A DNA stretch of 64,000 nucleotides, from the NCBI RefSeq assembly GCF_000011005.1, contig NC_013665.1, positions 2,023,501-2,087,500 on the forward strand. Direction: 5' to 3'. Source of the stretch: Methanocella paludicola SANAE. GTDB lineage: Archaea > Halobacteriota > Methanocellia > Methanocellales > Methanocellaceae. The notes beneath the pieces are model-generated. The model saw nothing but the letters and a program-made list of their open reading frames with translations. It had not been told where the DNA came from and ran no database searches. Positions 1 through 64,000 of this stretch are shown here, piece by piece; positions within the stretch are counted from its first letter, which is position 1; the number at the start of each line of letters is the position of its first letter. A program made the position numbers and the translations under genes.

Positions 1-2
1 TC

Positions 3-1427
3 TGCGGCTACGTAAAGGGCGACGTGAGCGTCGCGGACGTCTACGATGCGCTGCGGCCCCTGGCCTACGACCTGGGCATCAGGCTGGAGCCTGCAGGGAA
101 CGATTATAGGGCCGTGAGGCTGCCGCCCGCAAAGCCCCTGGCGCTCGATGAAAAAGAGCGCAGTGCCCAGGACGGGTTCCTGGCATCGCCCATTGTGCCG
201 GAAAAGCTCGAAAAGCTCATGGAACGATATGTCGAGAAGAAGACGGGCAAGGCGTGGCACGATCCTGCCGTGGTAGAGAAGCTTAGAAAGGCCATCGCGG
301 AGCAGAAGGCCGACTACTGGAAGGAGGGCCGTAAGCGCCGTATCACTTATGAGACCGGCTACAGCATCCTGGGCTATCTCGCTTACCAGTTCCCTGTTTA
401 TTTCGCTCAGTCGGAGCACATCATTTATGGGCTGGCCTCCGACGGCCTGCTGAAGGACCGCATGAAGGTCATGGACGCCGGTACCGGCCCCGGAACGGTC
501 CCTCTTGCCCTGATCGACTTTTATCGCAGGATCGGCCGCGGGGAAGCCGTCATTTATTCTCTGGAAAAATACGACGAGAACGTCGAGGCGTTCAATTACC
601 TGGTGCCGGCTTATGCCGAAGGCACCGGTGTTAAAGTTGAAAAGCCCCTCAGGGCAGACTTGCTCAGCCTTAAGGCGGACGATCTGCCGGATGATATCGA
701 CCTGATGTTCTTCTCCAACGTCCTGAACGAGCTGGGCGGTGACATCGAGCGAAAGGCGGAGATCGTGCGCGCTATGGCGGGACGGCTGGCGATAGACGGC
801 AACATCGTCATTGTGGAGCCCGCGGACAAGGTAAACTCGACGGAGATGCGAAAGCTCGTAATAGCCCTGATGAACAAGGGCCTGGGCGTCTACAGCCCGT
901 GCTCGTTCATATGGTGCGTGCGATGCCACCCCGAGTCCTGCTGGACCTTCCAGGAAAGGGAGGACATCAAGCCCACGAGGCTCATGCAGAAGGTCGCCGA
1001 AGAGGAGCCCTTCCGCTTCATCAATACGGACATCAAGTACTCCTACGCCGTGCTGCGCCACGATAAGCTGTCCAGGGAGAAGTACCGCGTTCCGGAAAAG
1101 GCGAAGTTCGCCCGGCTCTCGAAGATGAAGGACCACGTCAAGAAGCATATCAACGTCGTGGCGGCGGTCATGTCCGGCGACCTGGGCGATAAGGCGGACC
1201 ACGTCTACAAGCTCTGCGACGGCACGGCGGCCAAGCCCGTATATGCCATCCTTCCGGACTATCACACAAGCCCTGAGAACGAGGCGCTCAAGACCGCAAA
1301 ATACGGGCAGATAGTGGAAATTTATGGGGTGCTGGTGCGGTACAATAAGGAATACGACGCATTTAACCTCCTTGTCAACAGGAACACGAAAGTTAAAGGC
1401 GTAAAGGAGCAGGCGGACACTTCTTGA
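3..1427 (+). CDS. Rsm22-like ribosomal small-subunit methyltransferase (5' end beyond window)
   Basis: Likely SAM-dependent methyltransferase of the Rsm22/METTL17 family, which acts in small ribosomal subunit assembly. The reading frame is open to the window edge, so the true start may lie upstream; a GTG at 24 is the first internal start. Numbering from that GTG, the SAM-binding loop DAGTGPG is at residues 151-157. A cysteine cluster (C293, C298, C301, C306) matches the iron-sulfur motif known in METTL17. The last 80 or so residues look like an OB fold. The family call rests on these motifs; the substrate in archaea is inferred. Confidence 0.75.
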   Translation, partial: CGYVKGDVSVADVYDALRPLAYDLGIRLEPAGNDYRAVRLPPAKPLALDEKERSAQDGFLASPIVPEKLEKLMERYVEKKTGKAWHDPAVVEKLRKAIAEQKADYWKEGRKRRITYETGYSILGYLAYQFPVYFAQSEHIIYGLASDGLLKDRMKVMDAGTGPGTVPLALIDFYRRIGRGEAVIYSLEKYDENVEAFNYLVPAYAEGTGVKVEKPLRADLLSLKADDLPDDIDLMFFSNVLNELGGDIERKAEIVRAMAGRLAIDGNIVIVEPADKVNSTEMRKLVIALMNKGLGVYSPCSFIWCVRCHPESCWTFQEREDIKPTRLMQKVAEEEPFRFINTDIKYSYAVLRHDKLSREKYRVPEKAKFARLSKMKDHVKKHINVVAAVMSGDLGDKADHVYKLCDGTAAKPVYAILPDYHTSPENEALKTAKYGQIVEIYGVLVRYNKEYDAFNLLVNRNTKVKGVKEQADTS

Positions 1428-1483
1428 GCTGTCCTGTCAATAGTTATATTTGCCCAACGTGCTACCAATAATAGGGTAATAAC

Positions 1484-3370
1484 TTGAGGCGGGAAGCCTG
1501 GCTCATCTTAGCATTATCGGGGATCATATCCATACTTCCTATTGGATGGGCGTCCTTTGTCCTGTTACTGTTTATCCCGGGCTTTTCGGTAGCCTCGCTC
1601 TTCAAAGAGAAATTTACCCTCGCTGAGATCGTGGCGATCCCGCTGGCGCTTTCGATCGTGTTGATACCGGTATCTGCGGTGGTAACTTCGCCGCTGCCGT
1701 ACCACCTGGCGCCTCTTGCATTGTGCCTCCTGACGGTCATTATCGGGTTTTATAATTACTGGAAGAACCGGCCCCTGACGGTCCAGGTCAGCGATACGAA
1801 GCCCATGGGTATAGCAGTGGTGATATTCCTTATCGTCCTGCTGGTATCGCTGAAGACGTTTCACATCGAGGACGGTGAGCTGTTCTATACCTTCACGCAA
1901 GGGCTCGACCAGACGTTCCACCTGTCCATAGCACAGCGATATATCGCCATGCCGGCCATTCCGCCGCAGGACCCGTACTTTTTGGGCGCGGGCGTCCCGT
2001 ACGACTGGTCCATGCACGTAATGCTGGGCGAGACGTGCAGGATAACGGGCCTGGCGCTGTTCGACGTTTTCAAGGTGGCCGTCGCCTCGGCCTCGGCGCT
2101 CATCTTCTTGGGCGCCTATCTGCTGGCCCGGCCCATATTTAGCAAAGAAATGGTGGCGATCACGGCTTCTCTCCTGTACGTCCTGAGCTCCGGGCTATCC
2201 TGGGCATATATCATATTTACCGGGACTGCTGCCATAGATGTAACGACGTTCAACTCGCTGGTCTACCAGTGGCCGGGCATCACGTTGTTGAAATATGACC
2301 CTACTTCGCTGTACTTCTTCCTCCCACAGCCCCAGACGTTCGGGCTTCTGGTGGCCATATTCAGCCTGTACCTATTCTTAATCTCAATAAGAGAGAAGTC
2401 AGTAATGGCCTCCGTGATCGCCGGTATCACGATGGCCTCCCTGGTGTTCTATCACCTGATCACGGCCTTTCCCGTCCTGCTCACGATACTGGCGATGAGC
2501 CTGTACCTGGCCATAAAAGAGAAAAACGCCTCAACGCTGGTGAGACTATCGATTCCCATCGCACTGAGCGGCATCGCCGTGCTCATAGAATACACACTAT
2601 TCCCGGAGAACGCAGGCTCCCAGCTATCGATAGGCCATCATAAGGACATACTGGTAACATTCCTCGTGACGCTGGGCCCGCTGGCACTGTTCGCGGCCTA
2701 CGCCATATACAAGGGCTGGAAAGACGACGGCACAAAGCTGCTGGCCATATTCGCTGCCGTGAACGCGATAGCCCTGAACATCCTGATCCTGCCGGCGACC
2801 AACAATACCTACCGCTTCCTCACGTATCTCTCGCTCCCGGTAGCGCTTTTCGCAGGAAGTGTACTATACGGGTGGCTGTCGTCGGAGAGCGCCTTGAGAA
2901 AAGCAGGGGCCATAGCAATTATCCTCATAATGGTACCCTCCACGTTCATGGTCGCAGGCTACTATGTGTATGCCCCGAAAAATTCACTCGCATCTCCGAT
3001 GGATGTTAGAGCAGTCGAATGGATCAAAGATAATACGCCCGTGAACGCCATCGTCTACGAGAACCCGGACCATTTCCCCCGGGTACCGATCATTTCCGGC
3101 CGAAACATCCTATATGCGGCCCAGACGTACGTGAGCCAGTACCATGGAGCAGACTGGCTCGGCCCCATGGAAAGCATCCTGAAGATAGACGACCCGCAGA
3201 CAGTCTATGACACTCTGGCGCAGTATAACGTGAATTACGTGCTGATGGGAGGAAAAGAGCAGACCGGGTCCATGGCTATTGTCCTGAGTAACACGACCTA
3301 TTTTAAAAATGTCTATACTGAGGGTAACTTTAAGATATACGAGGTCGTCGGTGTCCCGGTAAAAGGATAG
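1484..3370 (+). CDS. Polytopic membrane protein, GT-C glycosyltransferase-like
   Basis: A 628-residue protein with roughly a dozen hydrophobic segments, starting at a TTG codon directly before a membrane segment. The first large loop carries an acidic HIEDGE motif followed by FHLSIAQRY, as in GT-C type glycosyltransferases that use lipid-linked sugars. The C-terminal soluble part (EWIKDNTP, then ISGRN) resembles the extracytoplasmic tail of that superfamily. It could take part in protein N-glycosylation or surface-glycan assembly, but no specific family is certain. It converges on dnaJ with only a few bases between the stop codons. Confidence 0.55.
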   Translation: MRREAWLILALSGIISILPIGWASFVLLLFIPGFSVASLFKEKFTLAEIVAIPLALSIVLIPVSAVVTSPLPYHLAPLALCLLTVIIGFYNYWKNRPLTVQVSDTKPMGIAVVIFLIVLLVSLKTFHIEDGELFYTFTQGLDQTFHLSIAQRYIAMPAIPPQDPYFLGAGVPYDWSMHVMLGETCRITGLALFDVFKVAVASASALIFLGAYLLARPIFSKEMVAITASLLYVLSSGLSWAYIIFTGTAAIDVTTFNSLVYQWPGITLLKYDPTSLYFFLPQPQTFGLLVAIFSLYLFLISIREKSVMASVIAGITMASLVFYHLITAFPVLLTILAMSLYLAIKEKNASTLVRLSIPIALSGIAVLIEYTLFPENAGSQLSIGHHKDILVTFLVTLGPLALFAAYAIYKGWKDDGTKLLAIFAAVNAIALNILILPATNNTYRFLTYLSLPVALFAGSVLYGWLSSESALRKAGAIAIILIMVPSTFMVAGYYVYAPKNSLASPMDVRAVEWIKDNTPVNAIVYENPDHFPRVPIISGRNILYAAQTYVSQYHGADWLGPMESILKIDDPQTVYDTLAQYNVNYVLMGGKEQTGSMAIVLSNTTYFKNVYTEGNFKIYEVVGVPVKG

Positions 3371-3375
3371 CGGAC

Positions 3376-4521
3376 TTACGACTTGAAAGCGTCGCCGATG
3401 CGCTCGAATATGTTCTTATCTTTTTCCTTACCCTTTCCGGCATGCTCGTCGGCAGCAAGCTCCTGGTAGAGCTTCTTCTGGTGCTCGGATAACCTCTGGG
3501 GCACCTTAACGACCACTTTGACGTGCATGTCGCCCCTGCCCCTCGTGCGCAGGCTCTGGACGCCCTCGCCCTTTAGACGGAAAGTCGTATCAGTCTGCGT
3601 TCCCGCCGGGATCTTGAGCTTCGCCTTGCCGTTAAGCGTATCCACTTCGATCTCGTCCCCGAGGACGGCCTGCGTGATGCTGATGGGCAGGATACAGGAG
3701 ATGTCATCGCCGTAGCGCTGGAAATAGGGGTGGGACCTGACGTGGACGACCACGTAGAGATCGCCGGCCTGCGTGCCGTTCATCCCCGGCTCGCCCTCGC
3801 CGGTGACACGAAGCTGCATGCCCTCCTCGACTCCCGCGGGGATCTTTACGGTGATCTTGCGGACGTGCCGGGACTTGCCATTTCCGCGGCACTCCGGGCA
3901 GGGCGTGTCGAACATCTTTCCCCGGCCCCTGCATCTTCCGCAGGGCCCTACCCGCACCATCTGGCCGAACAGGCTCTGCTGGACCTGGCGCACCTGGCCG
4001 GTGCCGTCGCAGGCACTGCAGTTATAGACCTTGGTGCCGGGCTTCGCCCCCGTGCCATGGCAGGTATCGCACACGTCCATCCTGGGGAAGACGATCTCCT
4101 TGTCGATGCCGAAGGCCGCCTCCTTGAAGTCGACCTCCAGGTCATAGCGCAGGTCGGCGCCCCGGGACGGGCCGCGCTGGCCTCCCCCCCGGCCGCCGAA
4201 GAACATGTCGAAGAGATTATCATAATTCCCGAAGCCCATGTCCCGGAAGATATCGTTGAAGTTCGCGTTATTGTAAAAGTCGGACTCGGAATAGCCCGAC
4301 ATGCCCGCGTGGCCGAGCTGATCATACCGGGCACGTTTTTGCTCGTCCGAAAGAACGGCATACGCTTCCGAGAGCTCCTTGAACTTTTCCTCGGCCCCCG
4401 GCTCCTTGTTCTGGTCCGGGTGGTATTTCATGGCGAGCTTTCGATATGATTTTTTAATGTCCTCGACCGGAGCGGTCTTATCGACGCCCAGTACCTCGTA
4501 GTAGTCTCTTTTTTCAGCCAC
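3376..4521 (-). CDS. dnaJ: Chaperone DnaJ (Hsp40)
   Basis: Co-chaperone that delivers unfolded proteins to DnaK and stimulates its ATPase. The J domain has the HPD motif at residues 34-36. A glycine/phenylalanine-rich linker follows, then four CxxCxGxG zinc repeats ([32 protein letters not shown]) and the C-terminal substrate-binding domains. At 381 residues it is a full-length type I DnaJ. It is the last gene of grpE-dnaK-dnaJ, 42 bases after dnaK. Archaeal copies of this operon are generally regarded as acquired from bacteria. Confidence 0.97.
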
Positions 4522-4563
4522 TATCGCTCACCATATGATAAAAATAAATGAGAAGAAGAAGGC

Positions 4564-6417
4564 TTAATTCTTCTTCTCGTCCTTCACTTCGAACTCGGCG
4601 TCGACCACGTTCGGGTCCTTGCCGCCGCCGTTGGGCTGCGCCTGCTGTTGCTGCTTGGCCTGCTGCTGTTGCTGGTAGGCCTGGGCAGCCTGCTGGTACA
4701 TCACGGTCGCGGCCTCGTTTACCACCTTGGTCAGGTTCTCGGTCTCGGCCTTGATCTTGTTCATATCGTCGGTCTTCTGCGCCTCTTTAAGGGCCTCGAT
4801 GCCCTTGTTGATCTTATCCTTCTGGTCGGCCGTGATCTTGTCGCCCGCCTCGGCGACGGTCTTCTGGGCCGCGTAGAGGATAGAGTCGGCGTTGTTCGTG
4901 ACCTCGGCCTTCTCCTTCTTCTTGGCGTCCTCCGATGCGAACTTCTCCGCGTCCTTCATCATGCGGTCGATCTGGTCTTTCGATAATTTGGTGGAGGCCG
5001 TGATGGTTATGGCCTGCTCCTTGCCGGTGCCCAGGTCCTTCGCCTTGACGTTCATGATGCCGTTGGCGTCGATATCGAAGGTCACCTCGATCTGGGGAAT
5101 GCCCCTCGGGGCCGGCGGAATGCCGATCAGGTGGAACCGGCCGAGCGTCGTGTTGTCCGAGGCCATGGGCCTCTCGCCCTGGAGCACGTGGATCTCGACG
5201 GACGTCTGGTTATCCGCGGCGGTCGAGAACACCTGGCTCTTCCGGGTGGGGATGGTCGTGTTCCGCTCGATGAGCTTCGTGAACACGGCACCGAAGGTCT
5301 CGATCCCAAGCGACAGCGGGGTGACGTCCAGTAGCAGTAAGTCCTTGACCTCGCCCGCCAGCACGCCGCCCTGGATGGCCGCGCCCATTGCCACGCACTC
5401 CATGGGGTCGATCCCGCGCTCCGGCTCCTTGCCGAAGAACTTGCGGACCATTTCCTGCACCATGGGCATCCTCGTCGGGCCTCCGACCAGGATAATGTGG
5501 TCGATGTTGGTCGCCGTGAGCTTGGCGTCCGATATGGCCTGCCTCATTGGCGCGTAGCACCGGTCAACGACCTCCCTGACGAGCTCTTCGAGCTTGGCCC
5601 TCGTGAGAGTCATGTCCAGGTGCTTTGGGCCGTTCTGGTCGGCCGTAATGAACGGTAAATTAACATTCGTCTGCAGGGTGCTCGAGAGCTCGATCTTGGC
5701 CTTCTCGGCCGCATCCCTCAGGCGCTGCATGGCCATCTTGTCCTTCCGCAGGTCGATGCCGTTCTCCTTCTGGAAGCTGTTGGCGATATAGTCGATGATG
5801 CGGTTATCCATGTCGGTGCCGCCGAGCTGGGTATCGCCCGAGGTGGAAAGCACCTCGAAGACGCCCTCGCCCATCTCCATGATGGTCACATCGAGCGTGC
5901 CGCCGCCCAGGTCGAACACCAGGATCTTCTGGGTGCCCGTCTTGTCCAGGCCGTACGCTAACGCGGCCGCCGTGGGCTCGTTGATGACACGCAGGACTTC
6001 CAGGCCGGCGATGGTGCCGGCATCCTTGGTGGCCTGCCTCTGGTTATCGTTAAAGTAAGCCGGGACAGTGATGACCGCCTTTGAGATCTTCTCGCCCAGG
6101 AACGCCTCGGCGTCCTGCTTGATCTTGGAGAGGATCATGGCGGATATCTCCTGCGGAGTGTACTTCTTGCCGTCGATGTCCACCTTGTGGTCGGTGCCCA
6201 TCTTGCGCTTGATGGCCAGTACGGTCCTCTCGGGGTTCGTAACGGCCTGGCGCCGCGCCGCCTCGCCGACGAGCCTTTCGCCCGTCTTCGTGAACGCTAC
6301 GTAGGAGGGGAAAAGCCTCGCGCCCTCCGCGCTCGGTATGATGGTCGGCTTGCCGCCTTCAAGGACGGCGGCCTCTGAGTTGCTAGTACCAAGGTCTATG
6401 CCGATAATCTTGGACAT
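4564..6417 (-). CDS. dnaK: Molecular chaperone DnaK (Hsp70)
   Basis: ATP-dependent cytoplasmic chaperone, 617 residues. The N-terminal phosphate-binding motif GIDLGTSNS, the central DLGGGTLDV and the interdomain linker [16 protein letters not shown] are all present. A substrate-binding domain and helical lid follow. The tail is glutamine-rich and then acidic, ending in [14 protein letters not shown]. The GrpE stop and the DnaK start share base 6417, so the two are translationally coupled. No CIRCE-like operator is visible upstream of the operon. Confidence 0.98.
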
Positions 6418-6926
6418 TAATCTTCACCTCTTTTCGAAACTTTGACTTTCGAGTATCGAATGACTTTCATGTTCAGCGTGTAGCCACGCTGTATCTCCTC
6501 GAGGATCGTGTCTTCCTCACGGTCGTTGTCGACGCCCTGCATCATTGCCTCGTGCAGGTACGGGTCGAATTTCTCTCCCACGGCCTTGATGGGCTTGAGC
6601 CCGTGCTTCTCCAGCACGGTTTTCATGTTCGTGTAGACCATCTCCAGTCCTTTGGCCATTGCGTCGTCGGACTTTCTGGCCGTCTCGACCGCCCGCTCCA
6701 GGTTCTCGTAGACGTCCAGTAGCTCCAGAATGAGGGACTCGTTCGAGTATTTGATGTAATCTTCGCGCTCGCGGGCCGCGCGCTTTTTATAGTTCTCCAG
6801 GTCCGCCCTGAGGTACATGGCGAGGCTCTTATACTCCTCAGCCTGTTTTTTTGCAAGGGCTAGCTCGTCGTCCGCTTTTGACTCTTCGAGACTTTCTTTT
6901 ACTTCAGTCGAGTCCATAAACCCCAT
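6417..6926 (-). CDS. grpE: Nucleotide exchange factor GrpE
   Basis: DnaK nucleotide exchange factor with a long N-terminal coiled coil rich in Glu and Lys and a C-terminal beta domain ending in [19 protein letters not shown] prefer the ATG at 6926 (MGFMDSTE) or the ATG at 6917 over the GTG at 6962. A TATA-like box lies at about 6968-6976 on this strand and should place the transcript start near 6945, downstream of the GTG. First gene of the chaperone operon. Confidence 0.93.
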
Positions 6927-6965
6927 CCCTTCGTGGAAGCCGGTCTTAAATAATGTTTGCACTTC

Positions 6966-6977
6966 TATAAATACTTA
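6966..6977 (-). promoter_or_regulatory. TATA box of the grpE-dnaK-dnaJ operon
   Basis: On the minus strand the sequence reads AAGTATTTATAG, a good archaeal TATA element about 45 bases upstream of the preferred GrpE start. Its spacing predicts a transcript start near 6945, which excludes the longer GrpE reading frame. Inferred from sequence only. Confidence 0.55.
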
Positions 6978-7181
6978 TCCTTAGCTGTGCTTCCGCCTAT
7001 CGGACGACGGCACGCGGAAATAAGCATGCATCGGAGCTATCGTCCTGCGACTATTATGACTGTCCCTGAGGATAAATAGTTTCTATGGCAGGCGTATCAT
7101 TGTCTTAGCACGAAAAGAGATAAATTCTATTAGATATTGAATATATTGTTTAGACGTTTGTTGACCGGGGGCACATTGAAT

Positions 7182-7607
7182 ATGGGCTTGTTCGATGTTT
7201 TTAAGGGTAAGAAGGATAAGGGCAGTGTTGTGGTTTTAGAATCGGCGCCCGGTGGCTACGCGCTTAAAAGCGGGAATGGGTCATCCGGCATAAGTCGTGC
7301 CTGCATTTATTTTAGCCTGTCCTCGCCGCTAGAGGATGAGCCGGACATGGTCGAGGGCATCATAAAGGAACTGGATTCCTCGATAGCGCCTGCCGCAGGG
7401 GCGATCATCTCGACAGCCTATGAAGTCCTGCCGTACATCGACGAGTTCGTCGCTACCAGGGAGATGCCAGACACACTGAACACGTTCTTGATGTCCCGGG
7501 CGATGATGCTCGGGCTGGCCAGGGGCCCTGCGGAGATGGCGAAGCTGGCCATCGAGCCCTTTAACTATAACGGCATCAAGGGTGTCATTATTCTCAAAGA
7601 GGCCTAA
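7182..7607 (+). CDS. Hypothetical protein, 141 aa
   Basis: A soluble protein that begins MGLFDVFKGKKDKG when the ATG at 7182 is used; a GGGGG run upstream can serve as ribosome binding site. The N-terminus is short and basic, and the rest is a compact alpha/beta sequence without cysteines or membrane segments. I do not recognise a family. It converges on the pirin gene with a 4-base overlap of the ends. The 200-base spacer upstream is AT-rich near the gene and holds a TTCCGC/GCGGAA inverted pair further up. Confidence 0.7.
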   Translation: MGLFDVFKGKKDKGSVVVLESAPGGYALKSGNGSSGISRACIYFSLSSPLEDEPDMVEGIIKELDSSIAPAAGAIISTAYEVLPYIDEFVATREMPDTLNTFLMSRAMMLGLARGPAEMAKLAIEPFNYNGIKGVIILKEA

Positions 7608-8320
7608 ACGTAGCCGGCGTCGACGAGAAGGATCTCTGCATTGCTTGTTGCTGATATTTTGATGTGTTGCTCGGAGATTATCTCGGCGGCCCCGAACTCG
7701 GGCAGCTCTTTTCCATTGACCGTAACGGGCCCGCCTTCAACGACATAAAAATAGCCTCCCCTGCCGTTCCGGAACGAGTGCTCGGCCGAATGCCCCTGCT
7801 CTAGATATCCCGAATAGATGCGGACATCCTGATGTATAGGGAGGGCATCGGGCACGCCGTTCGCCATGATAAGCAACAGCTTGTTGGTGCGCTCAGGCCT
7901 ATCGACGCGCTTCTGCTCCACGGAAGGCGTTAGGCCGGGCTTTTCGGGCATGAACCACATCTGGATGAAGCGCATTGGCTTATCCTTTAAATCGTTGATC
8001 TCCGAATGATACATGCCCGAGCCCACGGTCGTATGCTGTACCCAGCCTTTTTTCAGGATGCCGCCCTCTCCCCGCTGGTCAGCATGCCTGAACACTCCGT
8101 CGGCGCAGTATGTGACGACCTCGATCTCCCGGTGATAGTGAAGCGGCCATACGGCCCCCGGCGATAGCATATCATCGTTAAAGACCCTTAAGGGCCCAAA
8201 ATTCATGTGTTCGGGGTCCCGGTACATGTCAAAGGAAAAATGCCATCGGCCGTGGAACGTCCCGTTCTCGATCCTGCCCTCGGCCTGGTAGATATCTTCG
8301 GGCCGGCGTACTGTGATCAT
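7604..8320 (-). CDS. Pirin family protein
   Basis: Bicupin of the pirin family, 238 residues. The N-terminal cupin has the typical segment HYHREIEVVTYCADG and the metal-binding pattern around H and E, followed by GSGMYHSEIN. The C-terminal cupin has GYFYVVEGGPVTVNG. Bacterial and human pirins bind iron, and some oxidise quercetin; the role in methanogens is unknown. Monocistronic, with an AT-rich promoter region between it and the divergent response regulator. Confidence 0.9.
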   Translation of the reverse strand: MITVRRPEDIYQAEGRIENGTFHGRWHFSFDMYRDPEHMNFGPLRVFNDDMLSPGAVWPLHYHREIEVVTYCADGVFRHADQRGEGGILKKGWVQHTTVGSGMYHSEINDLKDKPMRFIQMWFMPEKPGLTPSVEQKRVDRPERTNKLLLIMANGVPDALPIHQDVRIYSGYLEQGHSAEHSFRNGRGGYFYVVEGGPVTVNGKELPEFGAAEIISEQHIKISATSNAEILLVDAGYV

Positions 8321-8544
8321 TACTATCTTTGTCGACGTACGGCATTTTATAACCGGCCATTATGAAAATGCGGATATTTATATAATAATTACAAATACAA
8401 AGTTTTTCCTAAAAGTAAGCGTTTAGTAAAAATAATTAAAAATAAGCATATGTTTGTACATAGGAAGCGATAGGTTAAACAAAGCTTATATAGAAGTTAT
8501 TTTAATATAAAGTTGCTAATACGATTGGTAGGAGAGCAGTAAGG

Positions 8545-9003
8545 TTGGAAAGCTGTGGAACATCAATGTCGCGCTCATCCGGGGAAATGAGCGTGCAGCG
8601 GCATTTTTCCGGGAATGATGGCAGGCCGTCTTTTAACTCGCAAAAGACCGTAGCCATTATCGAGGACGAGAAAGAGATCGTTGAACTCTACATAAAAATA
8701 TGTGAGTCCGCCGGGCTAAAGATCGCCTTTATCGCCTACGACGGCGGGGAAGGCCTTGAGGCCTTTCGAAGATCACTCTGTCCCGATGTGATCCTTATCG
8801 ACCACCGTATGCCGGCCCTGACAGGCCTTGAGGCCATGAAGGCGATGCTCGAGATTGAGCCTTGTGCCCGCTTTATCTTTCTGAGCGCTTCCGATGAGAT
8901 ACGTAATGAGTCGCTCGCTGCCGGTGCCCGGGCTTTCCTGAAGAAGCCCTCGCGTCTCTCTGAAATAAAAAGCACGATAATGAAAGTGCTCAACGAGAAT
9001 TGA
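8545..9003 (+). CDS. Stand-alone response regulator receiver protein
   Basis: Single CheY-like receiver domain (about residues 35-152) with a variable 30-residue N-terminus. The acidic pair is in IIEDEKE, the phospho-acceptor is D86 in ILIDHRMP, the conserved Ser is in FLSAS, and the Lys is in FLKKPS. There is no output domain, so it probably passes signals by protein contact. The start is uncertain: TTG at 8545, or ATG at 8566 or 8587. A TATA-like CTTATATAG is at 8485-8493. No kinase gene is adjacent; the nearest lies near 46 kb. Confidence 0.9.
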   Translation: MESCGTSMSRSSGEMSVQRHFSGNDGRPSFNSQKTVAIIEDEKEIVELYIKICESAGLKIAFIAYDGGEGLEAFRRSLCPDVILIDHRMPALTGLEAMKAMLEIEPCARFIFLSASDEIRNESLAAGARAFLKKPSRLSEIKSTIMKVLNEN

Positions 9004-9068
9004 ACTCTTTTTTATTTCACCTTTGTCGTGGTCTAAATCTAAATGCCTCGCACACGAAAGTGTCTATT

Positions 9069-9422
9069 ATGAGCGAGAAGGAGCCCGTGTATTCTACTTA
9101 TGGTGATTCGCCCCGTTATTCCCAGGCCACGGAAGAGCGCATACTGGAGCGCGTGAAGTCAGAGGCGCAGGAAGCGCTGAGCTCTATGGACATTCAATTT
9201 CCGGTGAATAATAAGCATGAGTTGCTGAGCGCGATCGCCGTGGACAGGCCCACGCACTGCCACTACTACGGCCGGACCCTGACGCTTAAGGAACTGGCCG
9301 GGAGCTTGAGGGACGATGATTTTCCCCTCAGGGATGCTGCCCAGGCTGCTATTGCGATAGCCGGGGCATGTCCCATGCCCTCCGGGTCGCCCGAGGGGGC
9401 GCCCGACACCAGGCCAGTGTGA
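9069..9422 (+). CDS. Hypothetical protein, 117 aa
   Basis: Small acidic soluble protein starting MSEKEPVYSTYGDS at the ATG at 9069; an earlier in-frame start at 9000 would overlap the preceding stop region and adds an unlikely sequence. The C-terminal half (LTLKELAGSLRDDDFPLRDAAQAA) resembles the small helical domains of DUF2795/DUF5789-type proteins, but the match is weak. Function unknown. Confidence 0.6.
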   Translation: MSEKEPVYSTYGDSPRYSQATEERILERVKSEAQEALSSMDIQFPVNNKHELLSAIAVDRPTHCHYYGRTLTLKELAGSLRDDDFPLRDAAQAAIAIAGACPMPSGSPEGAPDTRPV

Positions 9423-9489
9423 TATAAACATTCGGAAAGTATTGGCACGGTATATTTGAATAATAGCTTATTTGGAGAAAAGGTCATGA

Positions 9490-9589
9490 TGGGCCCGCTG
9501 CGATTTGAACGCAGGGCCTCTCGGTTATCAGCCGAGCGCTTGTCGCTGCCTTTTGACGGGCAGTTCCGACCTGGCTAAGCTACGGGCCC
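9490..9589 (-). tRNA. tRNA-Ile (GAU) with a putative 25-nt intron in the D arm
   Basis: Acceptor stem GGGCCCG pairs with CGGGCCC and the discriminator is A; CCA is not encoded. The anticodon arm is CTCGG-CTGATAA-CCGAG (GAU) and the T arm CTGCG-TTCAAAT-CGCAG. The D arm is 25 bases too long. Removing 9540-9564 restores a D arm with stem GCTT/GAGC and a 10-base loop, giving a 75-nt mature tRNA. Its D region then matches the intronless CAU tRNA at 30030 at all but one position. Confidence 0.9.
9540..9564 (-). other. Putative tRNA intron at a non-canonical D-arm site
   Basis: The 25 bases fold into CTGCC/GGCAG (5 bp, 8-base loop). Next to it lies a 4-bp helix GTCG/CGAC, flanked by a 3-base bulge GAA on the 5' side and AAG on the 3' side. 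This is the bulge-helix-bulge layout cut by archaeal tRNA splicing endonuclease; cutting GA^A and AA^G gives the predicted mature tRNA. The outer helix is weak, so the motif is relaxed. The boundary can slide by one base without changing the product. Confidence 0.75.
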
Positions 9590-9654
9590 AACATCTTCTG
9601 TAAAAGTCATTACTACTACATAAAAGTTATGCACAAAGCCTCAGACATAATGGA

Positions 9655-9664
9655 TTTATATAAG
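9655..9664 (+). promoter_or_regulatory. TATA box of the tRNA thiolase gene
   Basis: TTTATATAAG, centred about 30 bases upstream of the ATG at 9690. The spacing predicts a leaderless or nearly leaderless mRNA, a common arrangement in archaea. Confidence 0.5.
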
Positions 9665-9689
9665 TAATAATTATTTCAGGCTGAACTAT

Positions 9690-10622
9690 ATGGCGTGCGA
9701 CAAGTGCGGCAAGGAAGCCGTCGTTCTTCAGAAGTATTCCGGCATGCATCTCTGCGCTCACCACGAGATCGAGGACGTGGAGCGTAAGATCAAGAAGCGC
9801 ATGCGGCAGGACAGGATGGTCGTACCGGGCGACCACGTGGCCGTCGCGATGAGCGGAGGCAAGGATAGCGCTGTCACTCTGTCGATCCTTTTTGAGACCT
9901 TCAGCATGAGGCCGGATATCAAGTTCACCGCCATCACCATCGACGAGGGCATCGACGGCTACCGTAATTTTTCTATACCCAGGGTGAAGGAGCTTTGCGA
10001 TAAGCTGGGCGTGCCGCATATTGTTGTTTCTTTTCAGGAGGAGGTGGGCTGCACGCTGGACGAGATGCTCACCCACGAGCGAAAGGAGGCGTCCTGTACC
10101 TATTGCGGCGTCTTCCGGCGCACGCTGCTGAATACGACAGCCCGCAACATTGGCGCCAACAAGCTCGCCACCGGCCATAATTTAGACGACGACGCCCAGA
10201 CCGTGCTCCTTAACGTTATGAATGGGGATACGGAGAGACTCGCTCGTTTGAGGCCGTCCAGGCCCCAGGAAGGCCTCATACCCCGTATTAAACCCCTTAT
10301 GGACGTGCCTGAGAGGGAAGTCGCGCTGTACGCGTTCCTGAAGGGCCTGCCATTTCACATGGGCGAGTGCCCCTATGCGCGTGAATCACTAAGGGGCGAG
10401 ATCAAGGATATGCTTAATGATTTCGAGTCCCGGCACCCCGGGACGAAGTATTCTATCATGCGCGGGTTCGATAATATGGTCCCCTGCCTTAAGGAGAAAT
10501 ACCCTCAGGTGCCTTTAACAAAATGCGAGATCTGCGGGGAGCCGGGTATTAAGGGTGTCTGCCAGGGGTGCAAGCTTAAGGAGCGTATCAAGATTATCGG
10601 CAAGCCTCCCTTAAAAGATTAG
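9690..10622 (+). CDS. tRNA 2-thiolation enzyme, TtuA/NcsA (TIGR00269) family
   Basis: PP-loop ATPase that activates a tRNA uridine by adenylation and replaces its oxygen with sulfur; TtuA acts on position 54 and NcsA/Ctu1 on wobble U34. The PP-loop SGGKDS is at residues 55-60. An N-terminal zinc site uses C3, C6, C22 and H25, and a C-terminal zinc ribbon has CEIC and CQGC. C136, C139 and C227 match the three cysteines that hold the 4Fe-4S cluster in TtuA. Which uridine is modified cannot be told from sequence. It lies next to the tRNA-Ile gene. Confidence 0.9.
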   Translation: MACDKCGKEAVVLQKYSGMHLCAHHEIEDVERKIKKRMRQDRMVVPGDHVAVAMSGGKDSAVTLSILFETFSMRPDIKFTAITIDEGIDGYRNFSIPRVKELCDKLGVPHIVVSFQEEVGCTLDEMLTHERKEASCTYCGVFRRTLLNTTARNIGANKLATGHNLDDDAQTVLLNVMNGDTERLARLRPSRPQEGLIPRIKPLMDVPEREVALYAFLKGLPFHMGECPYARESLRGEIKDMLNDFESRHPGTKYSIMRGFDNMVPCLKEKYPQVPLTKCEICGEPGIKGVCQGCKLKERIKIIGKPPLKD

Positions 10623-10678
10623 ATTTTTATCTATATTTTGGACTTGATAGCACCGACATTTAATTCCCATTGGGTTTG

Positions 10679-10997
10679 AGGCACTAAGGTTACGGAGGCA
10701 CTATTCTCACCACAATGGCACGGTGTTCACGAAGGCCCACTAAGATTTCTTTTTAAAAGTAAGTGACAGAGGTCACAAAGCCCGGTTCATTAACGTTAGG
10801 GCACTAAGGATACAATGGCACAGCGGAATGAACAAGAGCACTTTTTGCCATCGTGTCATTGTCACCTTCGTGCCCTAAAAACCCAAAAAGCCTGCTCTGT
10901 GGCCTTAGTGACTCACATTTAAAAGAAAGCTTTGTGAAACTCGGTGCGCTTCGTGCCATTGTGGTGAAAATAGTGGCTCTGTATGCTTAGTGACTTA
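10679..10997. repeat. Long degenerate inverted repeat, intergenic (copy 1)
   Basis: Two arms of about 130-150 bases are imperfect reverse complements. The left arm has CACTAAGGTTACGGAGGCAC and then CTCACCACAATGGCAC. The reverse complement of the right arm has CACTAAGCATACAGAGCCAC and then TTCACCACAATGGCAC. No coding content. It fills the space from the thiolase stop to the signal-peptide protein. It belongs with the repeats at 30971 and 59880, which use the same short words (ACAGAG, GAGGCAC, CTTCGTGCC). Confidence 0.75.
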
Positions 10998-11054
10998 AAT
11001 AATGACTTTATTGCTCAGGGAAAGTTTTTATTTCCGCCTTCAGATGCATTATTA

Positions 11055-11699
11055 ATGAACGCCTTGCTTAGTAACCTATCGAGGACGCTCACACTTCTAG
11101 CACTTTTTGCGATCATATCAGTAACAATGCCCCCGGCGATGGCCCACAACCCAATCTTCGGCCAGGACAACCACGACCTCTCCACTGCCGTTCGGATACC
11201 AGACGCGAACATATCCTATGCGATGTATGGCTACCTCGACGCGCCTGGCGAAGCGCAGTTCTACTACATGGACATATCGTCCCCCGTAAGCCTCATGACC
11301 CAGATGAACGTGCCAAAGAACGATGTATACGCTAACTTCAGGCCATCCTATGCTATCATCGGGCCGGGCATCACGACACACGACCCTATACCGTTCGAAG
11401 TCCCGGCAGGCAACGGATCATTATTAATAAACGCTTCCAGGCAGGAGCCGAGGAGCGAGTTCTACGAGCCATTCTCGGGCATCACATACAACAACAGCGC
11501 TAAAACATATACTGACATCACCGTTCCCGGCCGGTACTACATCGCCATCTTCGACGGATCACACAAAAAAGGAGATTATTTCCTGGCTACCGGAGAGCTC
11601 GAATCATTCTCGATATGGGACCTGCCCTCCGTGATCTGGAAGGTCATCCAGCTAAGGCTCGGGTGGCTCGATCACAGCAAAGAGGCCGCAAGCACCTGA
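11055..11699 (+). CDS. Secreted or surface protein of unknown function
   Basis: A 214-residue protein using the ATG at 11055. It gives an N-terminal signal sequence (MNALLSNLSRTLTLL followed by a hydrophobic stretch ending near PAMAHN). The longer frame from 10983 would run into the inverted repeat and is rejected. The mature part is rich in Tyr, Pro and Asn-x-Ser/Thr sites and ends in an amphipathic region (IWKVIQLRLGWLDH). It resembles extracytoplasmic beta-sandwich proteins; no family is recognised. Confidence 0.7.
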   Translation: MNALLSNLSRTLTLLALFAIISVTMPPAMAHNPIFGQDNHDLSTAVRIPDANISYAMYGYLDAPGEAQFYYMDISSPVSLMTQMNVPKNDVYANFRPSYAIIGPGITTHDPIPFEVPAGNGSLLINASRQEPRSEFYEPFSGITYNNSAKTYTDITVPGRYYIAIFDGSHKKGDYFLATGELESFSIWDLPSVIWKVIQLRLGWLDHSKEAAST

Positions 11700-11709
11700 A
11701 ACACAGTTA

Positions 11710-12126
11710 CTATTTTCTGTGAGCGATGGAACGCTGCGAGATGGCGTTCTGCAGCTTAAATTTTATAGACCCGTCGTTCGGCGAAAGCCTCAAAGACTCC
11801 TGGTACTCGCGAATAGCCTCGTCGAACATGCGCCGGCGCTCGTAAATATCGCCCATCAGCAAGTGAGTTTCAGCTCTTTCCGGGTCTACCCTGGCGGACT
11901 GGTCAAGCTCGACCATCGCGTCGTCAAGCTGGCCCTGGTGATAGAGCTCATAGCCCTTCTTATAATGAGGGTCGGCGCCGCGGGTGGCGCATTTACCGGG
12001 CACGAGGTCGATGGATATGCGGTTATCGTGAGCGCATTCGCTGAACTCGGGGTTACAATCCGGGTGCTGGGGGATGACGATCTCCGGCGGGTTCTCGCAG
12101 ACGTCTTTCTCGTCTTTTTCGGCCAT
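11710..12126 (-). CDS. TPR-repeat protein
   Basis: A 138-residue protein. The first 45 residues are Cys-containing and polar (ENPPEIVIPQHPDCNPEFSEC), possibly a small metal site. About two and a half tetratricopeptide repeats follow, with patterns such as GYELYHQGQLDDAMVELDQS and HLLMGDIYERRRMFDEAIRE. Such repeats bind peptides or partner proteins; the partner is unknown. Separated from rtcB by about 55 bases and transcribed in the same direction, so it may be distal in that transcription unit. Confidence 0.8.
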   Translation of the reverse strand: MAEKDEKDVCENPPEIVIPQHPDCNPEFSECAHDNRISIDLVPGKCATRGADPHYKKGYELYHQGQLDDAMVELDQSARVDPERAETHLLMGDIYERRRMFDEAIREYQESLRLSPNDGSIKFKLQNAISQRSIAHRK

Positions 12127-12181
12127 AAGAAAAAAATCAGCGGTCGTCTTTAAATCATTTTTCTCCGCCTAAAACAGCCGC

Positions 12182-13621
12182 CTATCCCTTCGCTACCGCG
12201 ATGGGCACGAGCCGGGCGACCTTTTTGGAAATGCCCAGCCCGTCCACGACGGCGATGACTTCGTCGATCTCCTTGTAGACTTCGGGGGCTTCTTCGGCGA
12301 TGGCTGCATCCTTTGGCGCCTTCACGACGATGCCTCGCTCCAGCAGTTGCCGCTTTACCTCATTGCCGCGGATGTCCTTCAGGGCTGCGCTGCGGCTCAT
12401 GACTCGTCCTGCCCCATGGCAGGTGCTACCGAAGGTGAGCTCCATGCCCCTCTGCGTGCCGGCGAGCACATAAGAGGCGCTGCCCATGCTGCCCGGGATG
12501 ATCACTGGCTGGCCTACGTCCCTGTAGGCGACAGGTACCTCGGAGCGGCCGGGGGCGAAAGCCCGGGTGGCGCCCTTGCGGTGTACGCACAGCGCCTTCT
12601 TGACGCCGTCCACCTCGTGCTCCTCGAACTTGGCCACATTATGGGCGACATCGTAAACTAAATCCATCCTGACGTCCCGCTTATAGTATTTACTGAACGC
12701 TTCCCGCACCCAGTGCGATATGATCTGGCGGTTCGCCCACGCGTAGTTGGCGCCCGCGGCCATGGCGGCGAAATAGTCCTTCGCCTCGGGCGAGGAAAGC
12801 GGTGCGCAGGCTAGCTGCCGGTCATAGAGCTTTATGCCGTATTTCCTGGAGGCCTGCTCCATCGTTTTTACATAATCGGTACAGATCTGGTGGCCGGCGC
12901 CGCGGGAGCCGCAGTGGATCATGACGGTGACCTGGCCCTCTTTCAGGCCGAACGCCTTCGCCACGGCCTCGTCGTAGATCTTTTCGACCTTCTGGATCTC
13001 TAAAAAGTGATTGCCGCTGCCAAGAGTGCCCAGCTGGGGCCTGCCCCGGTCCCTGGCCTTCTTAGATACTTTCGCGGGGTCGGCGCCCTTCATCTCTCCG
13101 TTCTCTTCGCAGTGCTCCAGGTCCGCCTTCACGCCATAGCCGTTCTCCACGGCCCACCGGGCCCCGGTACGGAAGACTTCGGCGAGCTGGGCATCGTTCA
13201 CGCGGAACTTCGACTCCGAGCCCAGGCCCGAGGGGACCGCCTCGTATAAAGCGTTGATAAGGTCGACCTTATGGGGCTTGACATCGTCGGCCATTAATTC
13301 CGAGCGCAGGAGGCGCACGCCGCAGTTGATGTCGAAGCCGACACCGCCGGGGCTGATCACGCCCGTCTCCGTGTCGAAGGCTGCCACGCCGCCGATGGGG
13401 AAGCCGTAGCCGATGTGCACGTCGGGCATGGCCATCGAGTACCTCTGGATGCCCGGCAGCGTCGCCACGTTCGCCGTCTGGTCGATGGCGCCGCTCTCCA
13501 GGCCCTCGATCAGCCGGTCCGATAAAAAGATGTGCCCTGGCACGTTCATGCCGGGCTTGTAATCAGTAGGGATCTCCCAGACGTCCTCGGAGATCTTCTT
13601 TAGCTTATCCGCAGCTACCAT
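12182..13621 (-). CDS. rtcB: RNA-splicing ligase RtcB
   Basis: GTP- and Mn-dependent ligase that joins 2',3'-cyclic phosphate and 5'-OH ends, the ligase for tRNA exons in archaea. At 479 residues it is full length and has no intein. Metal ligands and active-site residues are visible: GFDINC (D97, C100), the His in GSGNHFLEIQ, the His in MIHCGSRG, and the guanylated His region in STCHGAGRVMSRS. It follows the archease gene by 14 bases, so the two form an operon. The intron-containing tRNA-Ile of this window is a plausible substrate. Confidence 0.97.
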   Translation of the reverse strand: MVAADKLKKISEDVWEIPTDYKPGMNVPGHIFLSDRLIEGLESGAIDQTANVATLPGIQRYSMAMPDVHIGYGFPIGGVAAFDTETGVISPGGVGFDINCGVRLLRSELMADDVKPHKVDLINALYEAVPSGLGSESKFRVNDAQLAEVFRTGARWAVENGYGVKADLEHCEENGEMKGADPAKVSKKARDRGRPQLGTLGSGNHFLEIQKVEKIYDEAVAKAFGLKEGQVTVMIHCGSRGAGHQICTDYVKTMEQASRKYGIKLYDRQLACAPLSSPEAKDYFAAMAAGANYAWANRQIISHWVREAFSKYYKRDVRMDLVYDVAHNVAKFEEHEVDGVKKALCVHRKGATRAFAPGRSEVPVAYRDVGQPVIIPGSMGSASYVLAGTQRGMELTFGSTCHGAGRVMSRSAALKDIRGNEVKRQLLERGIVVKAPKDAAIAEEAPEVYKEIDEVIAVVDGLGISKKVARLVPIAVAKG

Positions 13622-13635
13622 GCACTATCATCCGG

Positions 13636-14061
13636 TTAAATGTCCAATAGCACTTGGGCCTCATATATGTTATCCTTTTTTTCAAAGCGCAGGTCGTGGA
13701 ATGTCACTGCTTTGATGTGCATGGAGATGTCGGGGTGGCGAGAGACAGATTCTCCCCAAACCCTTGCCTCGAGAGTATAGCCGCCTTCATGCGGAGTCAC
13801 GTGGACCTGGAACCGGGAATAGACGATATGGTCGACTTCGAAGATGTATAACAGCTCGGACAGCCAATCATAAAGCAGCGTATCGAGCGCGTCGCCCGAT
13901 AGCTCGACGCTCTTCTCCACCTCAGGCTTTACTTTAGCGGGGTCGATGACCAGGCCGGCCATAGCGCGGGCGGCATTAACGAAAGCCTCGTCTACGGTGT
14001 GCCCGTAGGCGATAAACTCGGCGTCCGCCGTATGCTCTAGATATTGAAAATCCATGATCAA
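13636..14061 (-). CDS. Archease, activator of RtcB
   Basis: A 141-residue archease that speeds RtcB guanylation and allows multiple turnover. The typical start YLEHTADAEF carries the conserved His and Asp, and LLYDWLSELLYIFEVD and the C-terminal YEAQVLLDI are characteristic. Length and sequence match the archaeal family. It is immediately upstream of rtcB on the same strand. The start may be either of two nearby ATGs (MIMDF or MDF). Confidence 0.96.
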   Translation of the reverse strand: MIMDFQYLEHTADAEFIAYGHTVDEAFVNAARAMAGLVIDPAKVKPEVEKSVELSGDALDTLLYDWLSELLYIFEVDHIVYSRFQVHVTPHEGGYTLEARVWGESVSRHPDISMHIKAVTFHDLRFEKKDNIYEAQVLLDI

Positions 14062-14079
14062 AGGAAAAATTAGCGATGC

Positions 14080-14337
14080 TTAGTATAAATACGTCATCAG
14101 CATCGAGTCGTCGATGACGTCGATATACCGGGCCTGCGTCGCGGACACGTACAGCGTATGCTCGCCGACCGGGACCTTGATATCGCTGGGCTTCGGCTTC
14201 TTGATCGTGATCGGTAAAAGGACCGGGCCGCCACAAGAAGTACAGACCCTGTAATCCCGGTTTTGCTCCTTGATGAATTTGAGGACTTCGGGGGTGATAA
14301 GGAACTGCTTCGCCTGGTTGCCGTTGTTCGGGGCCAT
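14080..14337 (-). CDS. Small CxxC protein of unknown function
   Basis: An 85-residue protein starting MAPNNGNQAKQF at 14337. It has a single CTSCGG motif near the middle, followed by a positively charged beta-rich stretch (PITIKKPKPSDIKVPVGEHTLYVS). One CxxC could be half of a zinc site completed by dimerisation. It lies just upstream of archease and rtcB on the same strand, 18 bases from archease, so it may be co-transcribed with RNA-ligation genes. No family is recognised. Confidence 0.65.
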   Translation of the reverse strand: MAPNNGNQAKQFLITPEVLKFIKEQNRDYRVCTSCGGPVLLPITIKKPKPSDIKVPVGEHTLYVSATQARYIDVIDDSMLMTYLY

Positions 14338-14462
14338 GATTGACGATAGAATGCCCCTTCTGGAAAATATACTTGTCGCCCGTAACAAGAAGGTTTTAAT
14401 ACCAGGCAGTTTAAATACCTGAACAGCAAACGGGGATTGGAAAAGCCATTAAAAATACGTTT

Positions 14463-16505
14463 GTGCGAGTGGTGACAGAAGTGGTGGAATATCCCAGTAA
14501 TAGCTGGAAAGGGGAACAGTTGCAGGAAGCGCTCAAAAGTAAGGACGTCCTTTTGAAGATGGGCGCTATCAGGGTTTTACAGGAAGAGCCGAATGATGAA
14601 TACATCGCGACGCTCGTTGATACCCTGAACGACAGCGACCGCCTCGTGAGGATCAACGCGGCCATCACTCTCGGCAGGGCAAAGAGCCCGCTCGCCGTTC
14701 CCGCCCTCGTCTACCATGCCGTTGCCGACCAGGACAAGGATGTCAGGTCGTACGCATCATGGGCTTACAGGCAGTTGGATTATCAGAAGGCATCGCCGTA
14801 CCTCGTAAAAGTGCTCCTGGAGAGCGACAACCACGACATGATACGGTTCGCCGCCGGCGAGATCAGGCAGAAGAACGACCTGAAGGCCGTCGACACGCTC
14901 ATACAGCGCTTCCAGAGTAAAGGCATGTATACCGGCTATGACCCGGACATGGCGGCCGTCAACGGCCTCTACGAGATCGGCTATGCCACGGTGGAGCCGC
15001 TCTTGAAATGCCTTGACAGCGAGGATACGCGGGTCCAGGCGAACGCGGCCTACACGCTCGGCAAGATCGGCGACGACCGGGCCATCCAGCCCCTTATCAA
15101 TCATCTGGCGAAAGCCGACCTCGAGATGCGCTCGAGGATCAGCGACGCGCTAATAAAAATAGGCCGGGCTTCGATACCGGCGCTCATAAGGCTGCTCGAC
15201 AACAAGGACAGCGAGCTGAAATGGATAGCGGCCTACAGCCTGGCCCAGATCGGGCCGGACGCCGAGGTGGCGCTGCTGAAGAATCTCAAGATGCGCGGCC
15301 CCGCGGCGAGCGAGGAGATCGTCTACGCGCTGGGCATCGCCGGGCGGAAGGACTCCTTCAGCCCCCTGTACGAGACGTACATTTCCACGCCTGACGACAG
15401 CGTCAAGGCATGGTCTTCCATATCCCTGGCGAACATCGCGGCCTCCTCTTATTACGAGGTCACCGACAGGGCCTCCGCTAATAAATTCCTGGATGAGCTC
15501 GGCGACCAGCTGAAGCCCCACATGTTACTCTCATACGATACGCTCTACGCGCTCGGGAAGATCTACATCGACCGGGCGGCCACGACGGATGTCGTCGCGT
15601 TCAAGTCGAACATGGAGACCGGCGTCAAGTGCTTCGACCTCTCCATCATCGAGAGGGACAACGCTGCGGCCCGGGCTTTCCGCCTGTTCTACGGCTCTTA
15701 CCTGAAGCTGATGGCCTCGAAGTCCCCCGATATCATGAACTACATCGAGAGGGACATCACGGACCTGAAAAAGGAAGCCGAGAGGTCGAGCAATAAGAAA
15801 GAGATCCTCTTCCTGATGGATAAGCTGCTCAAGATACTGCAGGGCGCCTACGAGGACAGGGGATTCGACTTCACCGGTAATTTCCGCGAGTACGCGGGCT
15901 ACTGCAAGCAGATGGAGCCGTTCCTTGACGACTTCTATCATGCCGAGGACCCGAAGAAGCCCATGGGTAAGGAGCAGCCGACCCTGCACGCCGATGTCGG
16001 CATGATCCAGGATAAGATCGACGCGCTGCTCAAGTCGTTCGAAAAGAGCGACGACGCAGAGTCCATCGCCCTGGCCTACCGGCTTTCCACGGAAGTTGCC
16101 CGCATCGACACGGGCATATATGACGACTACAGGATCGCGGAGTCATGCCTGAAAGGTATCGTGAGCCGCATGGCGATCCCGAACGAGGAGAAGTCCGACC
16201 TCTACTTTAAGATCTTATTGATCAGCAAGAATGGCGTTTCCCAGATACAGCTCGTCCTCGACAGGATGCTGAAGGGAGCGAACGTGGCGCCAGTGGCCAA
16301 GAAAAGTGCTGGCGTGGCTAAGGCGGACGTGAAGAAGCCGGGCATGCTCGAGTATATTGCGATCGCTATCATCATAATTCTCATTGTCGCGATCATCGTC
16401 ATCGCCCTCCACAAGTTCAACATCGTGCCCCTGCCGTTCAGGCTGCCCGTCAGCTGGCTGAACCCGTCGCTGGCCGATGCGCTCCTTGGCAGCGGCCTGA
16501 TCTAA
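14463..16505 (+). CDS. HEAT/PBS-repeat protein with a C-terminal membrane anchor
   Basis: A 680-residue protein starting at a GTG. The first 330 residues are HEAT/PBS-lyase-type repeats (for example LVRINAAITLGRAK, VQANAAYTLGKIGDDRAIQPLI, LKWIAAYSLAQIG). A helical, charged middle region follows. Near residues 635-660 there is one strongly hydrophobic segment (IAIAIIIILIVAIIVIAL), then a short tail. The repeats should form a solenoid scaffold on the inner face of the membrane. Partner and role unknown. A T-rich tract after the stop (16505-16512) can end transcription. Confidence 0.8.
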   Translation: MRVVTEVVEYPSNSWKGEQLQEALKSKDVLLKMGAIRVLQEEPNDEYIATLVDTLNDSDRLVRINAAITLGRAKSPLAVPALVYHAVADQDKDVRSYASWAYRQLDYQKASPYLVKVLLESDNHDMIRFAAGEIRQKNDLKAVDTLIQRFQSKGMYTGYDPDMAAVNGLYEIGYATVEPLLKCLDSEDTRVQANAAYTLGKIGDDRAIQPLINHLAKADLEMRSRISDALIKIGRASIPALIRLLDNKDSELKWIAAYSLAQIGPDAEVALLKNLKMRGPAASEEIVYALGIAGRKDSFSPLYETYISTPDDSVKAWSSISLANIAASSYYEVTDRASANKFLDELGDQLKPHMLLSYDTLYALGKIYIDRAATTDVVAFKSNMETGVKCFDLSIIERDNAAARAFRLFYGSYLKLMASKSPDIMNYIERDITDLKKEAERSSNKKEILFLMDKLLKILQGAYEDRGFDFTGNFREYAGYCKQMEPFLDDFYHAEDPKKPMGKEQPTLHADVGMIQDKIDALLKSFEKSDDAESIALAYRLSTEVARIDTGIYDDYRIAESCLKGIVSRMAIPNEEKSDLYFKILLISKNGVSQIQLVLDRMLKGANVAPVAKKSAGVAKADVKKPGMLEYIAIAIIIILIVAIIVIALHKFNIVPLPFRLPVSWLNPSLADALLGSGLI

Positions 16506-16564
16506 TTTTTTTATCCCGGTTTATTCGCTAATAACGTTTTAGCACATTGCGGCCGTTGTAGTGT

Positions 16565-16987
16565 ATGGCGACTGACATGGCCGGCGAAAATCCGGACGTA
16601 CTTGAAAGGATCGACCTCGAGGGAGACTTCCCGGACATCGACGACGTGGAGGGCTACGTCGAGCAGGAGAACTATTACGACCACACGAAGGTCGACCGCA
16701 CTTATTTTTATCGGCTCGGCAACACCCTGTCGATCACGTTCGTGCCCTGCGCCGACGTCGACTGCGAGGGCGTGATCTACGTAAGGGACATCATCGCGCT
16801 GGCATACGGTAGAAGGCGAAGACATCTGGAAGGGAACTTCCCCTGCGGCGTGTGTAAGGAGAACGAGAGGCGGGGAAAATGGCGCAAGGCCAAATTTTCC
16901 ATAGACGTCAAGTATAAGCAGCCCCGGCAGGAGCCCCGGGAAGGGCCTTCAGTGCCGTCGCCCGAGGACCGTTACGACCTTTACTAG
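16565..16987 (+). CDS. Hypothetical protein with a CxxC motif, 140 aa
   Basis: Soluble, very acidic N-terminus (about 45 residues), then a central region with FVPCADVDCEGVIYVRD and CGVCKENER, so four cysteines that could bind zinc, and a proline-rich basic tail. No family is recognised. It starts at an ATG shortly after the HEAT-protein terminator and is followed by MinD on the same strand. Confidence 0.65.
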   Translation: MATDMAGENPDVLERIDLEGDFPDIDDVEGYVEQENYYDHTKVDRTYFYRLGNTLSITFVPCADVDCEGVIYVRDIIALAYGRRRRHLEGNFPCGVCKENERRGKWRKAKFSIDVKYKQPRQEPREGPSVPSPEDRYDLY

Positions 16988-17120
16988 CCGCGCAAAGCAC
17001 ATAAGTTATAAATGATTAGAATTATCACATTACATGTTATTATGGCGCACGGCATTATGGGGTGTGCCATGAATGGGTAGGGCTAAGCAAGATGGTAGTT
17101 ACGATCAGGAGTAATTTTAC

Positions 17121-17930
17121 ATGACCAGGGTGTATACCGTCGCTTCGGGTAAAGGCGGCACGGGAAAGACCATGTCGGTGGTCAATCTCGGCACGGCCCT
17201 GGCGCTCCTCGGCAAGAGAACGATCATACTCGACGCCGACATAGGCATGGCCAACCTCGGCCTCGTCATGGGCCTCGAGCGGACGCGCATCACGCTCCAC
17301 GAAGTCCTCGCGGGCGAAGCGGACGTATCCGAGGCCGTCTATGAGCTCCCTACCGGCTTGATGGTCGTCCCCAGCGGCATCTCCCTGAGAGGCTTCCAGG
17401 ATGCCGACCCCAACCGGCTCCAGTTCGTAATGAGCGAGCTGGTCAAGGAAGCCGACTATGTCATCATCGACGCTCCGGCAGGCATCAACAGGGACGGAGT
17501 CATCCCTCTTGCGATCGCCGACGAGGTGCTGCTCGTCGTCAACCCCGAGCTCTCGTCGATGCTGGACGCGGCCAAAGTGGAGGCGGTCGTCGATATCGTC
17601 GGCGGCTCCCTGGGCGGCATCATCCTGAACCGCGTGCCGCCGTACCACATCGCACAGACGGTCCAGAGTATCAGCAGCGTCATGAACGGCCAGATCCTGG
17701 GCGTCATACCCGAGGACTCGAACGTAAGGACAGCCACAGCGTTCAAGACGCCGGTGGTCATCCGCTATCCCGAGAGCCCCGCGTCGAGAGGCTATAAGGC
17801 GCTGGCGGCAAGGCTCGTGGGCGATAAGTATGAGCGCTCCCGGGGTACGGTCCCGGTGCACCCGTTGCTTGCGCCGAAGAGGGAAAATTTCGTCGACCGG
17901 CTGACCAGGTCCGTGTTCGGCGACGTCTGA
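17121..17930 (+). CDS. MinD/ParA-family P-loop ATPase
   Basis: A 269-residue deviant-Walker ATPase. The signature KGGTGKT is at residues 11-17, with switch motifs DADIGMANL and DAPAGINRD. The start is supported by an AGGAG upstream of the ATG and a TATA-like GTTATAAAT near 17005. The family drives positioning of proteins or structures by ATP-dependent membrane or DNA association. There is no MinE, ParB or chemotaxis gene beside it, so its cargo is not clear. The C-terminal tail is basic and lacks an obvious MinD membrane helix. Confidence 0.9.
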   Translation: MTRVYTVASGKGGTGKTMSVVNLGTALALLGKRTIILDADIGMANLGLVMGLERTRITLHEVLAGEADVSEAVYELPTGLMVVPSGISLRGFQDADPNRLQFVMSELVKEADYVIIDAPAGINRDGVIPLAIADEVLLVVNPELSSMLDAAKVEAVVDIVGGSLGGIILNRVPPYHIAQTVQSISSVMNGQILGVIPEDSNVRTATAFKTPVVIRYPESPASRGYKALAARLVGDKYERSRGTVPVHPLLAPKRENFVDRLTRSVFGDV

Positions 17931-17986
17931 CCTTATTTGCCGATCCAGGCCTCGATTTCCATACTTATTTAAATATCAATCGTATT

Positions 17987-18328
17987 ATGGTATCTCCGAT
18001 GAGGACTCTAGTCGACACGTATGGCGATATTAATATTTACCGCGTTGAAGTGCGGGGGCGGACATTCTATAAGAGTGGCCTCGTCTTCGGCGAGCCAGTC
18101 CACGGTAATTCGGTCGACGAAGTGAAGAAGAGCATCGACTCGAAAAAGGCCGCAGGGGACACGCGTGTCGAGGTCATGGTGCACGAGGGCATCCGTATCT
18201 TCGAGGTCCTGGAAGGCGGTAAGTCGCATTTCATCAGCGAGCCTCTCTACGATGAGGTCATTGTCGGGGATTCGACGAAAGAGGTCGCGCTGGGCATCAC
18301 GAGAAGGCACGCAATACTCGGGTTCTGA
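17987..18328 (+). CDS. Hypothetical protein, 113 aa
   Basis: Small alpha/beta protein starting MVSPMRTLVDTYGD; the inner ATG at residue 5 is an alternative. No cysteines and no membrane segment. The sequence (VEVRGRTFYKSG, VDEVKKSIDSKK) suggests a small beta-rich fold, and no family is recognised. It is followed 22 bases later by the cytosine deaminase and may be co-transcribed with it. Confidence 0.65.
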   Translation: MVSPMRTLVDTYGDINIYRVEVRGRTFYKSGLVFGEPVHGNSVDEVKKSIDSKKAAGDTRVEVMVHEGIRIFEVLEGGKSHFISEPLYDEVIVGDSTKEVALGITRRHAILGF

Positions 18329-18350
18329 CCGTCATAAACGGGTGTATGAG

Positions 18351-18788
18351 ATGAATGAATTTATGAGAGCCGCGCTTGACGAGGCAAAGAAGGGTTTGCG
18401 AGAAGGCGGCATACCTATCGGCAGCGTTCTCGTGGTCGACGGGGTCATCGTCGGCCGCGGGCACAACCGGCGGGTCCAGCAAGGCAGCACGATAAAACAC
18501 GCCGAGATGGACTGCCTGGAGAGCGCCGGCAGGCTGCGGGCGGCCACGTACCGGAAGTCCACATTGTACTCGACGTTATCCCCGTGCGATATGTGCAGCG
18601 GCGCCGTCCTGCTTTACGGTATCCCGAAGGTGGTTATCGGGGAGAATATGAACTTCAAGGGCCCCGAGGAATATGTGAGGGATCGGGGCGTTGACGTGAC
18701 TGTTTTGAACGATCAGGAATGTATCGAGCTAATGAGCGATTTTATTGAGAAAAATCCCGGGCTGTGGAATGAAGATATCGGGCAATGA
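18351..18788 (+). CDS. Cytosine/nucleoside deaminase, yeast Fcy1-like
   Basis: Zinc-dependent deaminase of 145 residues; the ATG at 18351 gives a normal N-terminus, whereas the longer frame from 18165 runs through the previous gene. The zinc site is H50-A-E52 with C79 and C82 in LSPCDMC. The stretch TLYSTLSPCDMCSGAVLLYG followed by IPKVVIGEN closely resembles yeast cytosine deaminase. It probably deaminates cytosine to uracil in pyrimidine salvage. Guanine or tRNA-adenosine deaminase activity is less likely from these motifs. Confidence 0.85.
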   Translation: MNEFMRAALDEAKKGLREGGIPIGSVLVVDGVIVGRGHNRRVQQGSTIKHAEMDCLESAGRLRAATYRKSTLYSTLSPCDMCSGAVLLYGIPKVVIGENMNFKGPEEYVRDRGVDVTVLNDQECIELMSDFIEKNPGLWNEDIGQ

Positions 18789-18905
18789 CCGGCTATTGAA
18801 TGGCCCCCGGTCAAAATATCACGCAGGGCTTCGAAATATATTTGTGACTTTTAAGCGTGATATATAGCGCTACAGGCGCGATCTTCAAGAAAGAGGAGGC
18901 CATGC

Positions 18906-19139
18906 ATGAGAGCCGGCAACAACATAAAGCTGATAAAAGAGAAAAGGGACGATATGGTCCTGGCAATTAAGAATTACTTTTTAATAGAGAGGGAAGAAAA
19001 GATAGGCGATCTGGCCGCGGGCCTTCTCCTGGATTTTATCATAGCCGAGCTGGCGCCCGAATTCTATAACCTGGGCGTTCAGGATTCCTATAAGTTCATG
19101 GAAGATAAGGTCGAGGACCTGTTGTCGATCCAAAAATGA
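18906..19139 (+). CDS. DUF2164 family protein
   Basis: A 77-residue protein that matches the DUF2164 pattern: KRDDMVLAIKNYFLIEREEKIGDLAAGLLLDFI, then ELAPEFYNLGVQDS. The family is widespread, small and of unknown function. A GAGGAGG sequence just before the ATG gives a strong ribosome binding site. Monocistronic. Confidence 0.85.
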   Translation: MRAGNNIKLIKEKRDDMVLAIKNYFLIEREEKIGDLAAGLLLDFIIAELAPEFYNLGVQDSYKFMEDKVEDLLSIQK

Positions 19140-19221
19140 AGGTCCTTCCATCGTAACTTACAGAACTAGATTTAACAAGCTATAAATAACTATATCCGAA
19201 TACTTATTTAGTCTGGTATAC

Positions 19222-19854
19222 ATGGGTTCGGGGGATAAGCCGGCCGGGGGCCGCCAGGATGATACCGCCGTTCCTGCGTGGAAGAGAACGGCAGGAAAGA
19301 CGTCTCATTGTCCGACATTCATCGTATTTCTAGTGATCTTACTATTATTAGTCGGGCTCACCATTGCCGTGTTGTATATGTTCGGAGCATCTGCTTTGCT
19401 ACAATATCAAGACCACCAGCGAGGCTACGCCATCGGCGGCATGCCGGCATCGCCCACGATCGTCGTCGCCCCGAACGTGCCCCCGAACATGACGATCAAA
19501 GAGAAGATGAAGGAGACTGTGCCCATCGTAGGCATGTGGCAGAGCGCAAAGGCATACGAGAACGGCTACTGGCAGAATACGACGAACTATAACCTCACGA
19601 TATATAATGATAATACTTTTATCATAAATGACAGGGCTGCTAATACCTATATTATCGGTAAATGGCAGCAGAATACTATCGGTGATTATTCCATTGTTGA
19701 GCCCGGGCGGATGGGCCCCAATAAAATTCTTGGCGGCTTCTACGGGATCCAGTTCCAGTATAACGACTACGGATATGGAAATTCGCCCGACCTGGAGCTT
19801 GTAGACTATGAGCGGATCTATTATAGCGGCATCTTCTACGACTTGAAGAGATGA
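19222..19854 (+). CDS. Single-pass membrane protein with extracellular domain
   Basis: A 210-residue protein. A polar N-terminal segment of about 30 residues is followed by one membrane span (FIVFLVILLLLVGLTIAVLYMF). The rest, some 150 residues rich in Tyr, Asn and Gly, should be outside the cell. The outer part has a lipocalin-like look (GMWQSAKAYENGYW, NDNTFIIND, GKWQQNTIGDY), similar to small beta-barrel domains in methanogen surface proteins. A TATA-like CTATAAATA at 19180 precedes the ATG closely. Function unknown. Confidence 0.7.
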   Translation: MGSGDKPAGGRQDDTAVPAWKRTAGKTSHCPTFIVFLVILLLLVGLTIAVLYMFGASALLQYQDHQRGYAIGGMPASPTIVVAPNVPPNMTIKEKMKETVPIVGMWQSAKAYENGYWQNTTNYNLTIYNDNTFIINDRAANTYIIGKWQQNTIGDYSIVEPGRMGPNKILGGFYGIQFQYNDYGYGNSPDLELVDYERIYYSGIFYDLKR

Positions 19855-19946
19855 AAACAAAAGATATCTTCGAGCGGATATGAGAAAGTGCGAGGAGTGA
19901 GAACAGGTTAGCTTATTGGATATAAGTCATATTATTGGCTTACCCC

Positions 19947-20456
19947 TTATTTCGGCGTTGCCTGTTTTTTAGTTTTAACATGATCCTCAAGCTGTTTTAG
20001 GCTATCGTTTAACATATTGGATTGGCCTTTGATGTATTCCAATAGTTCTCTCGATATGGCTAATTTTTCGATACATACTCCGTAGGGCATATCATCCTTG
20101 ACACAATCGCGAACGTTATCCGCTATTATATCGACGCCCCCCATAATCCCCTGGGACCTTTCGAGGATATTATGGATTATATCCCTGGCCTCTCCCTCAG
20201 GTTTGCCCGCATAGTATTGTCTAAGATGTTCCAGGCGGTGACGGCTTTTATATTCAGGAATAATCAGGTAAACGAAGGCCGTTGCGAGCAGGATGGCCGC
20301 GCCAGACAGCATTACGAATACGCTACTAAGTTCGTCAACTTTCAAATTCGGGACAAAATCGATCACAATTCCGATTAAACCCAAGACTAAAAGTAACGCG
20401 CCACATAATAGTAATACTAGCTTTATCAGGTTCTCCGTTTTAAAAAACGAAGCCAT
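19947..20456 (-). CDS. Membrane protein with two spans and a cytoplasmic helical tail
   Basis: Using the ATG at 20456 (MASFFKTENL) gives 169 residues; the longer frame would extend into the tRNA-Leu gene. Two hydrophobic segments (LVLLLCGALLLVLGLIGIVIDF and a second around residues 45-65) are followed by about 100 charged residues likely to form helices. The pattern resembles small archaeal membrane proteins of unknown role. Probably monocistronic. Confidence 0.65.
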   Translation of the reverse strand: MASFFKTENLIKLVLLLCGALLLVLGLIGIVIDFVPNLKVDELSSVFVMLSGAAILLATAFVYLIIPEYKSRHRLEHLRQYYAGKPEGEARDIIHNILERSQGIMGGVDIIADNVRDCVKDDMPYGVCIEKLAISRELLEYIKGQSNMLNDSLKQLEDHVKTKKQATPK

Positions 20457-20596
20457 AAATAACAATAATAATTCTATAATAATAAAAATATATCGATGTC
20501 CAGTAATGGCTGTGTAAATATTGTGATGGTCTTGAACGGATTTAGCCTTATGCCCCATATCAAAATAGAAAAAGCGGTGCTTCGAACCGTTTTGGG

Positions 20597-20684
20597 TGGT
20601 GCGGGGAGTGCGATTCGAACGCACGAACTCCTACGAGATAGGGTCCTAAGCCCTACGCCTTTGACCTGGCTTGGCAATCCCCGC
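20597..20684 (-). tRNA. tRNA-Leu (UAG), CCA encoded
   Basis: Acceptor GCGGGGA pairs with TCCCCGC. The anticodon arm is TAGGG-CTTAGGA-CCCTA, giving anticodon UAG. A long class II variable arm (CTCGTAGGAG region) and the T arm GTGCG-TTCGAAT-CGCAC are present. Discriminator A is followed by an encoded CCA at 20597-20599. A TATA-like ATTTAAATA lies about 35 bases upstream on the minus strand. Confidence 0.95.
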
Positions 20685-20794
20685 AAAATGGTGTTCTCTA
20701 ATGTCTTTTTATTGGATTTAAATATTCGCATCGGGCATAAGGAGAAAAGGGTTATTCACATAAGTGCCTAGAATGCTGCAATACGCCATGGTAC

Positions 20795-20880
20795 GCCAGG
20801 ATTGTAAAGCTCATCTATACTTTCAATCCTGAGGGGGGCCAGGTCCTGAGCCTGGCTCAGGGCAAATATTTTTTACTTGT
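20795..20880 (+). ncRNA. Candidate structured RNA or terminator array
   Basis: The spacer holds a hairpin with arms AGGATTGTAAAG and CTTTCAATCCT (11 bp with one bulge), then CCTGAGCCTGGCTCAGG (6-bp stem), then a T run at 20870-20876, as in a factor-independent end. The next gene has a further GGGTC/GACCC hairpin in front of it. No reading frame explains these. It could be a small RNA or simply the structured leader of the gene at 20935. Direction inferred from the T run. Confidence 0.35.
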
Positions 20881-20934
20881 TCTCGTCATTTATCTCTGGG
20901 TAAGGGTCGAGTGACCCTGACAGGGAGACATTAT

Positions 20935-21732
20935 ATGGACAGGTTATGGAGATCGGGCATCATAGCCGGTGTGATAGGGGCCGTCATCGCGCTACTGGGC
21001 CTCGTAATAATCGGCGCATGGTTCAAAGTCTTAACAGAGCAGAACATCATCTTCCTGGCCATGTGGCTATCGGCGAACGCGCTGGCATTTATCGCGGCGG
21101 GCCTCGCCGCGGGCATACTCGTCTCCCCGTATGCCCGGGACGAGATGGAAGCCCTGGAGGCGGGAATTATCGCCGGCATTATCGTCGCCGTCGTGCCCAT
21201 CATGTTCATCGCGGTCATGATCGCGCTGGGCTCGCCGTTCATCCAGGTCGAGCCTTCCGCCGTGATGCTGGCAATGGTCTTCGGCGGCCTGTTTCTCCTC
21301 ACGCTCTCGGTCGCCCAGGTGGCGCTAGCCGGGCTGGTCTCGACCCTGTATTGCGTGTACACGTGGAAAAAGCAAATCTCGAAGGCTACTGCCGGCGATG
21401 AGGAGAGGCTGGGCGACCTGAAGGCGCTGTACGATGATCTCTGGGCCGACGCCCGGACACTCGTGGCGGATATGAACCGCAGTATCCTGCTGTACTTGTT
21501 CGCGGGCCTCTTCACGCTGATATACGGCTTTGTAATCCTGGGCTATGCGGCAGCAAGCTGGCAGTACATCTTTTCCGGAAGCCCGGACCTGGCCGACTAT
21601 GCCACGGCAATCGGCGAGACCGTCGGCGGCATTGCCCAGGTCGTCGTCGGGCCTTTGCTGATCTGGTGGTACTTTAAGCTCAAGTCCCGGTATGCGAAGC
21701 TGTCTGCCCTGGAAAAAGGAGACGGGCGATAG
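20935..21732 (+). CDS. Multi-pass membrane protein of unknown function
   Basis: A 265-residue protein from the ATG at 20935. It has about five hydrophobic segments: four in the first 140 residues and one or two near residues 190-240. A charged cytoplasmic loop (residues 150-185) lies between them. The segments are rich in Ala, Gly and Ile. No family is recognised. Its stop is 3 bases before the next start, so the two are an operon. Confidence 0.7.
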   Translation: MDRLWRSGIIAGVIGAVIALLGLVIIGAWFKVLTEQNIIFLAMWLSANALAFIAAGLAAGILVSPYARDEMEALEAGIIAGIIVAVVPIMFIAVMIALGSPFIQVEPSAVMLAMVFGGLFLLTLSVAQVALAGLVSTLYCVYTWKKQISKATAGDEERLGDLKALYDDLWADARTLVADMNRSILLYLFAGLFTLIYGFVILGYAAASWQYIFSGSPDLADYATAIGETVGGIAQVVVGPLLIWWYFKLKSRYAKLSALEKGDGR

Positions 21733-21735
21733 CCG

Positions 21736-22050
21736 ATGCCGCGGAGCAAGGCTCCCCCACCATCGAAAGCCGCCGAGCGGCTGCTGGAGTACCTGGAGAT
21801 CGTTCACACGATGCAGGCACAGCGCGGTAAAGTACTGTGGTACGACTTCTACCGGAGGGCCGGAAACCCATACCAGACAGACCGCAACATCGAGTATCTC
21901 CTCGATAACGGCCTGATATCGGGTAATAAAGAGGATGGCTATCTTATGACCGAAAAGGGCGATACATGGTACGACATCCTTAAGAAGCACAGGGACCTCG
22001 TCGGCATCCTCACCCGGGAGCTGAGCGGGGACCGGCGCAAAGAGTGGTAA
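21736..22050 (+). CDS. Small winged-helix-like protein
   Basis: A 104-residue protein. After a basic Pro-rich N-terminus comes a helical region and a pattern typical of winged-helix proteins (VLWYDFYRRAGNPYQTDRNIEYLLDNGLIS, then GYLMTEKGDTWYDIL). It may be a DNA-binding regulator, possibly of the membrane protein immediately upstream. The fold assignment is by pattern only. Confidence 0.6.
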   Translation: MPRSKAPPPSKAAERLLEYLEIVHTMQAQRGKVLWYDFYRRAGNPYQTDRNIEYLLDNGLISGNKEDGYLMTEKGDTWYDILKKHRDLVGILTRELSGDRRKEW

Positions 22051-22137
22051 AGCCTACTTTTGTATACCTTAACCCGCCTTAAGGTCTAGAATCACGGAAA
22101 TATACTTTGTAAGCCTTTTGTTATACTGCGGATAAAC

Positions 22138-23112
22138 ATGGATGCAATACAAAACCTGCCGGACGATCCGGCCATATCCATCAGCGGGCTCACGAAGACG
22201 TACAAAGGCGTAAAAGCCCTGAGCTCCCTGGACCTCAAGGTGCCTAAAAACTCAATTTTCGGGTTCCTCGGGCCCAATGGCGCGGGCAAGACGACGACAA
22301 TAAAGCTGATACTCGGCCTCACCAGGCTTACGGCCGGAAACTGCACGGTCTTTGGCATGGACGTGACGAAGAGCGCCACGTCGGTACGCCGAAGGATAGG
22401 ATACCTGGCGCAGGACCCGCGGTTCTACGAGTACATGACGGCACGGAGGACCCTGAAGTTCGTGGCGAAATTTTTCTACGATGGTCCGGAAAGCCTGATC
22501 GACGAAAGAGTTAGCGAGTGCCTGGGAACGGTCGGCCTGGAGGATAAGGCCGACAGGCCGGTCAACACATTCTCGGGCGGCGAGCGGCAGCGGCTGGGGC
22601 TGGCCCAGGCGATGGTCAACGCTCCTGACCTCTTGATCCTCGACGAGCCTGCAGCATCGCTTGACCCGATGGGCCGTCACGACGTGCTTAAGGTCATGGA
22701 GAGCCTGCGTGGTAAGACCACCATCTTTTATTCGACGCATATACTGGACGATGTCCAGCGTGTGAGCGATACGGTGGCCATACTGAATGGCGGTCGCCTC
22801 ATAGCACAGGCGCCCGTGGAAAAGCTGTTGAGGGGCGGCGATAGGGTCGTCTATAGCATCGTAGCCCGGGGAGATGAATTAGCCTTGCGGAGCATACTAG
22901 CGGGCTGCCCCTGGGTCTCGGCCGTAACGGCGATTAACGTGAACGGCTATACCCGGTTCGAAGTGGCAGTCAATGATGAAAGTGCTGCCGAGGAGCGGCT
23001 GCTTGGCATATTAGCCGGCTGCCGCGGCATCCGGGTCAAGGAGTTCGGGCCCTGGAAGTATGACCTGGAGGAGATCTTCATCAACATCATGGAGACGGAA
23101 GACCATGCCTGA
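22138..23112 (+). CDS. ABC transporter ATP-binding protein (ABC-2 export type)
   Basis: A 324-residue ATPase. Walker A GPNGAGKTT is at residues 45-53, the signature is FSGGERQRLGLAQAMV, Walker B is LLILDEPAASLDP, and the switch His is in YSTHILDDV. An extra C-terminal domain of about 100 residues is typical of ABC-2 exporters. Its end overlaps the permease start by 8 bases. The cargo cannot be told from sequence. Confidence 0.95.
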   Translation: MDAIQNLPDDPAISISGLTKTYKGVKALSSLDLKVPKNSIFGFLGPNGAGKTTTIKLILGLTRLTAGNCTVFGMDVTKSATSVRRRIGYLAQDPRFYEYMTARRTLKFVAKFFYDGPESLIDERVSECLGTVGLEDKADRPVNTFSGGERQRLGLAQAMVNAPDLLILDEPAASLDPMGRHDVLKVMESLRGKTTIFYSTHILDDVQRVSDTVAILNGGRLIAQAPVEKLLRGGDRVVYSIVARGDELALRSILAGCPWVSAVTAINVNGYTRFEVAVNDESAAEERLLGILAGCRGIRVKEFGPWKYDLEEIFINIMETEDHA

Positions 23113-23911
23113 AAAAGCGTTCATCGGCGTCAAGGACAGGGGCCTGCTCGCGGGGCTATCGAACATGCTCGCCAACGAGAATGGCCGCTGGTGGAGAACG
23201 GAAAAGTGGATCATCCAGCTCACCGCCTGGATTGTCCTGCTGGACCTTACCATGGCCTTCCTGCTGTATGTCAGGCCGTACATAACGGGCGAGGCAGGCA
23301 GCCCTGGCCTTGTATCATCGAACGTCCGCATGGTGAGCGGCCTCTTCTTCTCGCTTGCGGGCATCTACCTGCCGTTCGGCATCGCCATCATGACCCACGA
23401 CGCGGTCATTCGCGAAAGAGAACTGGGAACGATGGCCTGGGTCCTGTCCAAGCCCATTTCGAGACTATCGTTCGCTCTATCGAAAGTCATTGCGAATACC
23501 ATCGGAGTCATGGCCCTTATGGTGATGGTGCCCGGCATCATCGCGTATGGCATGATATCGCTGTATAACGGGAGCTTCATTAACGCGGGGAACTTCTTCG
23601 GCGCCCTCGGCATCCTGGCATTACTGTGCATGTTCTACATCGCCCTGGTATTCATGCTGGGGAGCATCACGAAGTCCAGGTATGCCGTGCTGGGCGTTAC
23701 GGCGCTGTACATTCTCATGAGCCTCGGGGCCGCGGAGCAATTGCAGAAGATCGGCGTGTACCTTTCCTGGCGGCTTTCCTATACGGCGGCGGACCTCTCG
23801 GCTTATGGGATACTGGCGCCGGATGCGCTAGCCCAGTTTATCTCGGCAGGAGCGCTGATACTGGTAATGCTCGCCGTTGCGTTCGTCAGCGTCGAAAGAA
23901 TAGAGATTTAA
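23105..23911 (+). CDS. ABC-2 type transporter permease
   Basis: A 268-residue membrane protein from the ATG at 23105 with six hydrophobic segments and the cytoplasmic stretch HDAVIRERELGTMAWVLSKP, which is typical of ABC-2 permeases. Translationally coupled to the upstream ATPase (8-base overlap). Together they form a two-gene exporter. The next gene is convergent. Confidence 0.92.
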   Translation: MPEKAFIGVKDRGLLAGLSNMLANENGRWWRTEKWIIQLTAWIVLLDLTMAFLLYVRPYITGEAGSPGLVSSNVRMVSGLFFSLAGIYLPFGIAIMTHDAVIRERELGTMAWVLSKPISRLSFALSKVIANTIGVMALMVMVPGIIAYGMISLYNGSFINAGNFFGALGILALLCMFYIALVFMLGSITKSRYAVLGVTALYILMSLGAAEQLQKIGVYLSWRLSYTAADLSAYGILAPDALAQFISAGALILVMLAVAFVSVERIEI

Positions 23912-23916
23912 AAAAA

Positions 23917-26157
23917 TTATACGGGCAGCATCTCCCGCAGGTACCTGCCCGTATACGACCGTTCTACTTTCGCCACGTCTTCCGGCGTCCCTTCGGCGAT
24001 AATCTCGCCGCCCTTCCGCCCACCCTCTGGCCCCATGTCGATGACCCAGTCGGCGTGCTTGATGACGTCCAGGTTGTGCTCGATGACGATCACCGTGTTC
24101 TTCGCTTTTACCAATTTATGGATGATGTCGAGCAGCACCTGCACGTCGGCCATATGCAGCCCGGTCGTGGGCTCATCCATGACGTAGATGTTGCCCTTCT
24201 TGTGGAGCTGCTCGGCCAGCTTGAGGCGCTGCGCCTCGCCACCGGATAAAGAGCTTAATGTCTGCCCCAGCGTAAGGTAGCCGAGCCCGACCTCTTTCAT
24301 CGTGCCCAGCTTATGGCGGACAGCTTTATCCTCAAAGAAGGCGAGGGCCTCGTCCACCGTCATCTCGAGCACCTCGGCGATATTCTTGCCCTTATACTTG
24401 AGATCGAGCACTTCCTTCGTGTACCGCTTCCCGCCGCACTCCGTGCAGGTCACGCGTATGTTCTCCAGGAAGTGCATCTCGACCTCCACGAATCCCTGGC
24501 CGTTGCACTTCGGGCACGCACCGTCCGAGTTGAAGCTGAACAGGTTAGATGTTACTCCATTCGCCCTGGCGAACTCCTCTCTTATCTTATCGAACGCCCC
24601 GATGTATGTGGCCGGGTTGGAGCGATTCGACCGCCCTACCGGGGACTGGTCGATGACGATGGCGTCCGGGTGCCTGGCCGTGAAGATGTCGTTGATGAGC
24701 GTGCTCTTTCCCGAGCCTGCAACCCCTGTGACGCATACGAGCACTCCGGTCGGTATGCGGACGGAAACGTTCTTCAGGTTGTGGAGGCTGGCGTCCCGGA
24801 CCTCGATGTAACCGGACGGTGTGCGCCTCGAGTAGCCGTTCTGCGACCTCGAGGAGAGGTATTTCCCGGTCATGGTGTCTGCACCTTTCAGGGCGTCGAC
24901 GGAGCCGCTGAACGTGATGTTGCCCCCGCCGGTGCCCGCGCCGGGCCCCACGTCGATGACGTGGTCGGCCTCCAGGATGACGGCGGGGTCGTGCTCGACG
25001 ACCAGGATGCTGTTCCCCTTATCCCGGAGCATCCGGAGCATGGACACGAGGTTGCCGATGTCCCTGGGATGCAGGCCGATGCTCGGCTCGTCGAAAACGT
25101 ATATCATGTCCACCAGGTCGCAGCTCAGCTGCCGGGCCATCTTGACCCGCTGGGACTCGCCGCCCGAGAGGGTCGATATCGGCCTGTCCAGCGAGAGGTA
25201 GCCGACGCCAATATCGATCAAATGCTTAAGCCTTACCTTCATGGGGTTGACCATCGGGTCGGTAAGAGGGCCCGATATGGTATCGAGAAAAGCATACAGC
25301 TCGGTAAGCTCCATCGAAGAGAGCTCGGCGATGTTCTTGCCATTGACCTTGACGGAAAGGGCCCGCTCATTGAGTCTCGTTCCATGGCAATCGGGACAAG
25401 TCTCGACCTTAAAGTACTTCATGTCCCTCTCGCTCATGTCTTCCTTGATGAACTGGCGCCGGTTCAGGCCTGTGATGATGCCCTCGATGGTAACGTTGAC
25501 CAGCACTCCGTGCTCCTCGCCGTTCAGCCTCGTTGGCTCCAGATACAGTAAACGGTCCATCTCCTCCTTCGTATAATCTTTCAGCTTCTTGTCCATGTCG
25601 AAGAGCCTGCTCGCCTTCATGCAGTTCAGGTAATAGCCGCCGAGCCGGTACTGGTAGTGGTCGATGGCGCCCTCCGCCAGCGACTTGTTCATGTCCAAAA
25701 CCTTATCCAGGTCCAGGGCGATGGTCGTCCCGACGCCGTGGCAGGAAGGGCACATGCCCTCCGGGATGTTGAACGAGAAATAGAAGGACGGGCCGATGAA
25801 GGGCTGGCCGGCCCGGGAGAATAATAGCCGCAAGTATGTCGAGATCTCCGTCGCCGTGCCCAGCGTCGACCGCCGGTTCTCGCCCATGCGCTTCTGGTCG
25901 ATCTTTATGGCGGGCGAAATATTCCGGATAGCATCCACTTTTGGCTTCTCGATCCGGGGCATCCACTTGCGCGTGAACGCGCTAAAGGTCTCCAGCAACT
26001 GCCTCTGGGACTCTGCGTAGATCGTGTCGAACACAATGGTCGACTTTCCCGATCCGGATACGCCCGTAAAGACTACGAGCTTCTTCCGGGGGATATTAAT
26101 ATCGACGTTTTTCAGGTTATGTTCCTTCGCGCCGACGATCGAGATAAAATCGTCCAT
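23917..26157 (-). CDS. UvrA-like ABC ATPase, short UvrA2/DrrC type
   Basis: A 746-residue ABC ATPase related to UvrA, but about 200 residues shorter than canonical UvrA. Two ATPase halves are seen: Walker A GVSGSGKST (residues 32-40) and GVAGSGKST, and signatures LSGGESQRVKMARQL and LSGGEAQRLKLAEQL. Zinc modules CPSCHG, CPDCHG, CPKCNG and CTECGG are present. UvrA2/DrrC proteins are linked to drug or DNA-intercalator tolerance, often without UvrB. It lies 5 bases after a PadR regulator, which fits that role. No uvrB or uvrC lies nearby. Confidence 0.9.
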   Translation of the reverse strand: MDDFISIVGAKEHNLKNVDINIPRKKLVVFTGVSGSGKSTIVFDTIYAESQRQLLETFSAFTRKWMPRIEKPKVDAIRNISPAIKIDQKRMGENRRSTLGTATEISTYLRLLFSRAGQPFIGPSFYFSFNIPEGMCPSCHGVGTTIALDLDKVLDMNKSLAEGAIDHYQYRLGGYYLNCMKASRLFDMDKKLKDYTKEEMDRLLYLEPTRLNGEEHGVLVNVTIEGIITGLNRRQFIKEDMSERDMKYFKVETCPDCHGTRLNERALSVKVNGKNIAELSSMELTELYAFLDTISGPLTDPMVNPMKVRLKHLIDIGVGYLSLDRPISTLSGGESQRVKMARQLSCDLVDMIYVFDEPSIGLHPRDIGNLVSMLRMLRDKGNSILVVEHDPAVILEADHVIDVGPGAGTGGGNITFSGSVDALKGADTMTGKYLSSRSQNGYSRRTPSGYIEVRDASLHNLKNVSVRIPTGVLVCVTGVAGSGKSTLINDIFTARHPDAIVIDQSPVGRSNRSNPATYIGAFDKIREEFARANGVTSNLFSFNSDGACPKCNGQGFVEVEMHFLENIRVTCTECGGKRYTKEVLDLKYKGKNIAEVLEMTVDEALAFFEDKAVRHKLGTMKEVGLGYLTLGQTLSSLSGGEAQRLKLAEQLHKKGNIYVMDEPTTGLHMADVQVLLDIIHKLVKAKNTVIVIEHNLDVIKHADWVIDMGPEGGRKGGEIIAEGTPEDVAKVERSYTGRYLREMLPV

Positions 26158-26161
26158 AGGG

Positions 26162-26704
26162 TCACTCCTTCCTGCCCAGATCCTTCATGTACGAGTCCAC
26201 CCATGCGATCTCGCCTTTTAGCAGGAAGATGTTCCGGGTAGCGATGCCAAAACGATGGGCAGGGCATCCACAGTCCTCCAGGTACTTATGGAGCTCTTCG
26301 TAGCACTTGATCCCGTCCTCAAGCGACTTACGGTATTTTTTTAGCGATCTAAGCACGGTCTTCTTCGGGAGCAGGTCGCAGTTATATGTGCCGATATCGA
26401 CCTGCCACAGTGTGTGCTGAGGCACGCTCAGCAGGGCTTCGAGCGTCTTGCACAGTGCCGCTGTGCCCTCGTCAGTGATCTCGTACCGCTTGCGCAGGCG
26501 GTTCTGCGCGCTCACCTCGTTCGTCCGCCTGACGAAGCCTCGCCCCTCCAGGCTGATGAGCAGCTTATATATTGCCGACATGGAAAGCTCTGTCCAGTCA
26601 CGCATGCTTCTGCACTCCACTTCCTGCTCGATCTGGTACGGGTACATCGGCCCCTCCGACAGCAGCCCGAGGAGGGACGCTTCCGCGTTGGATAATCCGG
26701 TCAT
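26162..26704 (-). CDS. PadR family transcriptional regulator
   Basis: A 180-residue repressor-type protein. The N-terminal winged helix has the PadR pattern (EASLLGLLSEGPMYPYQIEQEVE, then LSMSAIYKLLISLEGRGFVRR). A C-terminal helical dimerisation domain follows. PadR proteins commonly sense phenolics or drugs and repress an adjacent efflux or resistance gene; here the adjacent gene is the UvrA2-like ATPase in the same operon. An AT-rich segment upstream has several overlapping TATA-like words. Confidence 0.92.
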   Translation of the reverse strand: MTGLSNAEASLLGLLSEGPMYPYQIEQEVECRSMRDWTELSMSAIYKLLISLEGRGFVRRTNEVSAQNRLRKRYEITDEGTAALCKTLEALLSVPQHTLWQVDIGTYNCDLLPKKTVLRSLKKYRKSLEDGIKCYEELHKYLEDCGCPAHRFGIATRNIFLLKGEIAWVDSYMKDLGRKE

Positions 26705-26844
26705 TGTCTCACATTCTTATTATGATATATTCGTATATGTTAATATTGTATATGTACAATATGGCTATAAAGCAATATTACATTAATACATATATAGCTA
26801 TCGCCCTGCATAATATAGGGGGCTCGGCGATATGTAAAAAAAAT

Positions 26845-27267
26845 TTAAATGAAGGCCATGGCCTTCAATATCTCGATCGACCGGTCGAATATCGCCTGGC
26901 CCGGAGAGAGGCCCTCCAGCGTCCAGAACTTATTATCGACGGCGGATATAAGCCTCAGGTCATAGGCTTTTGCCCGTTCTTCCTTTTCAAGTTTATTGGT
27001 AAGCTTATCCTCGTCCCTCGTATCCACGAAAAAATAGCATATCGGCACATACTCGATCTCGTCTTTTTTTCTCACGCTCAGTACGTAACGCCTGAACTTG
27101 ACGGCGATCTGCTTATGGATATGGTGTGCATCCCCATGGTAAGCCCTGTCGCCGCCATACTCGATCTGCGCGTTGTGCTCAAGCAGGTCGAGTTTCGCCA
27201 CGAATTTTCCGGCGTTTAAAATGTAAATATTGTTATAAGCATTGACCCATTTCGGCGTATTATCCAT
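26845..27267 (-). CDS. Hypothetical protein, 140 aa
   Basis: Soluble alpha/beta protein with several acidic and aromatic residues (for example AKLDLLEHNAQIEYGGDRAYHGDAHHIH). The many Asp, Glu and His residues in that region might bind a metal, but no known motif is complete. No family is recognised. It is flanked by AT-rich spacers on both sides and has a TATA-like TTTATAAA close upstream. Confidence 0.6.
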   Translation of the reverse strand: MDNTPKWVNAYNNIYILNAGKFVAKLDLLEHNAQIEYGGDRAYHGDAHHIHKQIAVKFRRYVLSVRKKDEIEYVPICYFFVDTRDEDKLTNKLEKEERAKAYDLRLISAVDNKFWTLEGLSPGQAIFDRSIEILKAMAFI

Positions 27268-27415
27268 TTTATCAAAGACCGTTTATAAACCATTTATTTA
27301 TTAATTGTAAATAAAATTATCTTATTTATTTTATATTTATATCTTCAGCCCCGGCATAAAAGCGCTAAGTATATAGAGGATTTAGAAGAATGAGCTTATT
27401 TAAGGTAAGGTACAA

Positions 27416-27637
27416 ATGACAGTCGAAACGCATGCCATCATCCTCGACCAGGGCGAGGATGTCATACACGGGCTTTACGAAGGGATGGAGAACGGCGAGC
27501 TGATGACGAAGCTGACGCAGTCGAGCTTTGCCCATATTACCATTAAGAACATGAGGTTCGTGCGGATCGCCGAGGCCCAGGAGACCGGCGGCCATGGCGG
27601 CCGGAGCATCTGGGTCGAAGTGACCGTCAGCTTCTGA
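27416..27637 (+). CDS. Hypothetical protein, 73 aa
   Basis: A small beta-rich acidic protein, MTVETHAIILDQGEDVIHG, without cysteines or membrane segments. The reading frame has GC-rich codon use like the surrounding genes, and an AAGGTAAGG sequence precedes the ATG. It converges directly on the DUF1405 gene. Function unknown. Confidence 0.6.
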   Translation: MTVETHAIILDQGEDVIHGLYEGMENGELMTKLTQSSFAHITIKNMRFVRIAEAQETGGHGGRSIWVEVTVSF

Positions 27638-28336
27638 TCACGTTTTTCCCGGGGCTGCCCCGGGCTCTTTTATCGCCAGGGCCCATTTTCTCGAAACGGC
27701 GTATATCAGGGCCGGGAATATGAAGGTCATTGCAAAGGTGATGTACATCATCGTGTCGATCTTTGCCGCCAAGAACCCGAAGCTGCTCATGCCCTGCGTG
27801 TAAAATTCCATGAGGGCCAGCGGGTGCAGGCGCATGGTCTGGCCGTAATAGGTGAAGGGCACGAAGTAGTCCATGAAGGTCTGCAGCAGGAACCAGGCGG
27901 CGGCAACAACCCATGAGACGATACTCGCCTTTTTAACATAGGGGAGCAAAAAGATACATTCGAGCGCCATGCCACAGTGGGATATCCAGAGCGCCGCCGA
28001 CATGAGGGCGTTCTGAGGAGCGAAATATACTTCCCGGAAGTAGATGAGCACGAACATGGTCCATGCGCCGTACATCGCCAGCCCCACCGCAGTTATCACG
28101 TTGAACGTGTCGTAGCGCTTCCCCATAGCGATGAAGAGCAGCGCGAAGATCATGAAGAACGTGTAGAGGGGACAATCGGGCACGAACAGCCAGTAGTACC
28201 ATGGGGTCATCATGAGCTGTTCCCAGTAGTAGTAAAGGCCGAAGGCCGACCCCACGACATTAATGAGCATGATGAGAGCGAGCAGGCGCTTATCGCCATA
28301 TACGAGGCCGACGACCCATTTGAATGGATTAAACAC
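27638..28336 (-). CDS. DUF1405 family membrane protein
   Basis: A 232-residue protein with about seven hydrophobic segments. The family pattern includes YYYWEQLMMTPWYYWLFVPDCPLYTF near the N-terminus. DUF1405 proteins (such as Bacillus YpjA) have no known function. It is the third gene of the argF operon and overlaps the acyltransferase by 8 bases, so it is very probably co-translated. Confidence 0.85.
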   Translation of the reverse strand: MFNPFKWVVGLVYGDKRLLALIMLINVVGSAFGLYYYWEQLMMTPWYYWLFVPDCPLYTFFMIFALLFIAMGKRYDTFNVITAVGLAMYGAWTMFVLIYFREVYFAPQNALMSAALWISHCGMALECIFLLPYVKKASIVSWVVAAAWFLLQTFMDYFVPFTYYGQTMRLHPLALMEFYTQGMSSFGFLAAKIDTMMYITFAMTFIFPALIYAVSRKWALAIKEPGAAPGKT

Positions 28337-28829
28337 CGTTTTCCCTCTCGATGATCTTTGCCGGGACCCCGCCCACGAAGGCGCCGGCCGGCACGTCCCT
28401 GTTGACCAGCGAGCACGCCGAGACCACGGCCCCGTCCCCGATGGTGACGCCAGGCAGTATCGTGGCGTTGGCGCCGATCAGGACGTTATTACCGATGACG
28501 ACCTTGCCGGTCCGGTAAGTATCGACCAGGTACTCGTGGGCCAGGATGGTCGCCCTGTACCCGATGACCGTGTTGTCCCCGATCTCGATGAGCTCGGGGT
28601 AAAAAATGTCCACGGTAGCTTCGAGCGCCATGGACACGTGCTCTCCGGCCTTGATGCCCATGGACCTCATGCACCCGATCTTGAGCTTAAGGGACGGGCT
28701 ATAGCGAATGATGAGAAGAAAAATAAAGTTGGCCGCCACGACGATGGGGTCCCTGCCATGGTGCCATCCCCACAGCGAGTTCGCGCCTTTGACGGCGGCC
28801 GGATGTTCCGTTACGTTACGCCCGGGCAT
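28329..28829 (-). CDS. Hexapeptide-repeat acyltransferase (LbH)
   Basis: A 166-residue protein. After about 60 residues with a hydrophobic patch ([13 protein letters not shown]), a left-handed beta-helix of hexapeptide repeats begins ([49 protein letters not shown]). It ends with [12 protein letters not shown], typical of maltose- and serine-acetyltransferase-like enzymes. The acceptor is unknown. It overlaps the end of argF by 14 bases, which suggests co-expression with arginine biosynthesis or with the DUF1405 membrane protein. Confidence 0.9.
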
Positions 28830-29733
28830 TGTTACCGATCAGCTTTATGAGTAGTGCTTTCTGGGCGTGAAGCCGGTTCTCGGCCTCGTCGAAGACCGCG
28901 GAGTTCTCGCTGTTGATGACCTCGTCCGTGATCTCCTGCCCCCGGTGCGCCGGCAGGCAGTGGAGCACGATGCAGCCCTTCGACGCCAGCTTTACCAGCC
29001 CTATGTTGATCTGGTAATCCCGGAGGTCTTTGTACCGCCTCTCCATCTCGGACTCGTCGCCCATCGATACCCATACGTCCGTATAGAGCACGTCGGCATC
29101 CTTCGCCGCTTCCTTCGGGTTCCTCAAGACCTTGATGTCCCCGCCCATTGACCGCGCCTTTTCGATGACACCCTTATCCGGCTCGTATCCCTTCGGGCAG
29201 GCCGCCACCATCTTCATGCCCGTCATCGCCGACGCAAGTATGAGCGAGTTGCAGACGTTATTGCCATCCCCGATCCACGCGAGCTTGAGTCCCTTCAGCG
29301 GCCCCTTTCTCTCCCTGATCGTCATGAGGTCCGCCAGCACCTGGCACGGGTGCTCGTGGTCGTCGAGCCCGTTAATGACCGGTATGGTGGCATTTTTCGC
29401 CATCTCCGTTATCATATAGTGGCTCTTGGCCCGTATCATGATGCAGTGCGCATACCGGGAGAGTATCTTTGCCGTATCAGCGATAGTCTCCCCGCGCCCT
29501 ATTTGAGTGGTCCCCGGGTCCAGGTACAATGCATGGCCCCCCAGGTCCGTCATGCCAACCTCGAACGAGACCCTGGTACGAGTTGACGATTTCTCGAATA
29601 TCATTACCAGGCTCTTGTTCTTCAGGTAGTCCGTCACGACCCCGTCTTTCCTCTTCTTCTTGAGGTCCTCTGCCAGGTCGAGAATGCCGTTGATGTCATC
29701 GACACTCAAGTCTGCGATGGATATGATGTGCAT
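28816..29733 (-). CDS. argF: Ornithine carbamoyltransferase
   Basis: Converts ornithine and carbamoyl phosphate to citrulline in arginine biosynthesis. 305 residues, full length. The carbamoyl-phosphate motif is STRTR at residues 50-54, with HPCQ and the C-terminal HCLPAHRG as expected; the ornithine-binding region SMGDE is also present. First gene of a three-gene operon with an acyltransferase and DUF1405. No arginine-repressor site is evident. Confidence 0.97.
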
Positions 29734-29945
29734 TAAACCTCCGTTCTTTGAAAAGTTAATGAATTCAATAATTGATTTTTTTGTTTATAAATCTATCTTT
29801 GTGTGTACTGGATAGGACTCGAGAAATTGAAAAAGTATAGCTATATATTTTCATGAATGCAGCACCGTTAGTTATAAATATGTTAGATACAAGTAAAGGT
29901 GGTGTCAAATCCCCTATGATAGGATTTTACATCAGAAATCTCGCT

Positions 29946-30018
29946 GCCGCCATAACTCAGTTGGTAGAGTGGCTGGCTGTTAACCAGCATGTCACAGGTT
30001 CGAGTCCTGTTGGCGGCG
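29946..30018 (+). tRNA. tRNA-Asn (GUU)
   Basis: Acceptor GCCGCCA pairs with TGGCGGC, discriminator G. The anticodon arm is GCTGG-CTGTTAA-CCAGC and the T arm ACAGG-TTCGAGT-CCTGT. CCA is not encoded. First of three tRNA genes in 300 bases. A TATA-like TTATAAATA lies near 29872. Confidence 0.96.
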
Positions 30019-30029
30019 CTTAAGGTAAA

Positions 30030-30104
30030 GGGGGTGTAGCTTAGCCAGGTCAGAGCGTCCGGCTCATAACCGGAAGGCCATGGGTTCGAATCCCTTTACC
30101 CCCA
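30030..30104 (+). tRNA. tRNA with anticodon CAU (elongator Met or Ile2)
   Basis: Acceptor GGGGGTG pairs with TACCCCC (one G-U), discriminator A, no encoded CCA. The anticodon arm is TCCGG-CTCATAA-CCGGA. It lacks the three G-C pairs of an initiator anticodon stem, so it is not initiator Met. Its D arm and the stretch around CGGCTxATAACCG closely match the tRNA-Ile(GAU) at 9490, which favours tRNA-Ile2, whose C34 is changed to agmatidine in archaea. Elongator Met cannot be excluded. Confidence 0.93.
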
Positions 30105-30167
30105 CTTAAAAACACGAAAACCCGGCATAAGTTCAAATACTAATGCAGCAAACGATTAAACACCAAC

Positions 30168-30240
<73 letters not shown>

Positions 30241-30338
30241 CTGATTTTTCTTCATATGGAATTTTAAAAATCAATAAGCTATATACGTGTCCAACCCTTT
30301 TATGGATTAACGATTGACGAATACAAGGAAGAGAGCAC

Positions 30339-30878
30339 ATGCCGGGCTTTTTCAATAAGCTGCTGGGGAAGGACACCGATAGCAAGGTACAAAATATAGG
30401 GTACCTGGGCAACATGAAGGATGACGCTTCGAGAATGAAGCTTATAAAATTTTTAGGGGACGAGAGTGTTGATGTTCGCAGGTCAGCCGCCGCGGCGCTG
30501 GAGCAGCATTTCACCAGCGGCAGCGTTGAAGCGATAACGGCGCTCACTAAAGCCCTGGATGACTCCGATGCAGGCGTGAGGAAAAATGCCGTACTGAGCC
30601 TTGGCGGGTTCATTTCGAAGGCGCCGTCGTCAGGCGAAAGTGCCAGGGCAAAACAGGCAATTATCGGTCTGATCAAACGAGAGATGGACGAAGGCATCCT
30701 GAAGAACGCGGTCATCAGCCTGGCTAACGTGCAGGACCCGGCGCTAAGCGGCCCAATGGCGGAAGCGTTCAAGGGAAAGGATAAGAAGGTCGTATCCGCT
30801 GCTATTGATGTCATTGACAATCTCCCACCTACGGACGCTCGGACGGAAATTAAAAAGGCACTCAGGTCGGTCCTTTAA
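30339..30878 (+). CDS. Small HEAT-repeat protein
   Basis: A 179-residue protein made of HEAT/PBS-type repeats (VRRSAAAALEQHF, VRKNAVLSLGGFI, LKNAVISLANVQDPAL). No membrane anchor, so a cytoplasmic scaffold is likely. It starts MPGFFNKLLGKDTD, with GGAAGAGAG just before the ATG as ribosome binding site. It resembles the repeat part of the larger HEAT protein at 14463. Confidence 0.8.
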   Translation: MPGFFNKLLGKDTDSKVQNIGYLGNMKDDASRMKLIKFLGDESVDVRRSAAAALEQHFTSGSVEAITALTKALDDSDAGVRKNAVLSLGGFISKAPSSGESARAKQAIIGLIKREMDEGILKNAVISLANVQDPALSGPMAEAFKGKDKKVVSAAIDVIDNLPPTDARTEIKKALRSVL

Positions 30879-30970
30879 ATATAACGCTTCTTGTACGTTT
30901 TTTAGATGATAAATTACATTAGCTGATACGGATTCTCGCCCTTCAATGTTATACCGTTTAGGCGTGTCCT

Positions 30971-31242
30971 CAACCACAGAGACACCGAGACAGAGGAGAC
31001 GCACAGAGATTTCTTTTAAGATAGAGGCTCGGAGAACACAGAGGATGGTTTATAACATTCCTGAGGCACAGAGTTCTAAGAGGCACTGCTGAGGATAAAC
31101 CTGTTAAATTATTTATTGGTCAACTGTGCCTCGATAAACTCTGTGTCTCAGGAAAGCCAATAAATCGATCTCAGTGGCCTCCGTGTCTCAAATTATAAAA
31201 AAGTCTCTGTGAAACTCCGTGAGCTCTCTGCCTCTGTGGTTA
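30971..31242. repeat. Long degenerate inverted repeat, intergenic (copy 2)
   Basis: The left arm begins CAACCACAGAGACACC and the right arm ends CTCTGTGGTT, its reverse complement. Further in, the left arm has CCTGAGGCACAGAGTT and the reverse complement of the right arm CCTGAGACACAGAGTT. Each arm is about 120 bases with mismatches. The words ACAGAG and GAGGCAC recur every few bases. It occupies the whole spacer between the HEAT gene and the peroxiredoxin gene and contains no gene. Confidence 0.8.
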
Positions 31243-31308
31243 AGACCACGCCTAAGACGGCAGAACGTTAAGGAAAAAAATGTTCATCCCATAACTACGA
31301 AAGAGCCA

Positions 31309-31983
31309 CTATAACTTTTTCGTGCACAGGTACCAGGCCTTGCACTCGAGCCCGTCGTGCGACCGATCCCTGGCCTCGGCGCCCTGCTGAGTATGCGGCG
31401 AGCTTACGAGCACCGGGTCGCCCGGCTTCCAGTCCGCCGGCGTCGCGACCTTTTCCCGGGTGGTCAACTGAAGCGCATCCATGATGCGCAATATCTCGTC
31501 CGTGCTACGGCCCACGCCGGCCGGGTAAAAGAAGATCATCCGGACGATACGGTTCGGGTCGATGATGAAGAGCGAGCGTATGGGAGCCTCATCGCTCATA
31601 TCAGGGTGTATCATGCCGTACATGCGGGATATCCGGGTATCGAGGTCGGCGATGGTCGGGAACGGGATGTGCACGCCCATTTGCTCCTCGATGCTTCGCA
31701 CCCATGCGATATGGGAGGGCAGGCTGTCTACCGTGAGGCCTAAAAGCTGTACGTTGCGCTTCACGAACTCCCCGTGCTTTCGGGCAAAAGCAATGAACTC
31801 GGTAGTACAGACGGGCGTAAAGTCGCCCGGATGAGAGAACAGTATCACCCACTTCCCCTTATAGTCAGATAGTTTGACCTTGCCGTGCGTCGTTTTCGCC
31901 TCGAAGTCCGGGGCGAGCATGCCCAGGGAGACCGGGCCCGGCGGCCGGTAAGAGGCGGCTTGTTCCATGCCCATCATAGCCAT
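31309..31983 (-). CDS. Peroxiredoxin, Prx6-type with extra C-terminal cysteines
   Basis: Thiol peroxidase that reduces hydrogen peroxide and organic peroxides, 224 residues. The peroxidatic cysteine is C59 in FTPVCTTEF. The Prx6-type C-terminal domain is present, and two more cysteines, C214 and C220 in LECKAWYLC, match the layout of archaeal thioredoxin peroxidases such as the Aeropyrum enzyme. Such enzymes protect strict anaerobes from oxygen exposure. Monocistronic. Confidence 0.95.
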   Translation of the reverse strand: MAMMGMEQAASYRPPGPVSLGMLAPDFEAKTTHGKVKLSDYKGKWVILFSHPGDFTPVCTTEFIAFARKHGEFVKRNVQLLGLTVDSLPSHIAWVRSIEEQMGVHIPFPTIADLDTRISRMYGMIHPDMSDEAPIRSLFIIDPNRIVRMIFFYPAGVGRSTDEILRIMDALQLTTREKVATPADWKPGDPVLVSSPHTQQGAEARDRSHDGLECKAWYLCTKKL

Positions 31984-32103
31984 CGTATATCAGTAATTGC
32001 CCCGGAGTTTTATACATGTGCCGGATTTTCCGTATCAGTTCGAGGGCGCCTGTCCGTTATAACCGTACGTCAGCTTTTCATCGGCACACGCTGACTACCT
32101 GTT

Positions 32104-32397
32104 ATGCGTAAGTTGATGGTGGTGCTGGCCGTCCTGGCCTTAGTGTCAGGGTCGGGCAGCATTGTCTTAAAGGAAAGGGGTCACGAGAACGCTATACAGG
32201 GTATCTGCCGCGCGCCGGACCCATGGATACATTCGGTGTTAAATGAAGTGCCGCAGGTCCCCGCCTTCATCGAGCAGCAGGGAAAGACCCTCGAGTCACT
32301 GGCGCCGGGCATCGCCTCGTTCATAGACAGCCTGCCCGTGGGCAAAGGCTCGCTGCTGGAAAAGTGGATATTGAAGCCCTCGCCACGTTATCTATAA
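32104..32397 (+). CDS. Small secreted protein of unknown function
   Basis: A 97-residue protein with an N-terminal signal-like segment (MRKLMVVLAVLALVSGSGS) and a mature part of about 75 residues with one cysteine. No family is recognised. Codon use agrees with the neighbours. A GGCCCG/CGGGCC hairpin follows the stop. Confidence 0.55.
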   Translation: MRKLMVVLAVLALVSGSGSIVLKERGHENAIQGICRAPDPWIHSVLNEVPQVPAFIEQQGKTLESLAPGIASFIDSLPVGKGSLLEKWILKPSPRYL

Positions 32398-32404
32398 AGA
32401 AAAG

Positions 32405-32560
32405 AGAGGCCCGGCAGAGGGGTATTTGAGCGCGGGCCTTATTCGCCTAGTTTGGGGAGGATGCTATCATTCTGATGGGGTGGTGCCCCGGGCATTCGGT
32501 AGCTGTTGGTCTGCCCGGGGCATCTACGAGGTTTGGGGTTGGATATGGGTGTTTGGCTAA
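32405..32560. other. Structured intergenic stretch
   Basis: The 390-base spacer 32398-32784 starts with AGGCCCG and CGGGCCT arms (7 bp, about 20-base loop). It then holds an exact 11-bp hairpin, TGCCCCGGGCA and TGCCCGGGGCA, with a 17-base loop at about 32480-32525. The GC-rich block is bounded by AT-rich DNA. A reading frame on the minus strand here looks like an accidental one. The rest of the spacer is AT-rich and featureless. It may be a small RNA; direction unknown. Confidence 0.35.
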
Positions 32561-32784
32561 ATTCGGCATCTGGGAGGCCGTATAATTGTGTTTCGTAGCA
32601 GTATCTTACTCTGCTACTAATCACTAGTTAATGTTTATTATATATATACTTGCTGGTCACTTTCTATAATATATAGGTATCGACATTATAATTCATAAGC
32701 ACATCGATAAATAATTTTAATAATATAGGCACAGCTAACCGAAATGAACAATAAGACCTATAGTTAAAACATTAAAAAAGAAGC

Positions 32785-33018
32785 TCAAACGAGCTTAACG
32801 AGCCCTTCCAGGCGCACGACTTCGTCGCGGTGGTACTTGACACGGGCCTGCAGCTCCTTATCGCCCGGGTTCTGTTTAAGCTGATCATCCCAGAACTTCA
32901 GCTTAAGCCTCTCAAGGGCCAGCTCATTCTGTACAGTCTCCTCGTTCTGGAATTTATGGTCGGCTTCCATGATCTCTTCGTTGTATGGCATATGTCGTCG
33001 GTAATACTTTGTCCGCAT
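32785..33018 (-). CDS. Small charged helical protein
   Basis: About 77 residues, very rich in Glu, Lys and Arg, predicted as a helical hairpin (for example NELALERLKLKFWDDQLKQN, then ELQARVKYHRDEVVRLEGL). The start is uncertain: ATG at 33018, or 32991 for a shorter form. The minus-strand TATA-like AAATTTATTT near 33060 makes the longest frame (33054) unlikely. Function unknown. Divergent from the HTH gene. Confidence 0.55.
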   Translation of the reverse strand: MRTKYYRRHMPYNEEIMEADHKFQNEETVQNELALERLKLKFWDDQLKQNPGDKELQARVKYHRDEVVRLEGLVKLV

Positions 33019-33111
33019 TTTAGATATTCTTTTCCAGCGGCATACGTAATCCATTAAATAAATTTAAGCGTACAAATAGTTTTAAATAGCTTGAGATATA
33101 AGCATAAGAAT

Positions 33112-33720
33112 ATGCCAGAGAAGCCTGACCCGGCCATACGGGAGGTCATGGTCGTCGACGACCCGGAGGCCATGAAGCTGCTCCTGACCGGCAAGTACAC
33201 CGGGATCATGGACCTGATCGATTCCCACGAGATGTCCGTTTCGGATATCGCCCGCACGCTGAAGATCAACCCGGGCTCCGCCCATTATCACCTCAAGGAG
33301 CTGGAAAAGTACGGCCTGGTGAAGATCGTCAGGGAGGAGACCAAGGGCAATCTCGTTAAAAAATTTTACCGCACGTCGGCACGGATGATATACCTCGACG
33401 GCTCCCGGTTCAAGGCTGTGGGAGGCGAGGACCCCATGCATGGCTACCGCGAGCAGCTAGCGGGAATGCTCGGGCCCTTCGGGTATGATATTTCCGGGGA
33501 GATGGTCGGCCCCTTTAACGATATCATGCAGCGATACGATAAGAGAAAAAAACAGCTGCTCAGGGAGATACAGGATGTAAGGGTAGACCCGGACAATAAC
33601 ATGCTCGCATCGGATGCATACTTCGTCGCGCTGATGCTCAAAGAGACGGAAGACGAAGAAATGCGGGCCCTGAGGGAAGAGCTCCGCGTACTTTTAGAGA
33701 AGATAAGGGACCGTATATGA
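33112..33720 (+). CDS. Winged-helix transcriptional regulator (ArsR-like)
   Basis: A 202-residue protein from the ATG at 33112. The DNA-binding part has the ArsR-type pattern: KYTGIMDLIDSHEMSVSDIARTL, KINPGSAHYHLKELEKYGLV, then a wing. The C-terminal 110 residues are a charged helical sensor or dimer domain without a clear metal site. Its stop overlaps the start of the OPT transporter by 4 bases (ATGA), so the pair is co-transcribed. It probably controls the transporter. Confidence 0.88.
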   Translation: MPEKPDPAIREVMVVDDPEAMKLLLTGKYTGIMDLIDSHEMSVSDIARTLKINPGSAHYHLKELEKYGLVKIVREETKGNLVKKFYRTSARMIYLDGSRFKAVGGEDPMHGYREQLAGMLGPFGYDISGEMVGPFNDIMQRYDKRKKQLLREIQDVRVDPDNNMLASDAYFVALMLKETEDEEMRALREELRVLLEKIRDRI

Positions 33721-35309
33721 AAAAACAGATCATCGTCGTGGCCGCCGGCGTTTTGTTCAGCATGGTGAACGCGTTCGTGTCTATGTACATGGGCATGAAG
33801 ACGGGCTTCGGCGACGGCATCGCCATACTCCTGCTCTTCATTTCGTTCATCATCGTAACGGCCGCCGGCGTTAAGTCGCGCTCGAAGAGCCTCATCTGTA
33901 TCGCCGCCATCATCGTGGGCGCCACGGGCGTCGTGTTAGCCTATACGGACGGCCTGGGCGCCATCATCATGTCGGGAAAGCCTTTCACCGTCCCTGACTA
34001 TGCGATGATGGCCATTCTCGTGCTTTCGGGCACCATCGGGATACTGTTCTCATATTATTTTACCGATTATTTCCTGAAGGGCAGCTTCCCGTGGCCGTCG
34101 GCGAAGGTCATGGCATCGCTCATCGACATGCTTACCGCCGAGAAGGCAAATGTCAGCCGCAGGGTTTCAATTATCCGCATGGGGGCTGCAGGGGCTTTTT
34201 CCGGGTGCATCGCGGGCCTTCGGTCTTTCGGGTCCCTGCCAGAGGTCCTTGGCTCCGTGAACCTGGGAGTCGGCCTGTCGCCCATGATGGCGGGCATCGG
34301 CCTGATCATCGGCTGGAGAGCCTGCATCCAGGTCGCCCTTGGCGCGCTGGCATCGCTCGCTATCTTCCTGCTGTTCGAAAGCCCCGGGACGAACTATACG
34401 ACGCACATGCGTAACCCGTGGATATTCTCGACGTCCATATCCATGATGGTGATGACTGCCCTTATTACAATGTATATCGTCCTCAAGCCCGCGGCCGTAT
34501 CGTTCATTACGCGCCTCCGGGTAAGGAGTCGGGCGGTCGCAGATGGTGGGGCCCTGTACTTGAGGCGGGGAGATGCCGCTCTCCTGGTCTCGATAGCGTG
34601 CGCAGCCATCCTGATGGCACTATTTCCCCGAGTGCCCGCGTGGATATTCATCATCTGCATACTCGTTGCCGTACTGTTCATGGTCATAGAGACGAGGGGC
34701 CGGGCGGAGATGGGGCTCGGCGTGGGCATGTCGTCGTTCGTCATCCTGCTCGTTGTCGGCCTGGCGTTCGACGACATCGTCCCCCTCGTCGTGCTAGAAG
34801 GGTTCGTCGTGTCTACGATCATGACCTTCTCGCTGATATTATCCATCCAGAAACAGTCGGAGTTCTGCGGCGTCAATACGAAAGGCCTCGCCACGATGAC
34901 ACTCATCGGCGTCATAACGGGCTCAATAATATGCGTGCCCTTCATGAAGTTCTTCAACGCCTTATTCGGCATCGGCACCGCCTCGCTCCCCGCGCCCTAC
35001 AGCATCATGTGGCTCGAGATGGCGAATACGGCTACTTCGAAGATCATCTCCCCCTCCATCAACCTGTATCTGGTATTGTTAGGGGCTGTGCTGGCGCTCA
35101 TCATGTACCGGTATAAGATGTCTGCGGTCTCGGTCGCGCTGGGGCTCATGCTGCCCGTGTCGACATGCGTCACCATTGTCATCGGCGGCATCCTCGCGTG
35201 GGTCATCGAGAAGAAAGGGTACCTCAAGGACGATAACGGCATCACCGCCTCAGGGCTCATGGCCGGCGATATCATAGTGAGCATCATTGCTTCGCTCAGG
35301 TATCTCTAG
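33717..35309 (+). CDS. OPT family transporter
   Basis: A 530-residue polytopic protein with about 14 membrane spans. Family features are the N-terminal SMYMGMKTGFGDG, internal SGCIAGLRSFGSLPEVLG, and the C-terminal GITASGLMAGDIIVSII, which is typical of oligopeptide/metal-chelate transporters. Members take up peptides or metal-siderophore complexes by proton coupling; the substrate here is unknown. Co-transcribed with the upstream HTH regulator (4-base overlap). Confidence 0.85.
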   Translation: MKKQIIVVAAGVLFSMVNAFVSMYMGMKTGFGDGIAILLLFISFIIVTAAGVKSRSKSLICIAAIIVGATGVVLAYTDGLGAIIMSGKPFTVPDYAMMAILVLSGTIGILFSYYFTDYFLKGSFPWPSAKVMASLIDMLTAEKANVSRRVSIIRMGAAGAFSGCIAGLRSFGSLPEVLGSVNLGVGLSPMMAGIGLIIGWRACIQVALGALASLAIFLLFESPGTNYTTHMRNPWIFSTSISMMVMTALITMYIVLKPAAVSFITRLRVRSRAVADGGALYLRRGDAALLVSIACAAILMALFPRVPAWIFIICILVAVLFMVIETRGRAEMGLGVGMSSFVILLVVGLAFDDIVPLVVLEGFVVSTIMTFSLILSIQKQSEFCGVNTKGLATMTLIGVITGSIICVPFMKFFNALFGIGTASLPAPYSIMWLEMANTATSKIISPSINLYLVLLGAVLALIMYRYKMSAVSVALGLMLPVSTCVTIVIGGILAWVIEKKGYLKDDNGITASGLMAGDIIVSIIASLRYL

Positions 35310-35317
35310 ATGGAATA

Positions 35318-35902
35318 TCAGGGCTTGATATACCCTTTTTCAACTGATTCAGAGACGATCCGCTGAGCATACTCCCACAGCGCCTCCGACCCCTCCTGGA
35401 TACGAGCGTTCACGCTCAACACCTGCCGGGCGGTCACGCCGTGGGCACGCCATGATTTCCCCTGCGTAAAATAGTTCTGGAGCATGGGCTGGAGGCGGTC
35501 CATGGCCATGGCGAACTTCGCCTCGGGCGTCCTGCGCTCCTCATACTCGTCCCACAGAGCCCGCATCTCCGCCGCCTGGTCCGGCGGCAAAATATTAAAC
35601 AAACGGTCTGCCGCCTTTTTCTCCCGCCCTTCCTTGCCCTTGTTCGCCTCAGCATCGTAGACGAACACGTCGCCTGCATCGATCTCCACGATATCGTGGA
35701 TAAGGAGCATTTTCACGACCCTCGACAGATCAACGCGCTCGTCGGCATATTCGGAGAGCAACACGGCCATCATTGCGATGTGCCAGGAGTGCTCGACGTC
35801 GTTCTCGCTTCGGGAGCCGTCCAGCAAAAAGGACTGGCGATAAACGCTCTTCAGCCTGTCGATCCCGGCGACGAACTCGATCTGCCTCTGAAGCCTGTCC
35901 AT
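35318..35902 (-). CDS. HD domain phosphohydrolase (HDDC2/YfbR-like)
   Basis: A 194-residue protein of the HD superfamily. Metal ligands are visible: His in DVEHSWHIAMM, the HD pair in LLIHDIVEIDAGDVFVYD, and Asp in AMAMDRLQPMLQN. Close relatives are 5'-deoxyribonucleotidases (YfbR, HDDC2) that dephosphorylate dNMPs. Cytoplasmic. It converges on the OPT gene with 8 bases between them. Confidence 0.9.
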   Translation of the reverse strand: MDRLQRQIEFVAGIDRLKSVYRQSFLLDGSRSENDVEHSWHIAMMAVLLSEYADERVDLSRVVKMLLIHDIVEIDAGDVFVYDAEANKGKEGREKKAADRLFNILPPDQAAEMRALWDEYEERRTPEAKFAMAMDRLQPMLQNYFTQGKSWRAHGVTARQVLSVNARIQEGSEALWEYAQRIVSESVEKGYIKP

Positions 35903-36291
35903 GATATTCCCACATACCTGCAGTCCAAGGCTGTAACCGTACTTTGCCTGCGAGAAGCGGGATATCCTTTAAAAAGTTAAAACTTTCGTCCGATATTTTA
36001 AGCCTTTTTCTCGTGCGCATGTAAAAATATCTCGATCGAATATGCATCTGAAAATTTCAAATTTTAATCCGTAAACGATTAATTCATACCAAATTTATGG
36101 AATATTATTTTCGCTTAACCGGGTATTGCAAAACATATTTTCGTCAACTTATAGTATAATAGCTAATTGCTTACTTTATAATCGAAAGGTTTATCATAAG
36201 ATTGAAAAGTTATTCCTATCGTGGCAATATATTACGACTGGCAAGGGGTATATTGCTAATAAATTCGATAATAAAACGAAAATTGAAAAAT

Positions 36292-36386
36292 ATTTCGATA
36301 TGTGGCAGGTAGACATAAGGGGGCACGCCGGCTTCTTGCGGGGGCAGGAGCCGGCGAAGAATAATTCTCCTGCCACCTATCGAAAT
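36292..36386. ncRNA. Candidate structured non-coding RNA
   Basis: Outer arms ATTTCGATA/TATCGAAAT (9 bp) and, past one mismatch, GTGGCAGG/CCTGCCAC (8 bp). Inside these, GCCGGCT/AGCCGGC (7 bp) closes a 15-base loop containing GGGGG. In all 24 bp in 95 bases, set in AT-rich DNA. A short open frame (36126-36389) crosses it but looks random. The 530-base spacer 35903-36433 otherwise shows nothing but AT-rich DNA. It may be a small RNA, a regulatory leader of the gene at 36434, or a decayed mobile palindrome. Confidence 0.45.
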
Positions 36387-36433
36387 TAACGATCCGGCAT
36401 ATAAGATTTAAGTGTTTAAGCGATCGAGGTATA

Positions 36434-36862
36434 ATGATGGCGAATATTTCTCCCTCTGAGGAGCTTGTGGTAAACATCAGGAAGTTATGCGGAGACCCTG
36501 TCGCCGACGATTATGTCAACTTGATTAACCAGGTGAGCCTGCCCCGGTTCTGGGCTTTAAAGCATACCTTCAGGGACTCGACGTCCGTCTTTATAATGGC
36601 CTGCGCGAATAGCAATATGCTTTATAAGGACTTGAGGGAATCGGGCATAAAGCTGGGATTAGGGAGCGTTGAGACGTTCTCCAGGCGAATATACGAGATG
36701 CGCCGGACAGGGCTCATCTACACGGAGTCGATGCATAGCAAAGGGCCCGGAAGGCCGCAGATCAGGCTAAAGTTCAATCCGAACGCATTCAAGGAAATGT
36801 TCAACATGGACCCGGGCACTCTGCTCAAGGGCCAGGCAGAGGAAGATAAAGCAATGATTTAA
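36434..36862 (+). CDS. Winged-helix DNA-binding protein
   Basis: A 142-residue protein. The central part matches a winged helix: FIMACANSNMLYKDLRESG, GLGSVETFSRRIYEMRRTG and then YTESMHSKGPGRPQIRLKF, where the GPGRPQ wing is typical of archaeal regulators. N- and C-termini are short helical extensions. It lies directly downstream of the structured element at 36292 and upstream of the DEAD-box helicase. Target unknown. Confidence 0.75.
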   Translation: MMANISPSEELVVNIRKLCGDPVADDYVNLINQVSLPRFWALKHTFRDSTSVFIMACANSNMLYKDLRESGIKLGLGSVETFSRRIYEMRRTGLIYTESMHSKGPGRPQIRLKFNPNAFKEMFNMDPGTLLKGQAEEDKAMI

Positions 36863-36910
36863 TATCAACAAATTTTTTAAGACCGATATCGGGCTTTTAT
36901 ACGTCGCAAT

Positions 36911-36920
36911 CTATATAAAG
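36911..36920 (+). promoter_or_regulatory. TATA box of the DEAD-box helicase gene
   Basis: CTATATAAAG, a strong archaeal TATA element. It predicts a transcript start near 36942 and hence a leader of about 130 bases before the ATG at 37074. Confidence 0.55.
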
Positions 36921-36941
36921 ATAGGATAACATTGTTGATGC

Positions 36942-37073
36942 AGTACCATCGAAAGGCAACATGTTCATCATGGGCGATATCGCCCACGTTTTTAACGAGC
37001 TTAACACGCTTTAATTCCGGGCCCTACGGGCTTGAAGATCGTTGCCGGATGAAGGCAACGGAGATATTCAGAT
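36942..37073 (+). promoter_or_regulatory. Long structured 5' leader of the DEAD-box helicase mRNA
   Basis: The predicted leader has GGGCGATATCGCCC (a palindrome), GGGCCCTACGGGCT, and GTTGCC-GGATGAA-GGCAAC, a 6-bp hairpin, directly before the GGAG ribosome binding site. DEAD-box genes of some cold-adapted methanogens have long leaders that control cold induction. This one is suggested by sequence, not measured. Confidence 0.4.
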
Positions 37074-38489
37074 ATGACAACGTTTCAAGAATTATCATTA
37101 AGTAATGCGACACTAAAGGCACTGGCGGGCATGGGGTTCGAAGAGGCCACGCCCATACAGGAACAGGCCATACCGGCGGCACTGGCGGGCAAGGACGTCA
37201 TCGGCCAGGCACAGACCGGGACCGGGAAGACCGCCGCTTTCGGCATACCCATGATCGAGAACATCGACGCCGGCTCGGGCGACATCCAGGGCATCGTGAT
37301 CACGCCGACCAGGGAGCTGGCCGTGCAGGTGGCCGAGGAGCTCAACCGCATCGGCGAGTTCCGGGGCATTCACACGCTGCCCATCTATGGCGGCCAGGAC
37401 ATCAAGAGGCAGATCAACGGTTTAAAAAGAAGGCCTCAGATCATCGTCGGCACGCCGGGAAGGCTGGTCGACCACATGATGCGCCGCAAGACCATCTCGC
37501 TCAAGAACATCCGGACGGTCGTTCTGGATGAAGCGGACGAGATGCTGGACATGGGCTTCATCGAGGACATCGAGGAAATTTTGAAAAGGACCCCGGAAGG
37601 CCGGCAGACGCTGCTCTTTTCGGCCACCATACCGGCCCCCATCCGTAAGCTGGCCGAGCGGTTCATGAAGGACCCGCAGACCATCGGCATCAAGTCGAAG
37701 TCGATGACGGTCTCCGGCACGGAGCAGGCTTATTATGAGGTGCCCGAGAAGCACAAGTTCGAGGTGCTATGCCGCCTTCTTGACGTGCAGCTTCCGGCCC
37801 TCGCCATCGTCTTCGTGCGCACGAAGCGGCGCGTTGATGAGCTTACAAAGGCGCTTGGGGAGCGCGGCTACCCCGCAGAGGGCATACACGGGGACCTGGC
37901 GCAATCTAAGCGGGACAGCGTCATGCGGGGCTTCAAGGAAGGCACGACCGAGGTGCTTGTGGCCACGGATGTCGCCGCGAGAGGCCTGGATATCAGCGGC
38001 GTGACCCACGTCTATAACTTAGATATCCCGCAGGACCCGGACAGCTACGTCCACCGTATCGGCCGCACCGGCCGGGCGGGCAAGAAGGGCACGGCCATCA
38101 CGTTCGTTACCCCGCGTGAGATGGGGCTTTTACGGTTCATCGAAAAGATCACCCGCCACTCGATCGAACGGAGGCCCATTCCGTCTGCGGCCGAGGCCTT
38201 TGAGGGCAAGCAGCAGGCTTTAGTGGAGAGCCTGCTCAGCGTGGCCGGCGGGAGCGACATATCGAAGTACAGGGGCGTTGCCCAGGACCTGCTGGACATG
38301 AACGATTCCGTTACGCTGCTTTCGGCGGCCCTGAAGATGCTGAGCAAGGAACGTGACAATGTTCCGGAGACCGTGGAGCTGACTGAGGATAGGCCCATGC
38401 GACCGCGGAATGAGCGCAGGCGTGAAAGTACCGGCCGCCGGGATTCCGGCCAGCGGGACTACGAGTTCCGTAAGCGGCGCTCTCGATAA
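37074..38489 (+). CDS. DEAD-box RNA helicase
   Basis: ATP-dependent RNA helicase of 471 residues. Q motif TPIQEQAIP, motif I AQTGTGKT, motif II DEAD, motif III SAT, and motif [10 protein letters not shown] are present. A C-terminal extension of about 90 residues ends in an arginine-rich tail ([14 protein letters not shown]), which probably binds RNA. DeaD/CsdA-like. It probably remodels RNA structure or ribosome precursors at low temperature. A long hairpin follows its stop. Confidence 0.95.
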
Positions 38490-38514
38490 GTCCATTGAGT
38501 CTTTACAATGCCGT

Positions 38515-38582
38515 GTTAGCGCTGTTCGTTGATTTGTCCGGTTTCGTGTCTGAAACCAAACAAATCAGCGAAAGGCGCTAAC
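38515..38582. ncRNA. Very regular 68-base hairpin after the helicase gene
   Basis: The arms pair in three blocks: GTTAGCGC/GCGCTAAC (8 bp), TTCGTTGATTTGT/ACAAATCAGCGAA (13 bp with one T-G pair), and GGTTTC/GAAACC (6 bp). They are separated by two symmetric 2x2 internal loops, with a 6-base tip GTGTCT. No T tract follows, so it is not a plain terminator. It could be a small RNA, a processing signal, or a palindromic mobile remnant. Confidence 0.45.
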
Positions 38583-38608
38583 CGTGGTAGTTTATAGGTA
38601 ACACTGAT

Positions 38609-39613
38609 TTATGGAAATTTTAAAAGTTTTAATGTATGAAGTGCCTCATAAGTGACCCATCTGCTTGGACGCCCGGTTCTGTCGACGCGCATAATATAGC
38701 GGCTCCCATAACGGTCCTCATTGAGCCACCGGCCCTGTGCGTCCTGCTTTTCGAGGACGGCATCGATGGCATCCTGCATCCTCTCATCCCGGTACCCGAG
38801 CCGGGCAAGGATGCCCAGGACTTCGAGCGCGTCGGTGCTCCACATGCGAGGGAAACTAAATTTAAGCCATCCGGGCATTGTCACCTTCTCAGGATCATGG
38901 CTGCTTTTGTAAATACGATGTTTAAGCAGATACTCGGCGCCCGCCTCGATGGTGGCTTTAACGGGCTTAGAGCGCTTACGGGGAGGTATCTCGGCCAGCG
39001 CCTTCAATGCCTTGACAACGCCGTAGTGACAGGTGTGGCGCCCCCAGCAAGCCTCATGCTTACCATATGGCCATCCAGAGGGCGAGCCATCGCCGTCGTC
39101 GAAACGCTGGTACTGAGTGATCCACTCGATGCTCCGCTGCACGCGAGGGTCGTCCAGGTAGCCGAAACGGATGAGGCACCAGGCCATGTTGCCGGTGAGG
39201 CAGGGCAGGAGACCGTCACGGTAAGCAGCGCCCCGAAAACGCCGATATGAAAAGCCCCCGCTTTCCCGGTCCTGAGAATAGTCGAGGATATACTCGCAGG
39301 CCTTTTTTATGCGCGGGTCGCTGCCGTCAGCCCCGAGATGGGCCAGCAGGATGAGCGTCCACACGGTACCTTTGTATTTCGAGCGCACGTAGAAGTCCTC
39401 GGGCATTCCCCAATACCCGGCGGCCTCCTGTTTTGCCAGTATGGACGGTATGAGCCCGTTCATCATCAAAGATCTCTTAGCGGATACGACTTCAGGGTCG
39501 TTCACGGGCTTTTGGAGAAGGCCCGTCAGCGTAAAATAACGGACAGAAGGATTATCCTCTTCAAGAAGCCAGTCGATCGGGTATCCGTTTAGCGCGGCCG
39601 TCCAGTCGCCCAT
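38609..39613 (-). CDS. Terpenoid-cyclase/prenyltransferase-fold protein
   Basis: A 334-residue protein with the alpha/alpha-toroid pattern: SGGFSYRRFRGA, FDDGDGSPSGWPYGKHEACWGRHTCHYGVVKAL, and EKQDAQGRWLNEDRYG. The first 60 residues carry DWLLEEDNPSVRYFTL, common in proteins that databases sometimes mislabel NifH. The fold suggests binding of prenyl or steroid-like ligands, but the DxDD catalytic motif of squalene cyclases is absent. Function unknown. Head of the minus-strand series 38.6-42 kb. Confidence 0.7.
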   Translation of the reverse strand: MGDWTAALNGYPIDWLLEEDNPSVRYFTLTGLLQKPVNDPEVVSAKRSLMMNGLIPSILAKQEAAGYWGMPEDFYVRSKYKGTVWTLILLAHLGADGSDPRIKKACEYILDYSQDRESGGFSYRRFRGAAYRDGLLPCLTGNMAWCLIRFGYLDDPRVQRSIEWITQYQRFDDGDGSPSGWPYGKHEACWGRHTCHYGVVKALKALAEIPPRKRSKPVKATIEAGAEYLLKHRIYKSSHDPEKVTMPGWLKFSFPRMWSTDALEVLGILARLGYRDERMQDAIDAVLEKQDAQGRWLNEDRYGSRYIMRVDRTGRPSRWVTYEALHTLKLLKFP

Positions 39614-39632
39614 ATAAAAGATGGATATCGCT

Positions 39633-42002
39633 CTAGCTTTTTATAGTCGCCGCCGCCTGCACAGGTACATTTTGAGGCTCAAAGCGAAAGGCGCTCAGGT
39701 TCTTATTGAGGGATATAGCCTTACGATAGAGCCGCTCTTTCTCATCCGCATTATCCGCCATCATCGCCTTCATCAGGTAGGATTCGGCATCGTTAGGGCA
39801 GAGCCGGATGGCCTCTTCTATCTCATTTCGGGCACGATCTCGCCGGCAATTAAAGTACAGGCTCATTGCCAGCGCACGCCTCACTTCAAACTTACTGCTA
39901 TCGATCGAAAATGCCTTTTGCGCATATTCCAGCGCCTTTTCATAATGGCCTTTCCCGTCTCCGCCACTCATCTCGAGGGAACGCCCGAGCATCGCGTGAG
40001 CCTCCGCCGCCCCTGCCAGGAAAAGCGGCTCATCGGGGCACTTTTCAAGCAGGGACTCGAAACCGGAGATCGCTTTTGCATAGCCGTCAGGCGTAAAGAG
40101 CAAGTAATGTCGCCGTATGTCCATATGGTCGATGGCCTTGAGGGCGTCGGAGAGCGTCTTCATTTGCTGGTCGAACTTCTTATCAGGAACTTTCTTTTTA
40201 CCATGGAGCTCTTCAAGGGACGACATCTGCCGAAGCGCGTCCTCGCGGAGCATTTCGACGGATACTTCATCCCTCACGTCGTACTCGAGCTTTTCCACGT
40301 GGCCGACCACGTTCCCCTGGACAGCAAGGCCGATGGGGAACATGACGAGGAACTGCAGGGCGAGAGGCAGGAAATAGGGCAGGTCGTAGGTGCCGGCCCA
40401 CACCTGCAGCGTATAGACCACGATGCCGGCGCCCGTCGTGATGGCCATGTACATGAGGTTCCGGTATAGCATGACCCGGTCCCTGAACAGCAGGTCAAAG
40501 AAGCGGACCTGCTGGAGCACGATCTCGTGGGAGCTGAGCTTCGCGGGCGCGGACGGGCGCACGGCGCCGCGTATATCCTTCCCGTTAATGAGATGGAAGA
40601 ACAGCACGTTCATGTGCTCCGAAACGTGGGCTTTTTTGTAGCCCCGGCGCGTGATGTGGAACATTGACAGCAGCCAGTGGGACAGCCGGTCGAGCTTCCT
40701 GGATACGGGCTCCCGCATCGGGTTCACGATGCCGCTGAACACGTTCGTGACGATCACTTTCTGGAAATCGATGAGATAGATCAGCTTGTCCACGAGCGCG
40801 ATGAGTAGCGATAATAGTGAGATCTCCGCGATAGTGAGCGCGGCCGGCGGCGCGTTAAAGTCGCCCTTAAAATTACCCTCCGCAGTATTTCTCCGCCTGT
40901 CGACCGTGACCTTCGTGTTGTTCTCCGAGACGTTAAAGCCAAATCCGCCGTTATAGCCGGCACTGTTTTCGATGAGCACGACGTTGTTCGAGTTATTGAT
41001 AAATACGCCGTCGTACATGTTATAGGACGCTTCAACCCCGTGGATCGTAGAGTCCCTGGTCCCGTTCACATAGACGCCCCAGGCGTTCCAGCTCGAAGAC
41101 ATGTTTTTGATCGAGACGACCCGGGAGCCCTCGATGACAAGGCCGTGGCCCCTGTTGTCGTCAAGCCTCGTTTCGCTGGCCAGGCAGGTCGAGGCGTTCA
41201 GCAGGATCAGGCCCTCGCCGTTATTCGAGATGCGGTTATCCGTGAGCATGCACGGCCCTTCGCCACCGATCAGCATGCCATATAGCGCATTATTAGTAAT
41301 CGTGTTGCCCGATATCATGGTAATGCCGGACCAGCTGGCATCTATGCCCATCTGGTTATGGTCGATGGTATTGTTCGTGACGACGGCGCCCGACTCGCCT
41401 ATCCGGATGCCGCAGAAGCCGGACGTGATGGTATTATTCGTAACGCTGCAGCTGTCGCCTTCGACTACGACGCCATAATAATTATCCGTAAGCTCGTTAA
41501 AAACGAGCGAGTTGCCTTCCGAGCCCAGCCAGAGGCCTTTTGAGCGAACATCGGGGCCGTTGAACCCGCAGTGGCTGAGGCTTGAATTTTTCATGGCGAG
41601 CCGCCCGCCGGCCTGTATCCGGAAGAGGTATGGTGAAGCCCCCTCGCGAGATGTAATGGTGCAGTTCTCGATCAGGAGAGTGCCGCCGTCAAGGACATCG
41701 ATCCTATACTGGCCGTCGGCCGAGCAATTAAAGAGCAGCGTATAATTCTTCATCGATAGAACCTGGCCCCTTTCAACGATCAGATCGCTATCGCGTATCT
41801 CCCACCCGTCATTGAGGTACGCGGTAGGGGCACGCGTCGATGACCCGATGGAGACATTTTCCAGGAAGGGGATGCTGACGGGTAACGCTTGCGGCCCCAG
41901 GAAGGGCATATCGATCACGATCTTACCCGCAGCGGGCGTCGACAGCAATATGATAAGGCAGGCGAACGCTAGTAAAATGAAGCCATGACGAAGGGTACGC
42001 AT
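39633..42002 (-). CDS. Beta-helix surface protein fused to membrane spans and TPR repeats
   Basis: A 789-residue protein with three parts. Residues 1-25 are a signal/anchor segment. About residues 80-390 are a right-handed parallel beta-helix of NosD type (NNTITSGFCGIRIGESGAVVTNN and similar turns), presumably outside the cell. A membrane region near residues 395-415 is followed by a long cytoplasmic stretch, and two spans near 520-570 (YMAITTGAGIVVYTL, FLPLALQFLVMFPIGL). The last 160 residues are TPR-like (YEKALEYAQKAFSIDSSKFEVRRALAMSLY). The combination suggests a sensor or scaffold linking an outer binding domain to inner partners. No family covers the full length. Confidence 0.65.
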   Translation of the reverse strand: MRTLRHGFILLAFACLIILLSTPAAGKIVIDMPFLGPQALPVSIPFLENVSIGSSTRAPTAYLNDGWEIRDSDLIVERGQVLSMKNYTLLFNCSADGQYRIDVLDGGTLLIENCTITSREGASPYLFRIQAGGRLAMKNSSLSHCGFNGPDVRSKGLWLGSEGNSLVFNELTDNYYGVVVEGDSCSVTNNTITSGFCGIRIGESGAVVTNNTIDHNQMGIDASWSGITMISGNTITNNALYGMLIGGEGPCMLTDNRISNNGEGLILLNASTCLASETRLDDNRGHGLVIEGSRVVSIKNMSSSWNAWGVYVNGTRDSTIHGVEASYNMYDGVFINNSNNVVLIENSAGYNGGFGFNVSENNTKVTVDRRRNTAEGNFKGDFNAPPAALTIAEISLLSLLIALVDKLIYLIDFQKVIVTNVFSGIVNPMREPVSRKLDRLSHWLLSMFHITRRGYKKAHVSEHMNVLFFHLINGKDIRGAVRPSAPAKLSSHEIVLQQVRFFDLLFRDRVMLYRNLMYMAITTGAGIVVYTLQVWAGTYDLPYFLPLALQFLVMFPIGLAVQGNVVGHVEKLEYDVRDEVSVEMLREDALRQMSSLEELHGKKKVPDKKFDQQMKTLSDALKAIDHMDIRRHYLLFTPDGYAKAISGFESLLEKCPDEPLFLAGAAEAHAMLGRSLEMSGGDGKGHYEKALEYAQKAFSIDSSKFEVRRALAMSLYFNCRRDRARNEIEEAIRLCPNDAESYLMKAMMADNADEKERLYRKAISLNKNLSAFRFEPQNVPVQAAATIKS

Positions 42003-42050
42003 GGGAAATAATTCCTGCCTTTTTTAGTATTTCTCATTACTCATGAAACA

Positions 42051-42170
42051 TTATAAATGTTGTAGTCGGCGAAGGGATAACACGGCGCCAAGCAGTAATA
42101 TGGCACCCGCAATGGCCAGCGCGATAGACACGCGGTCGACGGCGCCCATCGGGAGGAACTGCAGGCCCAT
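42051..42170 (-). CDS. Possible 39-aa small membrane protein
   Basis: An open frame starting MGLQFLPMGAVDRVS at an ATG at 42170, with one hydrophobic segment IALAIAGAILLLGAVLSL and a basic tail RRLQHL. GC-rich codon use resembles neighbours. No clear ribosome binding site is seen. It lies between DUF123 and the beta-helix gene on the same strand. Could be a real microprotein or a chance frame. Confidence 0.35.
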   Translation of the reverse strand: MGLQFLPMGAVDRVSIALAIAGAILLLGAVLSLRRLQHL

Positions 42171-42210
42171 AGTAAAAATAGCTTATGAAATTACTGATAG
42201 ATAATCGTTA

Positions 42211-42621
42211 TCAGGCTACGTGATGCGCCCCGTGCACGGCTTTTTTCATCTTTTCGAGGTCTTCCGCATAGTGAAGATGCGTGGGGCACCGGCAGTCGCT
42301 GCACCCGAACCGGGGTACGCGGGCCATGAGCTGGTCGATGGAGCCGGCGACGCTGCACTCGGGCCGGGGCGAGGTGACCACGTCCAGGACTTCCACATGG
42401 GGCAATAAGTAATCAATATGCCATTGCTTTGTGCGATTCCTGCCCGAGGCCACGGCTTTATGCCTCTTCACCCGGACAAAGCCCCCGCTTCCCAGAGCAG
42501 AGCCCGTATAGGCGTAGTAGCCTTCGTTAAAATACAACTCGCCGAGCGCCCCGACCTTCAGGCGCATCGGCTCCTTAAGGAACATGATAAGCGTATACGT
42601 GCCTTTGCCAAGATCCTCCAC
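42211..42621 (-). CDS. GIY-YIG nuclease-like protein (DUF123)
   Basis: A 136-residue archaeal DUF123/COG1833 protein. The YTLIMFLKE start and GYYAYTGSALG form the GIY-YIG core. Further features are RHKAVASGRNRTKQWHIDYLL and a C-terminal cluster FGCSDCRCPTHLHY that may bind zinc. Family members are thought to act on DNA, but the activity is not established. Close to archaemetzincin on the same strand. Confidence 0.9.
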   Translation of the reverse strand: MEDLGKGTYTLIMFLKEPMRLKVGALGELYFNEGYYAYTGSALGSGGFVRVKRHKAVASGRNRTKQWHIDYLLPHVEVLDVVTSPRPECSVAGSIDQLMARVPRFGCSDCRCPTHLHYAEDLEKMKKAVHGAHHVA

Positions 42622-42633
42622 GAAAATCCCTAA

Positions 42634-43131
42634 CTACAATAGGGGCCGGGGCTCAATTACCTTGCGGTTAAAGATCGCGCGGCATCTCCCGCACAGCGCC
42701 GCGGGCTTCCGCTCGGCGTCATCGATGGAGCTGGAAAAGCGCATGACACAGTCGTCTTTACAGTGGTCCAGCCCCAGCACGTGGCCTGCCTCGTGCACGC
42801 ACTCCTTGGCCACCATCTCCGCCGAGTCGAGGCGGAACGTGGATACGACGCCCGCGAGATGGTACATGGCCAGGCCCATGACGAAGGTCAGGTGGTCGTA
42901 GTAGATGTCGCCGTCCACCACCCAGATGGCATGCTCCGAGGACATGTTCCTTATCAGGTAATCCAAAAGTAGCTGCGCATCATACTGGTAATGCTTGATA
43001 TTGTATGCGCCCTCGTATAGGTCCAGCACGCCCCTGTCGGCGGTGGAAACGCCGTAAACCTCGTTGAGCTTTCTCGCCACGATGTGCTTGAACTCGGCGG
43101 CGTCAGCCGTATAGAACAGGTCGAATCGCAT
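42634..43131 (-). CDS. amzA: Archaemetzincin zinc protease
   Basis: A 165-residue archaemetzincin from the ATG at 43131; the longer frame adds an unlikely N-terminus. The signature HEAGHVLGLDHCKDDC gives zinc ligands H113, H117 and H123 with catalytic E114, and structural zinc ligands C124, C128, C147 and C150. Family enzymes have aminopeptidase-type activity of unclear cellular role. Cytoplasmic. It precedes DUF123 by 12 bases, so the two are co-transcribed. Confidence 0.95.
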   Translation of the reverse strand: MRFDLFYTADAAEFKHIVARKLNEVYGVSTADRGVLDLYEGAYNIKHYQYDAQLLLDYLIRNMSSEHAIWVVDGDIYYDHLTFVMGLAMYHLAGVVSTFRLDSAEMVAKECVHEAGHVLGLDHCKDDCVMRFSSSIDDAERKPAALCGRCRAIFNRKVIEPRPLL

Positions 43132-43233
43132 CCCTACCCCAGCATGGAGAGGTACGTGAGGCGAAATAATATAATTATACTTATATTTTATTTGGAAAAA
43201 CGGACACGGCATGCGGTAAAATCGATTAAAAAT

Positions 43234-43303
43234 TGGTCAGGAAGCGGGCACTTTCGACAGGCTATGGCGCCAGAGCCGTAGTCGCTGCACGCTATCCTGG
43301 CCA
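43234..43303. ncRNA. Candidate structured RNA hairpin
   Basis: A 70-base element with nested pairs: TGGTCAGGA/TCCTGGCCA (9 bp, one G-T), AGCG/CGCT, CGAC/GTCG, GGCT/AGCC and TG/CA around a GCGC tip, with short asymmetric internal loops. It sits in the 510-base spacer 43132-43641, which is otherwise AT-rich and holds only a perfect 16-base palindrome ATTAATTTAAATTAAT near 43515. No reading frame is credible. Direction unknown. Confidence 0.4.
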
Positions 43304-43641
43304 AATACGAATTGCCCCCTGAACTTGGATAATAGATATTTTGCATCCGATGGCATGGCTTTGGCTCGGATATTAAAAAGTCTTTTTTTGCCCTATATAT
43401 AGCTAATTAAAGGCGTTTTTTTGCAATTATCAAATTTATTTAGGTGAGCCCGATTGGATACCCTTCCTTGAGGTATGTGAATGTAATAATTTCGCAATGT
43501 AATTTCATTAATATAATTAATTTAAATTAATCATCTTTCAAGCATGTACATATAAATTAAATAAAAGCCTGCATCCGTTTAATTTTACCAGGTTTCGGCT
43601 ATAATGAATTATTACCCATAAAATTGTTAACGGATTTTTCA

Positions 43642-44238
43642 TTATTTAAACCCGTATTTCCCCACGAGCGGCACGAAGGCGACGCCGCCCTTTGTAGAGG
43701 TATGCACCTTACCATCGGCCTTCTCAACGAGGTAAAGATCCTGGTAATATTGCCCGACCGGTATGACCATCCTGCCGCCATCCTTCAGTTCGTCGACCAG
43801 CGGCTGCGGTATCGCGGGCGCTGCGGCGGCGACGCTGATGCGGTCATAGGGCGCATGTTCCGGGAGCCCCTGGCTGCCGTCGCCCACGACAACATCGATA
43901 TTGATAAAACCTAGATCCCGGTATATTTCACGGGCCCTCATCGCCAGGGACGGCAAACGCTCGACAGTATAGACCATACCGTGACCAGCCAATACGGACA
44001 TGATGGCCGCATGGTATCCCCACCCCGTGCCCACCTCAAGGACACTGTCGCCATCACGGACGTCGAGCACGTCGCACATAATGGCGACCATACTCGGGGC
44101 AGAAATAGTCTGGCCCTCGCCGATAGGCAGGGGCACATCCACATAGGCGTTCTCCCGGACATTATCGGGAACAAAAAGATGACGGGGCACCCGGGACATG
44201 GCCTCAAGTACCCGTTCGCTGATACCCTCGAATCGCAA
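43642..44238 (-). CDS. pcm: Protein-L-isoaspartate O-methyltransferase
   Basis: Repairs damaged L-isoaspartyl residues by SAM-dependent methylation. 198 residues, close to the usual archaeal length. SAM motif VLEVGTGWGYHAAIMS, the start-region motif YVDVPLPIGEGQTISAPSMV, and C-terminal GGVAFVPLVGKYGF are all typical. Immediately downstream of the HVO_0476-type zinc protein (8 bases), so an operon. Confidence 0.95.
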   Translation of the reverse strand: MRFEGISERVLEAMSRVPRHLFVPDNVRENAYVDVPLPIGEGQTISAPSMVAIMCDVLDVRDGDSVLEVGTGWGYHAAIMSVLAGHGMVYTVERLPSLAMRAREIYRDLGFINIDVVVGDGSQGLPEHAPYDRISVAAAAPAIPQPLVDELKDGGRMVIPVGQYYQDLYLVEKADGKVHTSTKGGVAFVPLVGKYGFK

Positions 44239-44246
44239 AAGCCCGA

Positions 44247-44909
44247 TCAGGCTTTCTCTCTGTCTCCGCCACTTCTCTTCTTCGATGCTCTCAGCCCCTC
44301 GCCCACGGCACGCCGCTCCTGCGAGATGATCTTCGAGTAGATACGCCGGACATCCTTGGCCTTTACCGACTTGCCCGTCCGCCTGAAGATGCCGCCGTCC
44401 CGGACCTTGATGGCGCTGACGCGGACCTCGTAGCCTTTTAACTTCATGAGGTCGCCTATGGTGAACTCGTAGTCGCCGTTGATCTTGTAGTCGAGCGACT
44501 GGGTCTCGCCCAGGCGCTGCACGGCGATCTTCACGATAACCTCATCGATGGCCCGGGCCCAGATGGCGCGGACGTCCTTCGCCTTTGCCTGCTCGGAGCG
44601 GCCGCCGGTGTGAAGCTCCAGCGAATGGATGCGAACTCCGCTCACTTCCTCCCCGATATCGATCACGAACTCGTCACCTGCCTTAAGCTCCTCGTCCGCG
44701 TTGACCTCCAGCGACTGCGCCGAGGACTCGCTCCCGCGGCTCACGATGACCTTGAGCGTGATCACTTCTTTCTTCTTCTCATGGGGCAGGCGGTGAATGA
44801 AGCCGCACTGCTCACACTTTAGCAGGTGACTTTTAACGACTGTATGCATGACTTCTTCTTTGGGGCTACACTGGGGGCATGCGGCCTCCACTAATTCCAT
44901 CTTATCCAC
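44247..44909 (-). CDS. Archaeal zinc protein, HVO_0476 type
   Basis: A 220-residue protein. An N-terminal zinc ribbon uses C11-P-Q-C14 and C32-E-Q-C35. Two similar beta domains follow (KAKDVRAIWARAI and KAKDVRRIYSKII are repeated motifs), and the tail is basic. The family is archaeal, of unknown function, and its neighbourhood with pcm recurs as I recall, which I cannot check here. In this window it is the promoter-proximal gene of that pair. Confidence 0.8.
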   Translation of the reverse strand: MDKMELVEAACPQCSPKEEVMHTVVKSHLLKCEQCGFIHRLPHEKKKEVITLKVIVSRGSESSAQSLEVNADEELKAGDEFVIDIGEEVSGVRIHSLELHTGGRSEQAKAKDVRAIWARAIDEVIVKIAVQRLGETQSLDYKINGDYEFTIGDLMKLKGYEVRVSAIKVRDGGIFRRTGKSVKAKDVRRIYSKIISQERRAVGEGLRASKKRSGGDREKA

Positions 44910-44960
44910 AAAAGGACTCTCCGTGTGTTATATCAATGAACAGAGTAGATATAACTGCGT

Positions 44961-45425
44961 ATGCTTATAGAAGTTGTCCATGCGCGCGGACATCCTAACA
45001 TCACCGGGACCCACAGGAGCACGCTCGAGGTGACGCGGGACAGGACTATAACAAAAGCCGCTGATTGTATTATCGCAGTAGGTGCGGATAAGGGCTCGGC
45101 CTCATTGAGCGGGCCTTTTAAGAGTGCGGCTGCGAGGGACGATGCTTTTATATCGTGTACCATCGAGGCAGGAGGCTTCCGGGATACGGTGACTGGCTGG
45201 GGCTCCCGAGAATTTACTTTTACGGTAGAGGACAGCATGGTCTTCCGCGTCAGCAACTACGTCTGCGGCCGGACCGTCATGATACATGCGGATAAGCCTG
45301 CAGCACGGCTCGACCGGCGCCTTATCGAAGCGCTGGCCGAAGGAAATAAGGCCACAGTAGAGCTAACAGTAGAGCAAAGAGAAAGGCCGAAGCCCACGTT
45401 CGACTTATTATTCCAGGAGAAATGA
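44961..45425 (+). CDS. DUF371 family archaeal protein
   Basis: A 154-residue DUF371 protein, MLIEVVHARGHPNITGTHRSTLEVTRD with ADCIIAVGADKG, all hallmark sequences of this archaeal family. Function unknown; the fold is probably beta-rich. Its stop overlaps the next start by 4 bases, so the two are an operon. Confidence 0.92.
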   Translation: MLIEVVHARGHPNITGTHRSTLEVTRDRTITKAADCIIAVGADKGSASLSGPFKSAAARDDAFISCTIEAGGFRDTVTGWGSREFTFTVEDSMVFRVSNYVCGRTVMIHADKPAARLDRRLIEALAEGNKATVELTVEQRERPKPTFDLLFQEK

Positions 45426-45826
45426 GCATGGCAGAGGAACAAAAGCCCGCAGAGACGGACATCGCAGAACTCAAAAAAGAGCTGGCCGACATCAAGCGAG
45501 ACATGATGCGCCAGGAACTCGAGGACATCAAGCGGGAGAAAATGCGCCAGGAGCTGGAAGAGATAAAGGCCGAGCAGGCGCAGAAACAGGTGTACTACGA
45601 GCACTACGTTCCCCGGCTTTCCATCCTGACGGTGATCATGGCCACGGCCACGCTGCTGGCGGCAGGATACATCATCGGCACGCTGTACCCGTTTAACCTG
45701 GTGGCGGAAGTCGAGAGGTATCTTGTCGGATACGGCCTGCCGATCGGCGCCTCGCTGCTGCTGGCCATAGTCAGCCTGGTACTGTTCTTTATCGGGCTCG
45801 GGCTCGTGACGATGGCTAAGAAGTGA
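45422..45826 (+). CDS. Coiled-coil membrane protein
   Basis: A 134-residue protein. Residues 10-60 form a charged helical repeat in which KKELADIKRDMMRQELED is followed by similar units (DIKREKMRQELEEIK), a likely coiled coil. Two membrane spans follow (ILTVIMATATLLAAGYIIGTLY and a second near the C-terminus). Function unknown. It overlaps DUF371 by 4 bases at the start and the convergent histidine kinase by 11 bases at the end. Confidence 0.75.
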   Translation: MSMAEEQKPAETDIAELKKELADIKRDMMRQELEDIKREKMRQELEEIKAEQAQKQVYYEHYVPRLSILTVIMATATLLAAGYIIGTLYPFNLVAEVERYLVGYGLPIGASLLLAIVSLVLFFIGLGLVTMAKK

Positions 45827-47231
45827 GAGCCGGCAGCATGATCACGAACCTCGCCCCCTTCGAGGGCTCACCCGGCACGCGGTCCTCGACCCACACTTTT
45901 CCGTGGAAATCGGTGACCAGATTTTTTACTAGATAAAGGCCGAGGCCACGGCCAGTAACGCCTGAAACGCCACGCTGGTATCGCCCGAACAGCCTCTTCT
46001 TCAGCTCATCGGGTATCCCGGGCCCGTTATCGCTGATGTCGACGCGATAATACGGGCGGCTATCCTCGAACACGCGCTCCTCCCGGATATCCACGGTGAT
46101 CGGCCCGGTCGAATGCTTTATGGCGTTGCCCACGATGTTCATGAACACGTCCTTCAACAGCGGGTCGGCATTCAGGTAGCATTCTCCGGCCGACTCAAGG
46201 CGTATGGCCACTTCCCGTCCCGGTACATGGGAGAACTCTGACGCCACTTCGCGAAGCATCTGGCACATGTCGACCTTCTCGTGCTTAAGGCTGCCTTCCC
46301 TGATCCTTTGCAGCTTGCGGACCGTATCGATGAGCCTCGTGCTATTCTTCAAGGCTTCGAGGGGCTTCTCCAGGTATATTTTTTCCTCTTCCTGGATGCT
46401 CAGGTTCATGAGGCCGAGCTCAAGGTAGCTCATGCCTATCTGGTTCATGTTGTTGATGTCGTGGCCCATGAGATCGACGTACAATTCGGCCTGCCTCCGG
46501 GCATCCAGTATCTCGGCCTCGGACCTCTTTCGGTCCGTGATGTCCATGAACGTGACCACGGCGCCCTTGATCTCGCCATCGACGACGATCGGGTACGAAG
46601 AGTATTCTACCGGAAAAGACGTGCCGTCCTTCCGCCAGAAGATATCGTCGCTGTCCCGGCAGCCGCTGCCTGTGCGTAGAGACTCGACCACACAGCACTG
46701 TTCACGGCGGCACGGCGTACCATCCCTGCGGGTATGGTGGATCAGGTCATGCGTATCCTTTCCCAGGACCTCGTCCTTCGTGTAGCCGATCTGACGGAGC
46801 GCGGAGCGATTGATAAACGTGCACCGGCCGCTCGTGTCGACACCGAAGATCCCCTCGTCGGTCGATTCGAGCAGCAGGTGTATATCGTTATATAGCCGGT
46901 CCTTGTTCTCCGACAGCGTGCCGACGACGATGGCGACTATCAGGAATATCGACGCCCGGATAAAGCTGTCGGGGACGATGTAGCTTGCATCGAAGTACGA
47001 GATGGATATGTGCGCCAGGCCCAGGAACAGAGCGACAAGGATGGCTCTCTGGTGGTACCATATGCCCGCCAGGATGATGGGTATGTAAAACAGGTGAGTA
47101 TAGACGGCGTTGATGCCCATGACAAGGTTGACGTACAGGGTAACGGCTATGCAGGCCAGGATGATGGCCGTCAGTAAAAGCTTATTGTACCGTTCTCTGG
47201 CCAGGGCCGAATGATCTTTAACTTCTTCCAT
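45816..47231 (-). CDS. Membrane PAS sensor histidine kinase
   Basis: A 471-residue kinase. Residues 15-115 are four membrane segments (HLFYIPIILAGIWYHQRA is typical of a methanogen sensor module). Then come a PAS domain (about 125-235), a phospho-acceptor helix with H in GHDINNMNQIG, and an ATPase domain with N box DVFMNIVGNAIKHS and glycine boxes DNGPGIP and GRGLGLYLV. The HDINN acceptor box differs from bacterial HisKA. Ligand unknown. No response regulator is adjacent. Confidence 0.93.
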   Translation of the reverse strand: MEEVKDHSALARERYNKLLLTAIILACIAVTLYVNLVMGINAVYTHLFYIPIILAGIWYHQRAILVALFLGLAHISISYFDASYIVPDSFIRASIFLIVAIVVGTLSENKDRLYNDIHLLLESTDEGIFGVDTSGRCTFINRSALRQIGYTKDEVLGKDTHDLIHHTRRDGTPCRREQCCVVESLRTGSGCRDSDDIFWRKDGTSFPVEYSSYPIVVDGEIKGAVVTFMDITDRKRSEAEILDARRQAELYVDLMGHDINNMNQIGMSYLELGLMNLSIQEEEKIYLEKPLEALKNSTRLIDTVRKLQRIREGSLKHEKVDMCQMLREVASEFSHVPGREVAIRLESAGECYLNADPLLKDVFMNIVGNAIKHSTGPITVDIREERVFEDSRPYYRVDISDNGPGIPDELKKRLFGRYQRGVSGVTGRGLGLYLVKNLVTDFHGKVWVEDRVPGEPSKGARFVIMLPALTS

Positions 47232-47518
47232 GGATAGTATCTCGCAGCTACGCGGCCGGGATATATTAAAATTAGTTTATTATTATAAAAATTAACTCTA
47301 ATTTTTCATCGCCTCGGGCATAACCGGCCGGAGTTTAAGAGTATGGTAAATACTTCTAGAATATTCACCAATTATATAAGCTAAAATCAAAGTTTTTTAC
47401 TAAAATAGCGTATAAATATACAATATTTGTCGAGTTAAGAATAAAGTATATATAGCAAAAGTAGTAATTTTTCGATAACTAATTACTAGGGAAAGCTGTG
47501 TTAGCAGTCCCTGATCTC

Positions 47519-47524
47519 GGAGGG
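47519..47524 (+). promoter_or_regulatory. Ribosome binding site deciding the subtilase start
   Basis: GGAGGG ends 7 bases before an ATA codon at 47532 and 46 bases before the first ATG (47571). The good spacing to ATA suggests that translation begins there, which would restore the basic residues of the signal peptide. Confidence 0.45.
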
Positions 47525-47531
47525 AATTCAC

Positions 47532-49868
47532 ATAAAAATAAAAACCACGCTCGGCGTCGCTGTTCTGCTCATGATACTGCTGTCCACGATAGCGGTAGTA
47601 GGGGCATCTCAGCCCGCTGCGAATACTACTGGAGGGGAGGCATCTACAGGATTTTCGACATATGTCGTTGCGTTCAACAATGCCCCGTCCATCCAGATGG
47701 ACAGCAAGATAACTGACCTCGTGAACTCGTTCAACGGCCAGGTATTACACCGCTACAGCATCATCAACGGAATGGTGGTCTCGATACCGGACAATAAGGC
47801 GAGCGAGCTCAAGAAGCTAAGCAACGTCAAATACGTGGAAAAGGAGCAGACGGTCCAGGTATTGCTGGATAAGGCGGTGCCCCAGATAGGCGCCGACAAG
47901 GTCTGGGCTTCCGGGTACACCGGCAAGGGCGTGAAGGTCTGCGTCATCGACACGGGAGTGGACGCAAATCACCCCGACTTGAACGGCGGTAAGGTCGTGG
48001 CGTGGGTGGACTACGTCAACGGCAGGACCACACCCTACGATGACCACGGCCACGGCACGCACGTGTCTAGCACCATCGCCGGCACCGGCGCCGCGTTGAA
48101 CGGCCAGTACAAGGGCGTAGCGCCCGAGGCCAGCCTGATGGAGGCAAAGGTCCTCTCGTCGTCGGGCTCCGGCAGCGACACCAACATCGTCAAGGCCATC
48201 GACTGGGCCGTCCAGAACGGCGCCCAGGTCATATCGATGTCCCTTGGAAGCACCACTCACTCGCAGGTCATGGACGATGCGGTCAACGCAGCGGTAAGCA
48301 AGGGCGTCGTCTGCGTCATCGCGGCCGGCAACAGCGGCCCGGGGACCAGGACGATCTGCTGCCCCGGCGACAGCCCCTACGTCATCACCGTGGGCGCGTC
48401 CGACAGGAATGACGCCATCGCCTCGTTCAGCTCCAGGGGGCCGAACCGGGACGGCAGCATCAAGCCGGACATTACCAACATGGGCGTAGGCCTCATGGCA
48501 GCAAAGGCCGGAGGCACCTCCACGAGCGGATATTATAAGGCCATGAGCGGCACCTCGATGGCGACCCCGATGACCTCGGGCGTCGTCGCCCTGCTGCTGC
48601 AGGCGAACAAGACGCTCAGCCCTGCCCAGGTAAAGACGGTGCTGCAGAAGACGGCGAAGCAGCTGGGCAGCAGCGTCCCGAATAACGACTACGGCTATGG
48701 CCGTGTGGACGCCAAGGCAGCGCTGGACTACGTGCTGACCGGCAAGATACCGGTACCCACGCCCACGCCGACCCCGTCGCCCGGCGTAAGCCCGACGCCC
48801 ACTGCGACCCCGCAGCCGGGAGCAGGCTCCGCCGTATCCCTGACCAGCATGTTCGCCAGGTATAACAACCAGTACGGCCAGATGAACCAGTTCCAGGTCA
48901 CGCCCGGCACCACGATCAGCCAGGGCATCATGATGGGCAACATCGGCGACTACGCCGACTCGTACACGGTATCGGTCAACGGCATACCCGCGGCATGGTG
49001 GACCATGACAGGCTATAACGGAGAGGTGCTCCAGCCCAGCAGCGCGGCCTACATCCAGATGGCGATAACGCCTGCGGCAGGCACTGCGACCGGAACGTAC
49101 ACGTTCACGGTAACGGCCACGTCCAACTCGGCCAGCAGCATCAAGGCCTCGAAGACGTACACGCTCAACGTGGCATCGGGCACTGTAACGCCGACGGCGA
49201 CTCCGACCGTGACCCCTACGGCGACCCCGAACCCGACGATCTCGCCGACGCCTACAGCCACGCCGACTCCCGGAAAATCCTTCTCCGGGACCGCGTCCAG
49301 GAGCAGCGAATATTACACCTACCTGACGCCGACGGCGGCAGGGCAGGTAACTGCTACCATCAACTGGGCGAACACCTATACGGACCTGAACGTGTACCTC
49401 TACGACCCGGCGGGCAACCTCGTCGCTAAGTCGGAGAGCAGGTACACTACGAGCGAGACTGTGCAGTTTAATGCTCCCGCGGGCGGGTACTATCTGCTCA
49501 AAGTGACTGCGTCGAACTCGTACTCCGGCGTGGCCTTCACGGGCACGGCCAGCGCCAACACGGCGCAGGCCTACGTGAAGACGGGCACCATCGGAAGCAC
49601 GCCCGTAACGTTCTCCGTAACGGCGGACGGCAGCAGGCACGTCAGCGCGAGGGTCGCATGGACCTGGAGCTATAGCACCGTCTCGCTGTCGCTCCTGGAC
49701 CAGTCCGGAAGGGCGGTAGCCCAGGGCACCAAGACGACCGATGGCTTCAACGCCGCCTATGAGCAGTTCGACTGCGTCCCGGCATCGGGCACGTACACGC
49801 TCAAGCTGGCATCCGACAGCGCGACCAGAAGCCTGAGCTATAAGCTGGTAACCCCGTTCCAGCTTTAA
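47532..49868 (+). CDS. Secreted subtilisin-like serine protease (S8)
   Basis: Secreted protease with catalytic D127 (IDTGVDANH), H161 (HGHGTH), oxyanion N in AAGNSGP and S329 (SGTSMATP), numbered from the ATG at 47571. An I9-type propeptide precedes the catalytic domain. Two proline/threonine-rich linkers (PTPTPTPSPGVSPTPT and a similar one) separate a beta-sandwich domain and two PPC-like C-terminal domains. The start is placed at the ATA codon at 47532: it gives signal peptide MKIKTTLGVAVLLM; the ATG would lose its basic part. A double T tract follows the stop. The upstream spacer (47232-47518) is AT-rich with no other gene. Confidence 0.9.
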   Translation: MKIKTTLGVAVLLMILLSTIAVVGASQPAANTTGGEASTGFSTYVVAFNNAPSIQMDSKITDLVNSFNGQVLHRYSIINGMVVSIPDNKASELKKLSNVKYVEKEQTVQVLLDKAVPQIGADKVWASGYTGKGVKVCVIDTGVDANHPDLNGGKVVAWVDYVNGRTTPYDDHGHGTHVSSTIAGTGAALNGQYKGVAPEASLMEAKVLSSSGSGSDTNIVKAIDWAVQNGAQVISMSLGSTTHSQVMDDAVNAAVSKGVVCVIAAGNSGPGTRTICCPGDSPYVITVGASDRNDAIASFSSRGPNRDGSIKPDITNMGVGLMAAKAGGTSTSGYYKAMSGTSMATPMTSGVVALLLQANKTLSPAQVKTVLQKTAKQLGSSVPNNDYGYGRVDAKAALDYVLTGKIPVPTPTPTPSPGVSPTPTATPQPGAGSAVSLTSMFARYNNQYGQMNQFQVTPGTTISQGIMMGNIGDYADSYTVSVNGIPAAWWTMTGYNGEVLQPSSAAYIQMAITPAAGTATGTYTFTVTATSNSASSIKASKTYTLNVASGTVTPTATPTVTPTATPNPTISPTPTATPTPGKSFSGTASRSSEYYTYLTPTAAGQVTATINWANTYTDLNVYLYDPAGNLVAKSESRYTTSETVQFNAPAGGYYLLKVTASNSYSGVAFTGTASANTAQAYVKTGTIGSTPVTFSVTADGSRHVSARVAWTWSYSTVSLSLLDQSGRAVAQGTKTTDGFNAAYEQFDCVPASGTYTLKLASDSATRSLSYKLVTPFQL

Positions 49869-49870
49869 GC

Positions 49871-49892
49871 TCTTTTTTTCTTTTTTATTTCC
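49871..49892 (+). terminator. T-rich transcription end after the subtilase
   Basis: Two tracts of seven and six T residues separated by one C, right after the stop codon, the usual signal for archaeal RNA polymerase termination. Confidence 0.5.
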
Positions 49893-49972
49893 CCGTCTTT
49901 TTTTGAAATCCTCGTATTTTGTTTTATCAAACGTTTTGTACTCGTGCATCGAGTCTATTCCGGGTGAACCAT

Positions 49973-50143
49973 ATGGGAGGATTGAAGAAGGAGGTCGCGG
50001 GCACGGCAAAGGAGGCTGCCGGCAAGGCCGAGAAGGAAGTCGGCAAGGCCACGGGCAAGCGCGACGTGGAAGCGAAGGGCAAGATGAAAGAAATGGGCGG
50101 AAAGGCAGAAAAAGAGCTGGGCAAAGCCCAGAGAAAACTGTAA
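49973..50143 (+). CDS. CsbD-like small stress protein
   Basis: A 56-residue protein starting MGGLKKEVAGTAKEAAGKAEKEVG from the ATG at 49973. Repeats of xxGKAEKExGKA are typical of CsbD proteins, which are small, highly charged, abundant under stress, and of unknown mechanism. The longer frame from 49919 is not preferred. It converges on the epimerase gene with 4 bases between them. Confidence 0.85.
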   Translation: MGGLKKEVAGTAKEAAGKAEKEVGKATGKRDVEAKGKMKEMGGKAEKELGKAQRKL

Positions 50144-50147
50144 TTTT

Positions 50148-51014
50148 TTATTTCGAGGGGGCCATGGAGTTCTTCATGGCCTCGAGCCCTTCATCGATGC
50201 CCCTTATTTTTATCAACGTGCTGATCTTCGAGGTATCGAGCGACAGGTCTTTGGGCATCCTCACGGTGAGCCCCATCTCTTCCATGCTCAAAGGCACGAG
50301 CATGTCCTCCTTCAGGCCGAAGGCGCGGGCGACTCTGAGGCCCATCTCGTAGTGGCTGATGCGCTCGGTGCCGGCGACATTGTACAGGCCGCTCATGTTC
50401 TCCAGCGTGAGTAATCTCACTGCCTTTGCTACATCCTCGATATAGATGGGCGAGAAGTACATGTCCCTCGCCAGCTCGATCTTCTGGCCGTAATTAAGGC
50501 TGGATACGACAAAGTTGACGAAGTTATCCGAAAAGTTCCCGTACACGTCCCCGAGCCTCAGCGTGATATGGTCCGCCGCCTTGTCCACCGCCACCTCGCC
50601 CATGAGCTTGGTCTCGCCGTAGACGTTGATGGGGTTGACGTGGTCGTGCTCCGCGTATAGCCCGCCGGGCTTGCGGCCGTCGAACACGAATGCAGAGGAC
50701 AGGTATATGACGCGGGGCCTCAGCGAGCTGGAGGCCTCCACGAAGAACCGCGTGCCCCTGGTGTTGAACTCCATTGCGTCGAGCCGGTTCTTTTCGCAGT
50801 ACTCGACGCTCGATATCTCCTCGGTGAGGATGAGATGCTGTGGCTTCGCCTGCTTCACGACGCGCGCCACGTCGGCGCTGTTCTTGATATCGTAGCCGGT
50901 ACATCCGGAGGCCGGGTATGGGTGCTCCTTGTCGCACGCCCATGAGACCTCTTTGTCTTTTAACGCTTCATGAATGGCGGAACCCATTGGGCCGCAGCCG
51001 ACGATCAGTATCAT
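50148..51014 (-). CDS. NAD(P)-dependent sugar-nucleotide reductase/epimerase, RmlD-like
   Basis: A 288-residue extended short-chain dehydrogenase. The N-terminal nucleotide site is GCGPMGSAI, an unusual spacing for the GxxGxxG motif. The catalytic YxxxK is in NVYGETKLMGE, and IYLSSAFVFDG precedes it. RmlD-type enzymes reduce dTDP-4-keto sugars. The real substrate is unknown; it may make a cell-surface sugar. No other nucleotide-sugar genes are adjacent. Confidence 0.85.
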   Translation of the reverse strand: MILIVGCGPMGSAIHEALKDKEVSWACDKEHPYPASGCTGYDIKNSADVARVVKQAKPQHLILTEEISSVEYCEKNRLDAMEFNTRGTRFFVEASSSLRPRVIYLSSAFVFDGRKPGGLYAEHDHVNPINVYGETKLMGEVAVDKAADHITLRLGDVYGNFSDNFVNFVVSSLNYGQKIELARDMYFSPIYIEDVAKAVRLLTLENMSGLYNVAGTERISHYEMGLRVARAFGLKEDMLVPLSMEEMGLTVRMPKDLSLDTSKISTLIKIRGIDEGLEAMKNSMAPSK

Positions 51015-51086
51015 AGAGAATCTCCCTGTTATAATGTACTATAATATTCGCTTGCTGCTGATATACTTTCCATTGCAGGATAGCAG

Positions 51087-51893
51087 CTATCGCCTGTCAT
51101 CGCCGTTGAAAAATCCGATTTTCTCCAGTCGCCGGGCCGCGATCCTGAACCCTGCCCCACCGTCCTTGTGGCCGTCCAGTATCTCCGGCACTGCGGCGGC
51201 GCCCACGTCGCCTAACAGTTTTCGGAGTGCTGCGAAATCGACCTCCCCATCGCCTATCTGCACGCCTTCCTCAGTGGAGCCGCGCGCATCCGATACATGG
51301 ATATGGCGGATGTAGGGCTTTAGCGCCGTTACATAGGAGAGGTAGTCCTCGCCCATTGAATTGCAGTAGAGCTTCGCGTGACAAAGGTCCATGCATAGCC
51401 CCAGGCTTAGCTCATCAAGGATAGTCGATATCTCATCCTTGTGCTTAAAGAGGCATGAGGAATGCAGGACGCCCTTATACCAGTATATGTCAGGCATGTT
51501 CTCGAGGAGCAGCCGGGTTGTGCCTCGCACGTAGGCAATTAGCTCATGCATAGAATCGAGAAGCGGGCACTGGTCGACGAATTCGGGCTTCGCCCGAATG
51601 CCTCCCGGATGGCAGATGATGCTTTCCGCCCCCATCGCTGCCCCCAGGTCGATGGTCCGCTTTAGTATGGCGACTGCATCTCTGCGTTTTCCCTCTTCCG
51701 GAGAGGCCAGGTCGACCAGCGAGCCATCGGCGAATTTTTCGGGCATATGCAGGACGACGGGGCCGTCGAACTCAATGCCCTTAGCCCATGAGCCGTCCAT
51801 GTCCCCGCAGAACAGGGCGAATTCCAGGGCTTCCGGCCGCATATCCATTAAAGAAGCGATGTCGCTATGGTGCACCTTGAGGCCGAATTTCAT
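51087..51893 (-). CDS. Sugar phosphate isomerase/epimerase-like TIM-barrel protein
   Basis: A 268-residue protein of the xylose-isomerase/AP-endonuclease 2 superfamily. Barrel strands with metal-ligand candidates are visible: GAESIICHPGG, RLLLENMPD, LGLCMDLCHAKLY and RHIHVSDARG. These carry the His and Glu/Asp typical of these zinc or manganese enzymes. Substrate unknown; an isomerase or an endonuclease IV-like role are both possible. Monocistronic or co-transcribed with the reductase downstream. Confidence 0.85.
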   Translation of the reverse strand: MKFGLKVHHSDIASLMDMRPEALEFALFCGDMDGSWAKGIEFDGPVVLHMPEKFADGSLVDLASPEEGKRRDAVAILKRTIDLGAAMGAESIICHPGGIRAKPEFVDQCPLLDSMHELIAYVRGTTRLLLENMPDIYWYKGVLHSSCLFKHKDEISTILDELSLGLCMDLCHAKLYCNSMGEDYLSYVTALKPYIRHIHVSDARGSTEEGVQIGDGEVDFAALRKLLGDVGAAAVPEILDGHKDGGAGFRIAARRLEKIGFFNGDDRR

Positions 51894-51932
51894 CTATATC
51901 CCAACCCACGTTCATCCACTTAAGTCTTAGGG

Positions 51933-53432
51933 CTATACGAGCGGGAACGCCGAGGCCATCAGCCAGGCAGCGAGGAGCGAGTTGAGTATGGCACCTATCA
52001 ATACGTTGCCCGAGAGGCGGTATGTGTAGTAAGATAATACTTCGAGGAACACGAAAAGCGGCAATAATACAGGCAGTATGACCATGAAGAAGCCACCGGT
52101 CCCAGATAAGAGGATGGAGGCCATGAGCAGGGCGATGGCCACGATACGCAGGGAGGCGCCTTCGAGCAGAGACTTATAGCCCGGTATCCCGCGGAATGAA
52201 AGCTCGCTCAGTAGATTGTACGGGAAAAGCATGGCCCCCATGAGTATGATGAAAATTGCCCTTTTCATGCCCGGAAGAAGCCCGTATATCGATGCGGTGG
52301 CCGGGATGCCGATGAAGAGCAGGAAGTAGAGAAGAAAGACCAGTTCCAGGGCCAGGGGCCTGAGAACAGCCCGGGATGAAAACTTTTGGCCTTTGAAGCT
52401 ATCACGGAATATGAGCCAGTACGATCCCAGCCCGATGATGCCCATGACGAATAGATATATCGATACGGTATTACCGAGCTGTATGCCGATAGAGGGAAAT
52501 CCCGTGAAGTATGTGATAGCGGCGGCAGCGATAGCGGCGCCAGCGACGAGCAGAGCGGGCTTGAGGAGACCGGGATCAGGAGCCCGGAACTCATGTGTAG
52601 TGCCCATGAGCTCCCCGGAGAGGAAAGCTGTGAATGGGAAGAATGCTATAATGGCGAACAGGGCGCACAGGAGGAACCAGAGAGCCGTATTCCCGTAGGA
52701 AGAAGGCCCTCCGCTTCTCTCGATACTATAGGTGGCATCGAGCCAGCCGAGCATGGAATCGTACACGCGGCGATCATAAAGGACAGTGATGTGATTATCG
52801 CCATCGAGAATGACGAGCTTCCTGGCGGTGCCGTCGGAGAAGCCTCCGTAAGTATAGCCGGTCTCCGGGTTGTTTATGCCGGTGCCATTTTTCATCGCGT
52901 TTACCGCTGTGGTTTTTACGCTTTCAATATCAGCGCCGCCGGCGAGCAGTAACAAATTTTTAGGCAACGTGCCATTCACGGCGCCATCAATGGGAGAGAT
53001 GCCTATACAGGCATCTGGCTTACCGCCCATCGCATACGATATAGCCAGGGAGCCCATCGAGTGGCCGGCCACCGAGAAATTATCAACGGCGTATGCATCC
53101 GCCACCCGGTCCATCGTAACATTGGTGGGCTCGTCCCCAAGGAGCATCGATGAAGCGCCATGCCCGGCGGAGTCGTAGAGGATGACGCGATAGCCGTTAC
53201 GGGCTAGAGCCAGCCCCATGGGCAGCATCATCTCCTTATCGGCACAGTAGCCGTGGGCGATGATGATGGTGGCGTTATAGCCCGCGGGCACGAGCTCGAG
53301 GGCCGGAGAGCTGCCGCCATGGGAAATAAGGCCTATGCCCGAGTAAGCGCCATATAACTGCGCCAGTGAGAAAAGATAGGCTAACGCACAGGCGGCAAAT
53401 ATTACGACGAGCTGGCTAACTTTCATACGCAT
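51933..53432 (-). CDS. Alpha/beta hydrolase fused to a multi-span membrane domain
   Basis: A 499-residue protein. After one N-terminal membrane segment, residues 50-230 are an alpha/beta hydrolase with oxyanion region IIAHGYCADK, nucleophile elbow GHSMGS, and a late acid/His region (LDGDNHITVLY). The rest (about residues 235-499) has six to eight membrane spans. The hydrolase should face outside. This arrangement is like other archaeal membrane esterases of unknown substrate. Confidence 0.8.
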   Translation of the reverse strand: MRMKVSQLVVIFAACALAYLFSLAQLYGAYSGIGLISHGGSSPALELVPAGYNATIIIAHGYCADKEMMLPMGLALARNGYRVILYDSAGHGASSMLLGDEPTNVTMDRVADAYAVDNFSVAGHSMGSLAISYAMGGKPDACIGISPIDGAVNGTLPKNLLLLAGGADIESVKTTAVNAMKNGTGINNPETGYTYGGFSDGTARKLVILDGDNHITVLYDRRVYDSMLGWLDATYSIERSGGPSSYGNTALWFLLCALFAIIAFFPFTAFLSGELMGTTHEFRAPDPGLLKPALLVAGAAIAAAAITYFTGFPSIGIQLGNTVSIYLFVMGIIGLGSYWLIFRDSFKGQKFSSRAVLRPLALELVFLLYFLLFIGIPATASIYGLLPGMKRAIFIILMGAMLFPYNLLSELSFRGIPGYKSLLEGASLRIVAIALLMASILLSGTGGFFMVILPVLLPLFVFLEVLSYYTYRLSGNVLIGAILNSLLAAWLMASAFPLV

Positions 53433-53457
53433 TAAATAAAAAATGGGGTTTTTTATT

Positions 53458-53919
53458 TTACATAGTCACTTCTTCGTTATACTCCGTGGACCCATCGACC
53501 TCCTCGAGGGGCACTTCATCATATCCCGGGTTTCCCGCCGCCGTGATGCGGATCTGATAATAGCCGTTCGGGATGTTACTGATCTTATATTCTCCGTTCG
53601 CATCGGTCACGGCCTTAGCGAAAGCCGGTAGTTTAGTGTCATAAGCGTCTGACTCTTTCCAGATGTAGATGATGGCATCCTTTAAGGGAGCCTTCGTGGC
53701 GGCGTTCGTGAGCTTACCATGGAGGTCGCCCGGCCCCGTCTCGGGGGCCGTCACGGTCGGCCAGGCCGTCGCATAGGCCAGGCCCGAGGTCGCAGGAGTC
53801 GTTGGCTTTACGGTCGTCCCGGTGGCGGGAGACGTCGCCGGAGACGTGGTCGTACACCCTGCTATAAAAATAGCCAGAGGTATGACTAATGCTAATATGA
53901 TTATGCTTCCCCTTTTCAT
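53458..53919 (-). CDS. Lipoprotein with carboxypeptidase-regulatory-like domain
   Basis: A 153-residue protein. A signal peptide with a lipobox-like cysteine (IFIAGCTTT) is followed by a Thr/Pro/Ser-rich linker of about 40 residues. One beta-sandwich domain of the carboxypeptidase-regulatory or CnaB type then follows (DLHGKLTNAATKAPLKDAIIYI, ANGEYKISNIPNGYYQIRI). Probably a surface-anchored adhesin-like module. Lipid anchoring in archaea is inferred from the motif. Confidence 0.8.
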   Translation of the reverse strand: MKRGSIIILALVIPLAIFIAGCTTTSPATSPATGTTVKPTTPATSGLAYATAWPTVTAPETGPGDLHGKLTNAATKAPLKDAIIYIWKESDAYDTKLPAFAKAVTDANGEYKISNIPNGYYQIRITAAGNPGYDEVPLEEVDGSTEYNEEVTM

Positions 53920-54012
53920 ATAATCACTTGAGGAGTAAACGACTTAAAATAATTTATAATTAACCGTAAAAAGACCAATAAAAAAAAGAAAGAAAAAGGG
54001 TGTCCGGTATGC

Positions 54013-54324
54013 TTAACCGAACAGGGCGGAGAGACCTTCCATGCCGGAAGCCTCTTCCTCTTCCTTCTTCTTCTCCTCTTCCTGGGGGGCCGCTGCCGCC
54101 GGGGCGCCTGCCGCCGGAGCCGCTGCCGCTGCGGCCGGAGCCGCTGCGAATGCCGCCTTGGAGATGGCCTCGTCGATGTTGACGCCCTCGAGCGCCGCGA
54201 CAAGGGCCTTGACACGGGCCTCGTTCACTTCGACGCCAGCCGCCTTAAGGACGGAGGTGACGCCGGTCTCATCCACAGGCTTGCCAGCCTTGTGTAACAG
54301 TAAAGCTGCGTATACGTATTCCAT
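54013..54324 (-). CDS. rpl12: Ribosomal stalk protein P1 (archaeal L12)
   Basis: A 103-residue acidic stalk protein from the ATG at 54324 ([14 protein letters not shown]). The Ala-rich hinge and the conserved C-terminus [11 protein letters not shown], which binds translation GTPases, are present. Dimers attach to P0. Last gene of the rpl11-rpl1-rplP0-rpl12 operon, 16 bases after rplP0. Confidence 0.96.
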
Positions 54325-54340
54325 TTTAATACACCTCAAG

Positions 54341-55252
54341 TTATACTTTTGACTTTAATTCTTCATCCAGCGAGTCGGCGTTCTTCGCCTTCGCTTCCTT
54401 TGCGACGGAGAGCATCTCGGCCTCCGCCTTAGAGAGTATCATGTCTATGACGTCCTTCTCGAAGATGGGCGCATTGACGGCGAGCGCCTTGGATTCCCGG
54501 ACCGACTTCTGTATGAGCGGTACGATGGTATCCTTGTTGGCGATGCCGGCCTCTAAGCTCAGGCTCATGGCCTGGCCATAGGCCTTTGCGAACATGTTCC
54601 TCAGCTCGGTCTCGTCCATCGAGAGGTCCGACGGCATGTAGAGGGTGTGGCCCTCGATGACTGCCTTCAGGTTAAGACCGATCTCCATGGGGAAAATCTC
54701 GAGCCTGCCGAGGATCTCCGCCTGCTTGGCGGTGAACTTGTCGCCCTTCTTCACGACGACCTTATCGCTCTTGATGACGACCTTGCCGCCCTCGATGCCC
54801 GCCGGGATGCCGGCCTGCTGCATTTCGCCCACGATGGGGCCGGGCTTGAAAGAGGTCGGGCCCTTGCTGACCGCGACGTCGGCGGGTGCCGTGTCGCCGG
54901 ACTTAGCCGGTGCCTTAGTCTTCGTGCCCTCGAGCAGCTTGTAGAGCTTGAAGGGGTTAGAGTTCGTGTAGACGAGCACGATCTGGCCGTCGACGTATTT
55001 CGCCAGTTCCCGGGCCTTGTCGTCCTCGGGCAGCGAATCGAACGCGATGGTGGTCAGCGTGTTCCGGATCATCTTCATCGCCACGGTGCCCCTGAGCTTC
55101 TGCCTCATCTGCTGTAAGGCGTCGGCGGGGACTCCCCTGACGTCGACGATGCCGGTGACCTTGTGCGAGTGGACGTTATCGACGATCTCCTTGATCTCGT
55201 CCTTCTTCCACTGGGGAATGTGGACGCTGTGGTGAATCTCGGTAGCTTCCAT
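54341..55252 (-). CDS. rplP0: Ribosomal protein P0 (L10), unusually short C-terminus
   Basis: Stalk base protein that binds 23S rRNA and the P1 dimers. N-terminal rRNA-binding domain and the insertion domain ([22 protein letters not shown]) are normal, followed by the long P1-binding helix ([18 protein letters not shown]). It ends at [14 protein letters not shown], 303 residues, without the acidic tail and GLGxLFG end that most archaeal P0 proteins share with P1. The stop is clean and followed by the rpl12 ribosome binding site, so this looks natural rather than broken. It follows rpl1 by 2 bases. Confidence 0.95.
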
Positions 55253-55254
55253 CC

Positions 55255-55896
55255 TTACATCACCTTCACGGCGGGCCCCATCGTGGTCTTCACGTAGACG
55301 GAGCCGATGTTCATCTTGCCCTTTTCGAGCTTGCCCTCGATACGGTTCAAGATGGCGTCGATGTTGTCGGCGATCTGCTCCGGCTGCATCGTCTCGTTGC
55401 CGATGATCGTGTGGAACGTCATCCTGTCTTTCGAGCGTATCTTTATAGCCTTCTTGAGCCTGGTCACCATGACGGTGACGTCCGCCTGGGGCGGTAACGG
55501 CGTCGGCATCTTGCCGCGCGGGCCCAGCACCTGGCCGAGCCTCTTACCGATCGCAGGCATGTAGGCGGTCTCGGCTATAAAGAAGTTGACCTCTTTCGCG
55601 AGCTTCTTGGCCCGAACCTTGTCTCCACCGAGCTTATCGATCTCCTCGGGGGGGAAGACATAATCTGCGCCTGCCTTTTCGGCATTGATGGCCACGTCGC
55701 CCTTTGCGAAGACGCAAACTTTGACGGGCCTGCCCCGGCCTGCCGGGAGGATGATCTCCTCGTCGACACGGTTCTTGGGCTGGCTCAGGTCTATGTTCTT
55801 CAGGTTTATGGCAAGGTCAACACTTTCAGTGAAATTCCGCTTCGGCTTGTCGGCCAAGGCCTTCTTGACCGCTTCTACCGTTTCTTTTCTTGCCAT
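55255..55896 (-). CDS. rpl1: Ribosomal protein L1
   Basis: A 213-residue L1 protein of the large-subunit L1 stalk. Typical motifs are LAINLKNIDLSQPKNRVDEEI, GKRLGQVLGPRGKMPTPLP, and a C-terminal NIGSVYVKTTMGPAVKV. In archaea L1 also represses its own operon by binding mRNA. A hairpin directly before its ribosome binding site (55910-55939) may be such a site. Confidence 0.97.
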   Translation of the reverse strand: MARKETVEAVKKALADKPKRNFTESVDLAINLKNIDLSQPKNRVDEEIILPAGRGRPVKVCVFAKGDVAINAEKAGADYVFPPEEIDKLGGDKVRAKKLAKEVNFFIAETAYMPAIGKRLGQVLGPRGKMPTPLPPQADVTVMVTRLKKAIKIRSKDRMTFHTIIGNETMQPEQIADNIDAILNRIEGKLEKGKMNIGSVYVKTTMGPAVKVM

Positions 55897-55909
55897 TAAT
55901 TTATTCCTC

Positions 55910-55939
55910 CGTAGTCTCCGACCAAAACGGTCTACTACG
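55910..55939 (-). promoter_or_regulatory. Candidate L1 autoregulatory hairpin in front of rpl1
   Basis: On the minus strand a hairpin has an outer stem CGTAGT/ACTACG (6 bp), an asymmetric internal loop (A opposite GGAG), an inner stem GACC/GGTC and a GTTTT tip. The outer strand ends at the first base of the rpl1 ribosome binding site (GGAGG). Two stems with an asymmetric purine-rich loop recall L1 binding sites, so L1 may block its own translation here. Confidence 0.45.
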
Positions 55940-55958
55940 ACAGAATAACAAAATCAGA

Positions 55959-56441
55959 TTATAGTGATCCTGCTAATTTGTCGTCGTACTGTCCCGCATT
56001 GATGTCTGCGTATATGTCCTTGGCCTTCTTGCCTTCGATGGTAATGCCCAGCGACACGCAGGTACCGATGACTTCCTTCGCCGCGTTCTTCTTCGTGTAA
56101 GAAAGGAATGCGCCCTTCTTCTTCGCGACGACGGCCAGTACCTGGTCCATGGTGATGTTACCCACCTGGACGGTGTTGGGTGTACCAGAGCCCTTCTCGA
56201 CTCCGGCCTCGGCAAGAAGTAACGCAGATGTCGGTGGTGTGCCAACTTCAACTGTAAAGTTCTTGCTGGCGTCGACGCTGATCTTGACCGGGACGGTCAT
56301 GCCGTTGTAATCCGCGGTCTTTTTGTTGATCTCGTCGACCACTTTCTTTATGTTGATGCCCAGCGGCCCCAGCGAAGGTCCTAACGGGGGACCCGGGTTC
56401 GCTCTGCCTCCCGGCACCAAGACTTCTACTACATCTGCCAT
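55959..56441 (-). CDS. rpl11: Ribosomal protein L11
   Basis: A 160-residue L11 from the ATG at 56441 (MADVVEVLVPGGRANPGPPLGPSLG is diagnostic in parts). It binds the GTPase-associated region of 23S rRNA. First gene of the rpl11-rpl1-rplP0-rpl12 operon; the upstream ATG-like extension is not needed. A TATA-like region lies in the AT-rich spacer before it. Confidence 0.97.
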   Translation of the reverse strand: MADVVEVLVPGGRANPGPPLGPSLGPLGINIKKVVDEINKKTADYNGMTVPVKISVDASKNFTVEVGTPPTSALLLAEAGVEKGSGTPNTVQVGNITMDQVLAVVAKKKGAFLSYTKKNAAKEVIGTCVSLGITIEGKKAKDIYADINAGQYDDKLAGSL

Positions 56442-56553
56442 TTCAGTTTCTCCTCTATTTTGTAGAGAATGTTGGTTCAATAGGGTGTTTGGGGTATATA
56501 AATGTTACATATGGGAAGTCTGCCCGGATTATGGTCATGAAGCCATTTTAATA

Positions 56554-56877
56554 TTATCGGCTAAGCCTGTAAGGGCTTATAAAATCATATCCCGACTTTC
56601 CCGAATAATAATAAAGCATGTCCTCTATGAACTTTATGTTCTGTTTTAATATGCAGATATCGTCTCTGCCCTGCTTTTTAACCTGCCATATGATCTGGCG
56701 TTTAATCAAAGATTCGATAGCCTCTTTTGCCAGGTCCTTTCTTTTACCGGGCGCTCCTGTGGCGGCATCGTCTTTGCTTATGTGCTTCGAGCTTGCGCTG
56801 CACCATCGGCCATGAACGTATAACTTGTATATGATGAATATCTCATACATGCTATAGCTTTTAAAGTCATTATCCAT
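56554..56877 (-). CDS. Hypothetical protein, possible winged helix
   Basis: A 107-residue protein, MDNDFKSYSMYEIFIIYKLYVHG, then a charged region and AKEAIESLIKRQIIWQVKKQGRDDICIL, a helix-turn plus wing-like pattern. Codon use is more AT-rich than in the ribosomal genes. It is divergent from the winged-helix gene at 56987 and shares an AT-rich promoter region with it. No family is recognised. Confidence 0.6.
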   Translation of the reverse strand: MDNDFKSYSMYEIFIIYKLYVHGRWCSASSKHISKDDAATGAPGKRKDLAKEAIESLIKRQIIWQVKKQGRDDICILKQNIKFIEDMLYYYSGKSGYDFISPYRLSR

Positions 56878-56986
56878 TTAGTAATAAATATGTAATTACT
56901 TATTTAAACTTATTTTGTGTAAAAATATTTATACATATTGAATATACATTTATACATCGTATTGGCGGTTTGTCGAGGACCGGGTT

Positions 56987-57517
56987 ATGTCATTAAGCGA
57001 TTTTCTAGGAGATACATCACAGATCAAGATCATTGATTTCTTTTTGGGCGACGCTGGTAACTCTTACAATATTTCAGAATTAAGCGAAATGACAGGTCTT
57101 ACCAGGATGACTCTGTCTAAATTTATCCCGGAGCTGGTCCAGAGCAGGATACTTGAAGTGGATCAGTCTGCCGGGAACGTGAAGACGTATAGGTTAGCTA
57201 AGAATAGGCTCGTCGAGTTGATAGTGGCATCTGCTTGTGCCTATAGCTCGATACAGGGGTCGGACCCGCTTGATAAGGAAGAGTCGATCGGTAATATCAG
57301 GAAAGGTCTGGGGTTGTCTGGCGTAGTATCGGAGCGCATAACCGAGCCGAGGATCGAGTCAGCTAGTGAGAGCCCGTGCAGTGAAGGAGCATGGTCTTTC
57401 CCATCTGAAGGAATTGTAATTTTGACTAAAGAATCTGCCAAAAAGCTTCGGGATGAACTTGATGATAAGATCCGGAAGTATGAGAACCTGCATGGAGAGA
57501 TCCTGATTAACGAATAA
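56987..57517 (+). CDS. Winged-helix regulator, paralog A
   Basis: A 176-residue protein. N-terminal winged helix: MSLSDFLGDTSQIKIIDFF, ISELSEMTGLTRMTLSKFIP, VKTYRLAKNRLVELI. The C-terminus ends in a conserved ILTKESAKKLRDELDDKIRKY. It is clearly paralogous to the protein at 59358 over its full length. Such short MarR-like DNA-binding proteins occur in many methanogens, often near mobile DNA. Targets unknown. The AT-rich upstream region has repeated ATACAT words that may be operators. Confidence 0.75.
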   Translation: MSLSDFLGDTSQIKIIDFFLGDAGNSYNISELSEMTGLTRMTLSKFIPELVQSRILEVDQSAGNVKTYRLAKNRLVELIVASACAYSSIQGSDPLDKEESIGNIRKGLGLSGVVSERITEPRIESASESPCSEGAWSFPSEGIVILTKESAKKLRDELDDKIRKYENLHGEILINE

Positions 57518-57532
57518 GCCATCCTTAGACGT

Positions 57533-57875
57533 TTATTTTATAAATTCTTCTACGATTTGCCTTTCTTCCACTGTTAACAAATATAGATCATAAACAAGCT
57601 CATCTATTCTTTTATCTGTCTGTAAAATCTCTTTTTCAATACGAATTTTTTCATCCGTCTGCTTTCCTTTAAGATTTATTAGACTCCTATTTATTTGTAA
57701 CATTTTCTCCGATAACTGTGTAAGTTCGGGGGATTTTTCCGTAAGTATAGGTATTTTTCCAGGATATTTCCAATCGAATATAAAGCCTCCTCTGACTCGA
57801 TTATTTACGATAGTTTTTGATGAGGTACCAGGCCATTTTTGAGTTTAGTATCGCTAATAGTTGCTCACCTTGGGT
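57533..57875 (-). pseudogene. Remnant of a type IIG/Eco57I-type restriction-modification enzyme (C-terminus)
   Basis: Translated on the minus strand, 57864-57810 gives LLAILNSKMAWYLIKNY, typical of the TaqI-like specificity domain. After a frameshift near 57812, another frame gives VRGGFIFDWKYPG and ends in KRIDELVYDLYLLTVEERQIVE, the usual tail of type IIG enzymes. There is no upstream catalytic part. It is a frameshifted, truncated relic that would be missed by ORF calling. Confidence 0.7.
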
Positions 57876-57975
57876 TTATCGTTACATATTTGGAAAATAT
57901 TTTGAAATGAGAAGTATATTTTTAAGGTATAAGCGATTGATATAGATGCAATTAAAAGTTTTACCTGGTATAAAA

Positions 57976-58593
57976 ATGGCCGAATTTCTTACTACAACTG
58001 GTACTTCACATGCGCTTGAGCAAGTCATAAAAAATTCTAAAGAAAAATTATTTCTCATAAGCCCTTACGTCCAATTAAGCCCCTTATTAAAAGGAATGCT
58101 CAACCAGATTGATACAAAATCGGTTGACCTGCGGCTTGTCTATCGTGATGAAATAAAAGACGAGGATATGGTTTTTCTAAAAGGCATAAGAGGTATCAAG
58201 CTCTATTCACTGGAAAATTTACATGCAAAGTGCTACATGAACCATGATACGGCCATCATCACATCTATGAACTTGTTCAGGTACTCCCAGCAAAATAACC
58301 ATGAGATGGGCATAAAGATAAGCAAAGCGACTGATGCAGAACTTTATAATGAGCTGGCGAAAGAAGTCGACTTTCTTATCGGGCAAAGCAAACCATATAA
58401 TAAATTTGCTGATTCGGTATCTACAGTAATAGGCTTTACGAAAAAGACAATAACGGCAATACAGGATGCAATGGCACCTGGTTATTGTATAAGATGCGGT
58501 GTCGAAATCGAAAATAATCCTGATAAGCCTTTATGCGATAAGTGCTACAAGTCATGGGCTAAATACCAGGATCCCAAATATGCCCAAATATGA
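57976..58593 (+). CDS. PLD-like protein with zinc ribbon, frameshifted at the 3' end
   Basis: A 205-residue protein from the ATG at 57976 (MAEFLTTTGTSHALEQVI). It has the phospholipase D nuclease-like fold with one HxK motif (LHAKCYMNHD) and a LFLISPYVQLSPLL strand. At the C-terminus is a zinc ribbon CIRCGVEIENNPDKPLCDKC. The frame stops at 58593 because a 10-base unit, CCCAAATATG, is present twice in tandem (58573-58592). Deleting one copy rejoins the frame with a second zinc ribbon. Confidence 0.75.
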   Translation: MAEFLTTTGTSHALEQVIKNSKEKLFLISPYVQLSPLLKGMLNQIDTKSVDLRLVYRDEIKDEDMVFLKGIRGIKLYSLENLHAKCYMNHDTAIITSMNLFRYSQQNNHEMGIKISKATDAELYNELAKEVDFLIGQSKPYNKFADSVSTVIGFTKKTITAIQDAMAPGYCIRCGVEIENNPDKPLCDKCYKSWAKYQDPKYAQI

Positions 58594-58684
58594 AGAGAAG
58601 TATTGTCACTTATGCGGGAAGAAAGCAAAGACATCGTTTGGTAAACCAGTCTGCTATGGATGTTATAAAAAGAATTCCAAATAA
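58594..58684 (+). other. Displaced second zinc ribbon of the PLD-like protein
   Basis: In the shifted frame the sequence continues EEKYCHLCGKKAKTS, then FGKPVCYGCYKKNSK and a stop. This is a second CxxC/CxxC ribbon that pairs with the one before it. It is separated from the main frame only by the 10-base tandem duplication. Confidence 0.7.
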
Positions 58685-58687
58685 TTT

Positions 58688-59149
58688 CTAAGCAGTTGTA
58701 ACACTATCTCCAAAAATTTCTTTCAATTTCGATGAAGCCTTAATCTTGCACTCTTCATCATTATATGCATGGCAAGATTTTATTACCCCTAGTATAACGG
58801 CAACATCATCCGTATATCCTAGTCCGGCAATAACATCTGGAAGGACATCAACTGGTAGTATAAAATAGCCTAATGCACCGAAAATAAATAATTTTACTTG
58901 CAATGGCGTAGTGGCTTTTGTTGCAGCGTAATATAGTAATAAAGCCTGATAAACGACTTTAGATCCGGCGATTCTACCGTATTTTCTTATCTTGTTCCAA
59001 AATGATGTTTCGGAATAGTTCTTTTCATAGCCTATTATCTTTCCATTTAAGTTATCGTTAATGTCGTCTACATTATTTGATTTTAATAAATCATCAATGT
59101 TATAATCATATAAATTTACTTTGAGTTGTTTATCACTACAAGCAGCCAT
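58688..59149 (-). CDS. DUF1232 (YkvA-like) membrane-associated protein
   Basis: A 153-residue protein. Residues 80-115 match DUF1232: ALLLYYAATKATTPLQVKLFIFGALGYFILPVDVLPDVI. The N-terminal 60 residues are polar. The family has unknown function. Convergent with the PLD-like gene. Confidence 0.85.
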   Translation of the reverse strand: MAACSDKQLKVNLYDYNIDDLLKSNNVDDINDNLNGKIIGYEKNYSETSFWNKIRKYGRIAGSKVVYQALLLYYAATKATTPLQVKLFIFGALGYFILPVDVLPDVIAGLGYTDDVAVILGVIKSCHAYNDEECKIKASSKLKEIFGDSVTTA

Positions 59150-59357
59150 ATTAATTACAGTAAATCCTATAATTTATTATAATAAATAGCTATTCTTTTC
59201 TTGCTAATAATACGAGACTATCGATTGCCAGATAATACTCTTTAATTAACACTCAAACGATAAAGATTTTATGCAATAATTTGCAATTTAAATGTAAAAT
59301 AAATTGTACTTTATGTCAAATATGTTTAAATAATAAAGATAACAAATACGTTGTCAT

Positions 59358-59837
59358 ATGGCTCTAGAAGACTTCCTGGGCGGCACTTCAGAGGTCAGGA
59401 TCATAGACTTTTTAGCGGACAACATGGATCAGTCATATAATCAGACAGACATTAGTGAAAACACAGGACTATCCAGGACAACGGTCAACCAGAAAATTCC
59501 GGAACTGATTCGAAATAATATTGTGGTAATAGACAGCCAGGTCGGCAAATTCAAAACATTCAAGCTGGCCGATAATGACCTCGTGAAATTGTTAATATCC
59601 GCTTCTCTGGCACATAGCTTCAGCCAGGCCGATAATCCAATGAGCGACGAGCAGCTTTGGGAACAAATAAAAAAACAAATAGGCGAGTCATTTAGAATGG
59701 AAGAACAAATCCGGGAAGCTTCCGATAATGTGATACAGATGCCTATCGATGGCTCGATTATCCTGACTAAAGAGGCGGCGGAAAAGATATCGAAGATCCT
59801 GGATAAGAAGCTAAAAAGAAAGTATTCGCATGGCTGA
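59358..59837 (+). CDS. Winged-helix regulator, paralog B
   Basis: A 159-residue paralog of the protein at 56987: MALEDFLGGTSEVRIIDFL, TDISENTGLSRTTVNQKIPE, KFKTFKLADNDLVKLL and the C-terminal ILTKEAAEKISKILDKKLKRKY. The two differ in the central linker. It lies in an AT-rich spacer with its own promoter region. They flank the decayed type IIG enzyme, the PLD-like protein and DUF1232. Confidence 0.75.
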   Translation: MALEDFLGGTSEVRIIDFLADNMDQSYNQTDISENTGLSRTTVNQKIPELIRNNIVVIDSQVGKFKTFKLADNDLVKLLISASLAHSFSQADNPMSDEQLWEQIKKQIGESFRMEEQIREASDNVIQMPIDGSIILTKEAAEKISKILDKKLKRKYSHG

Positions 59838-59879
59838 CCACCTGTAATCTCAAAATCACTTTACATGGACATGCATTTG

Positions 59880-59962
59880 CTCTGTGCCTCTTTAAACTCT
59901 CTGCCTTTAATCCCCAAATGCCGTCCTCTGTGAGCCTTTGTGCTCTTCGTGCCTCCGTGGTT
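59880..59962. repeat. Partial copy of the CTCTGTG-type intergenic repeat (copy 3)
   Basis: Reads CTCTGTGCCTCTTTAAACTC and later CTCTTCGTGCCTCCGTGGTT, i.e. one arm of the inverted repeats at 10679 and 30971. No left arm is present. Intergenic and non-coding. Confidence 0.65.
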
Positions 59963-60049
59963 CAACCCGCGGGAAACCCGGCATTACCTAAGTCTCCATA
60001 GCTGAATATTCTTAAATAATAGCCCTGTCAAACACTCAAGCGAACGCCT

Positions 60050-60610
60050 ATGAAAACCTTCATCCTCGTCTACCCCTCCTTCGTCCAGTACGAAGTGATC
60101 CTTACCAGCCTCTTCATGAAAACAGCCGGCGACATCGTGACCGTCGGCATAGACGGCAGCGAAGTCACATCCCATGAGGGCTTCATCGTAAACCCCCACA
60201 TGAAGTTAAGCAACATAAACCTCGACGACGTGGACTTATTCGTCATCCCCGGGGGAGAGCACGTAAACATCTACGGCAACCCCATTTTAACCAAAACGCT
60301 CCAGGGTCTCAGCAAGAAGGGCAAAGTCATCGCGGCGATATGCTCCGGGCCCGTGCACCTGGCGAAAGCCGGGCTGCTGGATGGAAAAAGGTACACGTCG
60401 TACAGGATGCCGGAGCGCAAAGACGACTTCAAGCATGCAAAAAGGGTTGAGGATAACATCGTAGTTGACGGCAACATCGTAACGGCAAAGGCCGTAGGAT
60501 ACGTGGATCTAGCGCTCGAGCTGGGCAGGATCTTTAACATATACAGAGATGAGGCAGATTACCTGGAGACCGTGGAAGTCTACAGGAACTTCAAGGACGT
60601 GGGCGACTGA
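60050..60610 (+). CDS. DJ-1/PfpI family protein
   Basis: A 186-residue protein of the DJ-1/PfpI superfamily. The nucleophile cysteine is in the elbow AAICSGPVHLAKAG, and FVIPGGEHVNIYG precedes it. Family members include proteases, glyoxalases and chaperones; this sequence alone does not decide. Cytoplasmic. Confidence 0.9.
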   Translation: MKTFILVYPSFVQYEVILTSLFMKTAGDIVTVGIDGSEVTSHEGFIVNPHMKLSNINLDDVDLFVIPGGEHVNIYGNPILTKTLQGLSKKGKVIAAICSGPVHLAKAGLLDGKRYTSYRMPERKDDFKHAKRVEDNIVVDGNIVTAKAVGYVDLALELGRIFNIYRDEADYLETVEVYRNFKDVGD

Positions 60611-60718
60611 TCATCGTTATTTAAAATTCATTATTTTTCTTTTAAGTTGCAAAAAATTAATTACTAAATAAGTACTTGCATAGTAAGATGATTCTGCAAA
60701 GTATTAATATAAACTTCA

Positions 60719-60735
60719 TATATACAAAGTATATA
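60719..60735 (+). promoter_or_regulatory. Palindromic operator/TATA region of a toxin-antitoxin-like pair
   Basis: TATATAC-AAA-GTATATA, a perfect 7-3-7 inverted repeat, just upstream of the first gene and overlapping a TATA element. An AbrB-type protein encoded downstream is a natural candidate to bind it, giving autoregulation. Confidence 0.5.
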
Positions 60736-60748
60736 CCAGGTGAATAAA

Positions 60749-60994
60749 TTGAGAGATATCCATAGTCTCCCGATCCTATTCACCACGCATGCAGCCATGG
60801 CGTTGCTTGAAAGATTCAAGCTGGACCTGGATGAAGCGAAACATTGCATAAAGACTGCGCGGATCGAGAAGCCGATCGAAAAAGACGGAAGTATCGGTAT
60901 TCTGCAAAGTAGCTCAGGTATCTACAAAATAAGATTCGTATGTACGATAAAAAGGAACACGCCGGTCATTATAACCGCGGAGGAATGCCAATGA
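60749..60994 (+). CDS. Small protein, DUF4258-like toxin candidate
   Basis: A protein of 81 residues (MRDIHSLPILFTTHAAM) from the TTG at 60749, or 84 residues from the GTG at 60740. The pattern THAAMALLERFKLDLDEAKHCI and IYKIRFVCTIKRNTPVIITAEEC resembles DUF4258 proteins, compact RelE-like folds often found as toxins. It overlaps the next gene by 4 bases. An AGGTGAA before the TTG favours that start. Confidence 0.7.
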   Translation: MRDIHSLPILFTTHAAMALLERFKLDLDEAKHCIKTARIEKPIEKDGSIGILQSSSGIYKIRFVCTIKRNTPVIITAEECQ

Positions 60995-61278
60995 CTTTAT
61001 GCCCGATCTGTGATACGCCGATGAAAAAAGAAAAAAGAGAGCTTCGTAAGGGCATATATGCCCTGGTAGAGGTCTGCCCGAAATGCGAGGAAGAATGGGT
61101 CGATGAAAAAGAATACCAGGACCTATATGAGCAAATGTTCACACGGAAGACGTTCAAGATAGGCGGAAGCCTCGCGATACGAATACCTAAAGAGATAGCG
61201 AATATCACAGGCTTAAAAGAAGGTACTGATGTGAAGATCGATGTTAAAGATAAAAAAATAATCATAGAGCCCCTATAG
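60991..61278 (+). CDS. Zinc-ribbon plus AbrB/MazE-like antitoxin candidate
   Basis: A 95-residue protein from the ATG at 60991 (GGAGG upstream). Residues 4-33 are a zinc ribbon CPICDTPMKKEK ... CPKCEEEW of the YgiT type. After EYQDLYEQM come TFKIGGSLAIRIPKEIANITGLKEGTDVKIDV, a SpoVT/AbrB swapped-hairpin DNA-binding domain. The usual YgiT/MqsA antitoxin has an HTH there, so this is a domain swap. Coupled to the DUF4258-like gene by a 4-base overlap. Confidence 0.8.
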   Translation: MTLCPICDTPMKKEKRELRKGIYALVEVCPKCEEEWVDEKEYQDLYEQMFTRKTFKIGGSLAIRIPKEIANITGLKEGTDVKIDVKDKKIIIEPL

Positions 61279-61285
61279 GTGAATT

Positions 61286-61789
61286 CTAAGGACGAAGAGA
61301 TATTGCGATTTTTCTGACGATGAAAAATAATACATGGATGAGGACCGCGACGAGAAATGCCATGATCATGGTCCATTTACCGAAGGTCAAACCGATCAGT
61401 ACCATCACAAAATAGACGGCAATCACCCATACGATGATATAAGCGGCAATCCCGATCGCCAGTATTTCGAATAGGATAATGACCATTTTAACATCTTGAT
61501 CCCCCCAGAGAAAAATCATGATAAGGATGGCGAGGATGATCGCGGCAATTGCGATGACGAAGCTTACGTTCTCGCCGTCTATCATGTACTCGAAGGGCAC
61601 GAGATAAGCATAATGGGTATAGTCAAGTCCAAAGAGATTGAACATGGCTCTTACGATGAGGAACCATTGTGATAGTTCGACGAGAATAATAAATAACACA
61701 AAGGCGATAAGCAGGGTCCAGGAAATGATCCGTTCGTACAATGGTTTTTCATTGATCCACCCATACAATGACTTCCCGTCGTTAACCAT
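61286..61789 (-). CDS. Membrane protein of unknown function
   Basis: A 167-residue protein with about four or five membrane segments (WTLLIAFVLFIILVELSQWFLIV; IAAIILAILIMIFLWG; and others). The N-terminus is polar (MVNDGKSLYGWINEKPL). No family is recognised. It converges on the toxin-antitoxin-like pair. The spacer before it (61790-62032) is AT-rich. Confidence 0.65.
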   Translation of the reverse strand: MVNDGKSLYGWINEKPLYERIISWTLLIAFVLFIILVELSQWFLIVRAMFNLFGLDYTHYAYLVPFEYMIDGENVSFVIAIAAIILAILIMIFLWGDQDVKMVIILFEILAIGIAAYIIVWVIAVYFVMVLIGLTFGKWTMIMAFLVAVLIHVLFFIVRKIAISLRP

Positions 61790-62032
61790 ACGTTTATCGC
61801 CACGGCCGGCAATGCCGGCGCATTTTGTGTATAATAAAATTTGAAAAACAATATACGATTAATCTACCCTTTATAGTCTATAGTGATTATATAAAAATCT
61901 CCCAAGAACTCAGGATATTGACCGCTTCGTGGCCGGGATGAACAGAAACTATAGATTTATCTATCAATTTAGTAAATATTTAATGAGCTACATGCTTTAA
62001 GGGAGCTCTGACCGTGGAGTGCTTCGGGAACT

Positions 62033-62293
62033 TCAAGGACGCGGGCGATTAGATGCGGATCTTTTCCATATTTTCATCAGTGTATTAAGAAAGACATGAG
62101 CCGCTAATAAAATTATGAAAGGAATCCAGAGGATTTCGTGCAGCCTGAACGACATGGCCTTACCCAATAAACCCAGCGTTAGCGAGTCCACCGTGCTCGA
62201 ATTCGTGATGCCGAAACCGGTCAGCAAATAGAATAAGGTGACCGCGAGGAGAGTCCATGCGATTATCCTTTTTATTAAAAGTATATTCATCAA
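62033..62293 (-). CDS. Small heme-binding-type membrane subunit (YedZ/DUF4405-like)
   Basis: An 86-residue protein with three membrane segments. Histidines in RLHEILWIPF and LLAAHVFLN are spaced like heme ligands of small cytochrome b-type subunits. It follows the molybdopterin oxidoreductase by 7 bases and probably passes electrons to it. It is shorter than bacterial YedZ/MsrQ. Confidence 0.6.
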   Translation of the reverse strand: MMNILLIKRIIAWTLLAVTLFYLLTGFGITNSSTVDSLTLGLLGKAMSFRLHEILWIPFIILLAAHVFLNTLMKIWKRSASNRPRP

Positions 62294-62300
62294 GACACCC

Positions 62301-63014
62301 TCACGCTAAGAAGCTTTTATTCAGGTCACCGTTATTCGAGTATCCCCTGGTCTCCCAGTACCCTTTATATTCCTGGTCGGATAGCTCGATCCGGGTGATC
62401 CATTTGAGCCATTTGTAGCCCCATTTCTCGCCGGCGACGAGGCGGGTCGGATACCCATGTTCCGCCGTCAGCGGAACGTTATTGATCTTGTGCGCGACCA
62501 GGAAAAATTGGGCCCGGATGTCGTCGAGGCTAAACGACGTCGAATCGCCATCCTGTGCATAAAAGATCACTGTCTTAGCCCCGGGTTTTATACCGGCCTC
62601 ATCGAGGAGTCCCTTCAGCGGGAACCCTTCCCAGAGCGCCGTCGCATCCCAGCCCTCGACGCAGTGCAGGGTAACTACCTTTTTCAGTGATGAACGATTC
62701 ACGAGATCGGAATAAGAGTATTTCTTCGGCATATCGACAAGGCCGCCGACACCGATGGAATATTTATCGGCCTCGATATGCTGAGTCCCTTTTATGGAGT
62801 TCACGCGAATATTCTTCATCGGGTCGAGCCTTTGCCCTTCGTATTGGGTTAATTCGGCAAGCCCGGCGGGTGAAGACACGGCGGAGGGCGAGACTTGCCC
62901 GGTACATCCTGCGGCCGCTATCCCGGACAATCCAATGCCGATAGATATGCCTAACTTGATGATCGTGCGCCGGGATATTTTATCCTCATTTGCCACGCCC
63001 GAGATCTTTTCCAT
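62301..63014 (-). CDS. Molybdopterin oxidoreductase, YedY/sulfite oxidase type, Tat-exported
   Basis: A 237-residue protein. The N-terminus has a twin-arginine motif SRRTIIKLG followed by a hydrophobic stretch and a lipobox-like AAAGC. The Moco domain shows the conserved Cys ligand in VTLHCVEGWDA, then LPTRLVAGEKWGYKWLKWI, as in YedY (MsrP) and sulfite oxidase. No C-terminal dimer domain. Probably exported and anchored outside. Forms an operon with the heme-type subunit downstream. The substrate, such as oxidised methionine or sulfite, is not known. Confidence 0.9.
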   Translation of the reverse strand: MEKISGVANEDKISRRTIIKLGISIGIGLSGIAAAGCTGQVSPSAVSSPAGLAELTQYEGQRLDPMKNIRVNSIKGTQHIEADKYSIGVGGLVDMPKKYSYSDLVNRSSLKKVVTLHCVEGWDATALWEGFPLKGLLDEAGIKPGAKTVIFYAQDGDSTSFSLDDIRAQFFLVAHKINNVPLTAEHGYPTRLVAGEKWGYKWLKWITRIELSDQEYKGYWETRGYSNNGDLNKSFLA

Positions 63015-63044
63015 AGAAGGGTCATGCCTCCGCCGATCATGTGC

Positions 63045-63209
63045 TCATTTTTTCTCGCATGCTAGCCCGACGGCGTTCGCTATATTCCTTGCCGCGTCCT
63101 CGACGCTCATTCCTGCAGACTTTGCGGCCTTCTCGAGGTCATCCAGCGTTATATTATTGGGGTTGTTATGCTTATCGTGTAAAAATCCGCACCCACAGCT
63201 AATACACAT
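63045..63209 (-). CDS. 54-aa CxxCxC protein
   Basis: A short frame starting MCISCGCGFLHDKHNNPNNI at 63209, followed by TLDDLEKAAKSAGMSVEDAARN and ending in GLACEKK. Three N-terminal cysteines (C2, C5, C7) plus one near the end may hold a metal or Fe-S site, followed by a helical region. GC-rich coding-like sequence. Adjacent to and on the same strand as the YedY-like gene; too short for standard calls. No family is certain. Confidence 0.6.
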   Translation of the reverse strand: MCISCGCGFLHDKHNNPNNITLDDLEKAAKSAGMSVEDAARNIANAVGLACEKK

Positions 63210-63274
63210 GTCTCTTCACGCATTAACGATATCAGGCTTCGTCACGATAACACATCCTGATTTTATGTATGGAG

Positions 63275-63964
63275 TTAAAACGTAGGAAAGATTGTCTCGC
63301 CGGCCCTTATCAACGAATGATCAACGTGAATATAGATTAACTGCACAATACTTTCATAATTATACCCGGTACAAAAGAGTATGACCGGCATACGTAATAG
63401 CTCTCCCCGGACCTCGATGGCGAGCTTATCGGGGTAAAGATGAACGCATTTTACCTTCGGCCATTCTATAAGCTGAAATGTAGATTTACCTTTTTGCCCG
63501 GCATCGTGGATATCGGCGTATGACGATAAATAGTTGACTTCGCTGCCCCAATAATCGGGATCGTTAAAATATTCGAGGTCAGGATAATGAGGCCCGAGTA
63601 ACCTGAAGCCCTTGAGGATGCATCCGACACCCGTATTATTAACAACATAAGTGGCGTCGACTCCATGCTTGACTCCGGAAACCCATAGCATGCTAATGAT
63701 ATGATAGGCGATGGGCATCCAGATGATCATTGCTATGATCATTAATGGCGCTATGAGCCCCAATAATATACTTGTAATCGGGTCAAGCGATGTTATAATA
63801 AATATCGAAGATAATATCACGAAAAGCGATATATACAGCGCTAATCCAAGAATGGCATAGTTGGCCAATAATTTTCTCCAGAGTATTTTATTCTTGATCA
63901 GGGGATATTTTCCAGTCCAAACTGCCTCTTGAAAGAATGCATTATTTACAATTGGATCAGCCAT
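63275..63964 (-). CDS. Membrane protein with a soluble C-terminal domain
   Basis: A 229-residue protein. Two membrane segments in the first 100 residues (NYAILGLALYISLFVILSSIFII; IAPLMIIAMIIWMPIAYHII) are followed by about 120 residues of soluble sequence ending in HVDHSLIRAGETIFPTF. No family is recognised. It starts MADPIVNNAFF close to the window edge. It lies upstream of the 54-aa gene on the same strand, about 65 bases away. Confidence 0.65.
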   Translation of the reverse strand: MADPIVNNAFFQEAVWTGKYPLIKNKILWRKLLANYAILGLALYISLFVILSSIFIITSLDPITSILLGLIAPLMIIAMIIWMPIAYHIISMLWVSGVKHGVDATYVVNNTGVGCILKGFRLLGPHYPDLEYFNDPDYWGSEVNYLSSYADIHDAGQKGKSTFQLIEWPKVKCVHLYPDKLAIEVRGELLRMPVILFCTGYNYESIVQLIYIHVDHSLIRAGETIFPTF

Positions 63965-64000
63965 AGCTTAACCATTCGTTCATTGTGCTGGCCATTTCGA

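Follow-up and report, generated by a model that had tools for sequence, protein, structure and literature searches.

The only tRNA-Ile(GAU) gene of the rice-paddy methanogen Methanocella paludicola, found in the 64,000-nt stretch of DNA analyzed here (the window), is interrupted in its D arm by 25 nucleotides that are best read as a protein-spliced archaeal tRNA intron, which EndA would cut out and whose flanking exons RtcB would join; from the sequence comparisons set out below, we put the probability of this reading at about 0.94. The intron's motif is irregular, its outer helix being almost absent, a feature that had gone unmentioned in an earlier annotation of the window (the sequence-only reading). 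On the minus strand, the gene reads GGGCCCG UA GCUU AGCCAGGUCG GA, followed by ACUGCCCGUCAAAAGGCAGCGACAA and then by GC G CUCGG CUGAUAA CCGAG AGGCC CUGCG UUCAAAU CGCAG CGGGCCC A, the insert falling in the 3' strand of the D-stem, at mature positions 23/24 by the usual numbering. The whole gene scores 60.4 bits end to end with the Rfam tRNA model, with a long D-loop insertion, and ARAGORN makes no call on the intact gene at 9589-9490. Deletion of 9540-9564 in silico is sufficient for ARAGORN to call tRNA-Ile(gat), in agreement with the proposal of the sequence-only reading that removal of the insert yields a normal tRNA-Ile with the stem GCUU/GAGC. The same program calls tRNA-Ile(gat) for 12 of the 12 intron-bearing genes given to it in spliced form, and for 0 of 12 correctly when unspliced. 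Since this is the sole GAU isoleucine gene among the 48 tRNA hits of the genome (complete, one contig, 2,957,635 bases), it must be functional. The intron had been placed at exactly these coordinates beforehand, and it accounts for all the observations. The earlier comparison with the CAU tRNA, said to have the same D arm as the spliced tRNA-Ile, holds except at position 21 (A21 vs G21).

Table 1. Features of the tRNA-Ile(GAU) gene, its predicted splicing motif and related genes (window coordinates).
Feature	Position	Strand	Basis or remark
tRNA-Ile(GAU) gene	9589-9490	-	25-nt D-arm insert; M. paludicola
Exon 1, mature nt 1-25 (positions 1-23)	9565..9589	-	Rfam RF00005 match; junction surroundings identical to uninterrupted relatives
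Core helix, 5' strand GUCG (exon)	9567..9570	-	pairs with 9542-9545; covariation
5' bulge GA^A (predicted 5' splice site)	9564..9566	-	3-nt bulge in 13/13 genes
Putative D-arm intron, 25 nt, between positions 23 and 24	9540..9564	-	ARAGORN call after removal; same-junction introns in relatives
Inner helix, 5' strand CUGCC	9559..9563	-	pairs with 9546-9550; minimum-energy fold, covariation
Inner helix, 3' strand GGCAG	9546..9550	-	minimum-energy fold, covariation
Core helix, 3' strand CGAC (intron)	9542..9545	-	minimum-energy fold, covariation
3' bulge AA^G (predicted 3' splice site)	9539..9541	-	motif geometry across intron-bearing genes
Exon 2, mature nt 26-75	9490..9539	-	Rfam RF00005 match
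RtcB tRNA-splicing ligase	12182..13621	-	Pfam PF01139, E 3e-183; sole RtcB hit in genome; 2.6 kb from tRNA gene
Archease (RtcB activator)	13636..14061	-	Pfam PF01951, E 7e-42; apparently co-directional with RtcB
CAU tRNA, intronless, for comparison	30030..30105	+	D arm nearly that of tRNA-Ile(GAU)

The sequence-only reading described a 4-bp helix, bulges GAA and AAG, and an inner CTGCC/GGCAG hairpin, all of which are present, in a 3-4-3 geometry (GAA, GUCG/CGAC, AAG) extended by the 5-bp inner hairpin. When the 25 insert bases are shuffled, a 4-bp core is obtained in 2.5% of cases, and a core combined with an inner helix of at least 5 bp in 1.5e-5. In the minimum-energy fold of the unspliced gene, the core, the 5' bulge and the inner hairpin all form (z -3.0). 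As in bulge-helix-bulge introns, there are two 3-nt bulges and a 4-bp helix, and all four core pairs are found in 13 of 13 genes. Cutting after the second bulge base, a rule verified with the genome's own canonical eMet intron, places the junctions at GA^A and AA^G and so delimits an intron of 25 nt between positions 23 and 24. The exon sequence GUCG of the precursor would thus base-pair with CGAC close to the intron end, beside the intron hairpin, to form the bulge-helix-bulge; a single EndA would make both cuts, RtcB assisted by archease would ligate the exons, and the D-stem GCUU/GAGC could then form.

Comparison with other Methanocella tRNA-Ile genes, as the sequence-only reading had advised, revealed inserts at the same junction that differ in length and sequence. 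The intron is present at 23/24 in 4 of 4 Methanocellales genomes (25, 21, 26, and 22 nt), the 26-nt version being that of Methanocella sp. PtaU1.Bin125 (G002), which also gave the only match when contigs were scanned for the exact Methanocella motif. M. arvoryzae MRE50 (G001) has two tandem copies of the intron-bearing gene. A gapped pattern search over 394 Halobacteriota genomes, with further members contributed by a second BLAST query, showed the same junction to be interrupted by 17-34 nt in three further families, f2 (seven genomes), f12 (four), and f16 (four), which brings the total to 19 intron-bearing genomes, Methanocellales included; BLAST with the mature tRNA alone under-reports such introns because an interrupted gene matches only partly. 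Across three genera the exons remain intact with hardly any variation, and the insert retains its structure: the exon bases of the core vary (GUCG, GUUG, GUUU) and their intron partners vary along with them (CGAC, CAAU, GAAU). Among seven distinct rows, 49 of 49 cells are paired, with two-sided changes in five of the seven pairs. The covariation score is 0.735, vs 0.302 +/- 0.066 after shuffling and at most 0.22 with the partner slid; as the rows are related, shuffle counts are not probabilities and the slide is the fairer control. These comparisons indicate that the motif is kept by compensating changes while the sequence and length of the intron vary.

Uninterrupted versions of the gene also exist. 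In a genome of the sister family f7 (G009), the D arm is continuous and reads GGGCCCGTAGCTTAGTCTGGTTGGAGCGCACGGCTGATAACC; the f16 genome G058 has the same 42 bases (42/42) plus 17 nt inserted after ...GGTTGGA, and these identical flanks fix the junction at 23/24 without ambiguity. The gene is likewise uninterrupted in f36 genomes, where it is 97% identical to the spliced Methanocella tRNA. On the RpoB tree, whose deep branches are weak, four changes of the trait are required, and well-supported branches force at least three of them; the intron was therefore gained or lost more than once, either by an old gain with later losses or by repeated gain.

Both EndA and RtcB are encoded in the M. paludicola genome. 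The sole EndA gene found there, one ORF of about 365 aa, contains two repeats each of PF01974 and PF02778; its nearest solved relatives, 1r0v and 2gjw, are of the homodimeric type. Its C repeat has an intact catalytic triad (Y/H/K, in FRVY, PHS, and RK), while the Methanocellales chains have A or P instead of the triad histidine in their N repeat. We infer from these features a homodimer of a two-repeat chain (alpha'2) with its triad in the C repeat only. The specificity loop of EndA is credited with relaxed substrate recognition. The Crenarchaea-specific version of this loop, a lysine-bearing insert between FYG and LSLIES as in 3p1y, placed here from the difference between 3p1y and 2gjw, is found in 0 of 11 EndA chains from intron-bearing genomes, which puts these enzymes outside the broad-specificity class defined by it. 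EndA of intronless relatives looks alike at the loop site, and the plain homodimeric type is common to all intron-bearing lineages. In the window, genes for tRNA maturation are clustered at 9690-14061, namely a TtuA-like thiolase gene (9690-10622, plus strand), RtcB, and archease; the TtuA-like gene adjoins tRNA-Ile in G001 and G003 as well. The sequence upstream of tRNA-Ile(GAU) (window 9590-9640, minus strand), TAACTTTTATGTAGTAGTA, is nearly unchanged in other Methanocellales (L052, L055) and may contain the promoter; it is missing from the second of the tandem copies in G001.

What sets the D-arm introns apart is the distribution of their helices. Their outer helix has 1 bp (f1, f2) or 2 bp (f12, f16) and their inner helix at least 3 bp, and they do not conform to the strict hBHBh' motif, which has helices on both sides, the outer one included. 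By the same measure and in the same genomes, introns at 37/38 nearly always have an outer helix of 4-7 bp, which is long because the anticodon stem serves as outer helix, and an inner helix of often 0-3 bp. The tRNA-Tyr intron of M. paludicola is the mirror case, with 5 bp outside and 0 bp inside. A two-fold symmetric homodimer might recognize the D-arm motif as a mirrored Tyr intron, and would then tolerate the near lack of an outer helix on the side of the exons; such a symmetric EndA could cut the D-arm motif, since the tRNA-Tyr of the same genome must already be cut.

Other explanations of the extra bases were considered. They could be retained after maturation, as a hairpin that extends the D-loop above a D-stem GCUU/AAGC, a pairing that is possible in the unspliced Methanocella RNA and slightly more stable by calculation (-13.1 vs -11.6 kcal/mol), and that the Rfam model adopts when aligning the gene; in the Methanocella precursor, this pairing would hide the 3' bulge. 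The AAGC partner is, however, not kept in f2, f12, and f16, which have AUGC or GUGC; G19, on which the contact between D-loop and T-loop depends, would be taken up by the core helix; and the 3-4-3 geometry covaries. Relatives keeping the same bases in the mature tRNA, which the sequence-only reading had named as evidence against an intron, are not what the comparison returned, as the inserts vary from 17 to 34 nt and the sister family is insert-free with identical flanks. Retention is thus very improbable. A pseudogene, decayed or inactivated by the insertion, as the failure of ARAGORN to recognize it intact might suggest, is hardly credible given that the complete genome has no second GAU isoleucine copy, that the exons are conserved across the three genera, and that the insert keeps its structure.

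It is also conceivable that the intron is real but that its removal needs more than a single EndA, for instance a subunit or partner that escaped detection. According to reviews, homodimeric EndA does not cut relaxed motifs efficiently, unlike the heterotetrameric and epsilon-2 enzymes (PMC6379350; PMC12397907, the latter arguing from structure), and this published strictness, together with the 1-2 bp outer helix and the missing Crenarchaea-specific loop, speaks for an additional factor. Against it, only one EndA gene was found, homodimeric EndA is reported to cut bulge-helix-loop and minimal motifs (PMC8707768), and the plain homodimeric enzyme accompanies the intron in every lineage, making a further factor unlikely. 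On balance, we favor, with some reserve, the view that in four Halobacteriota families a loop-less homodimeric EndA routinely processes an essential tRNA with a D-arm intron that has virtually no outer helix.

Introns in the D arm are already known, and it is their distribution here and the mismatch with the enzyme model that deserve follow-up. The literature (PMC3218864, PMC4090602) bears out the sequence-only reading in that they are reported mainly from Crenarchaeota. Non-canonical introns of Crenarchaeota and Thaumarchaeota (D-arm sites such as 20/21, 22/23, 25/26; PMC4090602) are, like the present one, short, located outside 37/38, folded as a bulge-helix-bulge and removed by EndA (here predicted), whereas the Methanocella intron, at 23/24 of tRNA-Ile(GAU), is found in members of the Halobacteriota, alongside a homodimeric EndA devoid of the Crenarchaea-specific loop. 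The genome's own canonical introns at 37/38 (eMet, Tyr, Ser-GGA) share the 4-bp core, the 3-nt bulges and the cut rule, but have an outer helix of 5-7 bp, the anticodon stem, as opposed to 1 bp outside and 5 bp inside for the M. paludicola D-arm intron. Three thermophilic methanogens with non-canonical introns (PMC3218864) are also euryarchaeal in the old sense, with introns outside 37/38; Methanocella, in contrast, is mesophilic and belongs to Halobacteriota, and the EndA of Methanopyrus is heterotetrameric. Multiple-intron tRNAs are listed in Methanopyrus and Methanothermobacter (PMC4033280), and tRNAscan-SE 2.0 has a model that was trained partly on euryarchaeal non-canonical introns (PMC8450103). 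The 2011 genome paper of M. paludicola, which used SPLITSX, reports introns in four tRNA genes, and five in MRE50 (PMC3146512). Four intron-bearing tRNAs were also counted here (Ile, eMet, Tyr, and Ser(GGA)), and as the two counts agree, the D-arm intron was probably already annotated in 2011, without comment. A literature search of partial coverage found no paper describing it.

Several further observations concern other tRNA loci. The f16 genome G058 and the f12 genome G018 (loci L205-L238), both from Halobacteriota with small genomes, are unusually rich in tRNA introns: judged by length, about 20 of the 40 tRNA hits in G058 and 14 of the 37 in G018 could hold introns, mostly at 37/38, the comparison figure for Euryarchaeota being about 8% (PMC4090602). 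At L220, L222, L224, L236, and L238, introns are apparently located elsewhere or double, despite an EndA of the homodimeric type. In G009 and G027, long anticodon-arm introns of tRNA-Ile, tRNA-Ile2(CAU), and tRNA-Glu (L176, L191, L180, L190, L200-L204) contain common repeated modules, e.g., GTCCTACATTCGC...GTAGGAC (four copies in G009, one in G027) and AACCTTTTT/AAAAAGGTT hairpins, which looks like intron sequence spreading between tRNA genes. In M. paludicola (G000), the weak tRNA-like sequence L048 (G000:C1:2485690-2485764; 30.9 bits, broken T arm) is probably a pseudo-tRNA, and the 48 covariance-model hits include no tRNA-Trp(CCA), which a long intron may conceal.

In reviews, the tRNA introns of Euryarchaeota are said to be few and to occur singly and at 37/38, in keeping with a strict splicing enzyme. 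In the present case, an essential tRNA of cultivable methanogens appears to carry an irregular D-arm intron, at one junction in four families that have a loop-less EndA. If processing by this enzyme is confirmed, the rule that relaxed tRNA introns need a heterotetrameric or epsilon-2 enzyme would not hold for the helix on the exon side. The presence and absence of one intron between identical flanks provides material for a study of intron gain and loss, and the system would offer an easy way to test how much of the motif a homodimeric EndA needs, thereby making the model of enzyme-intron co-evolution testable.
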